Both the position numbers and the translations under genes were made by a program. Below, one piece after another: positions 1 through 64,000 of a stretch of DNA of 64,000 nt (position 1 is the first letter of the stretch; the number at the start of each line of letters is the position of its first letter). The notes beneath the pieces are model-generated. The model did not search any database. It worked only from the letters and a program-made list of their open reading frames with translations, and was not told where the DNA came from. Source of the stretch: Georgenia thermotolerans (GTDB taxonomy: Bacteria > Actinomycetota > Actinomycetes > Actinomycetales > Actinomycetaceae); assembly GCF_009193185.1 (NCBI RefSeq), contig NZ_VUKF01000020.1, forward strand, positions 1 to 64,000. Direction: 5' to 3'.

Positions 1-132
1 ACCTCAGAGGCCGAACGCGTGGCCGCTTACGAGCGCTTCCTGCATCACTACAATCACCACCGCGGCCACACCGCCCTGAAGGGCGCCTCACCCGCCGATC
101 GCGTACCCAACCTGGCGGGGCAGTACAGCTAG
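1..132 (+). CDS. IS481-type transposase, C-terminal tail (cut by window edge)
   Basis: The first frame encodes 43 residues and then TAG. The segment reads [14 protein letters not shown] followed by GASPADRV, the usual end of an rve-type (DDE integrase core) transposase of the IS481/IS3 group, where HxYNxxRPHxxL and GxTPxxR close the catalytic domain. The rest of the gene lies outside the window, so I cannot say whether it is intact. I saw no clear terminal inverted repeat in the 13 nt before the next gene. The 5' part is missing only because of the window edge. Confidence 0.75.
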
Positions 133-145
133 GGGACGCCCGGCG

Positions 146-1603
146 CTACGCGGTGCGCGCCCGGTCCACCTCGAGCAGCTTCAGCCACGCCTCGCTCAGC
201 GTCGGGTAGGCCGGCACCGCGTGCCAGAGCCGGTCCAGCGGCACCTCCCCCACGACGGCGATGGTGGCGGCGTGGAGGAGCTCGGCGACGTCCTGGCCCA
301 CGAAGATCGCGCCGAGGACGACGTCGCGCTCGTCGTCGATGACGAGCTGGGCCCAGCCTGAGTAGTGGTCGGCGAGGATCGAGGCGCCGGCGACGTCGTA
401 GAGGTCCACCTCCGCCGTCCGCACCCGGTGGCCGCGCTCGCGCGCCTCCCGCTCGGTGAGCCCCACCTGCGCCAGCTCGGGGTCGGTGAAGACCACCTGC
501 GGGACCGCGGCGTGGTCGGCGGTGGCGGCGTAGGGCGACCAGGGGCGGGGGTCGGCCGCCTCCCCGCGGGCCCGGGCGACGATGGCGTCGCCGGTCATGC
601 GGGCGGCGTACTTGCCCTGGTGGGTCAGCGGCGCCCGGCCGGTGACGTCGCCGACGGCGTAGAGCCACCCGTCCGCGAGCGCCGTGACCCGCCCGGAGTC
701 GTCCACCTCGAGAGGGCGCCCGTCGGGGACGTCGAGCCCGATCGTCTCGAGGCCGAGCCCGCGGGTGCGGGGCCGGCGTCCGGTGGCCACGAGCACCTCC
801 TCGGCGACCATGGTGTGGCCGTCGGAGAGGCGGATGATGGCGGGCTCGTCGGGCCCGTCCGGCCGCTCGATCGAGGTCGTCTCGACCTCCGTGCGCACGT
901 CCGCCCCGGCCAGGGACAGCCCGCGCGCGACCATCCCGCCCGCCCGGAACGGGTACATCGGCAGGACCTGAGAACGAGCCACGACCGTGACCGCCGCGCC
1001 GAGCCGGACGTAGGCCAGCGCGAGCTCGCACCCGGCGACGCCGGCGCCGATGACCACGAGCCGCGGCGGCACGTGGTCGGCGGAGGTGGCGTCCCGGGTG
1101 GTCCAGTGCCGGGTGCGCTCCAGGCCGGGGATGGGCGGGGTCGACGGCGTCGAGCCGGTGGCGAGGACGACGGCGTGGCGGGCGCGCAGGCGGCGTTCCT
1201 CGCCGTCGGCGTCGGCCACGACGACCTCCCGCTCCCCCGCCAGCCGGGCGGTGCCCCGCACGACGTCCACGCCCTCGCCGACCGCCCAGCGCACCTGGCT
1301 GCTGTCGTCCCAGTCGTGGGTGAAGGTGGTGCGCCGCGCGAGCACCGCGGAGGCGTCCAGCGGCCCGGTGACGGCGGTGTCGGTGCCCCCCACGGCCCGG
1401 GCGGCGGCGACCGCCTGCCCGGGGCGCAGCAGGGCCTTGGAGGGCATGCAGGCGTAGTACGAGCACTCCCCGCCCACCAGGGCCTGCTCGACCAGCGCCA
1501 CCGACAGGCCCCCCTGGCGGACGTAGCCAGCGGCGACCTCGCCGACGGCACCCGCACCGATGACGACGACGTCGACGGTCTGGTCTGACGCTGCCTCGCT
1601 CAT
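146..1603 (-). CDS. NAD(P)/FAD-dependent disulfide oxidoreductase (Lpd/MerA/SthA-like)
   Basis: A 485-residue flavoprotein of the pyridine nucleotide-disulfide oxidoreductase class I. The FAD-binding GxGxxG is at residues 16-21 (GAGAVG), the redox pair is C47 and C52 in [13 protein letters not shown], and a second Rossmann fold ([12 protein letters not shown]) binds NAD(P). The C-terminal dimerisation domain ends in PAYPTLSE. Lipoamide dehydrogenases have His in the HPT position; here it is Tyr, as in SthA and MerA-like proteins, so dihydrolipoamide may not be the substrate. The ATG at 1603 is chosen because the Rossmann motif starts 10 residues later; the reading frame stays open far upstream. 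It stands alone, after the transposase tail. Substrate unknown. Confidence 0.85.
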
Positions 1604-1656
1604 GCCCCTGAGCCTCTTGCCCGCGGGGCGGGGGCGCAACAGGGGCGCGGGGGCCG

Positions 1657-2814
1657 TCAGCGCCGGGGCAGGAGGCGGGCCGAGATCGGGTCCGCCACCC
1701 GCGCGAGGATCGGGCCGACCACCGCCAGCACGAGCACGTACCCCGCGGCCACCGGTCCCACCTGCCCGAGCCCGGCCGCCGTCGCGAGCCCGGCGATGAC
1801 CACCGAGAACTCCCCCCGCGCGATCAGCGCGGTCCCGGCGCGCATCCGCCCGGCGCGGCCCACCCGGTCGCGCCGCGCGGCGTACCAGCCGGTGGCGACC
1901 TTCGTCGCGGCCGTGACGGCGGCGAGCACCAGCACCGCGGGCAGCACCGGCCACACGGCGCCGGCGTCGATGGTCATGCCGAACGCGACGAAGAAGGTCG
2001 CGGCAAACAGGTCCCGCAGGGGGCCGAGGATCGTGCGGGCCCGGTCGGCGAAGGAGGCCGGGACGGCGAGGCCGACGAGGAAGGCCCCCACCGCGGCGGA
2101 CGCGCCGAGGGCCTGGGTCAGGCCCGCCACGAGCAGGGTCAGGGCGAGCAGGCGCAGCAGCACCTGCTCGTCGTCGGGGTGGGCCAGCAGCCGGGAGAGG
2201 CGGTGCCCGTGGCGGTGGGCGGCGCGCAGCACGAGGAGCACCGCGCCGAGCGCGAGGGCGACGCCGGCGGCCGCGTGCAGCAGGTCGGCCTTGGCCAGCA
2301 CGACGGCGAGCAGCGGCAGGAACAGGGCCATGGCGACGTCCTCGAGCACGAGCACGGAGAGCACCGCCGGGGTCTCCCGGTTGGCGAGGCGGTCGAGGTC
2401 GCCGAGCAGCCGGGCGATGATCCCGGAGGAGGACACCCAGGTGATCCCGGCCAGCGCGAGGGCGCCGGGCCAGGGCAGCCCGAGGACGAGCCCGGCGAGG
2501 AACCCCGGCGGGGCGTTGAGGAGCAGGTCCACCAGCCCCGAGGGCGAGTGGCGCCGGATGGAGGAGACCAGCTCGGCGGAGGAGAACTCCAGGCCCAGGG
2601 TGAGCAGGAGCATGACCAGGCCGATCTCGGCGGCCGTCTCGACGAACGGGCGCGCCTGCCGCAGGGTGACGAGGCCGCCGTCCCCCAGCGCGAGCGCGGC
2701 GAGCAGGACGAGCGGGATCGGGGACAGCCCGAGCCGGCGGGCCAGCAGGCCCAGGAGGGCGAGCCCGAGGAACAGCGCGCCGAGCTCGAGGAGCAGCGCG
2801 CTGACGCCGGACAT
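1657..2814 (-). CDS. CPA2-type cation/H+ antiporter, KhtU/KefB-like
   Basis: A 385-residue, strongly hydrophobic protein with about 12 predicted membrane segments, of the monovalent cation:proton antiporter 2 family. It has the length of a transport domain alone, with no C-terminal RCK domain of its own. The regulatory part is encoded by the gene just upstream on the same strand, 4 nt away, giving a KhtT-KhtU-like arrangement (in Bacillus a K+/H+ antiporter and its cytoplasmic regulator). Probable role: K+ or Na+ efflux in exchange for protons. Family is clear; the ion is inferred from the partner gene. Confidence 0.85.
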   Translation of the reverse strand: MSGVSALLLELGALFLGLALLGLLARRLGLSPIPLVLLAALALGDGGLVTLRQARPFVETAAEIGLVMLLLTLGLEFSSAELVSSIRRHSPSGLVDLLLNAPPGFLAGLVLGLPWPGALALAGITWVSSSGIIARLLGDLDRLANRETPAVLSVLVLEDVAMALFLPLLAVVLAKADLLHAAAGVALALGAVLLVLRAAHRHGHRLSRLLAHPDDEQVLLRLLALTLLVAGLTQALGASAAVGAFLVGLAVPASFADRARTILGPLRDLFAATFFVAFGMTIDAGAVWPVLPAVLVLAAVTAATKVATGWYAARRDRVGRAGRMRAGTALIARGEFSVVIAGLATAAGLGQVGPVAAGYVLVLAVVGPILARVADPISARLLPRR

Positions 2815-2818
2815 CGGT

Positions 2819-3301
2819 CTAATGCTCGGTCAGCAGGGCGCCGAGCCGCTCGAGGCCCTCCTCGGAGCCGAGCACCACGAGGATGTCGCCCGCCCGCAGC
2901 ACCTCCTCGGGGCCGGGGGCGGCGACCACGTCGGCGTCGCGCACGATCGCCACCACGGAGCACCCGGTGACCGTGCGCGCCCGGGTGGCGCCGAGGGGGC
3001 GGTCGGCGAACCGCGAGCCGGCCGGCACCGCCAGCCGGGCGGAGTGCAGCCCGGGGATCTCCTTGGAGATGTCGGCGAAGCGCTGGGCCACCCGGGGCGC
3101 ACCGAGGACCTCGGCGACGGCGTCCGCCTCGTCGGCGTCCAGGTGCAGGACCTCCCGGGCACGGTCCGGGTCCTCCGGGTCGTACACCGCGACCTCGACG
3201 GGGCCGTCGCGGCGCACGACGAACCCCAGGAGCACCCCCGAGCGGGTGGTCAGCTCGTAGCGGATGCCGACCCCGGGCAAGAGCGTCTCGACGACGTCCA
3301 C
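2819..3301 (-). CDS. TrkA-C (RCK_C) regulatory protein, KhtT-like
   Basis: A 160-residue soluble protein. Residues 1-70 form a small N-terminal domain of the KhtT kind, and residues 75-158 resemble a TrkA-C domain, with the typical end AGDILVVLGSEEGLERL. The family binds nucleotides (cyclic di-AMP or ATP in studied members) and gates a CPA2 antiporter. The stop lies 4 nt before the antiporter ATG, so the two genes are almost certainly cotranscribed and translationally linked. It is divergent from the CYTH-CHAD gene, with about 200 nt in between. Confidence 0.8.
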   Translation of the reverse strand: MDVVETLLPGVGIRYELTTRSGVLLGFVVRRDGPVEVAVYDPEDPDRAREVLHLDADEADAVAEVLGAPRVAQRFADISKEIPGLHSARLAVPAGSRFADRPLGATRARTVTGCSVVAIVRDADVVAAPGPEEVLRAGDILVVLGSEEGLERLGALLTEH

Positions 3302-3503
3302 GGCGCCATGCTTCCACCGCGCGGCCGCTCCTGCGCGGCTTCGGGTGCCGCCCGTGACCGGCCGCGAGCGCCGGGAGCGCCCGCCTGCCCACCTGCCCCC
3401 GCCGACGCGGCCGCCCGCTTTCGGGACGCGGCGTCCTCTGGGACGATGCCGTCATCGGCGGCCTGGCGGCGGTGCCCGGTCGCCGGGCCCCGGGAGGCAC
3501 ATC

Positions 3504-5018
3504 GTGAGCGGGACGGAACCGGTGTCGGTGCCGGAGGTCGAACGCAAGTACGTGCTCCGACCTGGGCAGTCACTCCCCCCGCCCGACGGGCTGCCCGCCA
3601 CCGCCCGCCCGCCGTCCGTGGACACCCTCACGGCCCAGTACTTCGACACGCGTGACCTGCGGCTGCTGCGCCTCGGGGTGACCCTGCGCCGGCGTGAGGG
3701 CGGGCCCGACGCGGGCTGGCACCTGAAGATCCCCGCCGGCACCGGCGCCGGCGGCGCCCCGGCGCGCACGGAGGTGCGGCTGGGCCTGGCCGCCGGGACC
3801 GGCCCGCCGGAGCCGCTGGTGGAACTCCTCACGGGGGTGACGCGTCGCGAGCCGCTGGTCCCGGTCGCGCACATCACCACCGAGCGTCTGCGCCGCGAGC
3901 TCGTCGACGCCGGCGGCCGCCCGCAGGCCGAGGTGGTCGAGGACCGCGTGCGCGCCGTCGTCGGCGGGCATGCCGGCGCCCAGCGGTGGCGGGAGATCGA
4001 GGTCGAGGACGTCGTGGGCGACGGGGCCGTGGCCGACGTGCTGAGCGCCCGGCTCGCCGCCGCCGGCATCGAACGGTCCGCCTCCCCCTCCAAGCTGCAC
4101 CACGCGGTCAGCGCGGCCGACGGCTCGGCGCTGCCGGCCCCGCCCGCCCAGGAGGGCGTGCTGCGCGGGTACCTGCGGCGCGAGCTGGAGCACCTGGTGC
4201 TCGCTGACGTCGGGGTCCGGCGCGACGTCCCCGAGTCCGTCCACGCGATGCGCAAGGCGAGCCGGCGCCTGCGCAGCGCCTTGCGCGCCTACGCCCCGGT
4301 GGTGGGCCTGGCGGAGCGGGCCGACGCCCTGGAGGACGAGCTGCGGTGGCTCGGGCACCGGCTGAGCGAGGCCCGCGACGTCGAGGTCCAGCGCGCCCGC
4401 CTCGCCGCGCGCGTCGCCGCGATCGCCGCGCCGGGCCACGAGACCGCGCCGGCGTGCCTGGAGGCCTACTTCGACGAGCGGGGCGCCGCGGCGCGCGAGC
4501 ACGTCGTCGCCGCCCTCGACTCCGAGCGGTACCTCGGCCTCCTCGGCGACCTCGAGGCGCTCGTCGGCGACCTCGCCGGGCCTGACGGCCGCGACCTCCG
4601 CCGGGGCGACGTGGCCCGTCCGCTGCGGCGGCTGACGAAGAAGGTCACCGGCCGGCTCCGCGACGTCGAGGCCGCGCCCGCCCCGGCGGAACGGGACGCG
4701 GCCGTGCACCGGGTTCGCAAGGCCGCGAAGCGGCTGCGCTACGCCGTGGAGGTGGCCGAGCCGCTGGCGCCGAAGAAGGCCGGGCGCGCGCTGAACCGCC
4801 TCGACGACCTGCAGGACCTCCTCGGCGAGTTCCAGGACGCCGTGGTCGCCCGAGAGCACCTGGCCCGGGCGGCCGGCCAGGGCACCACCGCCGGCGCGAC
4901 CGGGCTCACCCTGGGCGTGGCCTACCAGCAGGAGACCGGCGTCGCCGAGGCGCAGGTGGCGTGCCTGGGCCGGGGGTGGAAGCGGGCGCTGAAGAGGGTG
5001 CGGCCGCTCTGCTCGTGA
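3504..5018 (+). CDS. CYTH-CHAD domain protein
   Basis: A 504-residue fusion. Residues about 8-200 are a CYTH (triphosphate tunnel metalloenzyme) domain, opening with an ExExK-like signature, EVERKYVL, and carrying alternating charged residues typical of the tunnel. Residues about 215-500 are a CHAD domain, whose two conserved His-containing helices read HAMRKASRRLRSALRAY and HRVRKAAKRLRYAVEV. CYTH-CHAD proteins act on inorganic triphosphate or bind polyphosphate granules. The GTG at 3504 is chosen because GGGAGG sits 6-7 nt upstream; the frame stays open to 3264 without another good site. The 3' end runs into a tandem repeat. Confidence 0.85.
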   Translation: MSGTEPVSVPEVERKYVLRPGQSLPPPDGLPATARPPSVDTLTAQYFDTRDLRLLRLGVTLRRREGGPDAGWHLKIPAGTGAGGAPARTEVRLGLAAGTGPPEPLVELLTGVTRREPLVPVAHITTERLRRELVDAGGRPQAEVVEDRVRAVVGGHAGAQRWREIEVEDVVGDGAVADVLSARLAAAGIERSASPSKLHHAVSAADGSALPAPPAQEGVLRGYLRRELEHLVLADVGVRRDVPESVHAMRKASRRLRSALRAYAPVVGLAERADALEDELRWLGHRLSEARDVEVQRARLAARVAAIAAPGHETAPACLEAYFDERGAAAREHVVAALDSERYLGLLGDLEALVGDLAGPDGRDLRRGDVARPLRRLTKKVTGRLRDVEAAPAPAERDAAVHRVRKAAKRLRYAVEVAEPLAPKKAGRALNRLDDLQDLLGEFQDAVVAREHLARAAGQGTTAGATGLTLGVAYQQETGVAEAQVACLGRGWKRALKRVRPLCS

Positions 5019-5101
5019 CGCCCGCGCTTCGTGACGTCTCGCGCACTTCTTGACGCCTCGCGCACTACTTGACGCCTCATGCACTACTTGACGTCTCGCG
5101 C
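5016..5101. repeat. Tandem 19-nt repeat between convergent genes
   Basis: Units at 5032-5050, 5051-5069 and 5070-5088, with a partial unit at 5089-5101, share the pattern TGACGYCTCGYGCACTWCT. A shorter relative starts at the TGA stop of the CYTH-CHAD gene (5016). The repeat fills the gap to the acyl-CoA dehydrogenase stop. No protein reading is convincing, and no hairpin explains it. Confidence 0.9.
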
Positions 5102-5106
5102 GGGGG

Positions 5107-7254
5107 TCAGTCGGGCGGCGCGGCGAGGCCGGACTTCTGCTGGCTGGCGTGCAGCTCCTTCTCGTTGACCGGTTCGAGCCCGGCGGCGCGCAGCCGGCGG
5201 AAGTACTCTCGTGCCTCGCGCTGGCGCTCGCCCTCCACCCCGGCGGCGATCGTGGCGCCCAGGTGGGCCGGGGTGTACCCGAACGCCTCGACCAGCTCGC
5301 GGGCGTGCGGGCGCAGCCGCACCAGCAGCCGGTCGACGTAGCTGGTCACCGTCTTGGCCCGCTGCGCCGTCAGCCGCCCGTTCATGAGGTACCAGGCGAG
5401 GTTCTTCTCGATGAGGGTCAGCCCGAACAGGTCGCGCAGGGTGGTGAGGACCTCGCGGGTGCGCGGGTCACGCACCCGCGGCAGGGCCGCGGTGAACGCC
5501 TCCCACTGCAACAGCTCGCCGTGGGCGCGGGCGGCCTCGATGAGCTCGTGCTGGTGGGCGTTGAACAGGGCGGCGGCCTGGGCGGGGCCGGCCTTGCGGG
5601 CCGGGCGCAGCGCCTGGGCGATCTCCGCGACCATGGCCTCCACCCGGTCCTCGAGGAGCTCGCGCTGGGCGTCGGCCTCGCGCAGGTGCCCGGCCGAGCG
5701 GGCCCGGGAGCCGGAGTCACGGATCGACTGGGCGGCGCGGCGCAGCGGGGTGCGGTGCAGCGTCATGTCGGCGGCGCGGGCGGCCACGAACCGGGCGGCG
5801 CCGGCGATGTCGACCTTGGCCAGGCCCTTGCCGTAGTCGGTGAGCAGCCGCTTGCCGACGAGCTGGAGCAGGACGTTGTTGTCGCCCTCGAAGGTGACGT
5901 AGACGTCCATGTCCTGGCGCAGGCCCACCAGGCGGTTCTCCGCGAGGAAGCCCGCGCCGCCGCAGGCCTCCCGGGCCTCCTGCAGCGCCTCGAGGGCCAG
6001 CCACGTGGTCAGCGGCTTGGCGGCCGCGGCGAGGGTCTCGAGGTCCTGGCGGTCGGCGTCGGTGTCGTGGGCGCCGGAGAAGACGTCGTCGAACCGCTCG
6101 AGCAGCTCGTGGTGGGCGAAGGCGGCGGCGTAGGTCCGCGCCAGCAGCGGCAGCAGGCGGCGCTGGTGCTGCTGGTAGTCCAGCAGGACGACCTCCTCGT
6201 GCTCGTCGGCGCCGGTGAACTGGCGCCGCTCCAGCCCGTAGGTCACCGCGATGGCCAGCGCCGCCTTCGCCACGCTCACCCCGGCGCCGGAGAGGGAGAC
6301 CCGCCCCTGGACGAGGGTGCCGAGCATGGTGAAGAAGCGGCGGCCGGGGCTGGCGATGGGCGAGGTGTAGCTGCCGTCGGCGGCGACGTCGCCGTAGCGG
6401 TTGAGCAGGTTCACCCGCGGCACGCGCACGTGGTCGAACCACAGCTGGCCGTTGTCGACGCCGTTGAGGCCGCCCTTGAGGCCGTCGTCGCGCCCGTCCA
6501 CGCCGGGCAGGTACGTCAGCGTCCCGTCGGGGCCGACCTCGCGGATGGGCACGTAGAAGGCGTGCACCCCGTGGTTGACGCCGCCGCTGATGAGCTGGGC
6601 GAAGACGACGGCGGCCGTGCCGTGCTGCCCGGCGTTGCCGAGGTACTCCTTGCGGGCCGCGGCGATGGGCGTGTGGAGGACGAACTCCTCGGTGTCCGGG
6701 TCGTAGACGGCGGTGGTCGCCAGCGAGGCGACGTCCGAGCCGTGCCCGACCTCGGTCATGGCGAAGCAGCCCGGCACGCTCAGGTCCAGGATGCCCGGCA
6801 GCAGCCGGGCGTGGTGCTCGGCGGTGCCCAGGTGCAGAACCGCGGCGCCGAACAGCCCCCACTGCACGCCGGCCTTGATCTGCAGCGACGGGTCGACCAC
6901 CGCGAGCTCCTCGAAGGAGGCGAGGTTGCCGCCGGGGTCGTCCGACCCGCCGAGCGCCACGGGGTAGGCCCGGTGGACCACGCCCCGCGTCGCGAGGGTG
7001 CGCAGCTGGCCGAGCGTGCGCTCGCGGTGCTCGGCCAGCGGCAGGCCCTCGACCTTCTTGAAGGCGGGCTCGAGGGCCAGGTCCCGGGAGGCGCGCCGCA
7101 GGTCCGCCCACCGGCCGTCGAGCAGGCGGCCGAGCGTCTCGACGTCGAGCCGCCCGTCGCCGGCCGGGCCGGGGCCGGGCGGGGTGGGCGCGGACGGCAC
7201 GACGGCGGTGCGGGCCTGGGTGGCCGTGCCCTCGGGTGTGGTCGTGGTGCTCAT
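5107..7254 (-). CDS. Acyl-CoA dehydrogenase/oxidase family protein (FadE)
   Basis: A 715-residue flavoprotein of the acyl-CoA dehydrogenase/oxidase superfamily, first step of fatty acid beta-oxidation. It has the extended length and layout of acyl-CoA oxidase-like members. CFAMTEVGHGSDVASLATTA (residues about 170-190) is the FAD/substrate-binding region, and ACGGAGFLAENR (about 435) is the C-terminal helical domain signature. The first 35 residues are Pro/Thr-rich. It faces away from the thiolase operon across a tetR gene 22 nt upstream on the same strand, a setting close to mycobacterial fadE5 beside fadA2-fabG4-htdX. Whether it uses oxygen or an electron-transfer flavoprotein cannot be told. 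Confidence 0.9.
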   Translation of the reverse strand: MSTTTTPEGTATQARTAVVPSAPTPPGPGPAGDGRLDVETLGRLLDGRWADLRRASRDLALEPAFKKVEGLPLAEHRERTLGQLRTLATRGVVHRAYPVALGGSDDPGGNLASFEELAVVDPSLQIKAGVQWGLFGAAVLHLGTAEHHARLLPGILDLSVPGCFAMTEVGHGSDVASLATTAVYDPDTEEFVLHTPIAAARKEYLGNAGQHGTAAVVFAQLISGGVNHGVHAFYVPIREVGPDGTLTYLPGVDGRDDGLKGGLNGVDNGQLWFDHVRVPRVNLLNRYGDVAADGSYTSPIASPGRRFFTMLGTLVQGRVSLSGAGVSVAKAALAIAVTYGLERRQFTGADEHEEVVLLDYQQHQRRLLPLLARTYAAAFAHHELLERFDDVFSGAHDTDADRQDLETLAAAAKPLTTWLALEALQEAREACGGAGFLAENRLVGLRQDMDVYVTFEGDNNVLLQLVGKRLLTDYGKGLAKVDIAGAARFVAARAADMTLHRTPLRRAAQSIRDSGSRARSAGHLREADAQRELLEDRVEAMVAEIAQALRPARKAGPAQAAALFNAHQHELIEAARAHGELLQWEAFTAALPRVRDPRTREVLTTLRDLFGLTLIEKNLAWYLMNGRLTAQRAKTVTSYVDRLLVRLRPHARELVEAFGYTPAHLGATIAAGVEGERQREAREYFRRLRAAGLEPVNEKELHASQQKSGLAAPPD

Positions 7255-7276
7255 GCTGCGGTTCCCCTCGTGGGTG

Positions 7277-8032
7277 TCAGGTACGGCGGCGGGCCCGGCG
7301 GGTGACGCCGACGGCGCCGTCCCACAGCCAGGCCGCCAGGTGGGCGGCGAGCTCCTGCTGGGTCATGCGGGCGAGGGCGGCGTCGACGCCCGCCGCGGCG
7401 TCGTCGACCTGCTCGCCGACCCACCGCTCGGCGGCCCCGCGCACGAGGCCGACCACGCCGGAGGCCCACAGCTGGGCCACGGCGAGGGTCTCGTCGTCCA
7501 GGTCGGCGCCCTCGCCGCCGCGCAGCGCGGGCAGCAGCGAGCCGGCCACGAGGTCGTTGACCTCGGCGACGAAGCCGCGCAGCTCCCCCGCCTGGGAGGT
7601 GCCCTCGGGGCGGGTGACGAAGGTGTACACGTGCGGCGAGGACGCCACCATCTCGAGGTAGACGGTCACCATCGCGGTGATCTGCTCGCGCGGGCCGCCC
7701 GCCCGCTCGGCCGCCTCCTCCAGCGCGGCGCGCATGCGCTCGAGGACCGCGTGCCCGACGGCGGTCTGCAGGCCGGTCTTGTCGGTGAAGTAGCGGTACA
7801 GGATGGACTTCGAGGTGCCGATCTCGGAGGCGATCTCCTCCATCGACAGGTCCGGGCCCAGCCGGTGCACGGCCCGCCGGGCCGCCCGCACCAGCTCGGT
7901 GCGGCGGGAGGTGCGGTGCCCGGCCCAGCGGGTGGCACGCCCGTCCGCCGTCATCTCGTCGGCACGGGTGGCGGGCTCGTCGCCGGCGCGGGGTGAGGCG
8001 GGGGCGAGGTCGTCGTCTGTGACGGGTATCAC
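7277..8032 (-). CDS. TetR-family transcriptional regulator of the fatty-acid module
   Basis: With the GTG at 8032 the protein has 251 residues. The helix-turn-helix is at about residues 55-85 (MEEIASEIGTSKSILYRYF, then DKTGLQTAV), followed by an all-helical ligand domain. The start is debatable. GTG 8032 has no Shine-Dalgarno sequence but lies 7 nt after a TACTGT -10 box, so the mRNA would be leaderless; an ATG at 7954 also precedes the HTH. The frame remains open to 8401 without support. The gene starts inside the palindromic region it shares with the thiolase operon, so it probably represses itself and both flanking operons, with an acyl-CoA as a likely effector. Confidence 0.85.
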   Translation of the reverse strand: MIPVTDDDLAPASPRAGDEPATRADEMTADGRATRWAGHRTSRRTELVRAARRAVHRLGPDLSMEEIASEIGTSKSILYRYFTDKTGLQTAVGHAVLERMRAALEEAAERAGGPREQITAMVTVYLEMVASSPHVYTFVTRPEGTSQAGELRGFVAEVNDLVAGSLLPALRGGEGADLDDETLAVAQLWASGVVGLVRGAAERWVGEQVDDAAAGVDAALARMTQQELAAHLAAWLWDGAVGVTRRARRRT

Positions 8033-8063
8033 GATACCGACAGTATCAGGTACTGTCGGTACC
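8025..8063. promoter_or_regulatory. Palindromic TetR operator with back-to-back -10 boxes
   Basis: A perfect 11-bp inverted repeat, TACCGACAGTA / TACTGTCGGTA with 5-nt spacer, spans 8035-8061. Two smaller perfect repeats overlap its ends: GGTATC-AC-GATACC at 8025-8038 and GGTAC-TGTCG-GTACC at 8049-8063. TACTGT, a good actinobacterial -10, occurs on the plus strand at 8051-8056 and on the minus strand at 8045-8040. Repressor bound here would cover both promoters. Confidence 0.8.
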
Positions 8064-8135
8064 GCAATGGTGCCCGGACCGCGCAGGACCTTCGGCCCGT
8101 CCGCACCGCACCCGCTGCAGGAAGAGGACGACGAC

Positions 8136-9470
8136 GTGACTCCATCCCCCCAGACCGACGGTGCGCCGGCCCGCGCGGCGATCGTCGGGTCCAACCGGAT
8201 CCCGTTCGCCAAGGCCGGGAGCAGGTACGCCAGCGCCTCGAACCAGGACATGCTCACCGCCGCGCTCGAGGGCCTGGTGGCCCGGTTCGGGCTGGCCGGG
8301 GAGCGGCTCGACGAGATCGCCGCCGGCGCCGTGCTCAAGCACCCCAAGAACTTCAACCTCGCCCGGGAGTCGCTGCTGGGCTCCTCCCTCGACCCGCGCA
8401 CCCCGGCCTACGACGTCCAGCGCGCCTGCGGCACCGGGCTCGAGGCGATCATCGGCGTGGCCAACAAGATCGCCCTGGGCCAGGCCGAGGTCGGCGTGGG
8501 TGGCGGGGTCGACTCCGCCTCGGACGCCCCGATCGTGGTCTCCGAGCCGCTGCGCCGGGCCATCCTCAAGGCCTCCCGCGCCAGGACCGTGCCCGACCGC
8601 CTCCGGGCGCTGGCCGCGGTGCGGCCCAAGGACCTGCTGCCGGTCGCGCCCGACGTCGCCGAGCCGCGCACGGGGCTGAGCATGGGCGAGCACCAGGCGC
8701 TGACGACGGCGCGGTGGGGCATCTCCCGCCAGGACCAGGACGCCCTCGCCCTGGCCTCCCACCAGCGCCTCGCCGCCGCCTACGAGCGCGGCTTCTTCGA
8801 CGACCTGCTCACCCCCTACCGGGGCCTGAACCGGGACGAGTCCCTGCGCCCGGACACCTCGCTGGAGAAGCTCGCCAAGCTCAAGCCGGTCTTCGGCAAG
8901 CACAGCGCCGACGGCACGGAGGCGACCATGACCGCGGGCAACTCCACGCCGCTGTCCGACGGCGCCTCCACCGTGCTGCTCGCCTCCGACGCGTGGGCCG
9001 AGGCCCGGGGCCTGCCCGTGCTCGCCCACGTCGTCGACGCCCAGGCCGGCGCGGTGGACTTCGTCACCGGCACCGAGGGGCTGCTCATGGGCGGGGCGTA
9101 CGCCGTCCCGCGGCTGCTGAGCCGGCAGCGGATGAGCCTGGCGGACTTCGACTTCGTCGAGATCCACGAGGCCTTCGCCGCCACCGTGCTCGCCACCCTC
9201 GCCGCGTTCGAGGACGAGGACTTCGCCGCCCGCAACGGCCTGGGCGCCCCGCTGGGCCCCGTGGACCGCGAGCGCCTCAACGTCACCGGCTCCTCCCTGG
9301 CCGCCGGGCACCCCTTCGCCGCCACCGGGGGGCGGATCGTCGGCACCCTGGCCAAGCTGCTGCACGAGCGCGGCGAGTCCCAGGTCCGGCCGGGCGAGCC
9401 GGCCCGCGGCCTCATCTCGGTGTGCGCGGCCGGCGGGCAGGCCGTGACCATGATCCTGGAGGCGGCGTGA
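8136..9470 (+). CDS. Acetyl-CoA C-acyltransferase (thiolase), FadA2-like
   Basis: A 444-residue thiolase performing the last, thiolytic step of beta-oxidation or the reverse condensation. The nucleophile Cys is in QRACGTGLEAI (about residue 98), the GHP motif in SSLAAGHPFAATGGR, the catalytic His in EIHEAFAAT, and the second Cys in ISVCAAGGQ near the C terminus. The GTG at 8136 is chosen for a GGAAGAGG Shine-Dalgarno about 8 nt upstream and for a length near that of mycobacterial FadA2. A possible leaderless ATG at 8067, 10 nt after the TACTGT box, would add 23 residues. It is the first gene of a three-gene operon; the stop overlaps the next GTG. Confidence 0.9.
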   Translation: MTPSPQTDGAPARAAIVGSNRIPFAKAGSRYASASNQDMLTAALEGLVARFGLAGERLDEIAAGAVLKHPKNFNLARESLLGSSLDPRTPAYDVQRACGTGLEAIIGVANKIALGQAEVGVGGGVDSASDAPIVVSEPLRRAILKASRARTVPDRLRALAAVRPKDLLPVAPDVAEPRTGLSMGEHQALTTARWGISRQDQDALALASHQRLAAAYERGFFDDLLTPYRGLNRDESLRPDTSLEKLAKLKPVFGKHSADGTEATMTAGNSTPLSDGASTVLLASDAWAEARGLPVLAHVVDAQAGAVDFVTGTEGLLMGGAYAVPRLLSRQRMSLADFDFVEIHEAFAATVLATLAAFEDEDFAARNGLGAPLGPVDRERLNVTGSSLAAGHPFAATGGRIVGTLAKLLHERGESQVRPGEPARGLISVCAAGGQAVTMILEAA

Positions 9471-10852
9471 GCGACACCTACCTCCAGCTCGTCAGCGGCG
9501 GGGTGCCCGCCACCATCGCCAAGAAGCTCGGCCTGCCCCGCCCGGTGCGGCTGCGCCGGACCGACCCCGCCGCGGTGGACCGGCCGCTGACGCCCGGGCC
9601 CGTGCTGGTCCTGTCCGACGAGGCCTCCACCGCCGACGCCGACGCGGTCGCCGAGGGGCTGCTGGGCTGGGACCTCGACGTCCACCGCGCCCTGCGGCTG
9701 GGCGACCACGCCCGCTGGGGCGCGGTCGTCGTCGTCCTCACCGGGCTGACCCACCCGGCCCAGCTGGCCGCCCCCGCGCTCGCGCTCACCCCGGCGCTCA
9801 AGCAGATGGCCGCCGGCGCCCGGGTGGTCACGCTCTCGCGCCCCGCCCCGCCGGCCGGCGGGGCCGGCGCTAGCGACCCCGCCGTGGCCGCCGCCCGGCA
9901 GGGCGTGGACGGCTTCCTGCGTTCCCTCGCCAAGGAGATGCGGGCGGGGGCCACCGCCAACGGGCTGGTCCTCGCCGAGGACGTGGAGGTCGGCGCGCCG
10001 TCGGTGCGCGGCGGGCTGCGCTTCCTGCTGTCGGCGCGCTCGGCCTTCGTCGACGGCCAGCTGCTGCCCGTCGGCGCCGGCGGCGCCGAGCCGGCCGACT
10101 GGGCGCGCCCGCTGGACGGCGTCGTCGCGGTGGTCACCGGCGCGGCCCGCGGCATCGGGGCGGCCACCGCCCGGGTGCTCGCCCGCGACGGCGCCCACGT
10201 GCTCGGGGTGGACGTGCCCGCGGCCGGGGAGTCGCTGGCGGCGGTGATGAACGAGGTGCGCGGCACGGCGCTGCAGCTGGACATCACCGCGCCCGACGCC
10301 GCCGCGCGGATCCTCGCCGCGGCCCGCGAGCGCTACGGCCACCTCGACGTCGTCGTCCACAACGCCGGGATCCTGCGCGACAAGCTGCTCGCGAACATGA
10401 CGGCGGACCGGTTCGAGGGCCTGCTGGCGGTGAACATCACCGCCCCGCTGCGGATGAACGAGACCTTCGCCGCGCCCGGCACGCTGGGCGGGCAGGGGGC
10501 CGCGCCGCGGATCATCTCCCTCGCGTCGACCTCGGGCATCGCCGGCAACCGCGGCCAGACCAACTACGGCGCGGCCAAGGCGGGCATCATCGGGATGACC
10601 AGGGCGCTGGCGGCCCCGCTGGCGGCGGCCGGCGGCACCGCGAACGCGGTGGCGCCGGGCTTCATCGAGACCGACATGACCGCCTCCATCCCGCCCGTGC
10701 CGCGGGAGATCTCCCGCCGCGGCAGCTCCCTGCAGCAGGGCGGGCAGCCGGTGGACGTCGCCGAGGCCATCGCGTTCCTCGCGTCGCCGCAGGCGGGCGG
10801 GATCAACGGGCAGGTACTGCGGGTGTGCGGCCAGCTCATGGTGGGCCAGTGA
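9467..10852 (+). CDS. High-molecular-weight 3-oxoacyl reductase, FabG4-like
   Basis: A 461-residue SDR enzyme with the two-part architecture of mycobacterial FabG4. Residues 1-205 form a flavodoxin-like domain without a working active site, and residues about 215-461 form the ketoreductase. The NAD(P)H-binding TGxxxGIG is VVTGAARGIGAATA, the NAG motif is VHNAGILRD, and catalytic Ser-Tyr-Lys fall in SLASTSGIAG and NYGAAKAG. HMwFabG proteins reduce 3-ketoacyl-CoA or 3-ketoacyl-ACP. Start and stop share GTGA with both neighbours, so translation is coupled. It should act between thiolase and MaoC in one chain-modifying cycle; the direction is not visible. Confidence 0.9.
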   Translation: MSDTYLQLVSGGVPATIAKKLGLPRPVRLRRTDPAAVDRPLTPGPVLVLSDEASTADADAVAEGLLGWDLDVHRALRLGDHARWGAVVVVLTGLTHPAQLAAPALALTPALKQMAAGARVVTLSRPAPPAGGAGASDPAVAAARQGVDGFLRSLAKEMRAGATANGLVLAEDVEVGAPSVRGGLRFLLSARSAFVDGQLLPVGAGGAEPADWARPLDGVVAVVTGAARGIGAATARVLARDGAHVLGVDVPAAGESLAAVMNEVRGTALQLDITAPDAAARILAAARERYGHLDVVVHNAGILRDKLLANMTADRFEGLLAVNITAPLRMNETFAAPGTLGGQGAAPRIISLASTSGIAGNRGQTNYGAAKAGIIGMTRALAAPLAAAGGTANAVAPGFIETDMTASIPPVPREISRRGSSLQQGGQPVDVAEAIAFLASPQAGGINGQVLRVCGQLMVGQ

Positions 10853-11892
10853 GCCCGCGGCGGGGCGGGGCCCCGGCCTCGACGGGGGCCGGCGCCGCGG
10901 ACACGGCGGTGCCGGCGGCCGGCGCGGGCACGGGCAGGGCCGGGACCGGCGCGGACCTGGACGACGCGGGCGCGGGCGCGGCCGGCGTGGGGCCGGACCG
11001 GCACCCGCCGGCCGGCTACCGCGAGGAGGTCCTGGCGCGGATGCCCGCGCTGGGGCGGCTGTACGCCCAGGCCGTGGGGCGCAGCCGGGCGCTCGTGCTC
11101 ACCTCCCGGCCGCTGGCCCGGCGCGGCCTGCCCAAGGTCGTCCTGCGGGTCGACGACGTGCGCGCCGACCCGACCCAGCTGGCCGACTACCAGCACCTGC
11201 TGGGCGTGCCCGGCACCGACGACCTGCCGCCCGGCTACGTGCACGTGCTCGCCTTCCCCCTCGCGATGGCCGTCATGGTCCGGCCGGACTTCCCGCTGCC
11301 GGCGATCGGGATGGTGCACACCGCCAACCGGGTCGAGCAGCGCCGCGCGCTGCGGCTGGGCGAGGCGGTGACCGTGCGGGCCTGGGCCGAGGGCGTCCGC
11401 TCGCACGCCAAGGGCACCTTGGTGGATCTCGCCGTCACGGTCGACGCCGGCGGGGAGCAGGTGTGGCGCGGCGTCTCGACCTACCTCGCCCGCCGCCGGC
11501 TGCCCGACCTGCCCGCCGCGCCGGCCGACGCCCGGCCGCGGCCGGCGCTGCCCACCGCGGCGACCGCCGTGTGGCGGCTGCCGGCGGACACCGGCAGGCG
11601 CTACGCCACCGTCTCCGGGGACCGCAACCCCATCCACGTCAGCCGGCTCGGGGCGCGGCTGTTCGGCTTCCCGCGCCCCATCGCGCACGGGATGTACACC
11701 GCGGCGCGGGCACTGGCCGGGACCGCCGTGCGCGCCGGGGCGCTGACGTGGACCGTGGAGTTCGCCAAGCCGGTGCTGCTGCCCGCCACCGTGGCCTTCG
11801 CCGTCGTGCACGACGGGGCCGAGCTGCGGTACGCGGCATGGTCCCCGCGCAGCCGCAAGGCACACCTGACGGGGACCGTCACCACCGCCTGA
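10849..11892 (+). CDS. MaoC-family (R)-hydratase, HtdX-like
   Basis: A 347-residue double-hotdog hydratase/dehydratase. The hydratase 2 signature is in the C-terminal half: SGDRNPIHVSRLGARLFGFP, then RPIAHGMYTAARAL (about residues 247-280), with the Asp and His that hydrate 2-enoyl-CoA or dehydrate 3-hydroxyacyl thioesters. The N-terminal half is a degenerate hotdog. Residues 1-45 are an Ala/Gly-rich low-complexity extension not usual for the family, so the true N terminus could be nearer YREEVLARMP. The GTG at 10849 overlaps the reductase stop. It is the last gene of the operon; an elaborate inverted repeat follows. Confidence 0.88.
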   Translation: MSPRRGGAPASTGAGAADTAVPAAGAGTGRAGTGADLDDAGAGAAGVGPDRHPPAGYREEVLARMPALGRLYAQAVGRSRALVLTSRPLARRGLPKVVLRVDDVRADPTQLADYQHLLGVPGTDDLPPGYVHVLAFPLAMAVMVRPDFPLPAIGMVHTANRVEQRRALRLGEAVTVRAWAEGVRSHAKGTLVDLAVTVDAGGEQVWRGVSTYLARRRLPDLPAAPADARPRPALPTAATAVWRLPADTGRRYATVSGDRNPIHVSRLGARLFGFPRPIAHGMYTAARALAGTAVRAGALTWTVEFAKPVLLPATVAFAVVHDGAELRYAAWSPRSRKAHLTGTVTTA

Positions 11893-11899
11893 GGAGCGG

Positions 11900-11976
11900 T
11901 TGTCCACCGTCTTCGTCCACAGGGTTGTGCACATCTGCACAGGCGTGCGCCCGCGCCTGTGGACGAGCGGTGGACA
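11900..11976. repeat. Nested inverted repeat with DnaA-box-like sequences
   Basis: The left arm 11901-11923 and right arm 11956-11976 pair almost perfectly (TGTCCACC plus TCGTCCACAGG against CCTGTGGACGA plus GGTGGACA, 2-nt bulge). Within the loop, GTGCA-CATC-TGCAC at 11927-11940 makes a second hairpin. TTGTCCACC at 11900 is one base from the DnaA box TTGTCCACA, and CGTCCACAG occurs on both strands. It may be only an elaborate terminator for the maoC operon. Confidence 0.8.
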
Positions 11977-12068
11977 GCGCGCGGGCGGGGCGCGCCGTCC
12001 GGCGATATTCTGCAGGTGTCGACCGGGCGGCCGGCCCGGCGAGCCTGTCTCACGGGAGCGAGGACGCC

Positions 12069-12554
12069 ATGAGTGAGAGCAGCACACCGGCGGGGACCGC
12101 GCCGGCACGGCACTACCTGGTCGTCGCCTACCAGACGCTCGGGCGGCGCGAGCTGACCGAGGCGATCCAGGAGCGGACGGCCGCGGGGCCCGCGGACTTC
12201 TGGTTCGTCGTCCCCGCCACGCACCTGGTCGAGCTCGCGCCGGTGCCCCCGCCCATGCCGACGATGGGCGGCGTGGCCTCCATCCCGGACCCCGAGCACG
12301 ACCGCGCGGTGGCGCAGGCCCGGCTCGACACCGCGGTGCAGCAGTTCGCGGCCCACTCCATCAAGGTCGGCGGCGAGGTGGGGGACGCCGACCCGGTCCG
12401 GGCCGTGAAGCACGCGCTGCGGGGCCGCCAGTTCGACGAGATCATCGTCGCCACGCTGCCCGAGCACCTGTCGAAGTGGCTGCGGCAGGACCTCCCGCAC
12501 CGTCTCGAGCACCACTTCCACATGCCCGTGACGCACGTGACCTCGGCGGCGTAG
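12069..12554 (+). CDS. Small conserved actinobacterial protein, USP/HUP-like
   Basis: A 161-residue soluble protein. The alternating pattern, opening with HYLVVAYQTLGRRELTEAI and closing with RQFDEIIVATLPEHLSKWL and PVTHV, resembles the alpha/beta universal-stress (HUP) fold. I do not recognise a characterised homologue. A Pro-rich linker (VPPPMPTMGG) lies in the middle. The ATG at 12069 has GGGAGCGAGG about 6 nt upstream; the frame runs open to 11463 across the previous gene, so an upstream start is unlikely. It is monocistronic, convergent with the PfkB kinase gene 3 nt away. Function unknown. Confidence 0.7.
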   Translation: MSESSTPAGTAPARHYLVVAYQTLGRRELTEAIQERTAAGPADFWFVVPATHLVELAPVPPPMPTMGGVASIPDPEHDRAVAQARLDTAVQQFAAHSIKVGGEVGDADPVRAVKHALRGRQFDEIIVATLPEHLSKWLRQDLPHRLEHHFHMPVTHVTSAA

Positions 12555-12557
12555 GCG

Positions 12558-13490
12558 TCAGACGCGCCGCTCGAACGCGGCGTCGAGCTCCTCCCGGGTG
12601 GGCGGGTTCGCCCCGGGCCGCGAGCAGGTGATCGCCGCGACCATGGCCGCGGCGTCGACGATGCTCAGCAGGGTCGCGCGGTCGACCTGTGCCAGCGCCT
12701 CCCGGCGCGGGCCGCCGAGCAGGTCGGCGCGGCGCAGCCCGTCGAGCAGCCCGGAGCTGAACGAGTCCCCGGCGCCGACGGTGTCGACGAGGTCGATGGG
12801 GACGGCGGGGCGCCGGACCTCCAGCGACCGGGTGACGGCGTAGACGCCCTCGCCGCCGCGGGTGATCACCACGAGCGCCGGGCCGGAGGCCAGCCAGGCG
12901 CGCGCGACCTCCTCGTCGGGCTGGTCCGGGTAGAGCCAGCGCAGGTCCTCGTCGCTCACCTTGACCACGTCGGCCAGGGCGACGAGCCGCTCGATGTCCG
13001 GCAGCGCCGCCGCGGGCGCCCCCAGCAGCGCCGGCCGCACGTTCGGGTCGTAGGAGATCGTCGCCCGGCCGCGTTCGCGCTCGCGCTCGATGAGGTCGAT
13101 CACCGGCCCGTTGCCGGGCGTCAGCGCCGTCGCGAGCGAGCCGGTGTGCAGGCACCGGGCCTCCACGGGCAGCGGCGCGAGCTCGCCGAGGTCCCACTCG
13201 ATGCGGAAGTCGTAGGTCGCGACCCCGGCCGCGAGCGTCGCGATGGCCAGGCTGGTGGCGACCTCGCCGTCGGGCCCGGAGTCGACCTGCACGCCGCTGT
13301 CCTCGAGGTGGGAGCGCACCATCTCCCCGAAGGCGTCGCGGCCGAGGCGCGTGACCAGGGTGACCGGGTTGCCCAGGCGGGCGAGGCCGAGGGCGACGTT
13401 GGCGGGGCTGCCCCCGGGGTGCGCGACCCAGGTGCGTCCGCCGCGCTGCCCGACGAGATCCACCAGTGCTTCCCCGACCACGACGAACAT
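12558..13490 (-). CDS. PfkB-family carbohydrate kinase
   Basis: A 310-residue ribokinase-superfamily sugar kinase. The N-terminal PfkB signature is GGSPANVALGLARLG (residues 27-41), and the C-terminal signature DTVGAGDSFSSGLL (about 245) holds the catalytic Asp and anion hole. Fructokinase is the commonest annotation for this pattern, but substrate choice cannot be read from sequence. The ATG at 13490 follows GAGGTGAAGCG, a good Shine-Dalgarno; the frame stays open to 14159. A FucP-type sugar permease lies 600 nt away on the other strand, so the two may handle the same sugar. Confidence 0.87.
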   Translation of the reverse strand: MFVVVGEALVDLVGQRGGRTWVAHPGGSPANVALGLARLGNPVTLVTRLGRDAFGEMVRSHLEDSGVQVDSGPDGEVATSLAIATLAAGVATYDFRIEWDLGELAPLPVEARCLHTGSLATALTPGNGPVIDLIERERERGRATISYDPNVRPALLGAPAAALPDIERLVALADVVKVSDEDLRWLYPDQPDEEVARAWLASGPALVVITRGGEGVYAVTRSLEVRRPAVPIDLVDTVGAGDSFSSGLLDGLRRADLLGGPRREALAQVDRATLLSIVDAAAMVAAITCSRPGANPPTREELDAAFERRV

Positions 13491-13662
13491 CGCTTCACCT
13501 CGCGAGGACGATGACGCGCGTCTTTGACGCGCCGGGCGCAGCGTGCGTACCCAGCATAAGGACCGCTCGGTCGCGTCGCTCGGGGAGCGTCGCCGCGGCG
13601 TGGCCACAAGTGGGGACGGGCCTCGACGCGAGCGCACGCCCGGCGAGGAGTATGAAAGAGCC

Positions 13663-13965
13663 ATGAGCGAGCAGGGCGGTCCCCTCTTCCTCGTGGTGAC
13701 GATCAAGCCGCGCCCGGACCGCAAGGCCGAGGCCGAGGCACAGCTGCAGTCCATGCGCCGCCACACGCTCGAGGAGCCCGGGTGCGTGTTCATGCACCTG
13801 GTCCAGCCCGAGGACGACCCGGACAACTGGGTGATGCTCGAGATGTTCCGCTCCCGGGAGGACTGGAACGAGCACATGCGCCAGCCGTACAACACCGAGG
13901 GCAACAAGATCCTCGAGGACCTGCTGCGCGAGCCGTCCGACCTGCGCTTCTTCACCGAGAAGTAG
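13663..13965 (+). CDS. Antibiotic biosynthesis monooxygenase (ABM) domain protein
   Basis: A 100-residue dimeric alpha+beta barrel protein. The ABM pattern is visible: a first strand FLVVTIKPRPDRKAEAE, the EEPGCVFMHLVQ strand, and WVMLEMFRSREDWNEHM with the usual aromatic/Glu residues. Members act on quinols or small aromatics, or merely scavenge. The ATG at 13663 has GAAAGAG 5 nt upstream. It lies between the PfkB kinase (divergent) and the permease (same strand, 138 nt downstream). Specific substrate unknown. Confidence 0.85.
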   Translation: MSEQGGPLFLVVTIKPRPDRKAEAEAQLQSMRRHTLEEPGCVFMHLVQPEDDPDNWVMLEMFRSREDWNEHMRQPYNTEGNKILEDLLREPSDLRFFTEK

Positions 13966-14062
13966 CGCCGCCCCGTCACCCAGAAGTCGGGCCGCCCCCG
14001 TCGCCGTCCCCCGATGGCGGGACCCGGTCCGGGGTGCTTACCTGGTGCCGCACGGCTTGAGC

Positions 14063-14082
14063 GACACATGTAGACGTGTGTC
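14063..14082. promoter_or_regulatory. Inverted repeat upstream of the sugar permease
   Basis: GACACA and TGTGTC flank an 8-nt spacer at 14063-14082, 22 nt before the permease ATG. The position suits an operator for a sugar-responsive repressor, but no regulator gene is adjacent and the arms are only 6 bp. Confidence 0.35.
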
Positions 14083-14103
14083 CCGACACGGCAGGTGATC
14101 GAC

Positions 14104-15435
14104 ATGGCGGACATGGCCGTTCCCCAGGAACAACCGATCGCGCGCACCACCAGCGGCAAGGTGTCGCTGGTCTATCCGGGTCTCGCCGTCCCCTTCGCCC
14201 TCCTCATCACCTGCTTCGCCGCGTGGGGGTCGGCGGCCAACCTCACCGACGTCCTCGTCGGCGTCTTCCGGCACATCTTCACGATGTCGAACTTCCAGTC
14301 GGCGCTGGTGCAGTTCGCCTACTACGGCGCCTACTTCTCCCTCGCCATCCCCGCCGCCTTCATCAACCGGCGCTTCGGCTACAAGACCGGCGTCCTCACC
14401 GGCCTGGGGCTGGCCGCGCTCGGCGGGTTCCTGTTCATCCCCGCGAGCCAGCTGCTCCAGTACGGCTTCTTCCTCCTGGCGCTGTTCGTGCTCGCCTCCG
14501 GCCTGTCCATCCTCGAGACCTCGGCGAACCCGTTCGTCATCGCCATGGGGCCCGAGCAGAACGCCACCCAGCGCCTCAACCTCGCCCAGGCGTTCAACCC
14601 CGTCGGGGCGAACATCGGCGTGCTCATGGGGGCCCTGCTCATCCTCCCGCGCATCACCCCCGAGGCGCAGAAGGCGAACATGGCCGCGGCCCAGCTGCAC
14701 GCGGCCCAGCAGCACGACCTGGGCCTCGTGCTCAAGCCCTACACCGGCATCGCCGCGGTGCTGCTGATCATCTGGCTGCTCATCGCCTTCCGGAAGATGA
14801 CGACGCCGGCCGAGCGCAGCGAGGCGACCGAGGTGCGCAAGGGCGCCCTGGGGCGCCTGTGGCACAACGCCCACTACCGGTACGGCGTGGCGGCGCAGTT
14901 CTTCAACGTCGCCGCCCAGGTGTGCACCTGGACGTTCACGATCCAGTACGCCCAGGACGTCGTCGGGATCCCGGTGGCCCGCTCCGGGTGGTTCCTCCAG
15001 GCCAGCCTCATCCTCTTCCTCATCGCCCGGTTCGTCATGACGTACCTGCTCGGCATCTTCCGGCCGACCAAGCTGCTCTTCGCGATGGGCACACTCGGCG
15101 TGGTTCTGGCCCTCATCGGGGTCTTCTCGCCCAACCTCGTCGGCCTCTTCGCCGTCGTGGCGATCTCCGTCTCGCTGTCCCTGATGTTCCCGACCATCTA
15201 CGGCGTCGCGCTGCAGGGCCTGGGCGACGACACCAAGTTCGGCGCCGCCGGTCTCGTCATGGCCATCCTCGGCGGCGCGCTGCTCCCGCTGGTCCAGGGC
15301 CGGGTGATGGACGCGACCAGCACCAACGTCGCCTACATCGTCACCGCGATCTGCCTGGCCTTCGTCGCTGCCTACGCCCTGTTCGACCTGCGCACCGCCC
15401 GCACGCAGCACGCCGTGGCGACCAGCCACGCCTGA
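14104..15435 (+). CDS. FucP-type sugar:H+ symporter (MFS)
   Basis: A 443-residue major facilitator with about 12 membrane segments of the fucose/glucose/galactose permease (FHS) family. The diagnostic motif SILETSANPFVIAMGP (about residue 137) carries the Glu of the FucP proton/sugar pathway. The ATG at 14104 follows AGGTGA with 5-nt spacing; GTG 14095 and ATG 14110 are alternatives. A strong hairpin terminates the gene, which is otherwise monocistronic. The nearby PfkB kinase suggests uptake of a hexose such as fructose, which is inference only. Confidence 0.85.
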   Translation: MADMAVPQEQPIARTTSGKVSLVYPGLAVPFALLITCFAAWGSAANLTDVLVGVFRHIFTMSNFQSALVQFAYYGAYFSLAIPAAFINRRFGYKTGVLTGLGLAALGGFLFIPASQLLQYGFFLLALFVLASGLSILETSANPFVIAMGPEQNATQRLNLAQAFNPVGANIGVLMGALLILPRITPEAQKANMAAAQLHAAQQHDLGLVLKPYTGIAAVLLIIWLLIAFRKMTTPAERSEATEVRKGALGRLWHNAHYRYGVAAQFFNVAAQVCTWTFTIQYAQDVVGIPVARSGWFLQASLILFLIARFVMTYLLGIFRPTKLLFAMGTLGVVLALIGVFSPNLVGLFAVVAISVSLSLMFPTIYGVALQGLGDDTKFGAAGLVMAILGGALLPLVQGRVMDATSTNVAYIVTAICLAFVAAYALFDLRTARTQHAVATSHA

Positions 15436-15445
15436 GCCCCCACGC

Positions 15446-15478
15446 CGGCCGCGTCCCCGCCCGGCGGGGACGCGGCCG
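15446..15478. terminator. Hairpin terminator after the permease
   Basis: Two 16-nt arms (15446-15461 and 15463-15478) are perfectly complementary, separated by one base. They begin 11 nt after the permease stop. No T-tract follows, as is common in actinobacteria. Confidence 0.8.
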
Positions 15479-15501
15479 CCGCGCGCGCCCGCCGCACCGC
15501 G

Positions 15502-15532
15502 TTGACCTTGACGCTGCGTCAACCGCCATGCT
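15502..15532 (+). promoter_or_regulatory. MerR-type promoter with 19-bp spacer and palindrome
   Basis: A consensus -35, TTGACC (15502-15507), is followed by a 19-nt spacer and a CATGCT -10 (15527-15532). The spacer holds a perfect 15-bp palindrome, TTGACGC-T-GCGTCAA (15508-15522). Long spacers with a central dyad are the hallmark of promoters untwisted by MerR-family activators. It lies 25 nt before the regulator gene, so autoregulation is expected. Confidence 0.75.
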
Positions 15533-15556
15533 GGTGCCCGGACGGAGGGCACGACG

Positions 15557-16297
15557 ATGGAATGGTCGATCAGCGAGGTCGCCCGGGCGACCGCGACGAC
15601 GAGCCGGACGCTGCGGCACTACGGCGACGTCGGGCTGCTGGCGCCGTCGCGCACGGGCCCGAACGGGTACCGCTACTACGACGAGGCGGCCCTGCTCCGG
15701 CTGCAGCGGATCCTGCTGCTGCGTGAGCTCGGGCTGGGCCTGCCGGCCATCGCCGACGTGCTCGCCGGCCAGCACGACGTCGTCGCCGCCCTCGAGACGC
15801 ACCTGGCCCTGCTGCGGCAGGAGCGGGACCGCCTGGAGCGGCAGATCACGTCCGTGACCCGAACGATCGAACGACGCAAGGAAGGTGGACCACTCATGGC
15901 CGAGGAGATGTTCGACGGCTTCGACCACACCCAGTACCGCGAGGAGGTCGAGCAGCGGTGGGGCCGGGAGGCCTACGCGCGGAGCGACCGTTGGTACCGC
16001 GGGCTCTCCGACGAGGAGAAGCGCTCCTTCGGGCAGCGGCACGTGGACATCGCGGCGGACTACGCCCGGGCCCGCGACCGCGGCCTCGCCCCGGACGCCG
16101 CCGAGGTGCAGGAGGTCGTCCGCCGGCACCACGCGTGGCTGGCCCGGCCGATGGCGGGTGCCGTCTCCCAGGAGTACTTCCTGGGACTGGGCGAGATGTA
16201 CGTGGCCGACCCGCGCTTCGCCGCCAACTACGGCGGCGAGGACGGCGCGCGCTACGTGCGCGACGCCATGCGCGTCTACGCCGAGCGGCACCGGTAA
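15557..16297 (+). CDS. MerR-family regulator with TipAS drug-binding domain (TipAL-like)
   Basis: A 246-residue protein: winged-helix MerR domain at residues 1-70 (SISEVARATATTSRTLRHY), a linking coiled coil at about 75-112, and a C-terminal TipAS-like all-helical domain from 114. In Streptomyces, TipAL senses thiopeptides and other cyclic compounds and activates its own promoter. An in-frame ATG at 15896 (Met114) with GGAAGGTGG 7 nt upstream would give the isolated TipAS domain, as in the classic gene. The main ATG has GGAGG upstream. An ABC-F ATPase follows 23 nt downstream, consistent with antibiotic sensing and protection. Confidence 0.88.
   Translation: MEWSISEVARATATTSRTLRHYGDVGLLAPSRTGPNGYRYYDEAALLRLQRILLLRELGLGLPAIADVLAGQHDVVAALETHLALLRQERDRLERQITSVTRTIERRKEGGPLMAEEMFDGFDHTQYREEVEQRWGREAYARSDRWYRGLSDEEKRSFGQRHVDIAADYARARDRGLAPDAAEVQEVVRRHHAWLARPMAGAVSQEYFLGLGEMYVADPRFAANYGGEDGARYVRDAMRVYAERHR
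15896..16297 (+). CDS. Possible internal TipAS product of the TipAL-like gene
   Basis: An in-frame internal start, ATG 15896 preceded by GGAAGGTGG (15880-15888), would produce a 133-residue protein lacking the DNA-binding domain. Streptomyces tipA makes TipAS in the same way, and TipAS sequesters the drug. The spacing and strength of the internal site support it; expression is not shown. Confidence 0.55.
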   Translation: MAEEMFDGFDHTQYREEVEQRWGREAYARSDRWYRGLSDEEKRSFGQRHVDIAADYARARDRGLAPDAAEVQEVVRRHHAWLARPMAGAVSQEYFLGLGEMYVADPRFAANYGGEDGARYVRDAMRVYAERHR

Positions 16298-16307
16298 CGC
16301 CGCCCCG

Positions 16308-16313
16308 TACCCT
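16308..16313 (+). promoter_or_regulatory. -10 box for a leaderless ABC-F mRNA
   Basis: TACCCT fits the actinobacterial TAnnnT -10 and ends 7 nt before the GTG at 16321, the distance expected when transcription starts at the start codon. The GGAGG between them is too close to the GTG (1 nt) to serve as a Shine-Dalgarno. Confidence 0.5.
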
Positions 16314-16320
16314 CGGAGGC

Positions 16321-17985
16321 GTGCCCGCCACCCTCCACGTCGCCGGCTTCGGCGCCGCCCGCGGCGCCCGCCGCCTGTTCTCCGACCTCTCCTTCACCAT
16401 CGCCCCCGGGGACGTGTGGGGGCTGGTGGGCGCGAACGGCGCCGGGAAGTCGACCCTGCTCGCCGCCCTCGCCGGCCTGCCGACCGGCGCGGAGATCTCC
16501 GGGCGGGCCACGCTGGCCCCGGCGGAGGCGACCGTGGGCTACCTCGCCCAGGAGCCCGAGCGCCGCCCCGGCGAGACGGTCCGCGAGCTGCTGCACCGGC
16601 GCACCGGGGTGGCCGCGGCGACGGCGGCGATGGAGCACGCGGCGCACGAGCTGGCCGCCCGCCCCGACGACGCCGCCACCGCCGACGCGTACGCCACGGC
16701 CCTGGACCGCTGGCTCGCGCTCGGCGGGGCGGACCTGGACGAGCGGGCCGAGGAGGTGGCCGCCGACGTCGGCCTCGGCGTCGGGCTCGACGCCGAGATG
16801 ACCGCGCTGTCGGGCGGGGAGGCCGCCCGCACGTCGCTGGCCGCGCTGCTGCTCTCGCGCCACGACGTCCTGCTCCTCGACGAGCCGACCAACGACCTCG
16901 ACCTCGCCGGGCTCGAGCGCCTGGAACGGTTCGTCGCCGGCTCGCGGGCCCCGCTCGTCGTCGTCAGCCACGACCGGGAGTTCCTCGCCCGCACCGTGAC
17001 CGGCGTCGTCGAGCTGGACCTGGCCCAGCAGCAGGTCAGCGTCTACGACGGCGGCTACGAGGCCTTCCTGGCCGAGCGGGAGCTGGCGCGCCGCCACGCC
17101 CGCGAGGCCTACGAGGACTACGCGGACCGGCTCGGCGAGCTGCGGGCGCGGGCGCAGATGCAGAAGTCCTGGGTGGACAAGGGCGTGCGCAACGCCCGCA
17201 AGAAGGCCGCCCGCCGCGAGCCGGACAAGCACGTCAAGGCGCACGCGGTCGCCCGGACCGAGAAGCAGGCCGCGAAGGTCAGCCAGACCGAGCGGGCCAT
17301 CGACCGGCTCGAGAGGGTCGAGGAGCCGCGCAAGGAGTGGGAGCTGCGGATGTCCATCGCCGCCGCCCCGCGCAGCGGCAGCGTCGTGGCCACGCTCGAC
17401 GGCGCCGTGGTGCGCCGCGGCGGCTTCACCTTCGGCCCGGTCACCGCCCAGGTGGACTACGGCGACCGGATCGTCATCACCGGGGCGAACGGCTCGGGCA
17501 AGTCCACCCTCCTCGCGGTGCTGCTCGGCCGGCTGGCCCCGGACGAGGGGCGGGCCGCGCTGGGCGCCTCGGTGGCCGTCGGCGAGGTGGACCAGGCGCG
17601 CGCCCTGTTCGCGGGCACCGAGCCGCTCGCGACGGCGTTCGGCGCGCTGGTGCCGCAGTGGCCCGCGGCGGAGGTGCGCACGCTGCTGGCGAAGTTCGGG
17701 CTGGGCGGGGAGCACGCCGTGCGCCCCGCGGCCTCGCTCTCCCCCGGCGAGCGGACCCGGGCCGCGCTCGCGCTGCTGCAGGCCCGCGGGGTCAACCTGC
17801 TCGTCCTCGACGAGCCGACCAACCACCTGGACCTGCCCGCCATCGTCCAGCTGGAGCAGGCGGTGGAGTCCTTCCCCGGCACCGTGCTGCTGGTCACGCA
17901 CGACCGGCGGATGCTCGCCGAGGTGCGCGCGACCCGCCGGTGGGAGCTCGAGGCGGGCAGGCTGCGCGAGCTGCCGGCGGCGTGA
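16321..17985 (+). CDS. ABC-F family ATPase
   Basis: A 554-residue soluble protein with two ABC ATPase domains and no membrane segments. Domain 1: Walker A GANGAGKST (about residue 38), signature LSGGEAART, Walker B LLLDEPTNDLDL. Domain 2: Walker A GANGSGKST (about 393), signature LSPGERTRA (Pro for the usual Gly), Walker B LVLDEPTNHLDL. A charged linker rich in Lys/Arg (about 270-330) corresponds to the P-site tRNA interaction motif. ABC-F proteins act on the ribosome, either protecting against antibiotics or resolving stalls. The TipAL-like regulator just upstream favours a protection role here. Confidence 0.9.
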   Translation: MPATLHVAGFGAARGARRLFSDLSFTIAPGDVWGLVGANGAGKSTLLAALAGLPTGAEISGRATLAPAEATVGYLAQEPERRPGETVRELLHRRTGVAAATAAMEHAAHELAARPDDAATADAYATALDRWLALGGADLDERAEEVAADVGLGVGLDAEMTALSGGEAARTSLAALLLSRHDVLLLDEPTNDLDLAGLERLERFVAGSRAPLVVVSHDREFLARTVTGVVELDLAQQQVSVYDGGYEAFLAERELARRHAREAYEDYADRLGELRARAQMQKSWVDKGVRNARKKAARREPDKHVKAHAVARTEKQAAKVSQTERAIDRLERVEEPRKEWELRMSIAAAPRSGSVVATLDGAVVRRGGFTFGPVTAQVDYGDRIVITGANGSGKSTLLAVLLGRLAPDEGRAALGASVAVGEVDQARALFAGTEPLATAFGALVPQWPAAEVRTLLAKFGLGGEHAVRPAASLSPGERTRAALALLQARGVNLLVLDEPTNHLDLPAIVQLEQAVESFPGTVLLVTHDRRMLAEVRATRRWELEAGRLRELPAA

Positions 17986-18006
17986 GCCGTCAGGCAGCGT
18001 GAGCCG

Positions 18007-18582
18007 TCAGGCGGCGCCGGAGGCCTGGTCCTCGACCTTGACCGCGGAGATCTCGAACTCGAGCGTGATCTTCTCCGACACCAGCACGCCGCCGGTGTCC
18101 AGGGCGACCTGCCACTCCAGGCCCCAGTCGCGCCGGTTGACCCGGCGGGTGCCCTCGAAGCCGGCGCGCAGCTGGCCGTTGGCGTCGCGGTGGACCCCGA
18201 CGAGGTCGAGCGGGATGGCCACCTGCTTGGAGATGCCGCGGATGGTCAGGTCGCCGACCACCATGAAGGTGTTGTCCTCGACCTCGTCCACCGTGGAGCT
18301 GGTGAACACGATCTCCGGGTAGGTCTCGACGTCGAAGAAGTCCGCGCTGCGCAGGTGCTCGTCGCGCTGGGCGTTGCGGGTGTCGACGCTGGCGGCCTTG
18401 ACCCGGACCTCCACCGTGGAGTTGGCCGGGTTGGCGGCGTCGACGTGGATGTGCCCGTCGACGTCGTTGAAGGCGCCCCGCACCTTCGTCACCATGGCGT
18501 GCCGGGCGGAGAACCCGATTCGGGTGTGGTCGGGGTCGAAGATCCATTCCCCGCTCAGCGTGCTGGCGTCGAGTTCCGCCAT
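18007..18582 (-). CDS. YceI-family lipocalin-like protein
   Basis: A 191-residue YceI protein, an eight-stranded lipocalin-like barrel that binds polyisoprenoids or other amphiphiles. Characteristic stretches are GEWIFDPDHTRIGFSARHAMVTKVRGAF near the N terminus, QRDEHLRSADFFDVETYPEI in the middle, and the first NRRDWGLEWQ strand near the end. No signal peptide is seen, so this copy appears cytoplasmic. GAAGGAGGAAG precedes the ATG, lying in the loop of a small inverted repeat (GTCTTC/GAAGAC, 18584-18602) that could mask it. Convergent with the ABC-F gene. Confidence 0.9.
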   Translation of the reverse strand: MAELDASTLSGEWIFDPDHTRIGFSARHAMVTKVRGAFNDVDGHIHVDAANPANSTVEVRVKAASVDTRNAQRDEHLRSADFFDVETYPEIVFTSSTVDEVEDNTFMVVGDLTIRGISKQVAIPLDLVGVHRDANGQLRAGFEGTRRVNRRDWGLEWQVALDTGGVLVSEKITLEFEISAVKVEDQASGAA

Positions 18583-18686
18583 CGTCTTCCTCCTTCGAAG
18601 ACCGTCGCCGGGTATCTTAGACGGCTGTCGGAGACCCTACCCTTGCCGGGACCACGCCGACGGTTTTTCGGAACGACGTCTTCCGA

Positions 18687-19400
18687 TCAGGCGGAGACGA
18701 GCGAGCCGATCACCGAGGTGAACAGCCGCAGCCCGTCGGTGCCGCCGCGCGGCGCGCCGGGGACGTCGGGCCCGAAACCGGGCTCGACGGCGTGCTCGGG
18801 GTGGGGCATGAGCCCGACGACGTTGCCGCGGGCGTTGCTCACGCCGGCGATGTCGCGCAGGGAGCCGTTGGGGTTCATCCCCGCGTAGCGGAAGACGACC
18901 TGGCCCTCCCCCTCGATCCGGTTCAGCGTGTCCTCGTCGGCGACGAAGCCGCCCTCGCCGTTCTTCAGCGGGATGGTGATGACCTCGTCGGCGGCGAGGT
19001 CCGCCGTCCACGGGGTCCGGGTGCTCTCCACGCGCAGCTGCTGGTCGCGGCAGATGAAGTGCTGGTGGTCGTTGCGGATGAGGGCGCCGGGCAGCAGGTG
19101 CGCCTCGCACAGGATCTGGAAGCCGTTGCAGATGCCCAGCACGGGCAGCCCGCCCTGGGCGGCGGCCACCACCTCGCCCATCACCGGGGCGAAGCGGGCG
19201 ATGGCGCCGCAGCGCAGGTAGTCGCCGTAGGAGAAGCCCCCGGGCAGGACGACGGCGTCGACGCCGTGCAGGTCCGCGTCGGCGTGCCACAGCGCGACCG
19301 GCTCGGCGCCGGCCAGGCGGACGGCCCGCTGGGCGTCGCGGTCGTCCAGGGTGCCGGGGAAGGTCACGACGCCGATCCGGGCACCGCTGGCGGCGGACAT
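18687..19400 (-). CDS. purQ: Phosphoribosylformylglycinamidine synthase subunit I (glutaminase)
   Basis: A 237-residue class I glutamine amidotransferase that supplies ammonia to PurL in step 4 of de novo purine synthesis. The nucleophile Cys is in GICNGFQIL (about residue 96) and the His-Glu pair in [11 protein letters not shown] near the C terminus; [15 protein letters not shown] is the PurQ signature. Its ATG overlaps the PurS stop (TGATG), so the two subunits are translationally coupled. The synthetase subunit purL is not downstream; YceI follows instead, so purL must lie outside this window. Confidence 0.95.
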
Positions 19401-19657
19401 CAGCGCTGCTCCTCGGCGTCGTAGACGCCCACGACGTCCTCGATGATCGGGTTCGACAGCGCCGTCTCGGCCGCCTTGCGGGCGGCGTCGATGAGCTCGG
19501 GGGTGACCTCGCCGTCGACGCTGAGCTCGAAGCGCTTGCCCTGGCGCACGCCGGTGAACTGGTCCAGGCCCAGCCGCGGCAGCGCCCCCGCGACAGCCTT
19601 GCCCTGGGGATCGAGGATCTCCGGCTTCGGCATGACCTCGACGACGATGCGTCCCAT
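19400..19657 (-). CDS. purS: Phosphoribosylformylglycinamidine synthase subunit PurS
   Basis: An 85-residue protein that bridges PurQ and PurL in the Gram-positive FGAM synthase. Family features: the opening [19 protein letters not shown] and the [12 protein letters not shown] strand. AGGAGCG lies 5 nt before the ATG. Its stop overlaps the purQ start. Confidence 0.95.
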
Positions 19658-19845
19658 ACTTCGCTCCTGGTGTCTCGGCGGCGGCGAGGCCAGGGTAACC
19701 GCTCGCTCCGGCGCGCCCGAAGGGCCGTCCATGGGCGGCGAGAGCCGCGCCACAGCGGCCGCCCGTGCCTCCCCTCGCCGCGCGCCGCCCCTCCTCTCGC
19801 CGGGCGGCCAGAGCGGCCATGCGGCTCCCCGGCCGGGCGGCACGG

Positions 19846-20802
19846 TCAGGGCAGGCGGCCGACGGCCCCCAGCACGAGGTCCCAGAACCGGGCCACGTCC
19901 AGCTCGGTGGCCACCAGGTGGTCGAGCTCCTGGCCCTCCCGGCCCGCGAAGTCGGTCACCGTCATGCCGGTGGTGTGCTCCCCGCGCAGCTCCACGGCGA
20001 CGTGCGCGGGCCGCACCCGCACCACGTCGGGGTCGATGACCCGCGCGACGGCGCACACGTCGTGCACCGGCGGGGCGGGAAAGCCCTGCTTGGCGCGGTA
20101 GGCCGGGCCGAAGAAGTCGAGCATGTCGACGACGAAGCGGCCCGCCGTCGTCCCCAGCGCCCGGAACCGCTCGACGACGTCGGGGGTGGCCAGCGCCTGG
20201 TGGGTGAGGTCGAGGCCCACCATGGTGACCCGCCAGGGCGCGGAGAAGACGACGTGCGCCGCCTCGGGGTCGGTGTAGATGTTGAACTCCGCGGCGGCGG
20301 TGACGTTGCCCTTGGAGTACCCGCCGCCCATGAGGACGACCTCCCGCACCCGGGCGGCGATGCAAGGCTCGCGGCGCAGCGCGGTGGCGACGTTGGTCAG
20401 CGGCCCGGTGGGCACGAGCGTGACGGTCCCGGGCCCGGCGGCCATGACGGCCTCGATGATGACGTCGACGCCGTGGCGCGGGTCCAGGGCCACGGCCGGC
20501 TCGGGCAGCACCGGCCCGTCCAGCCCGCTCTCGCCGTGGGTGCGCGGGTCGGTCAGGACCGCGTCACGCACGAGCGGCCGGTCGCACCCGGCGGCGACGA
20601 CGACGTCGTCGAGCCCGGCCACGGTCGCCACCGCGAGGGCGTTGCGGGTCACCTTCTCCAGCGTCTGGTTGCCGCCCACGGTGGTGATGGCGGCGATGTC
20701 GATGCCCGGGTGGCCGGCGGCGAGGAGCAGGGCGAGGGCGTCGTCGTGACCGGGGTCGCAGTCGAGGACGACGCGGCGTGGCGCCGGCGTGGGATCGGTC
20801 AC
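19846..20802 (-). CDS. Inosine-uridine preferring nucleoside hydrolase family protein
   Basis: A 318-residue nucleoside N-ribohydrolase. The Ca2+-binding motif is [17 protein letters not shown] (residues about 13-29), and a second signature, [19 protein letters not shown], precedes NIYTDPEAA. It would cleave nucleosides to base and ribose for salvage. The GTG at 20802 puts the Ca2+ motif at the expected distance; the frame is open to 20838. It follows the desaturase on the same strand by 108 nt and sits amid purine genes, which fits salvage. Confidence 0.88.
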
Positions 20803-20910
20803 GGGCCCACCGTGCCGCGCCGGCGGCCGGCGGCGCAATGCCGGTGCGGGCTCAGTAGAGGCAGGCCGCCCAACGCCGGCTGCGGCGTCGGGCCTGGCAG
20901 CCCCCGCGCG

Positions 20911-22020
20911 TCAGACCCGGTACTGCACGGCCAGCGGGCAGGCCCACACGTCCAGGCCGCCGCGGCCGACCCGGTTGATGTAGTCGTGCACGGCCTTGTA
21001 GGACTGCCCGAGCGAGGTCTCGGTGTAGCGCACGCCGAGCTGCTCGCAGTACGCCCGCACCATCGGGGCCACCTTGCGCAGGTTCGGCCGTGCCATGGAG
21101 GGGAAGAGGTGGTGCTCGACCTGGAAGTTCAGCCCGCCCATGAACGTGTCGACCCAGCGCCCGCCGGTGATGTTGCGGCTCATGAGGACCTGGCGGCGCA
21201 GGAAGTCGATCTTGACGGTGGGCGGCACGAGCGGCATGCCGATGTGGTTGGGCGCGAAGGACAGGCCCATGTACAGGCCGAAGACGGCGAGCTGGACCCC
21301 GATGAACGCGGCGGCCTTGCCGGGCGGCAGGATGAGGAACACCAGCGCGACGTAGCTCACGAGCCGGAAGCTGATGAAGCCCAGCTCCACCCAGCGGCGC
21401 TTGACCTTCTCCCGGCTCAGCACCCGGCGCAGCCCCTGCACGTGCAGGTTCACACCCTCGAGCAGCAGCAGCGGGAAGAAGAACCAGCCCTGCTTGGTGG
21501 CCAGCCAGCGCCCGAGCCGCGACCTGCGGGCCGCGGCCGCCTGCGGCGTGAAGGCGAGCACGCCCGAGTCGATGTCGGGGTCGGTGTCGACCTTGTTCGG
21601 CGCGGCGTGGTGCTTGGTGTGCTTGCGCTGCCACCACCCCAGGCCCATCCCGGCGAAGAGGTTCACCACGATGAGGGAGACCCACTCGTTCCACTTGCCG
21701 GAGACGAAGATCTGCCGGTGGGCCGCGTCGTGGCCCAGGAAGGCGATCTGCGTCATGAGCAGGGCGAGGACGACGGCGGTGCTCAGCTGCCACCACGTGT
21801 CGCCCATGTGGACGAACGTCGCGGCCAGCACCAGCCCGGCCACCGTGAGCCCGATGAGCTTCGACCAGTAGTAGCCGTAGGCCCGGCGCATGAGGCCGCG
21901 CTCCTGCACCTTGGCGGTCAGCGCGGTGAAGTCGCTGACCTGCCGCTCGCGGGCGGTGCGCGGCGTCGCGCGCCCACCCCCAGTATGGGGGGATGTCGTT
22001 GGGCTGAGGGTCAGGCTCAT
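20911..22020 (-). CDS. Membrane fatty acid desaturase (acyl-lipid type)
   Basis: A 369-residue membrane di-iron desaturase. Three His boxes are visible: GHDAAH (about residue 92), KHTKHH (about 130) and QVEHH (about 303), with four hydrophobic segments. The QxxHH third box is typical of front-end/acyl-lipid desaturases. There is no cytochrome b5 domain, so electrons come from elsewhere. The ATG at 22020 is preferred; GTG 22074 would add 18 Ser/Ala-rich residues. Two tandem palindromes upstream (22128-22156) suggest repressor control, as expected for membrane fluidity genes. Confidence 0.9.
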   Translation of the reverse strand: MSLTLSPTTSPHTGGGRATPRTARERQVSDFTALTAKVQERGLMRRAYGYYWSKLIGLTVAGLVLAATFVHMGDTWWQLSTAVVLALLMTQIAFLGHDAAHRQIFVSGKWNEWVSLIVVNLFAGMGLGWWQRKHTKHHAAPNKVDTDPDIDSGVLAFTPQAAAARRSRLGRWLATKQGWFFFPLLLLEGVNLHVQGLRRVLSREKVKRRWVELGFISFRLVSYVALVFLILPPGKAAAFIGVQLAVFGLYMGLSFAPNHIGMPLVPPTVKIDFLRRQVLMSRNITGGRWVDTFMGGLNFQVEHHLFPSMARPNLRKVAPMVRAYCEQLGVRYTETSLGQSYKAVHDYINRVGRGGLDVWACPLAVQYRV

Positions 22021-22127
22021 GGCCGCCACCTGGGTGCTCGAGGGGGCGCGACCACGGGCCGCACTGGCGGTCACGGGCGACCGCCTGCAGCGAGTGTGAC
22101 ACGGAACGGCGCCGACCGATACCTCTG

Positions 22128-22156
22128 CCTACGGTGCCGTAGGTTACGGCGCCGTA
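22128..22156. promoter_or_regulatory. Twin palindromic operator upstream of the desaturase
   Basis: CCTACGG-TG-CCGTAGG (22128-22143) and TACGGCGCCGTA (22145-22156) are perfect palindromes with centres 15 bp apart, both of the form TACGGNGCCGTA. On the gene strand they lie just before a TATCGG candidate -10. Two dimer sites on nearly the same helical face suit a TetR-type repressor. Confidence 0.65.
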
Positions 22157-22158
22157 GA

Positions 22159-22224
22159 GGGCCGCCCTGAGGCGTCGCAGGGGCCACCCTGAGGCGGCGC
22201 CGCGGACACCCTGGGGGCGGCGCC
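22159..22224. repeat. Three 22-nt imperfect tandem repeats
   Basis: Units at 22159-22180, 22181-22202 and 22203-22224 share the core ACCCTGAGGCGGCGCC (GCCCTGAGGCGTCGCA in the first). They fill the gap between the purC stop and the desaturase operator. Confidence 0.75.
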
Positions 22225-22266
22225 CGGGGCCGCCGACGGGTCGCGCGCCCGCCGCGCTGCCCTCTC

Positions 22267-23184
22267 TCAGGCGGTGAAGGTGCGCCCGGTCAGCAGCTCG
22301 TAGGCCTCGACGTAGCGCTCGCGGGTGCGCTCGACGACGTCGTCGGGCAGCGCCGGCGGCGGGGTGTCGTCGCGCCGGTCCCAGCCGGCGTCCGGGGAGA
22401 GCAGCCAGTCGCGCACGAACTGCTTGTCGTAGCTCAGCTGGGGCCGGCCGGGCTCGTAGTCCGCCGCCGCCCAGAAGCGCGAGGAGTCGGGGGTGAGCAC
22501 CTCGTCGGCCAGGACGATCTCCGGCTCGCCGGGGTGCGGGGACGCCCCGAACTCGAGCTTGGTGTCGGCCAGGATCATGCCGCGGCGGGCGGCGAGGTCG
22601 GCGGCGCGCTCGTAGACCTCCAGCGTCGTCTCGCGCAGCCGGCGCGCGGCCGTGTCCCCCACCCGCTCGGCCATGTCCTCGAAGGTGATGTTCTCGTCGT
22701 GCTCGCCCATCTGGGCCTTGGCGGCCGGGGTGAAGATCGGCTCGGGCAGCTTGTCGCTCTCGACCAGGCCGGGCGGCAGCGGCACCCCGCACACCGAGGC
22801 GGTGGCGCGGTACTCGCTCAGCGCCGAGCCGGTGATGTACCCGCGGGCCACGCACTCGATGGGGTACATGCGCAGCTGGCGGCAGATCATCGCCCGCCCG
22901 GCGACCTGCCCGGGCACGTCGAGGGAGACGACGTGGTGGGGGACGACGTCCTCGAGCTGCTCGAACCACCACAGGCTCATCGCGGTGAGGATCTTGCCCT
23001 TGTCCGGGATCGTCGTCGGCAGCACGTAGTCGAAGGCGCTGATGCGGTCCGAGGCGACGACGAGGACGACGTCGCCGCCCGCGCCCGAGGTGGCGCCGGC
23101 GGGCACGTACAGGTCGCGGACCTTGCCGGAGTGGGCGTGCGTCCAGCCCTCGAGGTCGGGTGCGGTCCCGGGCGTGGTCGTCAT
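22267..23184 (-). CDS. purC: SAICAR synthase
   Basis: A 305-residue phosphoribosylaminoimidazole-succinocarboxamide synthase, purine step 8 (ligates Asp to CAIR with ATP). It has the typical start HSGKVRDLYV (ATP-binding), SDRISAFDYVLPT, IECVARGYITGSA and LADTKLEFG signatures. The ATG at 23184 fits family length; the frame is open much further upstream without support. It stands alone between the desaturase control region and gnd (divergent). Confidence 0.95.
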   Translation of the reverse strand: MTTTPGTAPDLEGWTHAHSGKVRDLYVPAGATSGAGGDVVLVVASDRISAFDYVLPTTIPDKGKILTAMSLWWFEQLEDVVPHHVVSLDVPGQVAGRAMICRQLRMYPIECVARGYITGSALSEYRATASVCGVPLPPGLVESDKLPEPIFTPAAKAQMGEHDENITFEDMAERVGDTAARRLRETTLEVYERAADLAARRGMILADTKLEFGASPHPGEPEIVLADEVLTPDSSRFWAAADYEPGRPQLSYDKQFVRDWLLSPDAGWDRRDDTPPPALPDDVVERTRERYVEAYELLTGRTFTA

Positions 23185-23349
23185 GGCGCCATCCTGGCAG
23201 CCGCCCCCCGGCGCCGTCTGCCGCGGTCCGGCATGCGACCGGCGGCCGGCGCCGGACCGGCAACTCATGGCACGGGTGAGCCACCGGGTTGGCCGACCGC
23301 GTACGGTTTCCGGGAAGCCTGTGCAGCCCAACCCCAGGAGGAAGTGGAC

Positions 23350-24804
23350 ATGGCAAGCGAGAAGCCCGTCGGTGTGGCAGACATCGGCGTGACCGGACTG
23401 GCGGTCATGGGCTCGAACCTGGCCCGGAACTTCGCCCGTCACGGCCACAAGGTCGCCGTGCACAACCGCACCTACGCCCGGACGGAGAAGCTGGTCTCCG
23501 AGCACGACGACGAGGGCACCTTCGTCCCGTCGGAGTCCATGGAGGACTTCGTCGCCTCGCTCGCCAAGCCCCGCGTGGCCCTCATCATGGTCAAGGCGGG
23601 CGCCCCGACCGACGCCGTCATCGACGAGCTGGCCCAGTACATGGAGCCCGGCGACATCATCGTCGACGCCGGCAACGCGCACTTCCCGGACACCATCCGC
23701 CGCGAGCAGGCGCTGAAGGAGAAGGGACTGCACTTCGTCGGCTCCGGCGTCTCCGGCGGCGAGGAGGGCGCGCTCAACGGCCCGTCCATCATGCCCGGCG
23801 GCACCAAGGAGTCCTACGACCGCCTCGGCCCGATGCTGGAGTCCATCTCCGCGCACGTCGACGGCGTCCCGTGCTGCACGCACGTCGGCCCCGACGGCGC
23901 CGGCCACTTCGTCAAGATGGTGCACAACGGCATCGAGTACGCCGACATGCAGCTCATCGCCGAGGCCTACGACCTGCTCCGCCAGGGCCTGGGCGCCTCG
24001 GCGGCCGAGATCGGCAAGATCTTCGAGGAGTGGAACGCCGGGGACCTGGAGTCCTTCCTCATCGAGATCTCCGCGGACGTGCTCCAGCACACCGACCCCC
24101 AGACCGGCAAGGCGTTCGTGGACATCGTCCTGGACCAGGCCGAGCAGAAGGGCACCGGGCGCTGGACCGTGCAGAACGCCCTCGACCTGGGCGTGCCGAT
24201 CACCGGCATCGCCGAGGCGACCTTCGCCCGCGCCCTGTCGGGCTCGGTGCCCCAGCGCGAGGCCGCCCGCGCGGCGCTGCCCGCCGAGGCCGGCACCTGG
24301 GACGTCACCGACCGCGACGCCTTCATCGAGGACGTGCGCCTGGCCCTGTACGCCTCCAAGGTGGTGGCCTACTCCCAGGGCTTCGACCAGATCGCGGCCG
24401 CCTCGGACGAGTTCGGCTGGGACATCGACCGCGGGGCGATGGCCCGCATCTGGCGCGGCGGCTGCATCATCCGCGCCCGGTTCCTCAACCGCATCACCGA
24501 GGCCTACGAGCGCCAGGCGGACCTGCCGCTGCTGCTCGCCGACCCGTACTTCACCGGGGCGGTCGGCAACGGCGTCGCCGCGTGGCGCCGGGTCGTCTCC
24601 CAGGCCGCCCTCAACGGCGTGCCCACCCCGGCGTTCGCCTCGTCGCTGAGCTACTACGACGGCATCCGCGCCGAGCGGCTGCCCGCCGCGCTCATCCAGG
24701 CCCAGCGCGACTTCTTCGGGGCCCACACCTACCGCCGGGTCGACCAGGAGGGCGTGTTCCACACCCTGTGGTCGGGCGACCGGTCGGAGGAGAAGCAGTC
24801 CTGA
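23350..24804 (+). CDS. gnd: 6-phosphogluconate dehydrogenase (decarboxylating)
   Basis: A 484-residue NADP-dependent enzyme of the oxidative pentose phosphate pathway, giving ribulose 5-phosphate, CO2 and NADPH. Visible: the Rossmann GLAVMGSNLARNFARHG (residues about 16-32), substrate-binding GSGVSGGEEGA (about 133), catalytic HFVKMVHNGIEY (about 187), and IWRGGCIIRARFL near 375. Length matches the long dimeric form. AGGAGGAAGTGG precedes the ATG. It makes ribose phosphate beside several purine genes. A 19-bp hairpin follows. Confidence 0.95.
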   Translation: MASEKPVGVADIGVTGLAVMGSNLARNFARHGHKVAVHNRTYARTEKLVSEHDDEGTFVPSESMEDFVASLAKPRVALIMVKAGAPTDAVIDELAQYMEPGDIIVDAGNAHFPDTIRREQALKEKGLHFVGSGVSGGEEGALNGPSIMPGGTKESYDRLGPMLESISAHVDGVPCCTHVGPDGAGHFVKMVHNGIEYADMQLIAEAYDLLRQGLGASAAEIGKIFEEWNAGDLESFLIEISADVLQHTDPQTGKAFVDIVLDQAEQKGTGRWTVQNALDLGVPITGIAEATFARALSGSVPQREAARAALPAEAGTWDVTDRDAFIEDVRLALYASKVVAYSQGFDQIAAASDEFGWDIDRGAMARIWRGGCIIRARFLNRITEAYERQADLPLLLADPYFTGAVGNGVAAWRRVVSQAALNGVPTPAFASSLSYYDGIRAERLPAALIQAQRDFFGAHTYRRVDQEGVFHTLWSGDRSEEKQS

Positions 24805-24822
24805 CCTGACGGGCGCCCGCGC

Positions 24823-24865
24823 ACGACGGCGGCCGGTCACCTCCTCGGTGACCGGCCGCCGTCGT
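24823..24865. terminator. Bidirectional hairpin between gnd and purD
   Basis: Perfect 19-bp stem (24823-24841 with 24847-24865) and a TCCTC loop, between convergent genes. Confidence 0.85.
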
Positions 24866-24941
24866 CGTTCGCGCCTTGTCCGCCGTCCCGCGTGGGCCTC
24901 GGCCGCCGTCGTTCCTGCGGGCCTCGCGCGGAAGGCCCCGG

Positions 24942-26219
24942 TCAGCGCCCCGCGGCGATGTCGGTGCGGTGCTGGGAGCCGTCCAGCCGGACCCGGTCCA
25001 CCCCGGCGTAGGCCGCGGCCCGGGCGGCGGCCACGTCCTCCCCGGTGCCGACGACGCTGAGCACGCGTCCGCCGGCGCTGACCACCCGGTCGTCCCCGTC
25101 CAGGGCGGTGCCGGCGTGCAGCACGTGGACGCCCTCGACCGCCTCGGCCTCGCTCAGGCCGGTGAGGGGGTCGCCCGTGCGGACCTGGCCGGGGTAGCCC
25201 TGGGCGGCGACGACGACGGTCACGGCGGCGCCGGGGCTCCAGCGCAGCTCGCCGGCCTGGTCCAGGCGGCCGGTGGCCGCGGCCAGGAGGGCCTCCCCGA
25301 GGGAGGACTCCAGGCGGGCGAGGACCACCTGGGTCTCGGGGTCGCCGAAGCGGACGTTGAACTCCACGACCCGCAGGCCGCGGGAGGTCAGGGCGAGGCC
25401 GCAGTAGAGCAGGCCGACGAAGGGCGTGCCGCGGTGGGCCATCTCGCGCACCACCGGCTGGGCGACCCGCTCGACGACCTCGGCGGTGAGGGTCTCCGGC
25501 GCCCAGGTGAGCGGGGAGTAGGCGCCCATGCCGCCGGTGTTCGGGCCGGCGTCGCCGTCGCCCAGCCGCTTGTAGTCCTGCGCCGGGGCGAGCGGCACGA
25601 CCTCTGAGCCGTCGCACAGGCAGAACAGGGAGACCTCGGGGCCGTCGAGGAACTCCTCGACGACGACGGCGGGCTCGCCGTGGGTGGCCGGGTCCCCGCC
25701 CTCCTTCGCGAGGCAGGCGCGGGCGTGGGCGAGCGCCTCCTCACGGTCGGCGGTGACGACGACGCCCTTGCCCGCGGCCAGGCCGTCGTCCTTGATGACG
25801 TAGGGGGCGCCGAAGGCCTCCATCGCGTCGACGACCTGCGCCTCGGTCGTGCACACCCGGGCCAGCGCGGTGGGCACCCCGGCGGCGGCCATGATCTCCT
25901 TGGCGAACGCCTTGGAGCCCTCCAGGCGGGCCGCCTCCCGGTCGGGGCCGAAGCAGGCGAAGCCGGCTTCGCGCACTGCGTCGGCGACGCCGGCGACGAG
26001 CGGGGCCTCGGGCCCGATGACGACGAGGTCGGCGTCCAGGTCACGGGCGGCGGCCACCACGGCGGCGCCGTCGAGGATGTCGAGGGGGACGTTGGTGGCG
26101 ATCGCGGCGGTGCCCGGGTTGCCCGGGGCCACCACCAGCCGTTCGACGCGCTCGTCACGGGCCAGGGACCGGGCCAGGGCGTGCTCGCGCGCGCCCGACC
26201 CGATAAGCAGGATCCTCAC
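24942..26219 (-). CDS. purD: Phosphoribosylamine-glycine ligase (GARS)
   Basis: A 425-residue ATP-grasp enzyme, purine step 2. It opens with MRILLIGSGAREHALA, has the PurD signature RFGDPETQV (about residue 292), and VIKDDGLAAGKGVVV in the ATP-grasp fold. The GTG at 26219 starts right at the conserved N terminus. No strong Shine-Dalgarno is seen. It is convergent with gnd and 61 nt downstream of the DUF2255 gene on the same strand. Confidence 0.95.
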   Translation of the reverse strand: MRILLIGSGAREHALARSLARDERVERLVVAPGNPGTAAIATNVPLDILDGAAVVAAARDLDADLVVIGPEAPLVAGVADAVREAGFACFGPDREAARLEGSKAFAKEIMAAAGVPTALARVCTTEAQVVDAMEAFGAPYVIKDDGLAAGKGVVVTADREEALAHARACLAKEGGDPATHGEPAVVVEEFLDGPEVSLFCLCDGSEVVPLAPAQDYKRLGDGDAGPNTGGMGAYSPLTWAPETLTAEVVERVAQPVVREMAHRGTPFVGLLYCGLALTSRGLRVVEFNVRFGDPETQVVLARLESSLGEALLAAATGRLDQAGELRWSPGAAVTVVVAAQGYPGQVRTGDPLTGLSEAEAVEGVHVLHAGTALDGDDRVVSAGGRVLSVVGTGEDVAAARAAAYAGVDRVRLDGSQHRTDIAAGR

Positions 26220-26280
26220 CCGGTGAGCCTACTGGGGGCCCGCCGCGGCGCCCGGGTCGCGTCTCGCGGAGCGGGCCGAG

Positions 26281-26655
26281 CTAGGTACGCGGGACGACCC
26301 GCAGGGTGGTCTCCCCGGCGTCGGGGCCGGTGACGGTGCGGACCAGGGCCTGCCCGTAGCGGTCGTACTTCGCGTGGTAGGCGGCGTCGACGGCGGCGCG
26401 GACGTCCGCCGCGGGCCGCACGAAGGTCACGTCGCGTTCGACGCCGCCGGCGCGGACGCGCCCGGCGCCGCTGCGCAGCGCCCGGACGAACCAGGGGTTG
26501 TCCTTGCCGTAGGCCGAGCGGATGTAGACGTCCTCGCCGGAGCGGACCACCCAGATGGTGACGTACCGGCGCAGCGTCCCGTCCGCGCGCAGGGAGGCGA
26601 CCTGCAGCTCGTCCGCGCCGCCGATGGCGTCGAGCTCGTGCCGGGTCCAGGTCAT
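26281..26655 (-). CDS. DUF2255 family protein
   Basis: A 124-residue protein of the DUF2255 type, related to split-barrel flavin/F420 (nitroreductase-like) proteins: TLRRYVTIWVVRSGEDVYIRS and GKDNPWFVRALRSG strands are characteristic. The ATG at 26655 is fixed by AAGGAGGAGGG 5 nt upstream; ATG 26676 precedes that site and is less likely. Divergent from the DUF2249 gene with a 77-nt gap. Function not established. Confidence 0.75.
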   Translation of the reverse strand: MTWTRHELDAIGGADELQVASLRADGTLRRYVTIWVVRSGEDVYIRSAYGKDNPWFVRALRSGAGRVRAGGVERDVTFVRPAADVRAAVDAAYHAKYDRYGQALVRTVTGPDAGETTLRVVPRT

Positions 26656-26732
26656 CGCACCCTCCTCCTTTTTCACGGATTTCCCCTTCGTTATTGTCGC
26701 GGGGTCAGCACCTTCCGGGAAGGACGAGCCAC

Positions 26733-27038
26733 ATGGCCATCAACGACGTCGAGATCCGCAGCAGCAGGGAAGCCGGCCGGGCGGGCGGGTGCGCCTGCGG
26801 CGAGCACGACCAGGACGTCCCCGAGCTGGACGTGCGGATGATCCCCCACGCCATCCGGCACGCCACGGTGTTCGGCGCGCTGGACGCCATCGCCCCCGGG
26901 TTCGCGCTGGACCTCGTCGCCCCGCACGACCCGCTCCCCCTGCTGGCCCAGATCGAGCAGCGCGAGCCGGGCGCCTTCGAGGTCGGCTACCTCCAGCGCG
27001 GCCCGGAGGCCTGGAAGCTGCGCCTCACGCGCCGCTGA
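26733..27038 (+). CDS. DUF2249 domain protein
   Basis: A 101-residue protein with a C-terminal DUF2249 domain (residues about 30-101): LDVRMIPHAIRHATVFGALD, then FALDLVAPHDPLPLL and the EPGAFEVGYLQRGPEAWKL end. An N-terminal GGCACGEHD segment adds two Cys and a His. DUF2249 proteins often accompany nitric oxide or denitrification genes, but none are nearby. A GGGAAGGACG Shine-Dalgarno, part of the palindrome CCTTCC-G-GGAAGG at 26711-26723, precedes the ATG. A TATTGT candidate -10 lies near 26692-26697. Confidence 0.8.
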   Translation: MAINDVEIRSSREAGRAGGCACGEHDQDVPELDVRMIPHAIRHATVFGALDAIAPGFALDLVAPHDPLPLLAQIEQREPGAFEVGYLQRGPEAWKLRLTRR

Positions 27039-27047
27039 CCCCCGACC

Positions 27048-27083
27048 GGCCCCGGCGTCGTCGACGGCGCCGGCACCGGGGCC
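27048..27083. terminator. Hairpin after the DUF2249 gene
   Basis: GGCCCCGG (27048-27055) pairs with CCGGGGCC (27076-27083) around an inner partly self-complementary loop; it lies between convergent genes. Confidence 0.6.
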
Positions 27084-27111
27084 ACCCCTCGCACCGGGCA
27101 CGGTGCGCGGC

Positions 27112-27621
27112 TCAGCCGTCGAAGGACCAGCGGGTGGAGCGCTCGGCGAGGTCCGGCGCGCGGTCGAGCACCGCGAAGGCCCGGGCGGGGACGATCTCGA
27201 CGACCAGGCCCTGGCGCAGGAAGTCGTCCCCCAGCGCCGGGGCGACGTGCTCGTACTTGTCGAGGTAGCGGGCGATCCACGTCGCGCGCCGGTCGCGGTC
27301 GCGCAGCACGGCGGCCCGTCCCTCGAGGGAGAGGCACTCGGCGCTGTCGTCCACCGCGAGCGCCACGTAGGGGTTGGCCTCCAGGTCCGCGGCCTTGCGC
27401 GAGTGCGGACCGCACGAGAACGCGAACCGGTGCTCGCCGTCGTCCCACACGCCCCGGACGGGCAGCGCGTGCGGGCGGCCCGAGCCGGAGGCGGTGGAGA
27501 GCCAGTAGTTGCGGCTCGCCGCCAGCTTCGCCGCCGCCCAGGACCACGGCAGCTCGCGCCAGCGCGAGGCGCCGACCCCGTAGTCGGGCATGTAGGGACG
27601 CTCGGCACGCGGCTCGCCCAT
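27112..27621 (-). CDS. Pyridoxamine 5'-phosphate oxidase-family protein
   Basis: A 169-residue split beta-barrel protein of the PNPOx-like FMN/F420/heme-binding superfamily: NYWLSTASGSGRPHALPVRG, then FSCGPHSRKAADLEANPYVAL and LSLEGRAAVLRD are the standard strands. Actinobacterial members often use F420, and substrate cannot be deduced. The ATG at 27621 (MGEPRAERP) is preferred to the far upstream start of the open frame. Lies downstream of pckG on the same strand. Confidence 0.85.
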   Translation of the reverse strand: MGEPRAERPYMPDYGVGASRWRELPWSWAAAKLAASRNYWLSTASGSGRPHALPVRGVWDDGEHRFAFSCGPHSRKAADLEANPYVALAVDDSAECLSLEGRAAVLRDRDRRATWIARYLDKYEHVAPALGDDFLRQGLVVEIVPARAFAVLDRAPDLAERSTRWSFDG

Positions 27622-27696
27622 GCCGTCACGGTAGGACGGGCGGGTGGCGGGCACGAGCCGTGAGTTCGACGGGCCCGTCCCGGGGAGCACGTCACG

Positions 27697-27741
27697 GACG
27701 CCGCGGCCCCGCCTCCCTCACGGGGGCGGGGCCGCGGCGTC
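27697..27741 (-). terminator. Terminator of pckG
   Basis: Perfect 17-bp GC stem (27697-27713 with 27725-27741) and an 11-nt loop, 11 nt beyond the pckG stop. Confidence 0.85.
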
Positions 27742-27752
27742 TCGTCGGTGCG

Positions 27753-29594
<1,842 letters not shown>

Positions 29595-29690
29595 GCTTTC
29601 CTCCGAGGGTCCTGCGGCACGCTCTTCCGCGTCCTGTATCCACTCTCGGTGCATTCTCGGCCCCCTTCAACGCGGACCTGCTAGTAAAAA

Positions 29691-29711
29691 CAGCCAAAGT
29701 TTCACTACTGT
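29691..29711 (+). promoter_or_regulatory. RamB-box-like site and leaderless -10 for the regulator gene
   Basis: On the minus strand 29703-29691 reads GAAACTTTGGCTG; its first nine bases match the Corynebacterium RamB motif (A/G)(A/G)AACTTTGCAAA as I recall it. TACTGT at 29706-29711 is a -10 box 6 nt before the regulator ATG, where no Shine-Dalgarno is seen. The site lies just upstream of the -10, so autorepression is plausible. Confidence 0.5.
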
Positions 29712-29717
29712 CAAACC

Positions 29718-31193
29718 ATGGCCGCTGAGACCTCTGCCACCCAGAATTCCAGACAGGGCACGGATCCGCTCGTCCTTGGCCGGCGGATCCGCCACGCCCG
29801 CACCGCGGCGGGGCTCACCCTGCGAGAGCTGGCCTCCGCCGTCGGCTCAACGACGAGCCAGCTGTCTCTGGTGGAGAACGGGCGCCGTGAGCCGCGGCTC
29901 TCGCTGCTCACCGCGCTCGCCGAGGCGCTGGGGACCAGCCCGGCGGCGCTGCTCAGCCCCGAGCCGCCGCCGGACCGGCGGGCGATGCTCGAGATCGCCC
30001 TCGAGCGGGCCCAGCGCAGCCCGGTGTTCGCCTCGCTCGGGGTGCCGCCGGTGCGGCCCGGGCGCCGGCTGCCCATGGACGCGCTGGAGTCGCTGGTGGC
30101 CCTGCACGCCGAGCTGGACCGGCGCGCCCGCGCCGCGATCGCCACCCCGGAGGAGGCCCGGCGCATCAACACCGAGCTGCGCCTGGAGATGCAGGCCCGC
30201 AACAACTACGTGCCCGAGATCGAGGAGATGGCCGAGGACTTCGTCCGTTCGGTGGGCTACACCGGCGGGGCGCTGACTCACCACATGGTCTCCCAGATGG
30301 CCGACCGGCTGGGTTTCACGATCATCCACGTCGACGACCTGCCCCACTCCACCCGCACCATCACCGACCTGGAGAACGGGCGGATCTACCTGCCCCCGGC
30401 GTCCATCCCCGGCGGCTACGGGCTGCGCTCGCTCGCCCTGCAGGCGATGGCGCACCGCATCTTCGGGCACGAGAACCCGCGCAACTACGGCGACTTCCTG
30501 CGCCAGCGCCAGGAGCTGGCCTACTTCACCGCGTGCTGCCTGGTGCCGCGCTTCGCCGCCCTGGCGTTCCTCGAGAAGAAGAAGGCCGCCAAGGACCTGG
30601 CGATGGAGGACTTCCGCGACGCCTTCGGCGTGACCCACCACTCCGCCGCCCAGCGCTTCACCAACCTGGCCACGGCGCACCTGGGCATCCCGGTCCACTT
30701 CATCCGCGCCAACAGCGACGGTGACCTCTACCGCGGCTACGAGAACGACGGCGTGCCGCTGCCCACCGACGCCACCGGGGCGATCGAGGGGCAGCTGCTG
30801 TGCCGCAAGTGGGCGGCGCGGGCGGCGTTCGGCCGGCGCAACCGCACCACCGAGTTCTTCCAGTACACCGACACCCCCGCGGGCACGTACTGGTGCAGCA
30901 CGCAGACCGGCACGACGACGGAGCAGGAGTTCTCCATCACCCTCGGGGTGCCCTTCGCCCACGCGAAGTGGTTCCGCGGCCGGGAGACGACCCTGCGGGC
31001 GCAGTCCACCTGCCCCGACGAGGGCTGCTGCCGCCGGCCCAGCCCCGAGCTGGCCTCGCGCTGGCGGGAGAAGTCCTGGCCGAGCGCGAAGATGCACGCC
31101 CACGTGCTGCGGCCGCTGCCGTCGGGGACGTTCCCGGGGGTCGACGACACCGAGGTGTACGAGTTCCTCGAGGCGCACGCCCCGGAGTCCTGA
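29718..31193 (+). CDS. ramB: XRE-family regulator of acetate/carbon metabolism, RamB-like
   Basis: A 491-residue regulator. An XRE helix-turn-helix spans residues about 20-75 (LRELASAVGSTTSQLSLVENG), an ImmA/IrrE-like region about 180-300 (QAMAHRIFGHENPRNYGDF), then a short-chain-fatty-acid regulator C-terminal domain with Cys residues CPDEGCC at about 434. This is the layout of RamB and of PrpR-type short-chain fatty acid regulators. In Corynebacterium, RamB represses acetate and glyoxylate genes; related proteins sense acyl-CoA. The neighbour pckG is a reasonable target. The start codon appears leaderless. Distinguishing RamB from PrpR needs a phylogeny. Confidence 0.82.
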   Translation: MAAETSATQNSRQGTDPLVLGRRIRHARTAAGLTLRELASAVGSTTSQLSLVENGRREPRLSLLTALAEALGTSPAALLSPEPPPDRRAMLEIALERAQRSPVFASLGVPPVRPGRRLPMDALESLVALHAELDRRARAAIATPEEARRINTELRLEMQARNNYVPEIEEMAEDFVRSVGYTGGALTHHMVSQMADRLGFTIIHVDDLPHSTRTITDLENGRIYLPPASIPGGYGLRSLALQAMAHRIFGHENPRNYGDFLRQRQELAYFTACCLVPRFAALAFLEKKKAAKDLAMEDFRDAFGVTHHSAAQRFTNLATAHLGIPVHFIRANSDGDLYRGYENDGVPLPTDATGAIEGQLLCRKWAARAAFGRRNRTTEFFQYTDTPAGTYWCSTQTGTTTEQEFSITLGVPFAHAKWFRGRETTLRAQSTCPDEGCCRRPSPELASRWREKSWPSAKMHAHVLRPLPSGTFPGVDDTEVYEFLEAHAPES

Positions 31194-31237
31194 GGGCGGA
31201 GCCGGCGCGCCGGGCGGGCGCGCCGGGCCGCGGCGGG

Positions 31238-31378
31238 GGCGGCAGCCCTCGGCGAAGGCGGCAGTTCCCGGCGGGGGCGGCGGTTCCCGGCGAGGGCGGC
31301 AGTTCCCGGCGAGCGCGCCAGTCCTAGCTGCAGCGGTCGACGAGAACTGGAGCGGCGGCCGAGAACTGGAGCGCCGGG
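31238..31378. repeat. 19-nt repeats, four direct and two inverted copies
   Basis: Units of 19 nt at 31238-31256, 31257-31275, 31276-31294 and 31295-31313 follow GGCGGCAGTTCCCGGCGAG. Two further 19-nt units at 31341-31359 and 31360-31378 (CGAGAACTGGAGCGSCGGS) carry the same core, CAGTTCYCGG, in inverse orientation. The set fills the gap between convergent ramB-like and purA genes and could fold into alternative hairpins. Confidence 0.85.
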
Positions 31379-31437
31379 TGAACCGGGCGAGCGAGCGCGC
31401 CGACGGCCCGGGCGGCCGCAGCCGCCCGGGCGAGCGC

Positions 31438-32724
31438 TCAGTCGAGCAGGTCGTGCCGCGCGATCGTCGCCTCGCGGTCCGGCCCGACGCCGACGGCGGA
31501 GATCCGCGTGCCGCTCATCTCCTCAAGCGCCAGCACGTAGCGCTGGGCGTTGGCGGGCAGGTCCTCGAAGGCGCGGGCGGCGCTGATGTCCTCCGACCAG
31601 CCGTCGAGCTCCTCGTAGATGGGCCGGGCGTGGTGGTAGGAGGACTGGTCGGCGGGCATCTCGTCGTAACGGACGCCGTCGACGTCGTAGGCGACGCACA
31701 CCGGGATCTTCTCCAGGCCGGTGAGCACGTCGAGCTTGGTCAGGACCAGGTCCGTCAGCCCGTTGATGCGCGTGGCATACCGGGCGACGACGGCGTCGTA
31801 CCAGCCGGTGCGGCGGGGCCGGCCGGTCGTGGTGCCGTACTCCCCGCCGGTGCGGCGCAGGTACTCGCCCGACTCGTCGTGCAGCTCGGTGGGGAACGGT
31901 CCCTCGCCGACGCGGGTGACGTAGGCCTTGCTGACGCCGACGACGCGGTCGATGCGGGTGGGCCCCACGCCCGACCCGGTGCACGCCCCGCCCGCGGTCG
32001 CCGAGGAGGAGGTGACGAACGGGTAGGTGCCGTGGTCGACGTCGAGCATGGCGGCCTGGCCGGCCTCGAACAGCACCGTCTGGCCGGCGTCGAGGGCCTG
32101 GTTGAGCACGAGGGAGGTGTCGGCGACCATCGGGCGCAGCCGCTCGGCGTAGGCCAGCAGGCCGTCGGTGATCTCGTCGACGTCGACGGCGCGGCGGTTG
32201 TACACCTTGACGAGCATCTGGTTCTTCTGGGCCAGCGCGCCCTCGACCTTCTGGCGCAGGATGCTCGCGTCGAAGATGTCCTGGATGCGCAGGCCCACCC
32301 GGCTCATCTTGTCGGCGTAGGTCGGGCCGATGCCCCGGCCGGTGGTGCCGATCTGCCGCTTGCCGAGGAACCGCTCGGTGACCTTGTCCAGCGTGCGGTT
32401 GTACGGCGGGATGATGTGCGCCGAGGCCGAGACGAGCAACTTGGAGACGTCCACGCCGCGGGCGCTGAGGGCGTCGAGCTCCTCGAAGAGCACCTCGAGG
32501 TCGACGACGACGCCGTTGCCGATCACCGGGGTGCAGCCGGGCGTGAGGATGCCCGAGGGCAGCAGGTGCAGGGCGTACTTCTCGTCCCCTACGACGACGG
32601 TGTGCCCGGCGTTGTTGCCGCCGTTGAACTTCACGACGTAGTCCACGCGCGAGCCGAGCTGGTCGGTCGCCTTCCCCTTGCCCTCGTCGCCCCACTGTGC
32701 TCCGACGACCACCACGGCTGGCAT
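31438..32724 (-). CDS. purA: Adenylosuccinate synthase
   Basis: A 428-residue enzyme forming adenylosuccinate from IMP, Asp and GTP, the first step to AMP. The N-terminal [12 protein letters not shown]-loop and [13 protein letters not shown] (residues 9-50) and the [12 protein letters not shown] and DGVRYDEMP stretches are diagnostic. The ATG at 32724 is the conserved start; the open frame continues upstream without support. Monocistronic, convergent with the regulator. Confidence 0.96.
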
Positions 32725-33081
32725 TTCGGTCCCTTCCACGCCACGAACGCCGGTCGGCGCCCCGACGAGGCTACCGGAGCGCCCTCGCCGGCACGGCTCC
32801 GCGGGCATGAAACGGCCGACGGCACGGCTCCGCGGGCACGGGACCGCCGCGGAGCCAGGTGATCAGCACAGGGAGCGCAGGCGGCCTCCGCGCCGGGCAA
32901 GCGCGGCCGTCAGCGGCGGCCGACGTGACTGCGTCCACACGCCGGAACGCCACCCCGACGTGCATCTCCGGAAAACGCGCGTTAGGTTCGTGGGACTGGA
33001 GACGTCCCACACGTGACATGGACGCGCCCAGAGTCGCGGAAGGTCCGTGACCCGGACGGGGTCCCGGAGGAGGAAGTGCGG
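32725..33081. other. Gene-free interval upstream of purA and the STAS gene
   Basis: This 357-nt region separates divergent genes. It contains a 19-nt direct repeat (CGGCACGGCTCCGCGGGCA) at 32789-32807 and 32820-32838. The second copy also pairs with 32847-32856 as a GGCTCCGCGG/CCGCGGAGCC hairpin. No convincing coding frame. Promoters for both genes must lie here, but I cannot assign them. Confidence 0.7.
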
Positions 33082-33462
33082 ATGATCGAGATCTCGGCGT
33101 CGTCGGCAACGGCGACCGTCACGATCACCGGCGACCTCGATCTCGCCGAGCGCGAACGATTCCCCGAGGTCACCGCCCGGGTGAGCGGGCTGCGACGCCA
33201 GCTGCTCGTCATCGACATGTGCCGGGTGAGCTTCATGGACTCCACCGGTGCCGCCTTCCTCATGGCGCTGGCCGAGGCCGGGTCCCGCCGCGGCGGGGCG
33301 ACGGTGCTGCGCGGCGTGAGCGAGCGGGACCTGTTCGTCCTGGAGATCTGCGGGGCACTGCCCCTGTTCCGGATCGATCGCGAGCACCGCTGCGAGCTCA
33401 GCGGCGAGCAGGGGCGACTGCGGGCGGAGCGCGAGTCCCGCCAGCTCGACAACTCGCACTGA
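33082..33462 (+). CDS. STAS-domain anti-sigma factor antagonist
   Basis: A 126-residue STAS protein of the SpoIIAA/RsbV type. The core is ITGDLDLAERERFPEV and LLVIDMCRVSFMDSTGAAFL, where Ser in MDSTG (about residue 54) is the phosphorylation site that switches partner binding. The ATG at 33082 has GGAGGAGGAAG upstream; the frame is open to 33013. It lies 0.3 kb from a PP2C phosphatase/kinase gene on the opposite strand, its probable regulator. Confidence 0.88.
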   Translation: MIEISASSATATVTITGDLDLAERERFPEVTARVSGLRRQLLVIDMCRVSFMDSTGAAFLMALAEAGSRRGGATVLRGVSERDLFVLEICGALPLFRIDREHRCELSGEQGRLRAERESRQLDNSH

Positions 33463-33773
33463 CCGCCGGCCCGCTTCCCGGTATCGGCGAGCCGTGGTTC
33501 TCCCGGCGCCGACCTGGCGCATGCTGAACGACCGGCGCGCTGAACGACCGGCGCGCCGCACCGCGCATTCCCGATCGACGCGAAATCGACGATGTTGCTG
33601 TCTCCGAGCGCGGATGACCGCAACGTCGTCCCACTCGGCGCGGCCTCCCGACTGCCGGAACCTCCGGAACCTCGCCGCCGCCCTCCCCCGACGGCCGAGC
33701 CCTCGCCGGCGCCGTCCGTCACGGCTTTGACGCCGGCGCGCCGACGCGTTCCCGCGCCGGCCCGCCCTCCCCG
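33463..33773. other. Gene-free interval between STAS and phosphatase genes
   Basis: These 311 nt lie between convergent genes. A perfect 16-nt tandem duplication (CTGAACGACCGGCGCG) occupies 33524-33539 and 33540-33555. Short ORFs here have shadow-like composition and are not called. No strong terminator hairpin was recognised. Confidence 0.7.
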
Positions 33774-36026
33774 TCAGTCCTCGGCCTCGCCCGCTCCGTC
33801 GTCGCCCGGCTCGAGCACCGACCCGAACGGGTGCTCGCCGGCCGAGGAGCGGGGCTGGGAGCGTAGCCGGGCCCAGACCACCTTGCCGGTCGGCGTCGGA
33901 CGCCAGCCCCAGTCGGCGAGCCGGTCGACGATGTGCATGCCGAAGCCCCCGACCCGGCTCGCGGAGCGCTCGCGGGTGATCGGCGGCGCCGGGTTGGCGT
34001 CCTCGACCTCGATGCGCAGCCCGTCGCCGGTGTCCTGCAGCCGCAGCCCGATCCGGCCCCAGCCGTGCATGACGGCGTTGGCCATGAGCTCGGAGATGAC
34101 CAGCTCTGCGGCGGCGACCTCCTGCATCCCCCAGGCGCGGCACGTGCGCCGCACGGCGTGGCGGGCCCGACCGATCGAGCTGGCGTCCATGGGCAGCTGC
34201 CAGCGGCGCTGCCGCGGCGCCGCGCCGTCGACCTCGCCCTCGGGGCCGCCGGGGACCCGGATGACGACCATCGCGACGTCGTCCTCGGGGGCGTCGGCCA
34301 GCCACAGCAGCTCCTCGCCCACGCCGGCGGCGTCCGGCGCGTGCACCTGGCCGGCGAGCTCCTTGAGGGCGTCGAGGCCCGCGCGCATGGGCCGGTCGCG
34401 GCGCTCGATGAGGCCGTCGGTGTAGAGGACGAGGACGTCCCCGGGCCGCACGAGGGTGTGGGCGGTCTCCCGCTCGCCGGTGCTGAAGCCCACCAGGGTG
34501 CCGCCGGCGCCGTCGAGCACGCTGACCTCCCCGCCGCGCACCCGCAGCGGCGGCAGGTGCCCGGCGCGGGAGTACGCGAACTCCCAAGCCCCCTCCTCCA
34601 GCGGCGTGAGGGTGGCGTACACGAGGGAGGCGCTGCGCGGGATCCGCATGCTGGTGACCAGGCCGTCGACCCGCCCGAGCACGGTGCCGGGGTCGATCAG
34701 CTCGGCGGCCAGCGCCCGCACCACCGACCGCAGCTGCCCCATCGCCGCCGCGGCCTCCACGTCGTGACCGACGACGTCGCCGATGACCACCGCGACGGTG
34801 TCGGCCCGGAGGTTGACGACGTCGTACCAGTCCCCGCCCACCTGGGCGTGCTCGGCGTTGGGGGCGTAGTACGTCCACACGTCCAGGCCGGTGACGTCGT
34901 CCTGCTCGGGCAGCATCGCCCGCTGCAGCGTCTCGGCGAGCACGTGCTCGCGGGCGTAGAGCTGGGCGTTGTCCATCGCCATGCCCACGCGGCGGGCGGT
35001 CAGCTCGAGGACGGTCTGGACCTCCTCGTGGAAGCCCTGCACCTCCTTGTTCCCGTCCGTCAGGTCGTCGATCACCACCGCGCTGGCCCGGCGCGGCAGC
35101 GCGACGAGCAGCGCGAGCGTGCGCTGACGGCCCAGGACCGGGAAGACGAGGACCTCACGCAGCGCGTCGGGTCGTTCCGCGAGGTGCGGCACGACCAGCT
35201 CGAGCAGCTCCGCGGTGAGGGTGCCCTCCGGCGCGGGCTGGTCCGGGTCGAGGCGCAGCGTGCGCATGGCGCCGGCGAGCACGAGGTCGAGGACCTCGTC
35301 CTTGGCGTGGCGCTCGGTGGCGGACCGGCCTCCCGGGCGGGCGGGCGGCGGGTCGTCCTCGATACCGTCGACCTCCCGCAGGGTGCGGCCGGGCACGTAG
35401 AAGGCGCTCCAGGCGACGACCTGGCGGGTGAGCATGTCGGCGATGGCGCGCAGCACGTCCCCGGAGTCGACCTCCTGGAGGAGGTCCGAGACGCGCGCGA
35501 CCAGGCTCAGCGCCACGCGCGCGCGCCGCTCGGCGTCCAGGCGCACCCGCTCGAGCTGGGCGCTGGCCACCTGGGCGGAGACGTCCCGCACGACGGCGCT
35601 CCAGCGCTGTCCGCCCTCGCCGTCCTCCAGCGGGGCCAGCGCGATACCCGCCCAGTAGCCCGTGCCGTCCGGCCGGTGCGCCGCGACCCGCAGCGTGGTC
35701 GGGTGGTCCTGCTCCAGGGCGGTGACCACGGCCCGCGCCCCCTCGGCCTCGAGGCCGAGGACGTGCCGAGGGTCGGCGACGCCGCTGAGGAGCTGCGTGC
35801 GCTCGAACCCGCACAGCTCCACGGCGGCGTCGTTGGCGAACTCGACCTCCCACTCCCGGTCCCCGCGGCCCAGCACCAGCACGGCGTCGGGCAGCTGCTC
35901 GAGGACCGAGCTGGCGCACACGGGCGCGGCGGCCTCCGGCGTGGTCGCGCCGCCCGCGGCGGTGCGCGGTCCCTCCGCCCCGGCGGGGACGCCGGGCGCA
36001 CGCGCCGGGCCGCGGGATTTCACCAT
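33774..36026 (-). CDS. PAS-GAF-PP2C (SpoIIE/RsbU-like) phosphatase with C-terminal RsbW-like ATPase
   Basis: A 750-residue cytoplasmic sensor with four modules: PAS at about 40-150 (LEQLPDAVLVLGRGDREWEV), GAF at about 165-370, PP2C/SpoIIE phosphatase at about 385-600 with metal motifs GGDWYDVV, GDVVGHDVEAAAAM and YTDGLIERRD, and a HATPase_c_2 anti-sigma-kinase domain at about 620-730 with N-box ELMANAVMHG and G-box GGFGMHIVD. The protein could therefore dephosphorylate STAS antagonists and also bind or phosphorylate them. GGAGGACC precedes the ATG at 36026. It is divergent from a second STAS gene (85-nt gap) and convergent with the first. No sigma factor gene is nearby. Confidence 0.92.
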   Translation of the reverse strand: MVKSRGPARAPGVPAGAEGPRTAAGGATTPEAAAPVCASSVLEQLPDAVLVLGRGDREWEVEFANDAAVELCGFERTQLLSGVADPRHVLGLEAEGARAVVTALEQDHPTTLRVAAHRPDGTGYWAGIALAPLEDGEGGQRWSAVVRDVSAQVASAQLERVRLDAERRARVALSLVARVSDLLQEVDSGDVLRAIADMLTRQVVAWSAFYVPGRTLREVDGIEDDPPPARPGGRSATERHAKDEVLDLVLAGAMRTLRLDPDQPAPEGTLTAELLELVVPHLAERPDALREVLVFPVLGRQRTLALLVALPRRASAVVIDDLTDGNKEVQGFHEEVQTVLELTARRVGMAMDNAQLYAREHVLAETLQRAMLPEQDDVTGLDVWTYYAPNAEHAQVGGDWYDVVNLRADTVAVVIGDVVGHDVEAAAAMGQLRSVVRALAAELIDPGTVLGRVDGLVTSMRIPRSASLVYATLTPLEEGAWEFAYSRAGHLPPLRVRGGEVSVLDGAGGTLVGFSTGERETAHTLVRPGDVLVLYTDGLIERRDRPMRAGLDALKELAGQVHAPDAAGVGEELLWLADAPEDDVAMVVIRVPGGPEGEVDGAAPRQRRWQLPMDASSIGRARHAVRRTCRAWGMQEVAAAELVISELMANAVMHGWGRIGLRLQDTGDGLRIEVEDANPAPPITRERSASRVGGFGMHIVDRLADWGWRPTPTGKVVWARLRSQPRSSAGEHPFGSVLEPGDDGAGEAED

Positions 36027-36110
36027 CAGGTCCTCCGATCCGTTAGCGTTCCTTACGATGCCCCGTGAACGCGCGGGACGCACGTGCCGATCGAGGCGAA
36101 GGGGAGTGAC

Positions 36111-36524
36111 GTGCACGACGTGACACAGGACGAGCCAGCGGGCCGCCCCGGCCCGGACGCTGCGGGAGCGGCGGAGACCGGTTCGGTGCACGTCATGGTC
36201 TCATCATCGCGGACCAGGCTCGTGCTCTCCGGCGAGGTCGACGTCGCGTTGTCCGCCGACCTCACCGAGGCGGTCAGCGAGGCCGAGCGCGCGGGCCTGC
36301 CCGTCGAGATCGACGCCCGGCACGTCACCTTCATGGACTCCTCGGGCGTGAGCATGCTCGCCCGGCTGGCGCACCGGACGCCCGGACGGCTGACGATGAT
36401 CGAGCCGCCCGACGTCGTGCGGTTCCTGCTCGGCGTCACGCGGATCGGCGAGGTCGTCGACGTCGTCGACGTCGACCCCGGCTTCCCCGAGGACGAGCCG
36501 CCCACGGGCGGCGACGCGGCCTGA
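36111..36524 (+). CDS. STAS-domain anti-sigma factor antagonist
   Basis: A 137-residue STAS protein. Residues about 30-125 form the domain, with LVLSGEVDVALSADLTEAV and the phosphorylatable Ser in VTFMDSSGVSML (about residue 78). The N-terminal 28 residues and the tail (PEDEPPTGGDAA) are acidic and disordered. The GTG at 36111 is chosen for AAGGGGAG with 5-nt spacing; GTG 36084 has no such site. Divergent from the phosphatase gene, with a very short shared promoter region. Confidence 0.88.
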   Translation: MHDVTQDEPAGRPGPDAAGAAETGSVHVMVSSSRTRLVLSGEVDVALSADLTEAVSEAERAGLPVEIDARHVTFMDSSGVSMLARLAHRTPGRLTMIEPPDVVRFLLGVTRIGEVVDVVDVDPGFPEDEPPTGGDAA

Positions 36525-36552
36525 CGGCGCATCTCCGCGTCCCCGAACGCCG

Positions 36553-36583
36553 CGTGGCCCGGCGCCGACGGCGCCGGGCCACG
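36553..36583. terminator. Bidirectional terminator between STAS and fba
   Basis: A 15-bp perfect stem around a single A (36553-36567 with 36569-36583), lying between convergent genes. Confidence 0.85.
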
Positions 36584-36594
36584 CTCACTCAGGG

Positions 36595-37617
<1,023 letters not shown>

Positions 37618-37681
37618 GTCAGCTCCTGTCTCGTGATTTGCTGTTCCGCCGAGATTCTTTCATCTTCTCGGCGCGGGCACC

Positions 37682-37715
37682 GGGACCCCCGCCCCAGTGG
37701 GACCCCCGCCCCAGG
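37682..37715. repeat. Two 17-nt tandem repeats upstream of fba and the cupin gene
   Basis: GGGACCCCCGCCCCAGT (37682-37698) is repeated at 37699-37715 with one change. A consensus -35 TTGACA follows at 37726-37731 on the plus strand, 60 nt before the cupin ATG; its -10 is unclear. Confidence 0.75.
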
Positions 37716-37790
37716 GTCTCGGGGCTTGACATGTCCAGGGGCGCCGGCGCTGCATGGTCGGGTCCGCAGGCACCGTCAGGGGGCACCGTC

Positions 37791-38159
37791 ATGAGCCAGC
37801 CGCTGGAACACGTCACGTTCGACCAGCCCGACGAGGTCCGCGAGGGCGAGAAGTGGCGGATGGAGCTGGTCAACCTCGCCGGGGACGCCCAGGTGGGGCG
37901 AATCACGTTGCAGCCGGGGTGGCGCTGGTCCGAGCACGTCAAGCCGGTCGCCGGCACCGACCTGTGCATGGCGCCGCACCAGCAGTACCTCATCTCCGGC
38001 CGCATCCACGTGCAGATGGAGGACGGCACGGAGTTCGAGGGCGCCCCGGGCGAGGTCGCCTCCATCCCGCCGGGCCACGACGCCTGGGTGGTGGGCGACG
38101 AACCGGCGGTCGCAGTGGACTGGCAGGGCGCCTCCGTCTGGGCGAAGAAGCAGGGGTAG
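37791..38159 (+). CDS. Cupin-domain protein
   Basis: A 122-residue single-domain cupin. The barrel is visible from QVGRITLQPGWRWSEHVKP through HQQYLISGRIHVQMEDG to GEVASIPPGHDAWVVGD. His residues in the first motif (EHVKP) and in APHQQ and GHDAW could bind a metal. Function is unknown; such proteins may be small dioxygenases, isomerases or sensors. No obvious Shine-Dalgarno precedes ATG 37791. Convergent with the methyltransferase gene 18 nt away. Confidence 0.82.
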   Translation: MSQPLEHVTFDQPDEVREGEKWRMELVNLAGDAQVGRITLQPGWRWSEHVKPVAGTDLCMAPHQQYLISGRIHVQMEDGTEFEGAPGEVASIPPGHDAWVVGDEPAVAVDWQGASVWAKKQG

Positions 38160-38177
38160 CCCTACCGCCGGACGGCA

Positions 38178-38915
38178 TCAGGAGGGCGCCGGCCCGGCGT
38201 GCTGGACCATCCATGCGTGCATCGCCACGGCCGCGGCCGCGCCGGCATTGATCGAGCGGGTCGAGCCGTACTGGGTGATGTGCAGGATCTCCGCGCACCC
38301 GGCGAGGGCGTCGGGGCTCAGGCCGGCGGACTCCTGACCGAAGAGCATCACGCACTCGCGCGGCAGCGTCCGGCCCTCGATCGGCACCGAGCCGGGCACG
38401 TTGTCGATGCCCAGCACGGGCAGCCCCGCCGCGCCCGCCCACGCGAGCAGGGTGGCGACGTCGTCGTGGTGGCGCAGGTGCTGGTAGCGATCGGTCACCA
38501 TGGCCCCGCGCCGGTTCCACCGCCGGCGCCCGACGATGTGCACCTCGGCGACGGCGAACGCGTTGGCCGTGCGCACCACGGAGCCGATGTTCATGTCGTG
38601 GGCGAAGTTCTCGATCGCCACGTGCAGGGGGTGTCGGCGGGCGTCGATGTCGGCCACGATCGCCGCGACCGTCCAGTACCGGTACCGGTCGACGACGTTG
38701 CGGCGGTCGCCGTGCGCGAGCAGCTCGCGGTCGTAGCGGGGGTCGTCCGGCCAGGCGGCCTCGCCACCCGGCCACGGCCCGACGCCGACCTCCCGGCGCA
38801 GGTCCCGACCGCCGTCGGGCTCCGGACCCTCCCCAAGCTCCCGACCGCCGTCGGGCACCGGCCCCTCCCCAAGCTCCCGACCGCCGTCGGGCTCGGCGCT
38901 GACTGTCTCGCTCAC
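38178..38915 (-). CDS. TrmH/SpoU-family RNA 2'-O-methyltransferase
   Basis: A 245-residue SPOUT methyltransferase. Motif 1 is NIGSVVRTANAF, motif 2 MLFGQESAGLS, and motif 3 SINAGAAAAVAMHAWM, the SAM-binding knot. Substrate (tRNA or rRNA) unknown. The N-terminal 45 residues hold a 12-residue tandem repeat (PDGGRELGEGPE-like, 38804-38892), unusual for the family and probably disordered. The GTG at 38915 is the likely start; the frame is open to 39086. Divergent from the HAD gene, in the pyrE-fba neighbourhood commonly seen in actinobacteria. Confidence 0.88.
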   Translation of the reverse strand: MSETVSAEPDGGRELGEGPVPDGGRELGEGPEPDGGRDLRREVGVGPWPGGEAAWPDDPRYDRELLAHGDRRNVVDRYRYWTVAAIVADIDARRHPLHVAIENFAHDMNIGSVVRTANAFAVAEVHIVGRRRWNRRGAMVTDRYQHLRHHDDVATLLAWAGAAGLPVLGIDNVPGSVPIEGRTLPRECVMLFGQESAGLSPDALAGCAEILHITQYGSTRSINAGAAAAVAMHAWMVQHAGPAPS

Positions 38916-39051
38916 GGTCCCGACGGTAACGGCCCGCGGGAGGAGGCCGCCCCGACCGCGGGGCCGGGTCGTCGGTATCGTTCGAGCCAGGCGCGGGCCC
39001 GACCGCGCCCGGGCGGCCCCGCCCGGGTCCGTCAGAGCTGGAGGCAAGCAC

Positions 39052-39825
39052 ATGACCGAGGAGATCAAGAGCTGGTTGACGGACATGGACGGGGTGCTGG
39101 TCCACGAGGGCTACGCCCTGCCCGGCGCGGCGGAGTTCATCGCCCGGCTCACCGAGCTCGACCGGCCGTACCAGGTCCTGACCAACAACTCGATCTTCAC
39201 CCCGCGCGACCTCTCGGCCCGGCTCGCCGCGTCCGGCATCAAGGTGCCCGAGGAGCGCATCTGGACCTCCGCGCTCGCCACCGCCACGTTCGTGGCCCAG
39301 CAGATGCCCGGCGGGCGGGCGTACGTCATCGGCGAGGCGGGCCTGACCACCGCGCTGTACCAGGCGGGCTACATCATGACCGACGTCGACCCCGACTACG
39401 TCATCCTCGGCGAGACCCGCACGTACTCCTTCTCCTCGATCACCCGGGCGATCCGGCTCATCCGCGACGGCGCCCGGTTCATCGCCACCAACCCCGACCC
39501 CACCGGCCCCTCCACCGAGGGCCCGCTGCCCGCCACCGGCGCGGTCGCCGCCCTCATCACCAAGGCCACCGGCCGGTCGCCCTACTTCGTCGGCAAGCCC
39601 AACCCGGTGATGATCCGCGCCGCGCTGAACCGCATCGAGGCGCACTCGGAGACGACGGCGATGATCGGGGACCGGATGGACACCGACGTCCTCGCCGGGA
39701 TGGAGGCCGGGCTGCGCACCTTCCTGGTGCTCACCGGCTCCACCACGGAGGCGGACGTGGAGAAGTACCCGTTCCGCCCCACCGAGGTGCGCCCGTCGAT
39801 CGCCGAGCTCATCGACCGCGTCTGA
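39052..39825 (+). CDS. HAD-IIA family phosphatase, NagD-like
   Basis: A 257-residue haloacid dehalogenase hydrolase. The nucleophile motif is LTDMDGVLVHEG (Asp11), motif II TNNS, motif III VGKPNPVM with its Lys, and motif IV MIGDRMDTDVLAG; the C2 cap lies between. NagD-type enzymes dephosphorylate small sugar or nucleotide phosphates. GGAGGCAAGC precedes the ATG. Its 3' end overlaps the convergent lemA-like gene by 17 bp. Confidence 0.92.
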   Translation: MTEEIKSWLTDMDGVLVHEGYALPGAAEFIARLTELDRPYQVLTNNSIFTPRDLSARLAASGIKVPEERIWTSALATATFVAQQMPGGRAYVIGEAGLTTALYQAGYIMTDVDPDYVILGETRTYSFSSITRAIRLIRDGARFIATNPDPTGPSTEGPLPATGAVAALITKATGRSPYFVGKPNPVMIRAALNRIEAHSETTAMIGDRMDTDVLAGMEAGLRTFLVLTGSTTEADVEKYPFRPTEVRPSIAELIDRV

Positions 39826-40405
39826 GCTCCCGGTCCTCGAAGGCCGCGGCCGGCGCCGCCCGCACCGCCGGGTCCTCGGCCGCGAAGTAGATCGCCGGGC
39901 GGATCCCGGACAGCCGCGCGACCAGGCCCGCGGGGAAGGTCTCCAGGCGGGCGTTGAGGTGGCGGGCGTGGGCGTTGTAGAAGCGCCGGCCGGCCGCGAT
40001 GTGGTCCTCGACGTCGGTGAGCTCGCCGTGCAGCCGGGCGAACGCCTCGGCCCCGCTCAGCCGCGGCGAGGTCTCCGCGGCGGCGAGCAGCCGGCCCAGC
40101 GCGGCGGTCAGGGCGTTCTCCCGGCGTGCCTGCTCGGCCGGGTCCGCCGCCGCCGCGCCCGCGCGCGCCGCGCACCGCTCGCACGCCCCGGCCAGGTCCG
40201 CCGCGGCCGGCAGGTCACCGGCGATCATGGCGGCGAGCGGGGGCACGAGGTCGCGGCGGCGGCGCAGCTCGACGTCGATCTGTCCCCAGGCCTCGGTCAG
40301 GATCCGGCGCTGCCGGGCGAAGCTGTTGTGGGTGGCCACGGCCCAGCCGCCCACGGCCGCGACGACCACGGCGACGAGGAGCAGCGCCACCACCGACCCG
40401 TCCAT
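39809..40405 (-). CDS. LemA-family protein
   Basis: A 198-residue protein: one N-terminal membrane helix (VVALLLVAVVVAAVGGWAV, residues 5-23), then a short N-out, coiled-coil helical domain beginning NSFARQRRILTEAWGQIDVELRRR, the LemA signature, with a conserved RFYNAHARHLNARLETFP stretch. Role unknown; LemA proteins may have a signalling or envelope function. The stop codon lies inside the end of the HAD gene on the other strand. Confidence 0.88.
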   Translation of the reverse strand: MDGSVVALLLVAVVVAAVGGWAVATHNSFARQRRILTEAWGQIDVELRRRRDLVPPLAAMIAGDLPAAADLAGACERCAARAGAAAADPAEQARRENALTAALGRLLAAAETSPRLSGAEAFARLHGELTDVEDHIAAGRRFYNAHARHLNARLETFPAGLVARLSGIRPAIYFAAEDPAVRAAPAAAFEDRELRRGR

Positions 40406-40523
40406 CAGGCCTCCCGTCCCCCGCCTGGCGGCGATTGAACCACAGGGGCCCGCTCGTCACGCGGGATACGGGTGGGGAACCGGACGCCGGACGGCGGATC
40501 CGCCCGCGGACGTCCGGCCGGTG

Positions 40524-41099
40524 TCAGTCGAGGCCGAGGTCGGCCAGGTCCAGGGCGGCGAGGTAGGGCAGCCCGGTGGCCCCCTCGATCGCCTCACGGG
40601 CCCCGGTGGCACGGTCGACGACGACGGCCACGGCCTGGACCTGCGCGCCGGCCTCGCGCAGCGCCTCGATGGCCTGCAGCGGGCTGCCGCCGGTGGTGGA
40701 GGTGTCCTCGAGGACGACGACGCGCCGGCCCGTCACGTCCGGGCCCTCGATGCGCCGGCGCATGCCGTGGGACTTGGCCTCCTTGCGCACGACGAACGCG
40801 TCGAGGTCGAGCCCGCGCGAGGCCGCGGCGTGCAGCATGGCGGTGGCCACCGGGTCGGCGCCCATGGTCAGCCCGCCGACGGCGTCGACCTCCTCGGGGC
40901 CGTACCCGGCCTCCTCGAGCATGTCGAGCATGACGTGGCCGATGAGGGGCGCGGCGGCGTGGTGGAGGGTGGCGCGGCGCATGTCGACGTAGAAGTCCGA
41001 GGTCAGCCCGGAGGCGAGGGTCACCTCGCCGCGCACGACGGCGAGCTCACGGACCAGGGCGGCCAGCTGGGTCCGGGGCGTGTCGTTGGTGATGGTCAC
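40524..41099 (-). CDS. pyrE: Orotate phosphoribosyltransferase
   Basis: A 191-residue type I phosphoribosyltransferase making OMP from orotate and PRPP. The PRPP loop is VVVLEDTSTTGGS (about residue 126), with TLASGLTSDFYVDMRR at the start and the flexible loop RKEAKSHGMRRRIEG around 105. In many enzymes the PRPP motif has one more Val/Asp; here it is VLEDTSTTGGS. GTG start. 36 nt downstream of the SDR gene on the same strand, possibly one transcript. Confidence 0.95.
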   Translation of the reverse strand: MTITNDTPRTQLAALVRELAVVRGEVTLASGLTSDFYVDMRRATLHHAAAPLIGHVMLDMLEEAGYGPEEVDAVGGLTMGADPVATAMLHAAASRGLDLDAFVVRKEAKSHGMRRRIEGPDVTGRRVVVLEDTSTTGGSPLQAIEALREAGAQVQAVAVVVDRATGAREAIEGATGLPYLAALDLADLGLD

Positions 41100-41135
41100 G
41101 GCGGCCAGCGTAGTGGCGCCACCTGGGAGGGCGGA

Positions 41136-41909
41136 TCAGCGCATCGCCCGGCCGCTGGTCTGGGGTCCGGCGATCCGGCGCACCACCCGGCGCGGCAGGT
41201 GCCGCAGGGCCACGGCGGCGGCGCCGTAGCGCAGCGACGGCGTGACGACCACCTGCCCCCGCCGCACCGCCGCGAGGGCGTCCGCGGCCACCTTCTCGAC
41301 GTCGACCCACGCCGACGCCGGCCAGGCGGCCGCCTCCAGCCCGGCGCGCTCGTGGAACTCGGTGCGCACCAGCCCCGGGCACAGGGCGGTGGCGGTCACC
41401 CCGGTGCCCCGCAGCTCGGCGGCGAGGCCCTCGGTGAAGGTGAGCACCCAGGCCTTGTGGGCGGCGTAGGTGCCCATCGCCGTCAGCGCCGCCATCGAGG
41501 AGACGTTGAGGATCGCGCCGCGCCCGCGCGGGCCCATCGCCTCGGCCGCGGCCTTGGACAGCACGAGCACGGCCCGGACCATGACGTCCAGGGCCTCCTC
41601 CTCGCGCGCCAGGTCCCCGCCGAGCAGGTGCTGGCCCAGCCCGAACCCGGCGTTGTTGACCAGCAGGCCCACCGGGTGGGCGTCCTGGCGCAGCCGGGCG
41701 GCGACGGCGTCCCGGCCGGCCGCGGTGGCCAGGTCCGCGGGCAGCACCTCGACCTCGACGGCGGCGGCCGAGCGGATCTGGTGGGCGAGCTTCTCCAGCC
41801 GGTCCGTGCTGCGCGCGACGAGGACGAGGCGGTGGCGGTTGGCGGCCAGCTGCCAGGCCAGCTCCAGCCCGATCCCCGAGGAGGCGCCGGTGACGAGTGC
41901 GGTTCCCAT
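41136..41909 (-). CDS. SDR-family oxidoreductase
   Basis: A 257-residue classical short-chain dehydrogenase. Cofactor motif TGASSGIG (residues 7-14), NNAG (about 87), catalytic Ser in NVSSMAAL, and Tyr-Lys in TYAAHKAW. C-terminal LRHLPRRVVRRIAG resembles the DltE/YqjQ-like acyl-chain or unknown-substrate group. Arg at the end of the second strand (ARS) suggests NADPH. Substrate not known. Divergent from exonuclease III. Confidence 0.87.
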   Translation of the reverse strand: MGTALVTGASSGIGLELAWQLAANRHRLVLVARSTDRLEKLAHQIRSAAAVEVEVLPADLATAAGRDAVAARLRQDAHPVGLLVNNAGFGLGQHLLGGDLAREEEALDVMVRAVLVLSKAAAEAMGPRGRGAILNVSSMAALTAMGTYAAHKAWVLTFTEGLAAELRGTGVTATALCPGLVRTEFHERAGLEAAAWPASAWVDVEKVAADALAAVRRGQVVVTPSLRYGAAAVALRHLPRRVVRRIAGPQTSGRAMR

Positions 41910-42020
41910 GCTCCGCAGCGTATGGGCTCGGGTCGGGGGCAGGCCCGCCAGGGGCGGGCGGAGCGCGCCCGCCGGGGCTGGGCCGGACGGGCACGGTCCG
42001 GAGCTGCCGGCGCCGCCAGG

Positions 42021-42026
42021 TAGCGT
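42021..42026 (+). promoter_or_regulatory. -10 box for a leaderless exonuclease III mRNA
   Basis: TAGCGT (TAnnnT) ends 7 nt before the xth ATG at 42034, and no Shine-Dalgarno lies between. Confidence 0.5.
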
Positions 42027-42033
42027 CTGCCCC

Positions 42034-42813
42034 ATGAGGCTGGCGACGTGGAACGTGAACTCGATCCGCACCCGCGTGGACCGCGTGGTGGCATTCCTGG
42101 AGCGCTCGGGCACCGACGTGCTGGCGATGCAGGAGACGAAGTGCCGGGACGAGCAGTTCCCCGCCCTGGCGTTCGAGGCGGCCGGCTACGAGGTGGTCCA
42201 CCACGGCCTCAACCAGTGGAACGGGGTGGCGGTGGCCTCCCGGGTGGGCATCTCCGACGTCGAGGTCGGCTTCCCCGGCATGCCCACCTGGGGCGACCCG
42301 GCGGCCGCGGAGGCCCGGGCGCTCGGCGTCACGTGCGACGGCGTGCGGGTGTGGAGCCTTTACGTGCCCAACGGGCGGGCCGTGGGCGACCCGCACTACG
42401 TCTACAAGCTGGAGTGGATGGCCGCCCTGCGCGACGCCGCCGGCGCCTGGCTGACCGACGACCCGGACGCGCAGATCGCCCTGGTCGGCGACTGGAACAT
42501 CGCGCCGCGCGACGAGGACGTGTGGGACATCTCGCTGTTCACCGGGGCCACCCACGTCTCCGAGCCCGAGCGCGCGGCGTTCCGGGCGCTGGAGGACGTC
42601 GGGTTCACCGAGGTCACCCGCCAGCACGTCGAGCAGTACACCTACTGGGACTACCAGCAGCTGCGCTTCCCCCGCAACGAGGGCATGCGCATCGACTTCG
42701 TCCAGGCCTCCCCCGAGCTGGCCGCCCACGTCGTCGGGGCGCAGATCGACCGCGACGAGCGCAAGGGCAAGGCGCCCAGCGACCACGTCCCGGTGATCGT
42801 CGACCTCGGCTGA
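42034..42813 (+). CDS. xth: Exodeoxyribonuclease III (AP endonuclease)
   Basis: A 259-residue EEP-fold DNA repair nuclease cutting at abasic sites. Motifs in order: WNVNSIR (residues 6-12), MQETK with the metal-binding Glu (about 33), SLYVPNGR (about 109), GDWNIAPRDEDVW (about 151), and SDHVPVIVDL with the catalytic His (about 250). Mg2+ dependent. The mRNA is probably leaderless. Convergent with the next gene. Confidence 0.94.
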   Translation: MRLATWNVNSIRTRVDRVVAFLERSGTDVLAMQETKCRDEQFPALAFEAAGYEVVHHGLNQWNGVAVASRVGISDVEVGFPGMPTWGDPAAAEARALGVTCDGVRVWSLYVPNGRAVGDPHYVYKLEWMAALRDAAGAWLTDDPDAQIALVGDWNIAPRDEDVWDISLFTGATHVSEPERAAFRALEDVGFTEVTRQHVEQYTYWDYQQLRFPRNEGMRIDFVQASPELAAHVVGAQIDRDERKGKAPSDHVPVIVDLG

Positions 42814-42823
42814 CGCGCGCCCG

Positions 42824-43423
42824 TCAGCGGCCCTGCAGGGCGTCCAGCGCCACGGCCATGGACGCCGCGACGCGCAGGTCGAGCCGCGGGTCGGGCACCG
42901 TGACGGTGTACCGGTCCCGGATGGCGAGCTGGCGCTCGGAGGTCATCACCGGCCGGCCGGTCACGGCGTCGACGAAGTCGAAGTGGAACACGAAGGGCAC
43001 CCACACCTCCCCCAGGTACGGGATGAGGTCCCAGACCCGGCGCAGGAGCGCCACCCCCGCGCTGCGCTCGCGGCCGGCGGCCTCCAGCCCGTGGGCGGAG
43101 ACGTGCCAGGTCGAGCGCGTCAGGCTGGCGCGAAAGTCCTTGCGGAAGAACCCCACGGGCCGGCCGGCGTCGTCGAGGACGTCGTAGCCGGAGCCGAGGT
43201 CGACGACCTTGCGCGCCTTGAAGGAGAACAGGCGCCGGGTCTGCTGCCGGTCGGCGTAGAACGTGACCTCCTCGCGCAGGGCCACCCGCTTCTGCTGGGC
43301 GAAGGCCAGCAGCGGGCCGGCGGTGCCGTCGGGGTTGGCGGCGAGGATCTCGTACCGGTTGACCATCAACGTGATGTGCTGGCGGACGAAGAAGCGGGGC
43401 ACGTGCGCGGCGGGCGGCGTCAT
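42824..43423 (-). CDS. LURP-one-related / scramblase-like protein
   Basis: A 199-residue protein with the beta-barrel pattern of the LURP-one-related (Tubby-like) family: FFVRQHITLMVNRYEI at the start, repeated short strands such as RLFSFKARKVVDLGSGYDVLDD, and the GRPVGFFRKDF turn. No enzyme residues are known for the family, which may bind membranes. The ATG at 43423 is chosen since earlier codons have no family similarity. 59 nt downstream of the GDPD gene on the same strand. Confidence 0.75.
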   Translation of the reverse strand: MTPPAAHVPRFFVRQHITLMVNRYEILAANPDGTAGPLLAFAQQKRVALREEVTFYADRQQTRRLFSFKARKVVDLGSGYDVLDDAGRPVGFFRKDFRASLTRSTWHVSAHGLEAAGRERSAGVALLRRVWDLIPYLGEVWVPFVFHFDFVDAVTGRPVMTSERQLAIRDRYTVTVPDPRLDLRVAASMAVALDALQGR

Positions 43424-43482
43424 GTGCGGAGTGTGGCAGAGCCCGGGCCCGGGACGTCGCGCGACGCCCCGGGCCCGAGGCG

Positions 43483-44289
43483 CTAGCGGGCCGCGAGCCA
43501 GCCGCGCAGCCGGTCGGGGCGGTCGGTGATGATCGCGTCCACCCCGGCGGCGACGGCGGCGGTCCAGTGCGCCGGCTCGTTGAGGGTCCACACCATGGTC
43601 CGCAGCCCCTCCCCGTGCAGGGCGTCGACGAGCCCGGGCTCGTCCAGGAGGAGGGGGCCCGCGGGGTTGACCGTCATCACGCCCAGCTCCCGGCACAGCG
43701 CCACGAGGTCCTCGGGCAGGTCGGCGAGCAGCAGGCCGCGGGGCAGGTCGGGGGCGACGTCGCGCAGCGCTGCCACCGTCTCGGTCCAGAAGCTCTGGAC
43801 CAGGACGCGGTCGTGCAGCCCGGCCCGTTCGATTGCCTCGGTCACCTGGCGCGCCGCCTCCGGCCGCCAGGCGCCCTTGAACTCCGCGAGCAGCCCGATG
43901 CCGGGCCGCTCGGCGAGGAAGGCGAGCAGCTCGAGCGCTGTGGGCACCCGCGCGCCGCGGTAGCGCGGGGAGAACCAGGTGCCGGCGTCGAGGCGGCGCA
44001 GCTCGTCGGCGTCGAGGTCGTCCACCCGGCCCGCGCCGTCGGTGGTGGCGTCGACGGTGTCGTTGTGGATGACGACGGCGACGCCGTCCCGGGTGAGCTG
44101 GAGGTCCACCTCGATGAGGTCGGCGCCGGCCCGCCACGCCGCCTCGAAGGCCACGAGCGTGTTCTCGGGGGCCACCGAGGAGTTGCCGCGGTGGGCCACG
44201 ACCAGCGGCAGGGCCGCGTCGCCGGGGCCGCCGGGCACGGCCGGCAGCCCGGCCGTGCCCGGGACCGGCGCGGCGGTCGCGCCGGTCAC
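43483..44289 (-). CDS. ugpQ: Glycerophosphodiester phosphodiesterase (UgpQ-like)
   Basis: A 268-residue cytoplasmic GDPD, a TIM barrel hydrolysing glycerophosphodiesters to glycerol 3-phosphate and an alcohol. Catalytic and Ca2+-binding residues: VVAHRGNSSVAPENT (His about 33, Glu about 42), LIEVDLQLTRDG and VVIHNDTVD (second His). No signal peptide. The GTG at 44289 overlaps the stop of the solute-binding protein gene (GTGA), so it belongs to the ABC operon, as ugpQ does in E. coli. That supports glycerophosphodiesters or G3P as the transported substrate. Confidence 0.9.
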   Translation of the reverse strand: MTGATAAPVPGTAGLPAVPGGPGDAALPLVVAHRGNSSVAPENTLVAFEAAWRAGADLIEVDLQLTRDGVAVVIHNDTVDATTDGAGRVDDLDADELRRLDAGTWFSPRYRGARVPTALELLAFLAERPGIGLLAEFKGAWRPEAARQVTEAIERAGLHDRVLVQSFWTETVAALRDVAPDLPRGLLLADLPEDLVALCRELGVMTVNPAGPLLLDEPGLVDALHGEGLRTMVWTLNEPAHWTAAVAAGVDAIITDRPDRLRGWLAAR

Positions 44290-45683
44290 AGGTAGGGCTC
44301 GACGTTGTCGGTGAAGGCCCGCTCGAGCTGCGGGGTGATCTCGGCCCAGACGGTCTCGGCGTCGGTGCCCCGCAGGACGATCTTCTCGAGCCCGTCGGTG
44401 AGGATCTTGTCCCCGGAGGGGACGAACACCCGCGACCAGTCCTGGCTGCGGGTCTTCGCGGTCAGCTGGTCGACCGAGGTGCGGAACTGCGGCGTCTGCG
44501 CGTACACCTCACCCATGATGGGCCCGTCGATCGCCGATGTCCGCACGGGCATGTACCCGGTGCCCTGGGAGAACTCCGAGGTGTTCTCCTCGTTGGTGAG
44601 GAACGCGAGGAACATCGCGGCGGCGAGCTGCTGCTCGGGGGTGCGCGAGGCGGGGATGGCCAGGCCGGTGCCGCCCGTGGGGGTGTAGCGGCCGGGGCCC
44701 TGAGGGCCGTCGGGCAGGAAGGCGGTGCCCAGCTCGAAGCTGGTCGCCTCGAGCAGGCCGCTGAGGGAGCCGGTGGAGCCGATGAGCGCGGCGAAGGTCC
44801 CCGCGGCGAAGTCGGCGTTGGTGTCCGTGCCCACCGCGGCGAAGGCCTTGGGGCCGTGGTACATGTCGCGCACGTAGTTGCCGGCGGCGACCGCCTCGGG
44901 CGTGTCCAGGGTGACGGCCCACTCGTCGCTGTAGGCGCCGCCGTGGCCCCACAGGATGTTGGAGAACCACCACGCCGCCCAGGAGGTGCCGGTGGCCAGC
45001 CCCAGCGGCGCGCCGCCGTCGGGCAGGACGGCGCGCAGCGGCTCGCCCCAGCTCTCCAGCTCGGCCCAGTCCTTCGGGCCGCGGTCGGGCAGGCCGGCCT
45101 TCGCCCACAGGTCCTTGTTGTAGTAGAACAGCGGCGTCGAGCGGGCGTAGGGGGCGGCCCAGTGCTGGCCCTCGAACTCGTAGTCGCCGTAGAGGGTGGG
45201 GACGAAGTCGCCGGTGTCCACGCCGAGGTGGGTGAAGAGGTCGTCCAGCGGCATGATCTGGCCGTTGATGAAGTACCGGAACCACCACACGTCGCTGGCG
45301 ATGACCAGGTCGGGCAGGTTGTCGGTGCTCGAGGCGGCCTGGAAGCGCTGGGCGATCTCGTCGTAGTTCGCGCCGCCGGTGACGAGCTTGACCGCGATGT
45401 CGGGGTGCTCGGCGTTGAAGCGCTTGATGATCTCCTCCTCGATGGGCTTCGAGGCGCCGGGGTGGTTGCTCCACCAGGTGATCTCGTCGGCCGGGGTGAT
45501 CGAGGCCCAGTCCACGTCCTCCGCCTCGGCGGCGGCCGCGTCGTCGCCGACGGCGGGGCCGGCGCAGGCGGCGAGGGTCATGGCGAGGGCGCCGAGGCCG
45601 CCCGCCTGGAGGACGGCCCGGCGGGAGGGGGCCGGCGAGGGGGCCCAGAGGCCGGAGGGACGGCGGGTGAGGGACGTGCGCAC
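44286..45683 (-). CDS. ABC transporter solute-binding lipoprotein, UgpB-like
   Basis: A 465-residue family 1 extracellular binding protein. The N terminus combines a twin-arginine motif (SRRAVLQ, residues 20-26) and a lipobox (LAAC, Cys40), so it is predicted to be a Tat-exported lipoprotein. The mature part starts ITWWSNHPGASKPIEEE and ends with ERAFTDNVEPYL, typical of sugar/UgpB proteins. It is the third gene of the operon after two permeases. The coupled GDPD gene suggests glycerol 3-phosphate or its diesters; sugars remain possible. Confidence 0.88.
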   Translation of the reverse strand: MRTSLTRRPSGLWAPSPAPSRRAVLQAGGLGALAMTLAACAGPAVGDDAAAAEAEDVDWASITPADEITWWSNHPGASKPIEEEIIKRFNAEHPDIAVKLVTGGANYDEIAQRFQAASSTDNLPDLVIASDVWWFRYFINGQIMPLDDLFTHLGVDTGDFVPTLYGDYEFEGQHWAAPYARSTPLFYYNKDLWAKAGLPDRGPKDWAELESWGEPLRAVLPDGGAPLGLATGTSWAAWWFSNILWGHGGAYSDEWAVTLDTPEAVAAGNYVRDMYHGPKAFAAVGTDTNADFAAGTFAALIGSTGSLSGLLEATSFELGTAFLPDGPQGPGRYTPTGGTGLAIPASRTPEQQLAAAMFLAFLTNEENTSEFSQGTGYMPVRTSAIDGPIMGEVYAQTPQFRTSVDQLTAKTRSQDWSRVFVPSGDKILTDGLEKIVLRGTDAETVWAEITPQLERAFTDNVEPYL

Positions 45684-45774
45684 GGATGGCTCCTTGGTGG
45701 TGGGGAGGGACTGGACGGGTGCGGGACGGGTGGGGTGCGTGGGCGCGCCGGGACGGAGCCGGGCGCGGGGCGGG

Positions 45775-46671
45775 TCAGCCGGTGACCGCGCCGGCGGTGA
45801 GGCCGGAGACGAGCCGGCGCTGGAGGACGAGGAAGACGACGACCATCGGCAGGGTGACGAGGGAGGTGGCGGCCATGAGCAGGCCCCAGTCCTGCATGCC
45901 GTCGACCTTCTGCAGGAGGGTCAGCCCCACCGGGAGCGTCATCTTGTCGGGGTCGTCGGTGACGAGGAACGGCCACAGGTACTCGTTCCACTTGCCGACG
46001 ACGGAGACGACGCCCACCGCGGCGATGGTCGGGGCGGACATCGGCACGATGAACTGGAAGAGCTTGCGCCAGTGGCCGGCGCCGTCGAGCTCGGCGGCCT
46101 CGAGGATGGACGCGGGCAGGGTGAGGAAGTGCTGGCGGAAGAGGAAGGTGCCGAACGCGCTGGCCAGGCCCGGCACGACGATCCCGTGGTAGGTGTTGAT
46201 CCACCCCAGCTCGGCAGTGAGGGTGTAGTTCGGGATGATCGTGATCTGCTGCGGGATGAGCAGGGTGAAGATCACCGCCACGAAGATCGCCCGCCGGAAC
46301 GGGATGTCGAGGAACACCAGGGCGTAGGCGCAGCCGAGCCCGAGGAGCATCTCCCCCGCCGCGCCGACCAGGGTGATCCCCACGGAGTTGAGGAACATCG
46401 TGCCCATCGGCACCAGGGACGTCGCCTCGGCGTAGTTGGACAGGTCGAGGCTGTGCGGCAGCCACTGCAGCGGCACGGTGTACAGCTCGTCGGGCTGCTT
46501 GAAGCCGGCCAGCACCATCCACAGCAGCGGCACGCCGAGGACGAGGACGGACAGGACCATGACGGCGTAGCGGCCGGGGCCGGCGTCACCGCGCCGGGGC
46601 CGGCGGGGGCGCTCCGGAGCGGGCGGCGCCGGCGCGGGCCGGGCGTCGCGGCGGGTGGCGGTGAGGCTCAT
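45775..46671 (-). CDS. ABC transporter permease, UgpE-like
   Basis: A 298-residue inner-membrane permease with six predicted segments. The EAA loop, which contacts the ATPase, reads EAAELDGAGHWRKLFQFIVP (about residues 196-215). Residues 1-33 are Pro/Arg-rich and cytoplasmic. Its ATG overlaps the UgpA-like stop (ATGA), so the permease subunits are coupled. The frame is open far upstream, but this start matches the family. Confidence 0.88.
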   Translation of the reverse strand: MSLTATRRDARPAPAPPAPERPRRPRRGDAGPGRYAVMVLSVLVLGVPLLWMVLAGFKQPDELYTVPLQWLPHSLDLSNYAEATSLVPMGTMFLNSVGITLVGAAGEMLLGLGCAYALVFLDIPFRRAIFVAVIFTLLIPQQITIIPNYTLTAELGWINTYHGIVVPGLASAFGTFLFRQHFLTLPASILEAAELDGAGHWRKLFQFIVPMSAPTIAAVGVVSVVGKWNEYLWPFLVTDDPDKMTLPVGLTLLQKVDGMQDWGLLMAATSLVTLPMVVVFLVLQRRLVSGLTAGAVTG

Positions 46672-47651
46672 GCGTAGTGCACCTTCCGCTCCGTGACCCG
46701 CAGCTGCAGCGCGGTGATGGCCAGGAGGATGACGAAGAGCACGGTGGCGACGGCGGAGGCGTAACCGGCCCGGCCGACGACGAAGCCCTCCTCGTAGATC
46801 TGGTACATCAGCGTGGTCGTCGTGCCGAGGGGCCCGCCCTGGGTCATGGCCTGGACGAGGTCGAAGGACTGCAGCGAGCTCAGCAGCAGGGTCACGACGA
46901 GGAAGAACGTCGTCGGGCCGAGCAGCGGCAGCACGATCGAGCGGAACGTGCGGGCCCGGCTGGCGCCGTCGAGGGCCGCGGCGTCGAGCAGGTCCCGCGG
47001 GACGGCCTGCAGCCCGGCGAGGTAGATGAGGGCGACGTACCCGAGGTTCTTCCACAGGTAGACGACGATCAGCATGATCAGCGCCCAGGGCGAGCTGTTG
47101 TACCAGTCGGGTGAGGCGACGCCGACCCAGCCGAGCACGACCGACAGCAGCCCGTAGCGCGGGTCGAAGATGTACAGCCAGAGCATGCCGACGGCGATGC
47201 CGGACAGCACGTACGGCGCGAACGCCACCGAGCGGGCAAACCCCCGCCCTGCCAGGCGCCGGTTGAGCACCAGGGCCAGGCCCAGCCCGAGGACCAGGGC
47301 GCCGCCCACGGTGGCGAGGGTGAACACGGCCGTGGTGGTCAGCACCATCGGGGTGTCGGGGTCCTGCCACCACTCGGCGTAGTTGCCCAGCCCCACCGAC
47401 CGGGCGGTCCGGGAGCCGACGTTCCACTGGAGGGTGGAGTAGTAGAAGCTCAGCAGCAGGGGCCGGTAGGTGAAGACGAGGAGCAGGAGGAGGTTGGGGC
47501 CGGCCAGCAGCAGGAACGCCAGCCACGTGGAGCGACGCCGGCCGAGCGGCCGCCGGCCGCGGGGGCGTCGGCGCGCCGGCGGGGGCGCCTCGACGGCGGC
47601 TCCCGGCGGCGCCACCGATGGGCGGCGCGCCGGCGTGAGGAGGGTGGTCAT
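46668..47651 (-). CDS. ABC transporter permease, UgpA-like
   Basis: A 327-residue permease with six segments plus an extended N-terminal tail rich in Pro, Ala and Arg. The EAA loop appears as DAAALDGASRARTFRSIVLP (about residues 220-240). First gene of the operon. No ATPase (UgpC) gene is in the operon, so a shared MsiK-type ATPase encoded elsewhere probably energises it, as in Streptomyces sugar importers. Confidence 0.88.
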   Translation of the reverse strand: MTTLLTPARRPSVAPPGAAVEAPPPARRRPRGRRPLGRRRSTWLAFLLLAGPNLLLLLVFTYRPLLLSFYYSTLQWNVGSRTARSVGLGNYAEWWQDPDTPMVLTTTAVFTLATVGGALVLGLGLALVLNRRLAGRGFARSVAFAPYVLSGIAVGMLWLYIFDPRYGLLSVVLGWVGVASPDWYNSSPWALIMLIVVYLWKNLGYVALIYLAGLQAVPRDLLDAAALDGASRARTFRSIVLPLLGPTTFFLVVTLLLSSLQSFDLVQAMTQGGPLGTTTTLMYQIYEEGFVVGRAGYASAVATVLFVILLAITALQLRVTERKVHYA

Positions 47652-47730
47652 CGGGGCGGGGCTTCCGTTCTCGAAGGAGTGCGAAAGTCACGCTAGGGGC
47701 AGCATCAGTGCAGGTCAGGGCCTCAGCCAC

Positions 47731-47741
47731 CGGTATTACCG
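47731..47741. promoter_or_regulatory. Small palindrome upstream of the ABC operon
   Basis: CGGTA-T-TACCG, a perfect 11-bp dyad, lies 80 nt before the first permease start. It could be an operator of a LacI/GntR-type regulator; no such gene is adjacent. Confidence 0.35.
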
Positions 47742-47820
47742 ACTGTTCCTGAAGATTTCACCGGGCGGCTCACGGGTGGTCGCGCCGGACACCTGGCGTT
47801 CGCCGAATGGTGATCCGCGC

Positions 47821-47874
47821 CACCTTCTGGGACCCGGCCCGAGGGGCCACACCTTCTGGGACCCGAGGGGCCAC
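47821..47874. repeat. Direct repeat between the serine hydrolase and the ABC operon
   Basis: CACCTTCTGGGACCC at 47821-47835 recurs at 47850-47864, and the trailing CCCGAGGGGCCAC recurs at 47838-47850 and 47862-47874. Each copy can form a GGGACCC..GGGG hairpin. It lies just after the serine hydrolase stop. Confidence 0.75.
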
Positions 47875-47881
47875 GCCGGCC

Positions 47882-48691
47882 CTACCGGCGGTGTTGGGCG
47901 AGGATGTCGTCGGTGAGCCGCGGCCATGCGTGCGCCGCCCACTCCCCGAAGGGGTTGGCGCCGAGGAAGGCCGTGGCCAGGTGGGCGTCGGGGTCGACCC
48001 ACAGGAAGCTGCCGGACTGGCCGAAGTGGCCGAAGGTGCGCGGCGACGACGTCGCGCCGGTCCAGTGCGGAGTCTTGTGGTCGCGGATCTCGAACCCGAG
48101 GCCCCAGTCGTTGTGCTCCTGGCGGCCGAACCCCGGGAGCACGCCGGACAGGCCGGGGAAGACGACGGTCGTGGCCTCGGCGAACAGCTCGCCGTCGAGC
48201 AGCGTGGGGGCGAGCAGCTCGCGGCCGAGGCGGGCGAGGTCCTCGGCGGAGCCGGTGGCGGCGTGCGCGGCCGAGCCCTCGATGAGCACGGTGGACATGC
48301 CGAGCGGGTCGATGACCGTCTCCTCGGCCCAGCTGGTGAAGTCCGTGCCGACGTGCTCGGCCACGTGCTCGGAGGCGAGCTCGATGCCGAGGTTGGAGTA
48401 GATGCGGCGCTTGCCGGGGGCGGCGAGGACGGCCCCGGAGTCGAACGGCACGCCGGAGGCGTGGGCGAGCAGGTGCCGCAGCGTCGACCCGGGCGGGCCC
48501 GCGGGGGCGTCGAGGTCGACCAGGCCACGGCGCACCGCGACGAGGGTCGCGTAGGCGGAGACCAGCTTGGTCACCGACGCCCACCGGAACTCGGTGGTCG
48601 GCTCGCCGTAGGTGGCGACGACGCCGTCCGCGTCCGTCACCACCACGCCGACGGGAAAGTCCAGGTCACGCAGTGCCTCGAAGCTGCTCAC
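47882..48691 (-). CDS. Serine hydrolase of the beta-lactamase/DD-peptidase family
   Basis: A 269-residue penicillin-binding-protein-like serine hydrolase (class C-like). The catalytic SxxK is SVTK (about residue 39) and the YxN motif is YSN (about 97). The third box near HFGQSGSF (HxG) is at about 222. No signal peptide is seen, so it is probably cytoplasmic, and esterase-like activity is as likely as beta-lactamase. GTG start. Between clpB and the ABC operon, all on one strand. Confidence 0.85.
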   Translation of the reverse strand: MSSFEALRDLDFPVGVVVTDADGVVATYGEPTTEFRWASVTKLVSAYATLVAVRRGLVDLDAPAGPPGSTLRHLLAHASGVPFDSGAVLAAPGKRRIYSNLGIELASEHVAEHVGTDFTSWAEETVIDPLGMSTVLIEGSAAHAATGSAEDLARLGRELLAPTLLDGELFAEATTVVFPGLSGVLPGFGRQEHNDWGLGFEIRDHKTPHWTGATSSPRTFGHFGQSGSFLWVDPDAHLATAFLGANPFGEWAAHAWPRLTDDILAQHRR

Positions 48692-48796
48692 CGGTCCAGC
48701 CTGCCACGAGCGCCGGGCGCGGCCGACGCCGCGCTCCCCGCGCCAGGCGTCAAGGCCACGCTCGCCGGCCGCTGCAGCCGTGACCGGCCGCTACAG

Positions 48797-48840
48797 GACC
48801 CGGCGACCGCGCCAGCTGCAGCTGGCGCGGTCGCCGGGTC
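48797..48840. terminator. 44-bp perfect palindrome downstream of clpB
   Basis: Positions 48797-48818 and 48819-48840 are exact reverse complements with no spacer. The centre is CAGCTG-CAGCTG. It lies 30 nt beyond the clpB stop, so terminator is the obvious role. Confidence 0.85.
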
Positions 48841-48869
48841 GTGGCGCGCTCGATGAGCGGCGGGTCGGC

Positions 48870-51542
<2,673 letters not shown>

Positions 51543-51593
51543 AGGGACCTCCGGTCGGGTTGGTGCAGTACTGCTTGGATCAACTCTCCCAAA

Positions 51594-51614
51594 CTTGAGT
51601 CTATTCCGCTCAAC
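51594..51614. promoter_or_regulatory. HAIR-like operator (HspR) upstream of clpB
   Basis: CTTGAGT-N7-GCTCAAC matches 12 of 14 positions of the HAIR consensus CTTGAGT-N7-ACTCAAG. It lies about 55-75 nt before the clpB start codon. HspR represses clpB and dnaK operons in streptomycetes. Confidence 0.8.
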
Positions 51615-51802
51615 CTGAGAAGTGACCGCGCAGATCGGCCGGCCGCCGGGGCGGGGCAGGCCGTGGGGCGGCATGCCACTGCCGAGGGAGGCGGCGCCAC
51701 CGGCCGGCATGTGCGGTCCGGACGAGGGGCTTGCCCCGCGGGAAGTCCGGGCCTGTACTGGATGCGAGCCAAAGCGACGACGCTGAGACGAGGCGACTTG
51801 CC

Positions 51803-52447
51803 ATGAATACGGCACCTCAGTGGGCTCTCGAGGGCGACTGGTTCGATGTGTGCAACTGCGACATCCCTTGCCCGTGCGAGTTCGCCCAACCCCCCACGAA
51901 CAACCATTGCGAGGGCGTGCTCGCCTGGCACGTCCGGGAGGGCCACTTCGGGGACGTCAGGCTCGACGGCCTGAACGTCCTCGGACTGGGCTCCTTCGAC
52001 GGAAACCTCTGGGCCGGGGCCAAGACGGCCATGGGCTTCTACCTCGACGAGCACGCGGACCAGGCCCAGCGCGACGCGCTGTGGACGATCTTCAGCGGTC
52101 AGGCCGGCGGGTGGCCCGCCGGCTTCGCCGCCCTGGTGGACGACCTGCGCGGCACGGAGTACGCCGCGGTGCACATCGAGGTCGACGACGACCTCGCCGG
52201 CTGGCGGGCCGAGGTCCCCGGCCACGTGACGGCCGCGGCCGAGGCGCTGTCGGGTCCGACCACGCCGCCCGGCGCGCGGGTCCAGCTCCTCAACCCGCCC
52301 GGCTCCGAGGTGGGTCCCGGGCAGGTGGCGACGTGGGGCGTCTCGACCGCGGCGACCGTCGACGCCCCTGCCTTTGCCATGTCCTTCCGCTGGGGCGGCC
52401 GCTCGAGCAAGCACATCCCCTTCGACTGGAGCGGGCCGGACCAGTGA
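51803..52447 (+). CDS. DUF1326 domain protein
   Basis: A 214-residue soluble protein of the DUF1326 family. The N-terminal Cys cluster [20 protein letters not shown] (residues 13-32) is the family signature and a likely metal site. No signal peptide or membrane segment. Its stop overlaps the next GTG (GTGA), so the two are produced together. Function is unknown; the recurring partnership with DUF2182 membrane proteins suggests a metal-linked complex. Confidence 0.85.
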
Positions 52448-53295
52448 CGGGGCGGGGAGCCGAAGATGCTCCCCGGGCCGCGGTCCGGGCCGATCCCCTC
52501 GCCGACCTGTCCCGGCGCATCACGCTGGGCGTCACGGTCTGGCTCGCCGGGGCCGCGGCCGTCGCCTGGGTCCTGGTCGTCCGCCAGCAGCCGGGGATGA
52601 CCGGCATGGCCGCCGGGCTGGCCCAGGTCGCCGCCCCGATGGCGATGCCGTTCTCGGGGCCGGTCTTCCTGGGCATGTGGGTCGGGATGATGGTCGCGAT
52701 GATGTTCCCGACGGCGGTCCCGCTGGTCGCAGCCCACCGCCTGGTCGTCCGCCGCCGCGGTGAGGGCGCCGCGCCCACCCTGGCGCTGGTCGGCGGATAC
52801 CTGCTCGTGTGGACGGCCGCCGGGCTCCTCCCTCTGGCCGCGCTCACCCTCTTCCGGCAGCTCGCCGCCCCCGCGGGCGGCGCTCCCTGGCTGACCGTGA
52901 CGGCGGGCGCGACGCTCGTGCTCGCCGGGGCCTATCAGTTCACCTCGTGGAAGAGCATCTGCCTGGGCACGTGCCGGAGCCCCTTCGCCTTCCTGGCCCA
53001 GCACGACTTCGGTGGTGGCAGCCGCGCCGCGTGGCGCGCGGGACTGGCTCAGGGCACCTACTGCCTCGGGTGCTGCTGGGCGCTGATGTCGGTGCTGCTC
53101 GTCGTCGGACTGATGAACCTCGTCTGGATGGTCGCGCTGAGCCTGGTCTTCCTCGCCGAGAAGGTCTGGCGGCACGGCTGGGCGCTTCCTCGGATCATCG
53201 GGACGGCGCTGATCGCACTCGGGGTGGTGGTGGCGCTGTACCCGCCGCTGCTGCCGCTGCTGGCAGGCCTGACCCCAGGGCCGGCACCGATGTGA
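52444..53295 (+). CDS. DUF2182 membrane protein (predicted metal-binding)
   Basis: A 283-residue integral membrane protein with about seven hydrophobic segments. Family hallmarks: Met-rich MWVGMMVAMMFPTAVP (about residue 77), then CLGTCRSP (about 174) and GTYCLGCCWALM (about 203). The Met and Cys clusters resemble copper-binding motifs. GTG start overlaps the DUF1326 stop. Whether it transports, inserts or senses metal is unknown. Confidence 0.87.
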   Translation: MTGRGAEDAPRAAVRADPLADLSRRITLGVTVWLAGAAAVAWVLVVRQQPGMTGMAAGLAQVAAPMAMPFSGPVFLGMWVGMMVAMMFPTAVPLVAAHRLVVRRRGEGAAPTLALVGGYLLVWTAAGLLPLAALTLFRQLAAPAGGAPWLTVTAGATLVLAGAYQFTSWKSICLGTCRSPFAFLAQHDFGGGSRAAWRAGLAQGTYCLGCCWALMSVLLVVGLMNLVWMVALSLVFLAEKVWRHGWALPRIIGTALIALGVVVALYPPLLPLLAGLTPGPAPM

Positions 53296-53410
53296 GCACC
53301 CCTGGGGTCGACGCCTGCGCGAGACGTCCGAGGAGCCGCACCGGCGGCGCGATCGGGCACCACGCCCTTGCCCCTGCGCCGCCCCCTCCTCGCGCCGTTG
53401 ACGGGAGAAG

Positions 53411-54163
53411 CTAGAGCGCCGCCATGACGGTGTGCGCGCCCTGCATCGACGTCATGCCGACGACGTAGACGATGTAGAGGTCCACGACGGCGGCGAACGC
53501 CCACTCCCGCTTCGAGCCCGCGCTGCCGAGCAGGGGCAGCGCGAAGTGGCCGTTCTTGCGCCACAGCGGCGTCTCGACCAGGGGGTCCGGGCGCAGCGGC
53601 CACAGCAGCGGCACGCCCTCGGAGGTCAGCGCGTCGCCGGCCAGGTGGCACAGGCACCCGAGGACGACCGCGCTGGGCAGCCACCACGTCGTCTCCGGGG
53701 CGAACCACGTGGCGGTGAAGCCCGCGGTGAGGGACACGGCCCACGAGGAGAGCCAGCCGCGCGTCAGCCGCAGCGCCTTGGCCGCGTAGGCGACGAGCAG
53801 GACGATGATGAACCAGGCGCCCAGCTGGAACTCCTCGCCCGCGACCGGCACGCGCACCTCGGCCAGCAGCCGCGCCAGCACTCCCGCGCCGAGCACCCCG
53901 ACGAGGGAGTGGGTGGCGTGGCGGTGCCCGCCGGAGAGCTTGCCCAGGCCCCGGGTGACCCACCGCGACACGGGCGGCAGCGACCTGGCGATGGTGCCGG
54001 CGTGGTGGTCGGCGTCCAGCAGCAGCGCGGCGCCCGCCGTCACCACCGCCCCGGCGAGGACCTCGCTCGGCGGCAGCGGCATCAGACCCAACGCCCACGG
54101 CACCGTGGCGGTCACCGCGAGCCAGGCCGCGGCTCCGGTGGTGGCGTGGGCGTGGCTCATCAT
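53411..54163 (-). CDS. Membrane-bound metal-dependent hydrolase-like protein (DUF457/YdjM)
   Basis: A 250-residue protein with about five membrane segments. Conserved acid/His motifs LDADHHAGT (about residue 42), GGHRHATHS (about 72) and CHLAGDALTSEGV (about 175) are the YdjM/DUF457 pattern. YdjM is SOS-linked in E. coli, but the reaction is unknown. The start is one of two adjacent ATGs (54163 or 54160), with GGGGGAA 6 nt upstream; the frame is open to 54238. Confidence 0.8.
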   Translation of the reverse strand: MMSHAHATTGAAAWLAVTATVPWALGLMPLPPSEVLAGAVVTAGAALLLDADHHAGTIARSLPPVSRWVTRGLGKLSGGHRHATHSLVGVLGAGVLARLLAEVRVPVAGEEFQLGAWFIIVLLVAYAAKALRLTRGWLSSWAVSLTAGFTATWFAPETTWWLPSAVVLGCLCHLAGDALTSEGVPLLWPLRPDPLVETPLWRKNGHFALPLLGSAGSKREWAFAAVVDLYIVYVVGMTSMQGAHTVMAAL

Positions 54164-54297
54164 GGTGGTTCCCCCTGCGGTCGGCGTCGTCGACCATCGT
54201 CGACGACGCCACCCACATCGGACGTGGGCGTCCGTCATCCCGGGTGCGGGCGGTCGGGGGCCGCCCTAGCGTGAGGGTCCCGACCGGAAGGACCGAC

Positions 54298-54531
54298 ATG
54301 GCAACCGAGGACCTGGCCCGCAAGGCCAAGGAGGCGTTCCAGAACGAGAAGGTGAAGGCGGCCCTGCGCACCGAGCAGGCGGAGGAGGTGAGCGACGCCG
54401 TCCTCGACCGGGCAGCCGGGCTCGCCGACCGCCTCACCGGAGGGCGCTACACCGAGCAGGTGGAGCGGGGCCGCCACGCGGCGGACGAGCGCATCGGCAC
54501 CGACGCCGCCGGGCGGCCTCCCCGCCCCTGA
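54298..54531 (+). CDS. MT0933/Rv0909-like small protein, copy 1
   Basis: A 77-residue charged helical protein of the MT0933-like (Rv0909) antitoxin family: LARKAKEAFQNEKVKAALRT and the end GGRYTEQVERGRHAADERIG. Rv0909 is paired with an SRPBCC-type toxin in Mycobacterium; no such partner is adjacent here, so the antitoxin label is doubtful. GGAAGGACC precedes the ATG. It is convergent with the amidase, and a paralogue lies beyond that gene. Confidence 0.75.
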   Translation: MATEDLARKAKEAFQNEKVKAALRTEQAEEVSDAVLDRAAGLADRLTGGRYTEQVERGRHAADERIGTDAAGRPPRP

Positions 54532-54547
54532 GCCCAGCGAGCAGCGC

Positions 54548-55993
54548 TCAGCGGTAGTCCGGCGCGAGCGCGGGCCACGGATCGGCGGCCTCGAGCTGCG
54601 CGGCCAGGCCCAGCAGCGCCTCCTCCTGGCCGAGCCGGGCGCCGAGCATCACCCCGAAGGGCAGCTCGCGCGGCCCGTCGCCGTCGTCGACCACCTCCCG
54701 GTGCAGCGGCAGGGAGATCGCCGGCGCGCCGATGATGTTCCACGCCGACGTCCACGGGGTGAACGCCTTCTGGGCCTGGAAGTCCCCGGCAGGGTCGGCG
54801 TCGTCGCGCATGGCGCCGATCTTCACCGGCGGCTGGGCCAGCGTCGGGGAGAGGATGACGTCGAACGCCGACCACGCCAGCGCGGTCTGCCGGGTGAGGC
54901 GCTGGACGTCGCCGACGGCCCGGGCGTAGTCGGCGGCGCTGAAGCCCCGGCCCACCTCGCGCATCCACCGCGTCAGCGGGACGAGCAGCTCCTCGCGCTC
55001 GGGCGGCACCGGCGCCCCCAGCGCGGCGACCGACCACAGCGGCATGAAGGCGTCCCACTGCTCGGGGGAGAAGGGCACCGGCGCCTCGTCGAGGTGGTGG
55101 CCCAGGCCCTCGAGCAGCCGGGCGGCCCGGTCCACGGCGGCGCGCGCCCCGGGGTGCACCGGCGCGTCGGCGACGTTGACCGGCGCGGTGAGCACGCCGA
55201 CCCGCAGCGGGCCCGGGGCCCGGTCGCAGGCGTCGAGGAAGCTCGTGCGCGGCTCGGGCAGCAGGTGCGCGTCGCCCGGCCAGTGCGCGGAGAGCACGTC
55301 GAGGAACGCCGCGTTGTCCCGCACGGTGCGGCTGACCACGCCGTTGGTGGCCAGGGCGGCGCCGTCGACGCCGTACGGTCCGGGCGAGACGCGCCCGCGG
55401 GAGGGCTTGAGCCCGACCAGGCCGCACGCGGAGGCCGGGATGCGCAGCGATCCCCCGCCGTCGCTGCCGTGGGCGACCGGCACGATCCCGGCGCCCACCG
55501 CCGCCGCGGCGCCGCCGCTCGAGCCGCCGGCGGTGCGGCTGCGGTCCCACGGGCTGCGGGCGGGGGCGGCGACGTCGGGCTCGGTGTAGGGCGGCAGGCC
55601 CAGCTCGGGGGTGGTGGTCTTGCCGACCATGAGGGTCCCGGCCGCCCGCAGCAGGGTCACGACGCCGTCGTCCAGCGGGGCGACCGTGCCGGCGAAGGCG
55701 GCCGACCCGCACTCGAACGGCAGCCCGGCGACCATCGTGAGGTCCTTGACCGGCACCGGCACGCCGAGGAAGGGCGGCAGCGCGCCGGCGCCGCCGTCGT
55801 CCGCCAGCTGCTCCTCCGCCTCGGCGGCCTGTGCCCGGGCCCGCTCCTCCGCCACGTGCACGAAGGCGCCCACGTCCGGGCCCAGCCGGCGGGCGCGGTC
55901 GAGGGTGTGGTCGGCCACCTCGCTCGGGGAGACCTCGCCGGCGCGGACGGCGGCGGCGAGGTCGAGGGCGGAGAGCTCGTGGATCTGCGTCAT
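54548..55993 (-). CDS. Amidase (amidase signature family)
   Basis: A 481-residue Ser-Ser-Lys hydrolase. Lys in PVPVKDLTMVAG (about residue 80), the cis-Ser in GGSSGGAAAAV (about 157) and nucleophile Ser in GSDGGGSLRIPASACG (about 176-190). Substrates in this family range from amides to acyl-amino acids; GatA is excluded because GatB/C are absent and the length and context differ. The ATG at 55993 is the family start; upstream reading is a shadow of the repeat genes. Confidence 0.9.
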   Translation of the reverse strand: MTQIHELSALDLAAAVRAGEVSPSEVADHTLDRARRLGPDVGAFVHVAEERARAQAAEAEEQLADDGGAGALPPFLGVPVPVKDLTMVAGLPFECGSAAFAGTVAPLDDGVVTLLRAAGTLMVGKTTTPELGLPPYTEPDVAAPARSPWDRSRTAGGSSGGAAAAVGAGIVPVAHGSDGGGSLRIPASACGLVGLKPSRGRVSPGPYGVDGAALATNGVVSRTVRDNAAFLDVLSAHWPGDAHLLPEPRTSFLDACDRAPGPLRVGVLTAPVNVADAPVHPGARAAVDRAARLLEGLGHHLDEAPVPFSPEQWDAFMPLWSVAALGAPVPPEREELLVPLTRWMREVGRGFSAADYARAVGDVQRLTRQTALAWSAFDVILSPTLAQPPVKIGAMRDDADPAGDFQAQKAFTPWTSAWNIIGAPAISLPLHREVVDDGDGPRELPFGVMLGARLGQEEALLGLAAQLEAADPWPALAPDYR

Positions 55994-56094
55994 GCCCCCG
56001 AGGCTAACCAGGACGCGCGGGGCGGACGGGACGACGGCGGGCGGAGACGGGGACGACGGCGGCCGCGGCCCACGACGGCGGACGGGGCCCTGCG

Positions 56095-56130
56095 GTTGCA
56101 GGTCCCCCGAGGCCGGACGGAGCCTGGAGG
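56095..56130 (+). promoter_or_regulatory. GTTGC-N26-GGAGG element, copy 1
   Basis: GTTGC (56095-56099) and GGAGG (56126-56130) are separated by 26 nt. The GGAGG is 43 nt before the ATG of the MT0933-like copy 2, too far to be a Shine-Dalgarno. The same spacing recurs at two more genes below. Confidence 0.45.
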
Positions 56131-56173
56131 GGCCGCGCCGGCCGGCGTGCGCAGCCGACGAAGGGACGAGGAC

Positions 56174-56368
56174 ATGGGCATCGGTGACAAGGCCAAGGAC
56201 CTCGGTGAGAAGGCCAAGGACTTCCTCAACACCGACAAGGGCGAGGAGAAGAGCGACGACGCGCTGCAGCGCGGCACGGACGCCCTCAGCGAGCGCACCG
56301 GCGGCAAGTACGACGAGCAGCTCAAGAAGGGGCAGACGGCCGCGGACCAGCACATCGGCGAGGAGTAG
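56174..56368 (+). CDS. MT0933/Rv0909-like small protein, copy 2
   Basis: A 64-residue, highly charged helical protein: GDKAKDLGEKAKDFLNT, then SDDALQRGTDALSERTGGKYDEQLKKG and AADQHIGEE. It aligns with copy 1 through GG(R/K)Y(T/D)EQ and AAD(E/Q)(R/H)IG. No toxin gene is adjacent. A weak GGACGAGG precedes the ATG. A 19-bp hairpin follows, so it is probably transcribed alone. Confidence 0.78.
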   Translation: MGIGDKAKDLGEKAKDFLNTDKGEEKSDDALQRGTDALSERTGGKYDEQLKKGQTAADQHIGEE

Positions 56369-56375
56369 CCGCCCG

Positions 56376-56416
56376 ACGACGACGGCGCGGCCGGCTTCCG
56401 GCCGCGCCGTCGTCGT
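56376..56416 (+). terminator. Terminator of MT0933-like copy 2
   Basis: Perfect 19-bp stem (56376-56394 with 56398-56416) and a CTT loop, 7 nt after the stop. Confidence 0.85.
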
Positions 56417-56440
56417 GCCGGGCCGCGCCGGGGCGCGGAA

Positions 56441-56477
56441 TGTTGCCGGTGGACGACACCGGCGGGACACTGGGAGG
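56441..56477 (+). promoter_or_regulatory. GTTGC-N26-GGAGG element, copy 2
   Basis: GTTGC (56442-56446), GACACT (56466-56471) and GGAGG (56473-56477). GACACT also recurs at the same offset in copy 3. The GGAGG is 39 nt before the ATG. Confidence 0.5.
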
Positions 56478-56516
56478 TACGGCGAGTCGCACACTCCGTT
56501 CGATCGGAGGGACGCC

Positions 56517-56843
56517 ATGAGTGACGACACCACCCCACGCTCTGTCTCCGCTGACGAGCCCCAGCCCCACGTCAAGCTCCCCCGCGGCCGCTTCGACGAG
56601 GGCCAGGCCAGCGACGCCGAGCTCGCTGAGGAGCTCGAGCAGCCGCACGGGCGCTTTGACGAGGGCGAACGCTCCGGCACCAGCGCCACCACGCCGGACG
56701 AGCCCATCCGCGGCCGCTTCGACGAGGGCCAGATCAGCGACACCGAGCTCGCCGAGGAGGTCCGCCAGCCGCACGGCCGGTTCGACGAGGGCGAGCGCAC
56801 CACGCCCCCCGAGGAGCCCGACGTCGGCCGGACCGACTTCTGA
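56517..56843 (+). CDS. GRFDEG-repeat acidic protein, 21-residue period
   Basis: A 108-residue, very acidic, hydrophilic protein with no membrane segment or Cys. GRFDEG occurs at residues 24, 45, 66 and 87, exactly 21 apart. Odd repeats continue as Q(A/I)SD(A/T)ELAEE and even repeats as ER, so the unit is really a 42-residue pair. The protein is probably disordered or repeatedly binds one partner. I recognise no characterised family. GGAGGGACG (56505-56513) precedes the ATG. A second protein with the same hexapeptide lies 200 nt downstream. Confidence 0.75.
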   Translation: MSDDTTPRSVSADEPQPHVKLPRGRFDEGQASDAELAEELEQPHGRFDEGERSGTSATTPDEPIRGRFDEGQISDTELAEEVRQPHGRFDEGERTTPPEEPDVGRTDF

Positions 56844-56896
56844 GCCCGGAACCTCCTGACCGCGTCGAGCTCACCCGCTCCGCCTCCCCGCGGCGG

Positions 56897-56979
56897 CGGG
56901 TCGCGTCGCGCCCCGAAGGGGCTGCACCGGGTCGTGCCCGGAAGGGGTTACGCCGGGTCGCGCCCGGAAGCGGTTGCGG
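56897..56979. repeat. 26-nt tandem repeat upstream of the second GRFDEG gene
   Basis: CGGGTCGTGCCCGGAAGGGG followed by TTACGC (56928-56953) is repeated with changes at 56954-56979. A longer related copy starts at 56897. The last copy contains the GTTGC of the shared upstream element. Confidence 0.7.
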
Positions 56980-57008
56980 CGGTCACCGGCGCCCACGACA
57001 CTCGGAGG
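56972..57008 (+). promoter_or_regulatory. GTTGC-N26-GGAGG element, copy 3
   Basis: GTTGC (56973-56977), GACACT (56997-57002) and GGAGG (57004-57008), with spacing identical to copy 2. The GGAGG is 31 nt before the ATG of the second repeat gene. Confidence 0.5.
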
Positions 57009-57039
57009 CTCACGACGAGGTGACGGCGAAGGGCGCGCA

Positions 57040-57342
57040 ATGAGCGAATCTCCCATGACCGGTGGGTACGACCGGGCGGACCGCGAGACCGAGGAGGGCC
57101 TGCACGGCCGGTACGACGAGGGCGAGGCGGCCGACGCCTCCCTCGACGCCGAGGAGGGCATCCACGGCCGTTTCGACGAGGGCGAGGCGGCCGACGCCTC
57201 CCTCGACGCCGAGGAGGGCATCCACGGCCGTTTCGACGAGGGGCAGGCGAGCGACGCCACCCTCGACGCCGAGGAGGGCGTCCGCGGCCGCTTCGACGAG
57301 GGCCAGGCGACCGACGACGCCCCCGGGCACCCGATGACCTGA
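57040..57342 (+). CDS. GRFDEG-repeat acidic protein, 20-residue period
   Basis: A 100-residue acidic protein. GR(Y/F)DEG occurs at residues 23, 43, 63 and 83, exactly 20 apart, each followed by (E/Q)AxDAxLDAEEG and a (L/I/V)(H/R) pair. Two units are identical at DNA level (57121-57180 and 57181-57240). No Cys, no signal peptide, few large hydrophobic residues: likely disordered with one short recognition motif per repeat. The ATG at 57040 lacks a strong Shine-Dalgarno (GAAGGG is 7 nt upstream). Function unknown. A hairpin terminator follows. Confidence 0.78.
   Translation: MSESPMTGGYDRADRETEEGLHGRYDEGEAADASLDAEEGIHGRFDEGEAADASLDAEEGIHGRFDEGQASDATLDAEEGVRGRFDEGQATDDAPGHPMT
57121..57240 (+). 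repeat. Perfect 60-nt tandem duplication inside the repeat gene
   Basis: Bases 57121-57180 and 57181-57240 are identical, encoding two identical 20-residue units. Neighbouring units differ at several codons, so this duplication is recent or homogenised. Confidence 0.97.
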
Positions 57343-57364
57343 CTTTTCCGCTCGTTCCCGCGGC

Positions 57365-57397
57365 CAGGGCGGCCGACCCCAGAGGTCGGCCGCCCTG
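57365..57397 (+). terminator. Terminator after the second repeat gene
   Basis: A 14-bp perfect stem (57365-57378 with 57384-57397) and a CCAGA loop, 23 nt after the stop. Confidence 0.85.
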
Positions 57398-57406
57398 TCG
57401 CGTGCG

Positions 57407-57499
57407 AGGTGGCATATGTGTCCGTCACCAGGGTGCCGGCCCGAAGATATGTGCCCAGGCACGTTGTTTCGGTCCGGTACGCCCCAGAAGATGCCACCT
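57407..57499. promoter_or_regulatory. Dyads and direct repeats upstream of livJ
   Basis: AGGTGGCAT (57407-57415) and ATGCCACCT (57491-57499) form a 9-bp inverted repeat 75 nt apart. ATATGTG occurs at 57414-57420 and again at 57447-57453. These may be operators for the transporter operon; no regulator gene is adjacent. Confidence 0.4.
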
Positions 57500-57546
57500 G
57501 AATCACCTCTCAGGTTGGGAGGTGCACCACCAAGGAAGGCGGTCTC

Positions 57547-58776
57547 ATGCGAGGCACAAGGAAGTCGCTCGCTCTGACCCTCGGCGTGGCCACCATGCTG
57601 GCCGTCGCCGCGTGCGCCCCCTCGAGCAGCGGCGGCGACAGCGCTGCCACCGCGGCCGGGTCCTCCCAGGAGGCCAGCCAGGGCGGCGAGCCGATCAACG
57701 TCGGCATCATCACCTCGACCACCGGCCCGCTGGCCGCCTACGGCAAGACCTTCACCGAGGGGTTCGAGGCCGGTCTGGACTACGCCACCGACGGCACCGG
57801 CGAGGTCAACGGGCGCGAGCTCAAGGTCACCTACGAGGACGACGGCGGCGACACCGACCGCGCGGTCACCCTCGCCCGCGACCTCATCGGCCAGGGCTTC
57901 ACCATCCTCGGCGGCACGGCGTCCTCCGGCATCGCGCTGTCCCTCGCCGAGCAGGCCGAGCAGAACAAGGTCCTCTACGTCTCCGGCCCCGCGGCGACCG
58001 ACGCGCTCACCGGCATCAACGACTACACGTTCCGCTCCGGCCGCCAGTCCCTGCAGGACGTCGCCACCGCCGGCTCGTTCGCCGACGTCAAGGGTCAGCA
58101 GGTACTCGTCTTCGCCCAGGACAACGCCTTCGGCCAGGGCAACCTCGCCGCCGTGGAGGCGGTGCTGGGCGCCCAGGGCGCCGAGGTCACCTCGGTGATG
58201 GTGCCCGAGGACGTCACCGAGTTCACCCCGTTCGCGGCGCAGGTCCTCCAGGCCAAGCCGACGATGGTCTTCGTCGCCTGGGCCGGCGCCACCTCCGGCG
58301 CCATGTGGCAGGCGCTGGACCAGCAGGGTGTCCTCGACGACATCACCGTCGTCACGGGCCTCGGGGACGCCTCGACCTACAACGCCTACGGCGCGGCGTC
58401 GGAGAAGATCGACTTCCTCAACCACTACTTCCCCGGCGCCGCCGACAACGCGATCAACACGGCGATGATCGACCACGTCGAGAAGGCCGGCGGCACCCCG
58501 GACCTGTTCACCCCGGACGGGTTCACGGCCGCGCAGATGATCGTCCGCGCCGTGGAGGAGGCCGGCGGCGCCGACGACGTCGACGCCATGGTCGCCGCCC
58601 TCGAGGGCTGGAGCTTCGACGGCCCCAAGGGCGCCTACACCATCCGCGCCGAGGACCACGCGCTCATCCAGCCGATGTTCCAGGCCAAGCTCGTCTCCGA
58701 CGGCAACGGGGGCTGGAAGCCCGAGCTGGTCTCCACGGCCGCCGCGGAGGACGTGGCCCCACCCCAGGCGGGCTGA
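57547..58776 (+). CDS. livJ: Branched-chain-type ABC solute-binding lipoprotein
   Basis: A 409-residue periplasmic-type receptor of the LivJ/AmiC fold. Lipoprotein signal with lipobox AVAAC (Cys23), a Ser/Gly linker, then INVGIITSTTGPLAAYGK, the family start, and LTYEDDGGD-like and YVSGPAATDAL segments. The ATG follows AAGGAAGG. The cargo is not necessarily an amino acid: related receptors bind aromatic or dicarboxylic acids, and an acyl-CoA synthetase ends this operon. Confidence 0.88.
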   Translation: MRGTRKSLALTLGVATMLAVAACAPSSSGGDSAATAAGSSQEASQGGEPINVGIITSTTGPLAAYGKTFTEGFEAGLDYATDGTGEVNGRELKVTYEDDGGDTDRAVTLARDLIGQGFTILGGTASSGIALSLAEQAEQNKVLYVSGPAATDALTGINDYTFRSGRQSLQDVATAGSFADVKGQQVLVFAQDNAFGQGNLAAVEAVLGAQGAEVTSVMVPEDVTEFTPFAAQVLQAKPTMVFVAWAGATSGAMWQALDQQGVLDDITVVTGLGDASTYNAYGAASEKIDFLNHYFPGAADNAINTAMIDHVEKAGGTPDLFTPDGFTAAQMIVRAVEEAGGADDVDAMVAALEGWSFDGPKGAYTIRAEDHALIQPMFQAKLVSDGNGGWKPELVSTAAAEDVAPPQAG

Positions 58777-58782
58777 GCCCGC

Positions 58783-58821
58783 GCCGCCCGGCAGCCATCG
58801 TCCACGCGGCTGCCGGGCGGC
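58783..58821 (+). promoter_or_regulatory. Intercistronic hairpin between livJ and livG
   Basis: 14-bp perfect stem (58783-58796 with 58808-58821) and an 11-nt loop, 7 nt after the livJ stop. It is likely to stop or stabilise most transcripts so that the receptor exceeds the membrane subunits. Confidence 0.7.
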
Positions 58822-58933
58822 CTCGCCCGCGTTCGAAGACCACCAGCACCACCGCGCCCCACGGCACCGCCGCCGCGTCGGCCCCAGGCCAGAACAGCCC
58901 GGTCGCGGATCGTCGAGGCCCGAGAGGACCACC

Positions 58934-59692
58934 ATGCCCAGCACCCCCGCGCTCGCCGTCGAGTCCCTGAGCTTTCAGGTCGGCGGCGCGCGGATCCTCA
59001 CCGACGTCAACCTCGAGGTGACGCCCGGCGAGATGATCGGCGTCATCGGCCCCAACGGGGCGGGCAAGACCACCCTGTTCAACATGATCTCGGGGATCCA
59101 CGCCCCCACCGCGGGCCGGATCCGCCTGGCCGGCACTGACATCACCCACGAGCCGGTCCACCGCCGCGCCAAGGCCGGCCTGGGCCGGACCTTCCAGACT
59201 TCCAACCTCTTCCCCGGGCTGAGCGTGCTGGAGAACGTCCGCCTCTCCGCCCAGCGCCGCCTCGGCGGCAACCTCTCGGTGCTGCGCTTCCCCCGCCGCG
59301 GCGACGACGCCTCCCGTGAGGCCCAGGCCCACCTGGAGGAGGTCGGCCTGCTCGAGCTCGCCGACGTCCCGGCGGGCGGGCTGTCCCACGGCGACAAGCG
59401 CAAGCTCGAGATCGCCGTCCTGCTCGCCATGGAGCCGTCGGTCATCCTGCTGGACGAGCCGATGGCCGGCGTCGCCCGGGCCGACGTCCCGGGCCTGTCC
59501 GAGGTCATCCGCCGCCTGCACCGCCACCACGGGTGCACCGTCCTGATGGTCGAGCACCACATCGACGTGGTCCTCGGCCTGGTCGAGCGGGTCGCCGTGC
59601 TGCACCAGGGCACCATCCTCGCGCTGGACGAGCCCGCCGCCATCATGGCCGACCCGCTCGTGCAGAGCGCCTACCTGGGAGCCGCCGTATGA
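58934..59692 (+). CDS. livG: ABC transporter ATPase, LivG-like
   Basis: A 252-residue ATPase of the branched-chain-type importer. Walker A GPNGAGKTT (about residue 38), signature LSHGDKRKLEIA (about 155), Walker B VILLDEPMAGV (about 174), H-loop VEHHIDVV. The long insert after the first strand (RAKAGLGRTFQTSNLFPGLS) is LivG-specific. ATGA overlap with livF. Confidence 0.93.
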   Translation: MPSTPALAVESLSFQVGGARILTDVNLEVTPGEMIGVIGPNGAGKTTLFNMISGIHAPTAGRIRLAGTDITHEPVHRRAKAGLGRTFQTSNLFPGLSVLENVRLSAQRRLGGNLSVLRFPRRGDDASREAQAHLEEVGLLELADVPAGGLSHGDKRKLEIAVLLAMEPSVILLDEPMAGVARADVPGLSEVIRRLHRHHGCTVLMVEHHIDVVLGLVERVAVLHQGTILALDEPAAIMADPLVQSAYLGAAV

Positions 59693-60465
59693 GCCCCATC
59701 CTCGAGGTCGAGCACCTCTCCGCCGCCATCGGCGGCCAGCAGGTCATCGAGGACATCACCTTCACCGTCCCGGCCACCGGCGTCACCGCCGTCCTCGGCC
59801 GCAACGGGGTCGGCAAGACCTCCACCATCAAGGCGGTCCTCGGTCTCATCGGCCGGTCGGGGAAGGTCGTCTTCGACGGTGCCCGCATCGACCGGGAGGA
59901 CACCCACCGCATCGTCCGCCGCGGCATCGGCTACGTGCCCGAGGACCGGGAGGTGTTCGGCTCCCTCACCGTCGCGGAGAACCTGCGCCTGGCCGAGCGG
60001 GACGCCGCCCCGCGCCGCGACCTCGTCGCCGCGCTCTTCCCCGACCTGGTCAAGCGGTCCGGGCAGCGCGCCGGCACCCTCTCCGGCGGCCAGCAGCAGA
60101 TGCTGTCCCTGGCCCGGGCGCTGCTCAACGACAACCGCCTGCTCCTCGTGGACGAGCCGACGAAGGGCCTGGCCCCCAAGATCGTCACCGAGGTCGCCGA
60201 GGCCCTCGAGGAGGCCGCGCGCACCGTGCCGATCCTCCTCGTCGAGCAGAACCTGCCCGTCATCGAGCGGCTGGCCGAGGGCGCCGTCGTCGTCGACTCG
60301 GGGCGGGTGGTCCACACCGGTCCCGCCCGCGACCTGCTCGCCGACCCCGACGCCGTCCAGCGGCTCCTCGGCGTCCACGCCGACACCGCCGGCACGGTGG
60401 CCGCCGCGGCGGCCACCCCCACCCCCGGCGACGCCGCCGCCACCGCACCGGAGGGCGCGAAGTGA
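59689..60465 (+). CDS. livF: ABC transporter ATPase, LivF-like
   Basis: A 258-residue partner ATPase. Walker A GRNGVGKTS (about 37), signature LSGGQQQMLSLARAL (about 135), Walker B LLLVDEPTKGL (about 155), GYVPEDREVFGSLTV typical of LivF. The last 20 residues are a Thr/Ala/Pro tail. Stop and start overlaps on both sides (ATGA, GTGA). Confidence 0.93.
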   Translation: MSPILEVEHLSAAIGGQQVIEDITFTVPATGVTAVLGRNGVGKTSTIKAVLGLIGRSGKVVFDGARIDREDTHRIVRRGIGYVPEDREVFGSLTVAENLRLAERDAAPRRDLVAALFPDLVKRSGQRAGTLSGGQQQMLSLARALLNDNRLLLVDEPTKGLAPKIVTEVAEALEEAARTVPILLVEQNLPVIERLAEGAVVVDSGRVVHTGPARDLLADPDAVQRLLGVHADTAGTVAAAAATPTPGDAAATAPEGAK

Positions 60466-61337
60466 GCACCATCGTCCTGCTGCTGATCACCGGCCTGGGC
60501 CTGGGCGCCCTGTACTTCCTCGTCGCCTCCGGCCTGTCCCTCATCTACGGGCTCATGGGCGTGCTCAACTTCGCCCACGGCTCCTTCCTCACCCTCGGCG
60601 CCTTCGCCGGCTGGGAGGTCGCCCGCCGGGTCGGGGCGACGACGTGGTCCGGGTTCCTGCTGGCCCTGCTCGTCGGCGCCGTGGCCGGTGCCGCCATCGC
60701 CGCCCTCACCGAGCTGCTGCTCATCCGGCCCCTGTACAACCGCCACATCGAGCAGGTCCTCGTCACCGTCGGGCTGGGCCTGGCCACCGTCGCGCTCTTC
60801 GAGGGCGTGTGGGGCACCAACGCGATCTTCATCTCCGGCCCGAGCTGGCTCGCCTCCACCACCACGGTCCTCGGGGCGCGGATCCCCAACGACCGCTTCC
60901 TCGTCGTCGCCGTCGCCGTCGCCGTGCTCGCCGCGCTCGTGCTGTTCCTCCGGCACACCCGCTACGGCCTCGTCATCCGGGCCGGGGTGGAGAACCGGGC
61001 GATGGTCACCGCGCTGGGCATCGACGTGCGCCGGTCGTTCACCCTGGTCTTCTCGATCGGCGGCGCGGCCGCCGGCCTGGGCGGGGTGCTCGCCTCGCAG
61101 TACTTCGACTACGTCTCCGCGCACCTGGGCGCCACGCTGCTGATCTTCGCCTTCATCGTCACCGTCATCGGCGGCCTGGGCTCCCTCGGCGGGGCGGCGG
61201 TCGCGGCCGTGCTCGTGGCCGTCCCGCAGCAGCTGGCCAACTACTACCTGCAGGGCGTGGGCGACCTCATCGCGGTGCTCGCCCTCGCCGTCGTCCTGCT
61301 GGTGCGGCCCTCCGGACTCATGGGAGCGAAGGCATGA
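60462..61337 (+). CDS. livH: ABC transporter permease, LivH-like
   Basis: A 291-residue permease with about eight membrane segments. SGLSLIYGLMGVLNFAHGSF (residues 25-44) is the LivH signature, and RAGVENRAMVTALGI is the cytoplasmic coupling loop. GTG start overlapping livF, ATGA overlap with livM. Confidence 0.93.
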   Translation: MSTIVLLLITGLGLGALYFLVASGLSLIYGLMGVLNFAHGSFLTLGAFAGWEVARRVGATTWSGFLLALLVGAVAGAAIAALTELLLIRPLYNRHIEQVLVTVGLGLATVALFEGVWGTNAIFISGPSWLASTTTVLGARIPNDRFLVVAVAVAVLAALVLFLRHTRYGLVIRAGVENRAMVTALGIDVRRSFTLVFSIGGAAAGLGGVLASQYFDYVSAHLGATLLIFAFIVTVIGGLGSLGGAAVAAVLVAVPQQLANYYLQGVGDLIAVLALAVVLLVRPSGLMGAKA

Positions 61338-62503
61338 CCACCCCCACCCAGGCCCCCCGGCGCACCGACGCGCCCGCGACCGAGCCACGCACCGCCGGCC
61401 GCCCCCTCTCCCGCCGGGCCCTGACGCCCTGGCTGGTGGGCATCGCCGTGGTCGTGGTGATGTTCTGCCTGCCGCTGCTCAACATCCCGCTGCCTGGGGT
61501 GCTGCCCGGGCCGACCTACACCCCGGGCAGCCTGCACCTCATGGCGCTGTGCCTGCTCTTCGCGGCGCTGGCGCTGAGCTACCACCTGCTCTACGGGGTG
61601 GCGGGCATGCTCAGCTTCGGTCACGCCCTGTACTTCGCCGCCGGCGCGTACGGGCTGGGCATCCTCCTCGAGCACACCGAGCTCGGGCTGCTGCAGGCCG
61701 GCGCGCTCGTGCTCGTGGGCGCGGTCGTGCTAGCCCACGTCGTCGGCGCCATCTCGCTGCGCGTCACCGGCGTCTCCTTCGCCATGGTCACTCTCGCCTT
61801 CGCCCAGGCCGGCAACGTGCTGGTGCGCCGCAACCCCGGGAAGCTCACCGGCGGCGAGGAGGGTGTGGGGCTGCGCACCGACAACGTTCCGGACGCCCTG
61901 GTCGGGGTGGTCAACACCCGCACGATCTACTGGGTGGCCCTGGCGGTCCTGGTCGCCGTGTACGTCGTCGTGACCTGGGTGCAGCGCTCCCGCGCCGGCC
62001 ACGTGGTCGAGGCCACCCGGGAGAACGAGATGCGGGTGCGGGTCATCGGCCAGCAGCCCTACCTCATCCGGCTGCTCACCTTCGTCATCGCCGCCGCGCT
62101 GGCCGCCGTCATCGGCATGGCCTACCTCGTGCTGCAGTCCCAGGCGGTCCCGCAGATCTCCTCGGCGGACTTCACCATCACGGTGCTCGTCATGGTCGTC
62201 CTCGGCGGGGTGGGCTCGCGGTGGGGCGCGATCGTCGGCGCCGTCGTGTACACCCTGCTGGACCAGCGCCTCGGCGTCTTCGCCTCCTCGGCCTTCGTCG
62301 ACGGCCTGCCGGCGGTGCTGCGCGTGCCGCTGAGCGAGCCGCTGTTCATCCTCGGGGTGCTGTTCATCCTCGTGGTGCTGTTCCTGCCCGGCGGTATCGC
62401 CGGCGCGGTGGAGCGGCTGCGCACCCGGGGCGCCGGACGGCGGTCCTCCGGCGCGGAGTCGGCGACGACCGCCCAGCGCCGCCGGCTCGAGGAGCTGACG
62501 TGA
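61334..62503 (+). CDS. livM: ABC transporter permease, LivM-like
   Basis: A 389-residue permease, longer than LivH by an N-terminal Pro/Thr/Arg-rich tail (about 30 residues) and a C-terminal charged tail (about 30). Family motifs: YGVAGMLSFGHALYFAAGAY (about 92) and RENEMRVRVIGQQPYLIRLL (about 232). The stop overlaps the GTG of the acyl-CoA synthetase gene. Confidence 0.92.
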   Translation: MTTPTQAPRRTDAPATEPRTAGRPLSRRALTPWLVGIAVVVVMFCLPLLNIPLPGVLPGPTYTPGSLHLMALCLLFAALALSYHLLYGVAGMLSFGHALYFAAGAYGLGILLEHTELGLLQAGALVLVGAVVLAHVVGAISLRVTGVSFAMVTLAFAQAGNVLVRRNPGKLTGGEEGVGLRTDNVPDALVGVVNTRTIYWVALAVLVAVYVVVTWVQRSRAGHVVEATRENEMRVRVIGQQPYLIRLLTFVIAAALAAVIGMAYLVLQSQAVPQISSADFTITVLVMVVLGGVGSRWGAIVGAVVYTLLDQRLGVFASSAFVDGLPAVLRVPLSEPLFILGVLFILVVLFLPGGIAGAVERLRTRGAGRRSSGAESATTAQRRRLEELT

Positions 62504-64000
62504 GCGCCCTGCCCCCGGCCGCGGACCGGCACACCCTGGGCCGGTGGACCACCGACCGCGCCCGGCTGACCCCGGCCAAGGTCGCCGTCGACGAGCGCGG
62601 GCGGCGCACCACCTACGCCCAGCTCGACGCCCGCGCCACCGCGCTGGCCGAGCGGCTCCTGCGCGCCGGGTACGGCCACGGCGATCGCATTTCCACGCTC
62701 ACCCGCAACAGCACCGACCACGTCGTGCTCTTCTTCGCCTGCGCCAAGGCCGGGCTCGTGCTCGTCCCGCTGTCCTGGCGGCTGGCCGGCGAGGAGCTCG
62801 CCTACCAGCTGCGGCACTCCCGCCCCGCGCTCGTACTGGTCCAGGCCCCGCTGGCCGAGGCCGCCCGGGCCGCGCTCGCCGGGACGGACCCCGCCCCGGC
62901 CGTGGAACTGCTGGGAGCCGACGGCGTCGAGGCACACGTGCCGCACCCGGTGCGCACCGACCTTGCCGCGCCGGCCGGACCCCGACCGGTGGCCGACGAC
63001 GACCCGCTGCTCGTCGTGTACACCTCCGGCACCGCCAAGGCGCCCAAGGGCGTGGTGCTCACCCACGCCAACTGCTTCTGGACCAACCTCTCCCTCGCCG
63101 GGGCCACCGGGCTGACCGCCGAGGACGTCGTGCTCGCCGTGCTGCCCCAGTTCCACGTGGGCGGGTGGAACATCCAGCCGCTGCTGGCCTGGTGGACCGG
63201 CGCCACCGTGGTCCTCGAGCCGGACTTCGACCCCGGCCGGGCGCTGGCCGCCGTCGCCGCGCACCGCGTCACCACGATGATGGGCGTGCCGACGAACTAC
63301 CAGCTCCTGGCCGAGCACCCGGACTTCGCCACCGCCGACCTGTCCAGCCTGACCCACGCCGTCGTGGGCGGGGCCACCATGCCCGAGGCGCTGCTGCGCA
63401 CCTGGCACGCCCGCGGGGTGCGGGTCACCCAGGGCTACGGGCTGACCGAGGCCGGCCCCAACGTGCTCGCGCTGCCCGCCGGCGACGCCGCCACCCACCT
63501 GGGATCGGTCGGCAAGCCCTACCCCCACGTCGAGGTGGCCGTGGCCGACCCCACCACCGGCGAGCTGGTGGCCGGGCCGGGCCGCGGCGAGCTGCTCGTG
63601 CGCGGGCCGGCCGTCTTCGCCGGCTACCTGCGCGACCCCGAGGCCACCGCCGCGGCGGTGCGCGAGGGGTGGCTGCGCACCGGCGACCTCGTCGAGCGCG
63701 ACGGCGACGGGTACTTCCGCGTCGTCGACCGCCTCACCGACATGTACATCTCCGGCGGGGAGAACATCTCCCCCGCCGAGGTGGAGGCCGCCCTGACCGC
63801 CCACCCGGACATCGCCGAGGCCGCCGTGGTCGGCGTGCCCGACGCCCGCTGGGGCGAGGTCGGCCACGCCTACGTCGTGCCCCGCCCCGGCGCGGCGCTG
63901 ACCGCCGAGGACGTCATCGCCCACGCGCGCACCCGCCTGGCGGCGTTCAAGGCCCCGCGCAGCGTCGGCTTCGTCGACGAGCTGCCCCGCACGGCGCTGC
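62500..64000 (+). CDS. Acyl-CoA synthetase (AMP-forming), 3' end beyond window
   Basis: At least 500 residues are visible with no stop before the edge; the family is usually 500-550. The P-loop reads YTSGTAKAPKG (residues 174-184); the usual YTSGTTGxPKG is altered at two positions. YGLTEAGPN (about 312), the GDLVERDGDGYFRVVDR hinge (about 394) and SGGENISPAEVE (about 418) are standard. It would activate a carboxylic acid to its CoA ester via an acyl-AMP. The GTG overlaps the livM stop, so importer and ligase are one operon. Confidence 0.9.
   Translation, partial: MSALPPAADRHTLGRWTTDRARLTPAKVAVDERGRRTTYAQLDARATALAERLLRAGYGHGDRISTLTRNSTDHVVLFFACAKAGLVLVPLSWRLAGEELAYQLRHSRPALVLVQAPLAEAARAALAGTDPAPAVELLGADGVEAHVPHPVRTDLAAPAGPRPVADDDPLLVVYTSGTAKAPKGVVLTHANCFWTNLSLAGATGLTAEDVVLAVLPQFHVGGWNIQPLLAWWTGATVVLEPDFDPGRALAAVAAHRVTTMMGVPTNYQLLAEHPDFATADLSSLTHAVVGGATMPEALLRTWHARGVRVTQGYGLTEAGPNVLALPAGDAATHLGSVGKPYPHVEVAVADPTTGELVAGPGRGELLVRGPAVFAGYLRDPEATAAAVREGWLRTGDLVERDGDGYFRVVDRLTDMYISGGENISPAEVEAALTAHPDIAEAAVVGVPDARWGEVGHAYVVPRPGAALTAEDVIAHARTRLAAFKAPRSVGFVDELPRTAL

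Follow-up and report, generated by a model that had tools for sequence, protein, structure and literature searches.

A hexapeptide, GR(F/Y)DEG, occurs four times in each of two adjacent small open reading frames of Georgenia thermotolerans, termed P1 and P2 here. The locus raises the question of which property of such a repeat is conserved and what the repeat may be for. A family with four near-identical motifs on variable spacers offers a clean test of whether the motif, its count or its spacing is kept by evolution. The whole stretch of DNA analysed (the window, 64,000 nucleotides) displays the following features around P1 and P2.

54298..54531, forward strand: MT0933a, a second gene of the MT0933_antitox family (PF14013, E-value = 6.5e-10), separated from MT0933b by the amidase gene
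54548..55966, reverse strand: amidase-signature enzyme (PF01425), 5′ end approximate
56174..56368, forward strand: MT0933b, MT0933_antitox family (PF14013, E-value = 1.1e-10), the conserved upstream neighbour of the P genes
56517..56843, forward strand: P1, 108 aa, GRFDEG at residues 24, 45, 66 and 87, alternating connectors, C-terminus GRTDF
57040..57342, forward strand: P2, 100 aa, GR(Y/F)DEG at residues 23, 43, 63 and 83, 20-residue unit
57547..58776, forward strand: substrate-binding protein of a branched-chain-type ABC transporter (PF13458), the downstream flank of the P-gene slot

Repeat architecture and constraint in P1 and P2

Both open reading frames and all eight motif positions are exactly as given in a preliminary description of this DNA, and the paralogy of P1 and P2 and their lack of cysteine are borne out as well. 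None of 20,000 residue shuffles of P1 contains the motif, and 3 of 20,000 shuffles of P2 contain it, never more than once per shuffle. Thus the four copies are not a product of chance. Asp and Glu together make up 27% of P1 (net charge −17) and 30% of P2 (net charge −23).

A single connector, (Q/E)AxDAxLxxEE, had been proposed for both proteins. The three P2 connectors fit it, but P1 shows two alternating types, QASDAELAEELEQPH and QISDTELAEEVRQPH after motifs 1 and 3, and ERSG... and ERTT... after motifs 2 and 4. P1 is therefore better viewed as two 42-residue double units. Its repeat units 1 and 3 are identical at 55 of 63 nt, and the other five pairs at 34–37 of 63. P2 consists of three complete 20-residue units and a shortened final unit. 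Units 1 and 2 of P2 share 58 of 60 nt in the window vs. 49 of 60 in Georgenia ruanii, and part of the likeness between P2 units comes from recent duplication or conversion.

Several further frames of P1 and P2 are also free of stop codons, and an open frame alone says little because stop-free frames are common at such a G+C content. Comparison with the G. ruanii orthologues gives a dN/dS of 0.243 for P1 and 0.267 for P2, with differences at the three codon positions of 9/3/17 and 5/8/18, respectively; the neighbouring transporter binding protein gives 0.163 and MT0933b 0.332, the latter on 7 changes. Both frames are under purifying selection in this one species pair. The motif codons vary less than the remainder of P1 and P2, in line with the selection on the motif proposed before: approximately 1 nonsynonymous change is found in approximately 111 motif sites and approximately 28 in approximately 366 sites elsewhere (Fisher p = 0.006). 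This lends support to constraint on the motif and is no proof of it, because the figures come from a single species pair with rounded counts, and repeat units are not independent.

The P family in Georgenia

Relatives of P1 and P2 are found in six of nine Georgenia genomes, i.e. the window's own, G. ruanii, and four further genomes, G005–G008. Homologues are present in other Georgenia species and hence are not confined to the source strain, a doubt raised in the preliminary description. Within a family-level sample of 213 genomes, members are found in six, all Georgenia, and the overlapping class (394 genomes), order (396) and phylum (217) samples show no member outside the genus. In all four of these profile searches the best 11–22 first-look candidates per genome were scored, a procedure which a diverged member could escape, and E-values are per single genome. 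A pattern scan of genome contigs gave 145 stretches with two relatives, both from Georgenia (G. ruanii NZ_VUKE01000010.1 and Georgenia sp. SYP-B2076 NZ_RXOZ01000004.1); it returned none of the homologues in G005–G007, so that either its coverage is not exhaustive or these genomes lie outside the set scanned. Viral contigs gave 34 pattern-matching stretches and no relatives, and plasmids and phages likewise contain no relatives of P1 or P2. Thus within the collections searched the P family is restricted to Georgenia.

Weak matches outside the genus are seen in three genomes of the class sample (E-values 4e-4 to 1e-3), 11 of the order sample (0.003 to 0.1) and one of the phylum sample (9.3e-5). 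They were rejected as family members; in none does the matching region, taken with 180 nt on either side, contain more than two motif-like hexamers. The phylum match (genome G1036), the sole one outside Georgenia with an E-value below 0.0001, is a long TPR-like open reading frame in which GRFDEA occurs twice, with a weak match to TPR_12 (E-value = 0.00068, below the Pfam cut-off). GRFDEA of TPR-like arrays resembles the P hexamer. However, the TPR unit is 34 residues long with Ala at the sixth hexamer place, whereas P hexamers end in Gly and are spaced 18–25 residues apart, and no TPR profile matches any of nine family members (E-value up to 1).

Every hexamer of the 11 family proteins was scored against the motif and kept if at least four of six positions matched. 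Exactly four motif-like hexamers are found in each of the 11 proteins, and Gly occupies the sixth position in 44 of 44. The search string behind the residue tallies itself requires F/Y, D and G, so that the invariance of these residues there is built in; the four-of-six scan is without that circularity. Aromatic residues in the 11 proteins number 44 within the motifs vs. 10 outside. The strict periods of 20 and 21 residues described before are exact in P1 and P2, and a spacing of 20 is seen in P2 of three genomes and of 21 in P1 of three genomes, but they do not hold across the relatives: successive motifs lie 18–25 residues apart over the 11 proteins. The conserved feature is thus the count of four motifs, and fixed periods are only local.

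In four genomes the P1-type protein has R(S/T)DF as its C-terminus. A third paralogue in G007 (L055:9580-9879) is without that ending and is situated away from the P locus, directly upstream of an open reading frame that reads as flavin/ferredoxin reductase-like. It carries four motifs and has a pI of 9.6 and a net charge of +3; the acidic character described for the proteins therefore holds for P1 and P2 but not for this paralogue. Homologues in G005 (L052:9792-10196) and G006 (L053:9916-10302) display a His/Asp/Ser-rich N-terminus that is metal-binding in look.

Profile databases agree with the earlier statement that P1 and P2 belong to no known family. The best Pfam match is DUF2388 (E-value = 0.025, below the cut-off) and the best NCBIfam match is MutT (E-value = 0.18), neither of them credible. 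In PHROGs the best is phrog_19391, of unknown function, with an E-value of 0.0045 for P1 over 26 residues, and no stretch passes alone. PADLOC gives no match to the P proteins, and no PDB sequence matches the family profile at an E-value up to 10. The string GRFDEG was not found in the literature searched (mostly outside subscription journals). As far as these searches reach, the P family is new as a sequence family; as a kind, the small, probably disordered repeat protein is already known.

The position of the P genes is the same in G. ruanii and G005–G008: they follow MT0933b immediately and in the same orientation, and the amidase gene diverges on the other side. Branched-chain-type ABC transporter genes come next after the P genes in four of these five loci; the stretch fetched from G006 contains MT0933b and a P gene but lacks the binding-protein gene. 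P genes are missing in G001, G002 and G004. The slot holds nothing in G001 and G002, where the binding-protein gene directly follows MT0933b; in G004 it consists of 1.5 kb with an open reading frame (L059:6650-8217) that reads as membrane-transporter-like. As this open reading frame replaces the P genes, the interval from MT0933b to the binding-protein gene differs in gene content among genomes. The amidase and MT0933b are present at the locus in nine of nine Georgenia genomes and the transporter binding-protein gene in eight of nine, loci without P genes included; thus none of the window genes tested tracks the P genes. Of ten window neighbours scanned, nine match other Pfam families (E-value up to 1e-5) and one is without a match.

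Like the P proteins, MT0933_antitox proteins are small and hydrophilic, and MT0933b has a GG(K/R)Y(D/E)E-like word akin to the motif. PF14013 gives no match in P1 or P2, and descent of the P family from MT0933 was rejected after a profile comparison that aligns 11 columns only (E-value = 0.04, probability 1.3%). Among more than 100 MT0933-family matches in the order, 30 loci were examined, and none contains an open reading frame with two or more motif-like words. No literature on MT0933 with antitoxin was found in the sources covered, which lie mostly outside subscription journals.

Possible roles of the repeat

The disordered state envisaged in the preliminary description agrees with FoldIndex, which is negative in 11 of 11 proteins (own script). 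AlphaFold models, each from 3 sequences, show a mean pLDDT of 58.7 and pTM of 0.11 for P1 and 54.3 and 0.10 for P2, and DSSP finds nothing in either model; such low confidence speaks only weakly for disorder, because 3-sequence alignments often model poorly whatever the fold. Together the predictions suggest that the P proteins are disordered.

The reading favoured here, though tentatively, is that P1 and P2 are genuine, genus-restricted, disordered and flexible strings of four short linear motifs for a putative partner. A fixed motif number, an aromatic residue amid charges and freely varying spacers together look like a flexible multivalent ligand. The unit of recognition would be (G)R-(F/Y)-D-E-G-(Q/E), carried on variable, mostly acidic spacers. 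Each motif, with one aromatic residue amid charged R, D and E, would bind weakly to a folded partner or to the protein's own copies, and four motifs on one chain would provide avidity, as CsoS2 repeats do for Rubisco and shell proteins. The reading presumes that the P proteins are expressed and bind, and that such a partner exists. The count of four may also owe something to the shared descent of the 11 proteins.

A bacterial precedent is CsoS2 of alpha-carboxysomes. It is a disordered protein whose short repeats hold conserved residues, among them a Tyr, that give multivalent binding, and the four helical repeats of its N-terminal domain bind Rubisco weakly and multivalently (PMC11365436). 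The P proteins would resemble it in conserving short repeat residues on a probably disordered chain. However, CsoS2 is approximately 90 kDa, with three domains and other motifs (VTG, Y). In addition, no CsoS2 profile is seen among the Pfam matches of nine family members (E-value up to 1), and no carboxysome family among the ten window neighbours scanned.

The MT0933-type neighbour and clpB, which lies approximately 5 kb from the P genes in the window and is also in the stretch fetched from seven of the eight other Georgenia (not G002), suggest a stress setting, and the P proteins may have a stress role. A bolder version of the linear-motif reading, and a doubtful one, is a genus-specific code. 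A Georgenia receptor, either a folded protein or an oligomer, would read R-(F/Y)-D-E-G; P1, P2 and the third paralogue would all be tetravalent, with the number four and not the spacing under selection, and P1 and P2 would serve to cross-link or organise the partner under stress.

The main rival reading, which is possible if on the unlikely side, takes the P proteins as hydrophilins or LEA-like protectants. They would be abundant, disordered and very hydrophilic and would shield other proteins in drying, salt or stationary phase, with the motif a loose structural repeat that has no specific ligand. Hydrophilins are defined by more than 6% glycine and a hydrophilicity index above 1.0, as given in PMC7448490, and YciG is named as one in PMC5437024. 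All 11 family proteins exceed the glycine cut-off and 10 of 11 the index, taken as minus GRAVY (P1 1.37, P2 1.09, with G. ruanii P2 falling short at 0.93), so that 10 of 11 pass both; the neighbour MT0933b, with an index of 1.35, fits as well, and the clpB gene mentioned above is in keeping with this reading too. The glycine cut-off, however, is passed by every one of the 14 proteins measured in the neighbourhood (P1 and P2 among them), and only hydrophilicity discriminates in this G+C-rich stretch. Hydrophilins are also a class by composition and not by descent, whereas in the P family a particular sequence recurs a fixed number of times, and both its residues and that number are kept more tightly than a bulk protectant seems to require.

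Group 1 LEA proteins and GsiB carry a 20-residue hydrophilic repeat, and the P2 repeat recalls it, being 20 residues long, hydrophilic and glycine-containing. However, the P1 repeats are spaced at 21 and those of relatives at 18–25, and the motif is another one. The LEA_5 profile gives no LEA match for P1 and P2 (E-value up to 10) or for nine members (E-value up to 1). Two stress-sigma promoter patterns were not found upstream of MT0933b in 8 genomes or of P1 in 2 genomes. The linear-motif and hydrophilin readings can both hold. If a partner exists, the repeat would be a new bacterial linear motif; if none exists, the P proteins would be hydrophilins with an unusually ordered sequence.

The other readings are weaker than these two. 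Cation binding had been raised in the preliminary description; that the P proteins buffer cations, with clustered acidic groups and in some species His binding Ca2+, Zn2+ or similar, appears improbable. The acidity of P1 and P2 and the His-rich N-termini in G005 and G006 speak for it indirectly, but these N-termini occur in only two of six P-bearing genomes, the basic paralogue of G007 keeps all four motifs, and no known metal-binding repeat matches.

About equally improbable is that these are lineage-specific proteins of little consequence, i.e. young orphan repeats kept by chance or being lost. Their absence from three of nine Georgenia genomes, with the transporter gene directly after MT0933b in two, would agree with this, as would the lack of relatives outside Georgenia in the collections searched; a dN/dS of 0.24–0.27, the constraint on the motif and the same slot in six genomes argue against it.

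Very improbable is that the P proteins are multi-core precursor peptides of a graspetide-like or another RiPP, or that they serve as modifying-enzyme substrates, as proposed before. A chain with several short, nearly identical repeats is the typical form of a multi-core precursor, but the ten window neighbours scanned include no RiPP-type modifying enzyme and no candidate beyond general enzymes, the adjoining amidase occurs in loci without P genes as well, and the connectors are partly conserved too.

Intergenic intervals and short DNA elements

The gap between MT0933b and the P gene is 12 nt in G006 and 13 nt in G005. The two P genes are separated by 22 nt in G007; in G008 they stand in reverse order, 46 nt apart. 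Gaps this short suggest that MT0933b and the P gene (G005, G006) and the P-gene pairs (G007, G008) are transcribed jointly. The MT0933b–P1 gap in the window is 148 nt and contains, by eye, a strong inverted repeat; on these grounds P1 may have its own promoter. The P1–P2 gap (56844-57039) is 196 nt in the window vs. 125 nt in G. ruanii, and in the window it shows short direct repeats by eye.

A 25-nt element, TGAATCACCTCTCAGGTTGGGAGGT, is found at 57499-57523, just 5′ of the binding-protein gene. It is present in eight of nine Georgenia loci with at most two changes and is absent from G006. In 345 sampled class genomes the window's own copy alone is found within 2 mismatches, and Rfam matches are at chance level. 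The element is possibly an RNA or operator element. Upstream of MT0933b, the word GGTTGC (56094-56099) is kept in seven of eight aligned Georgenia loci.
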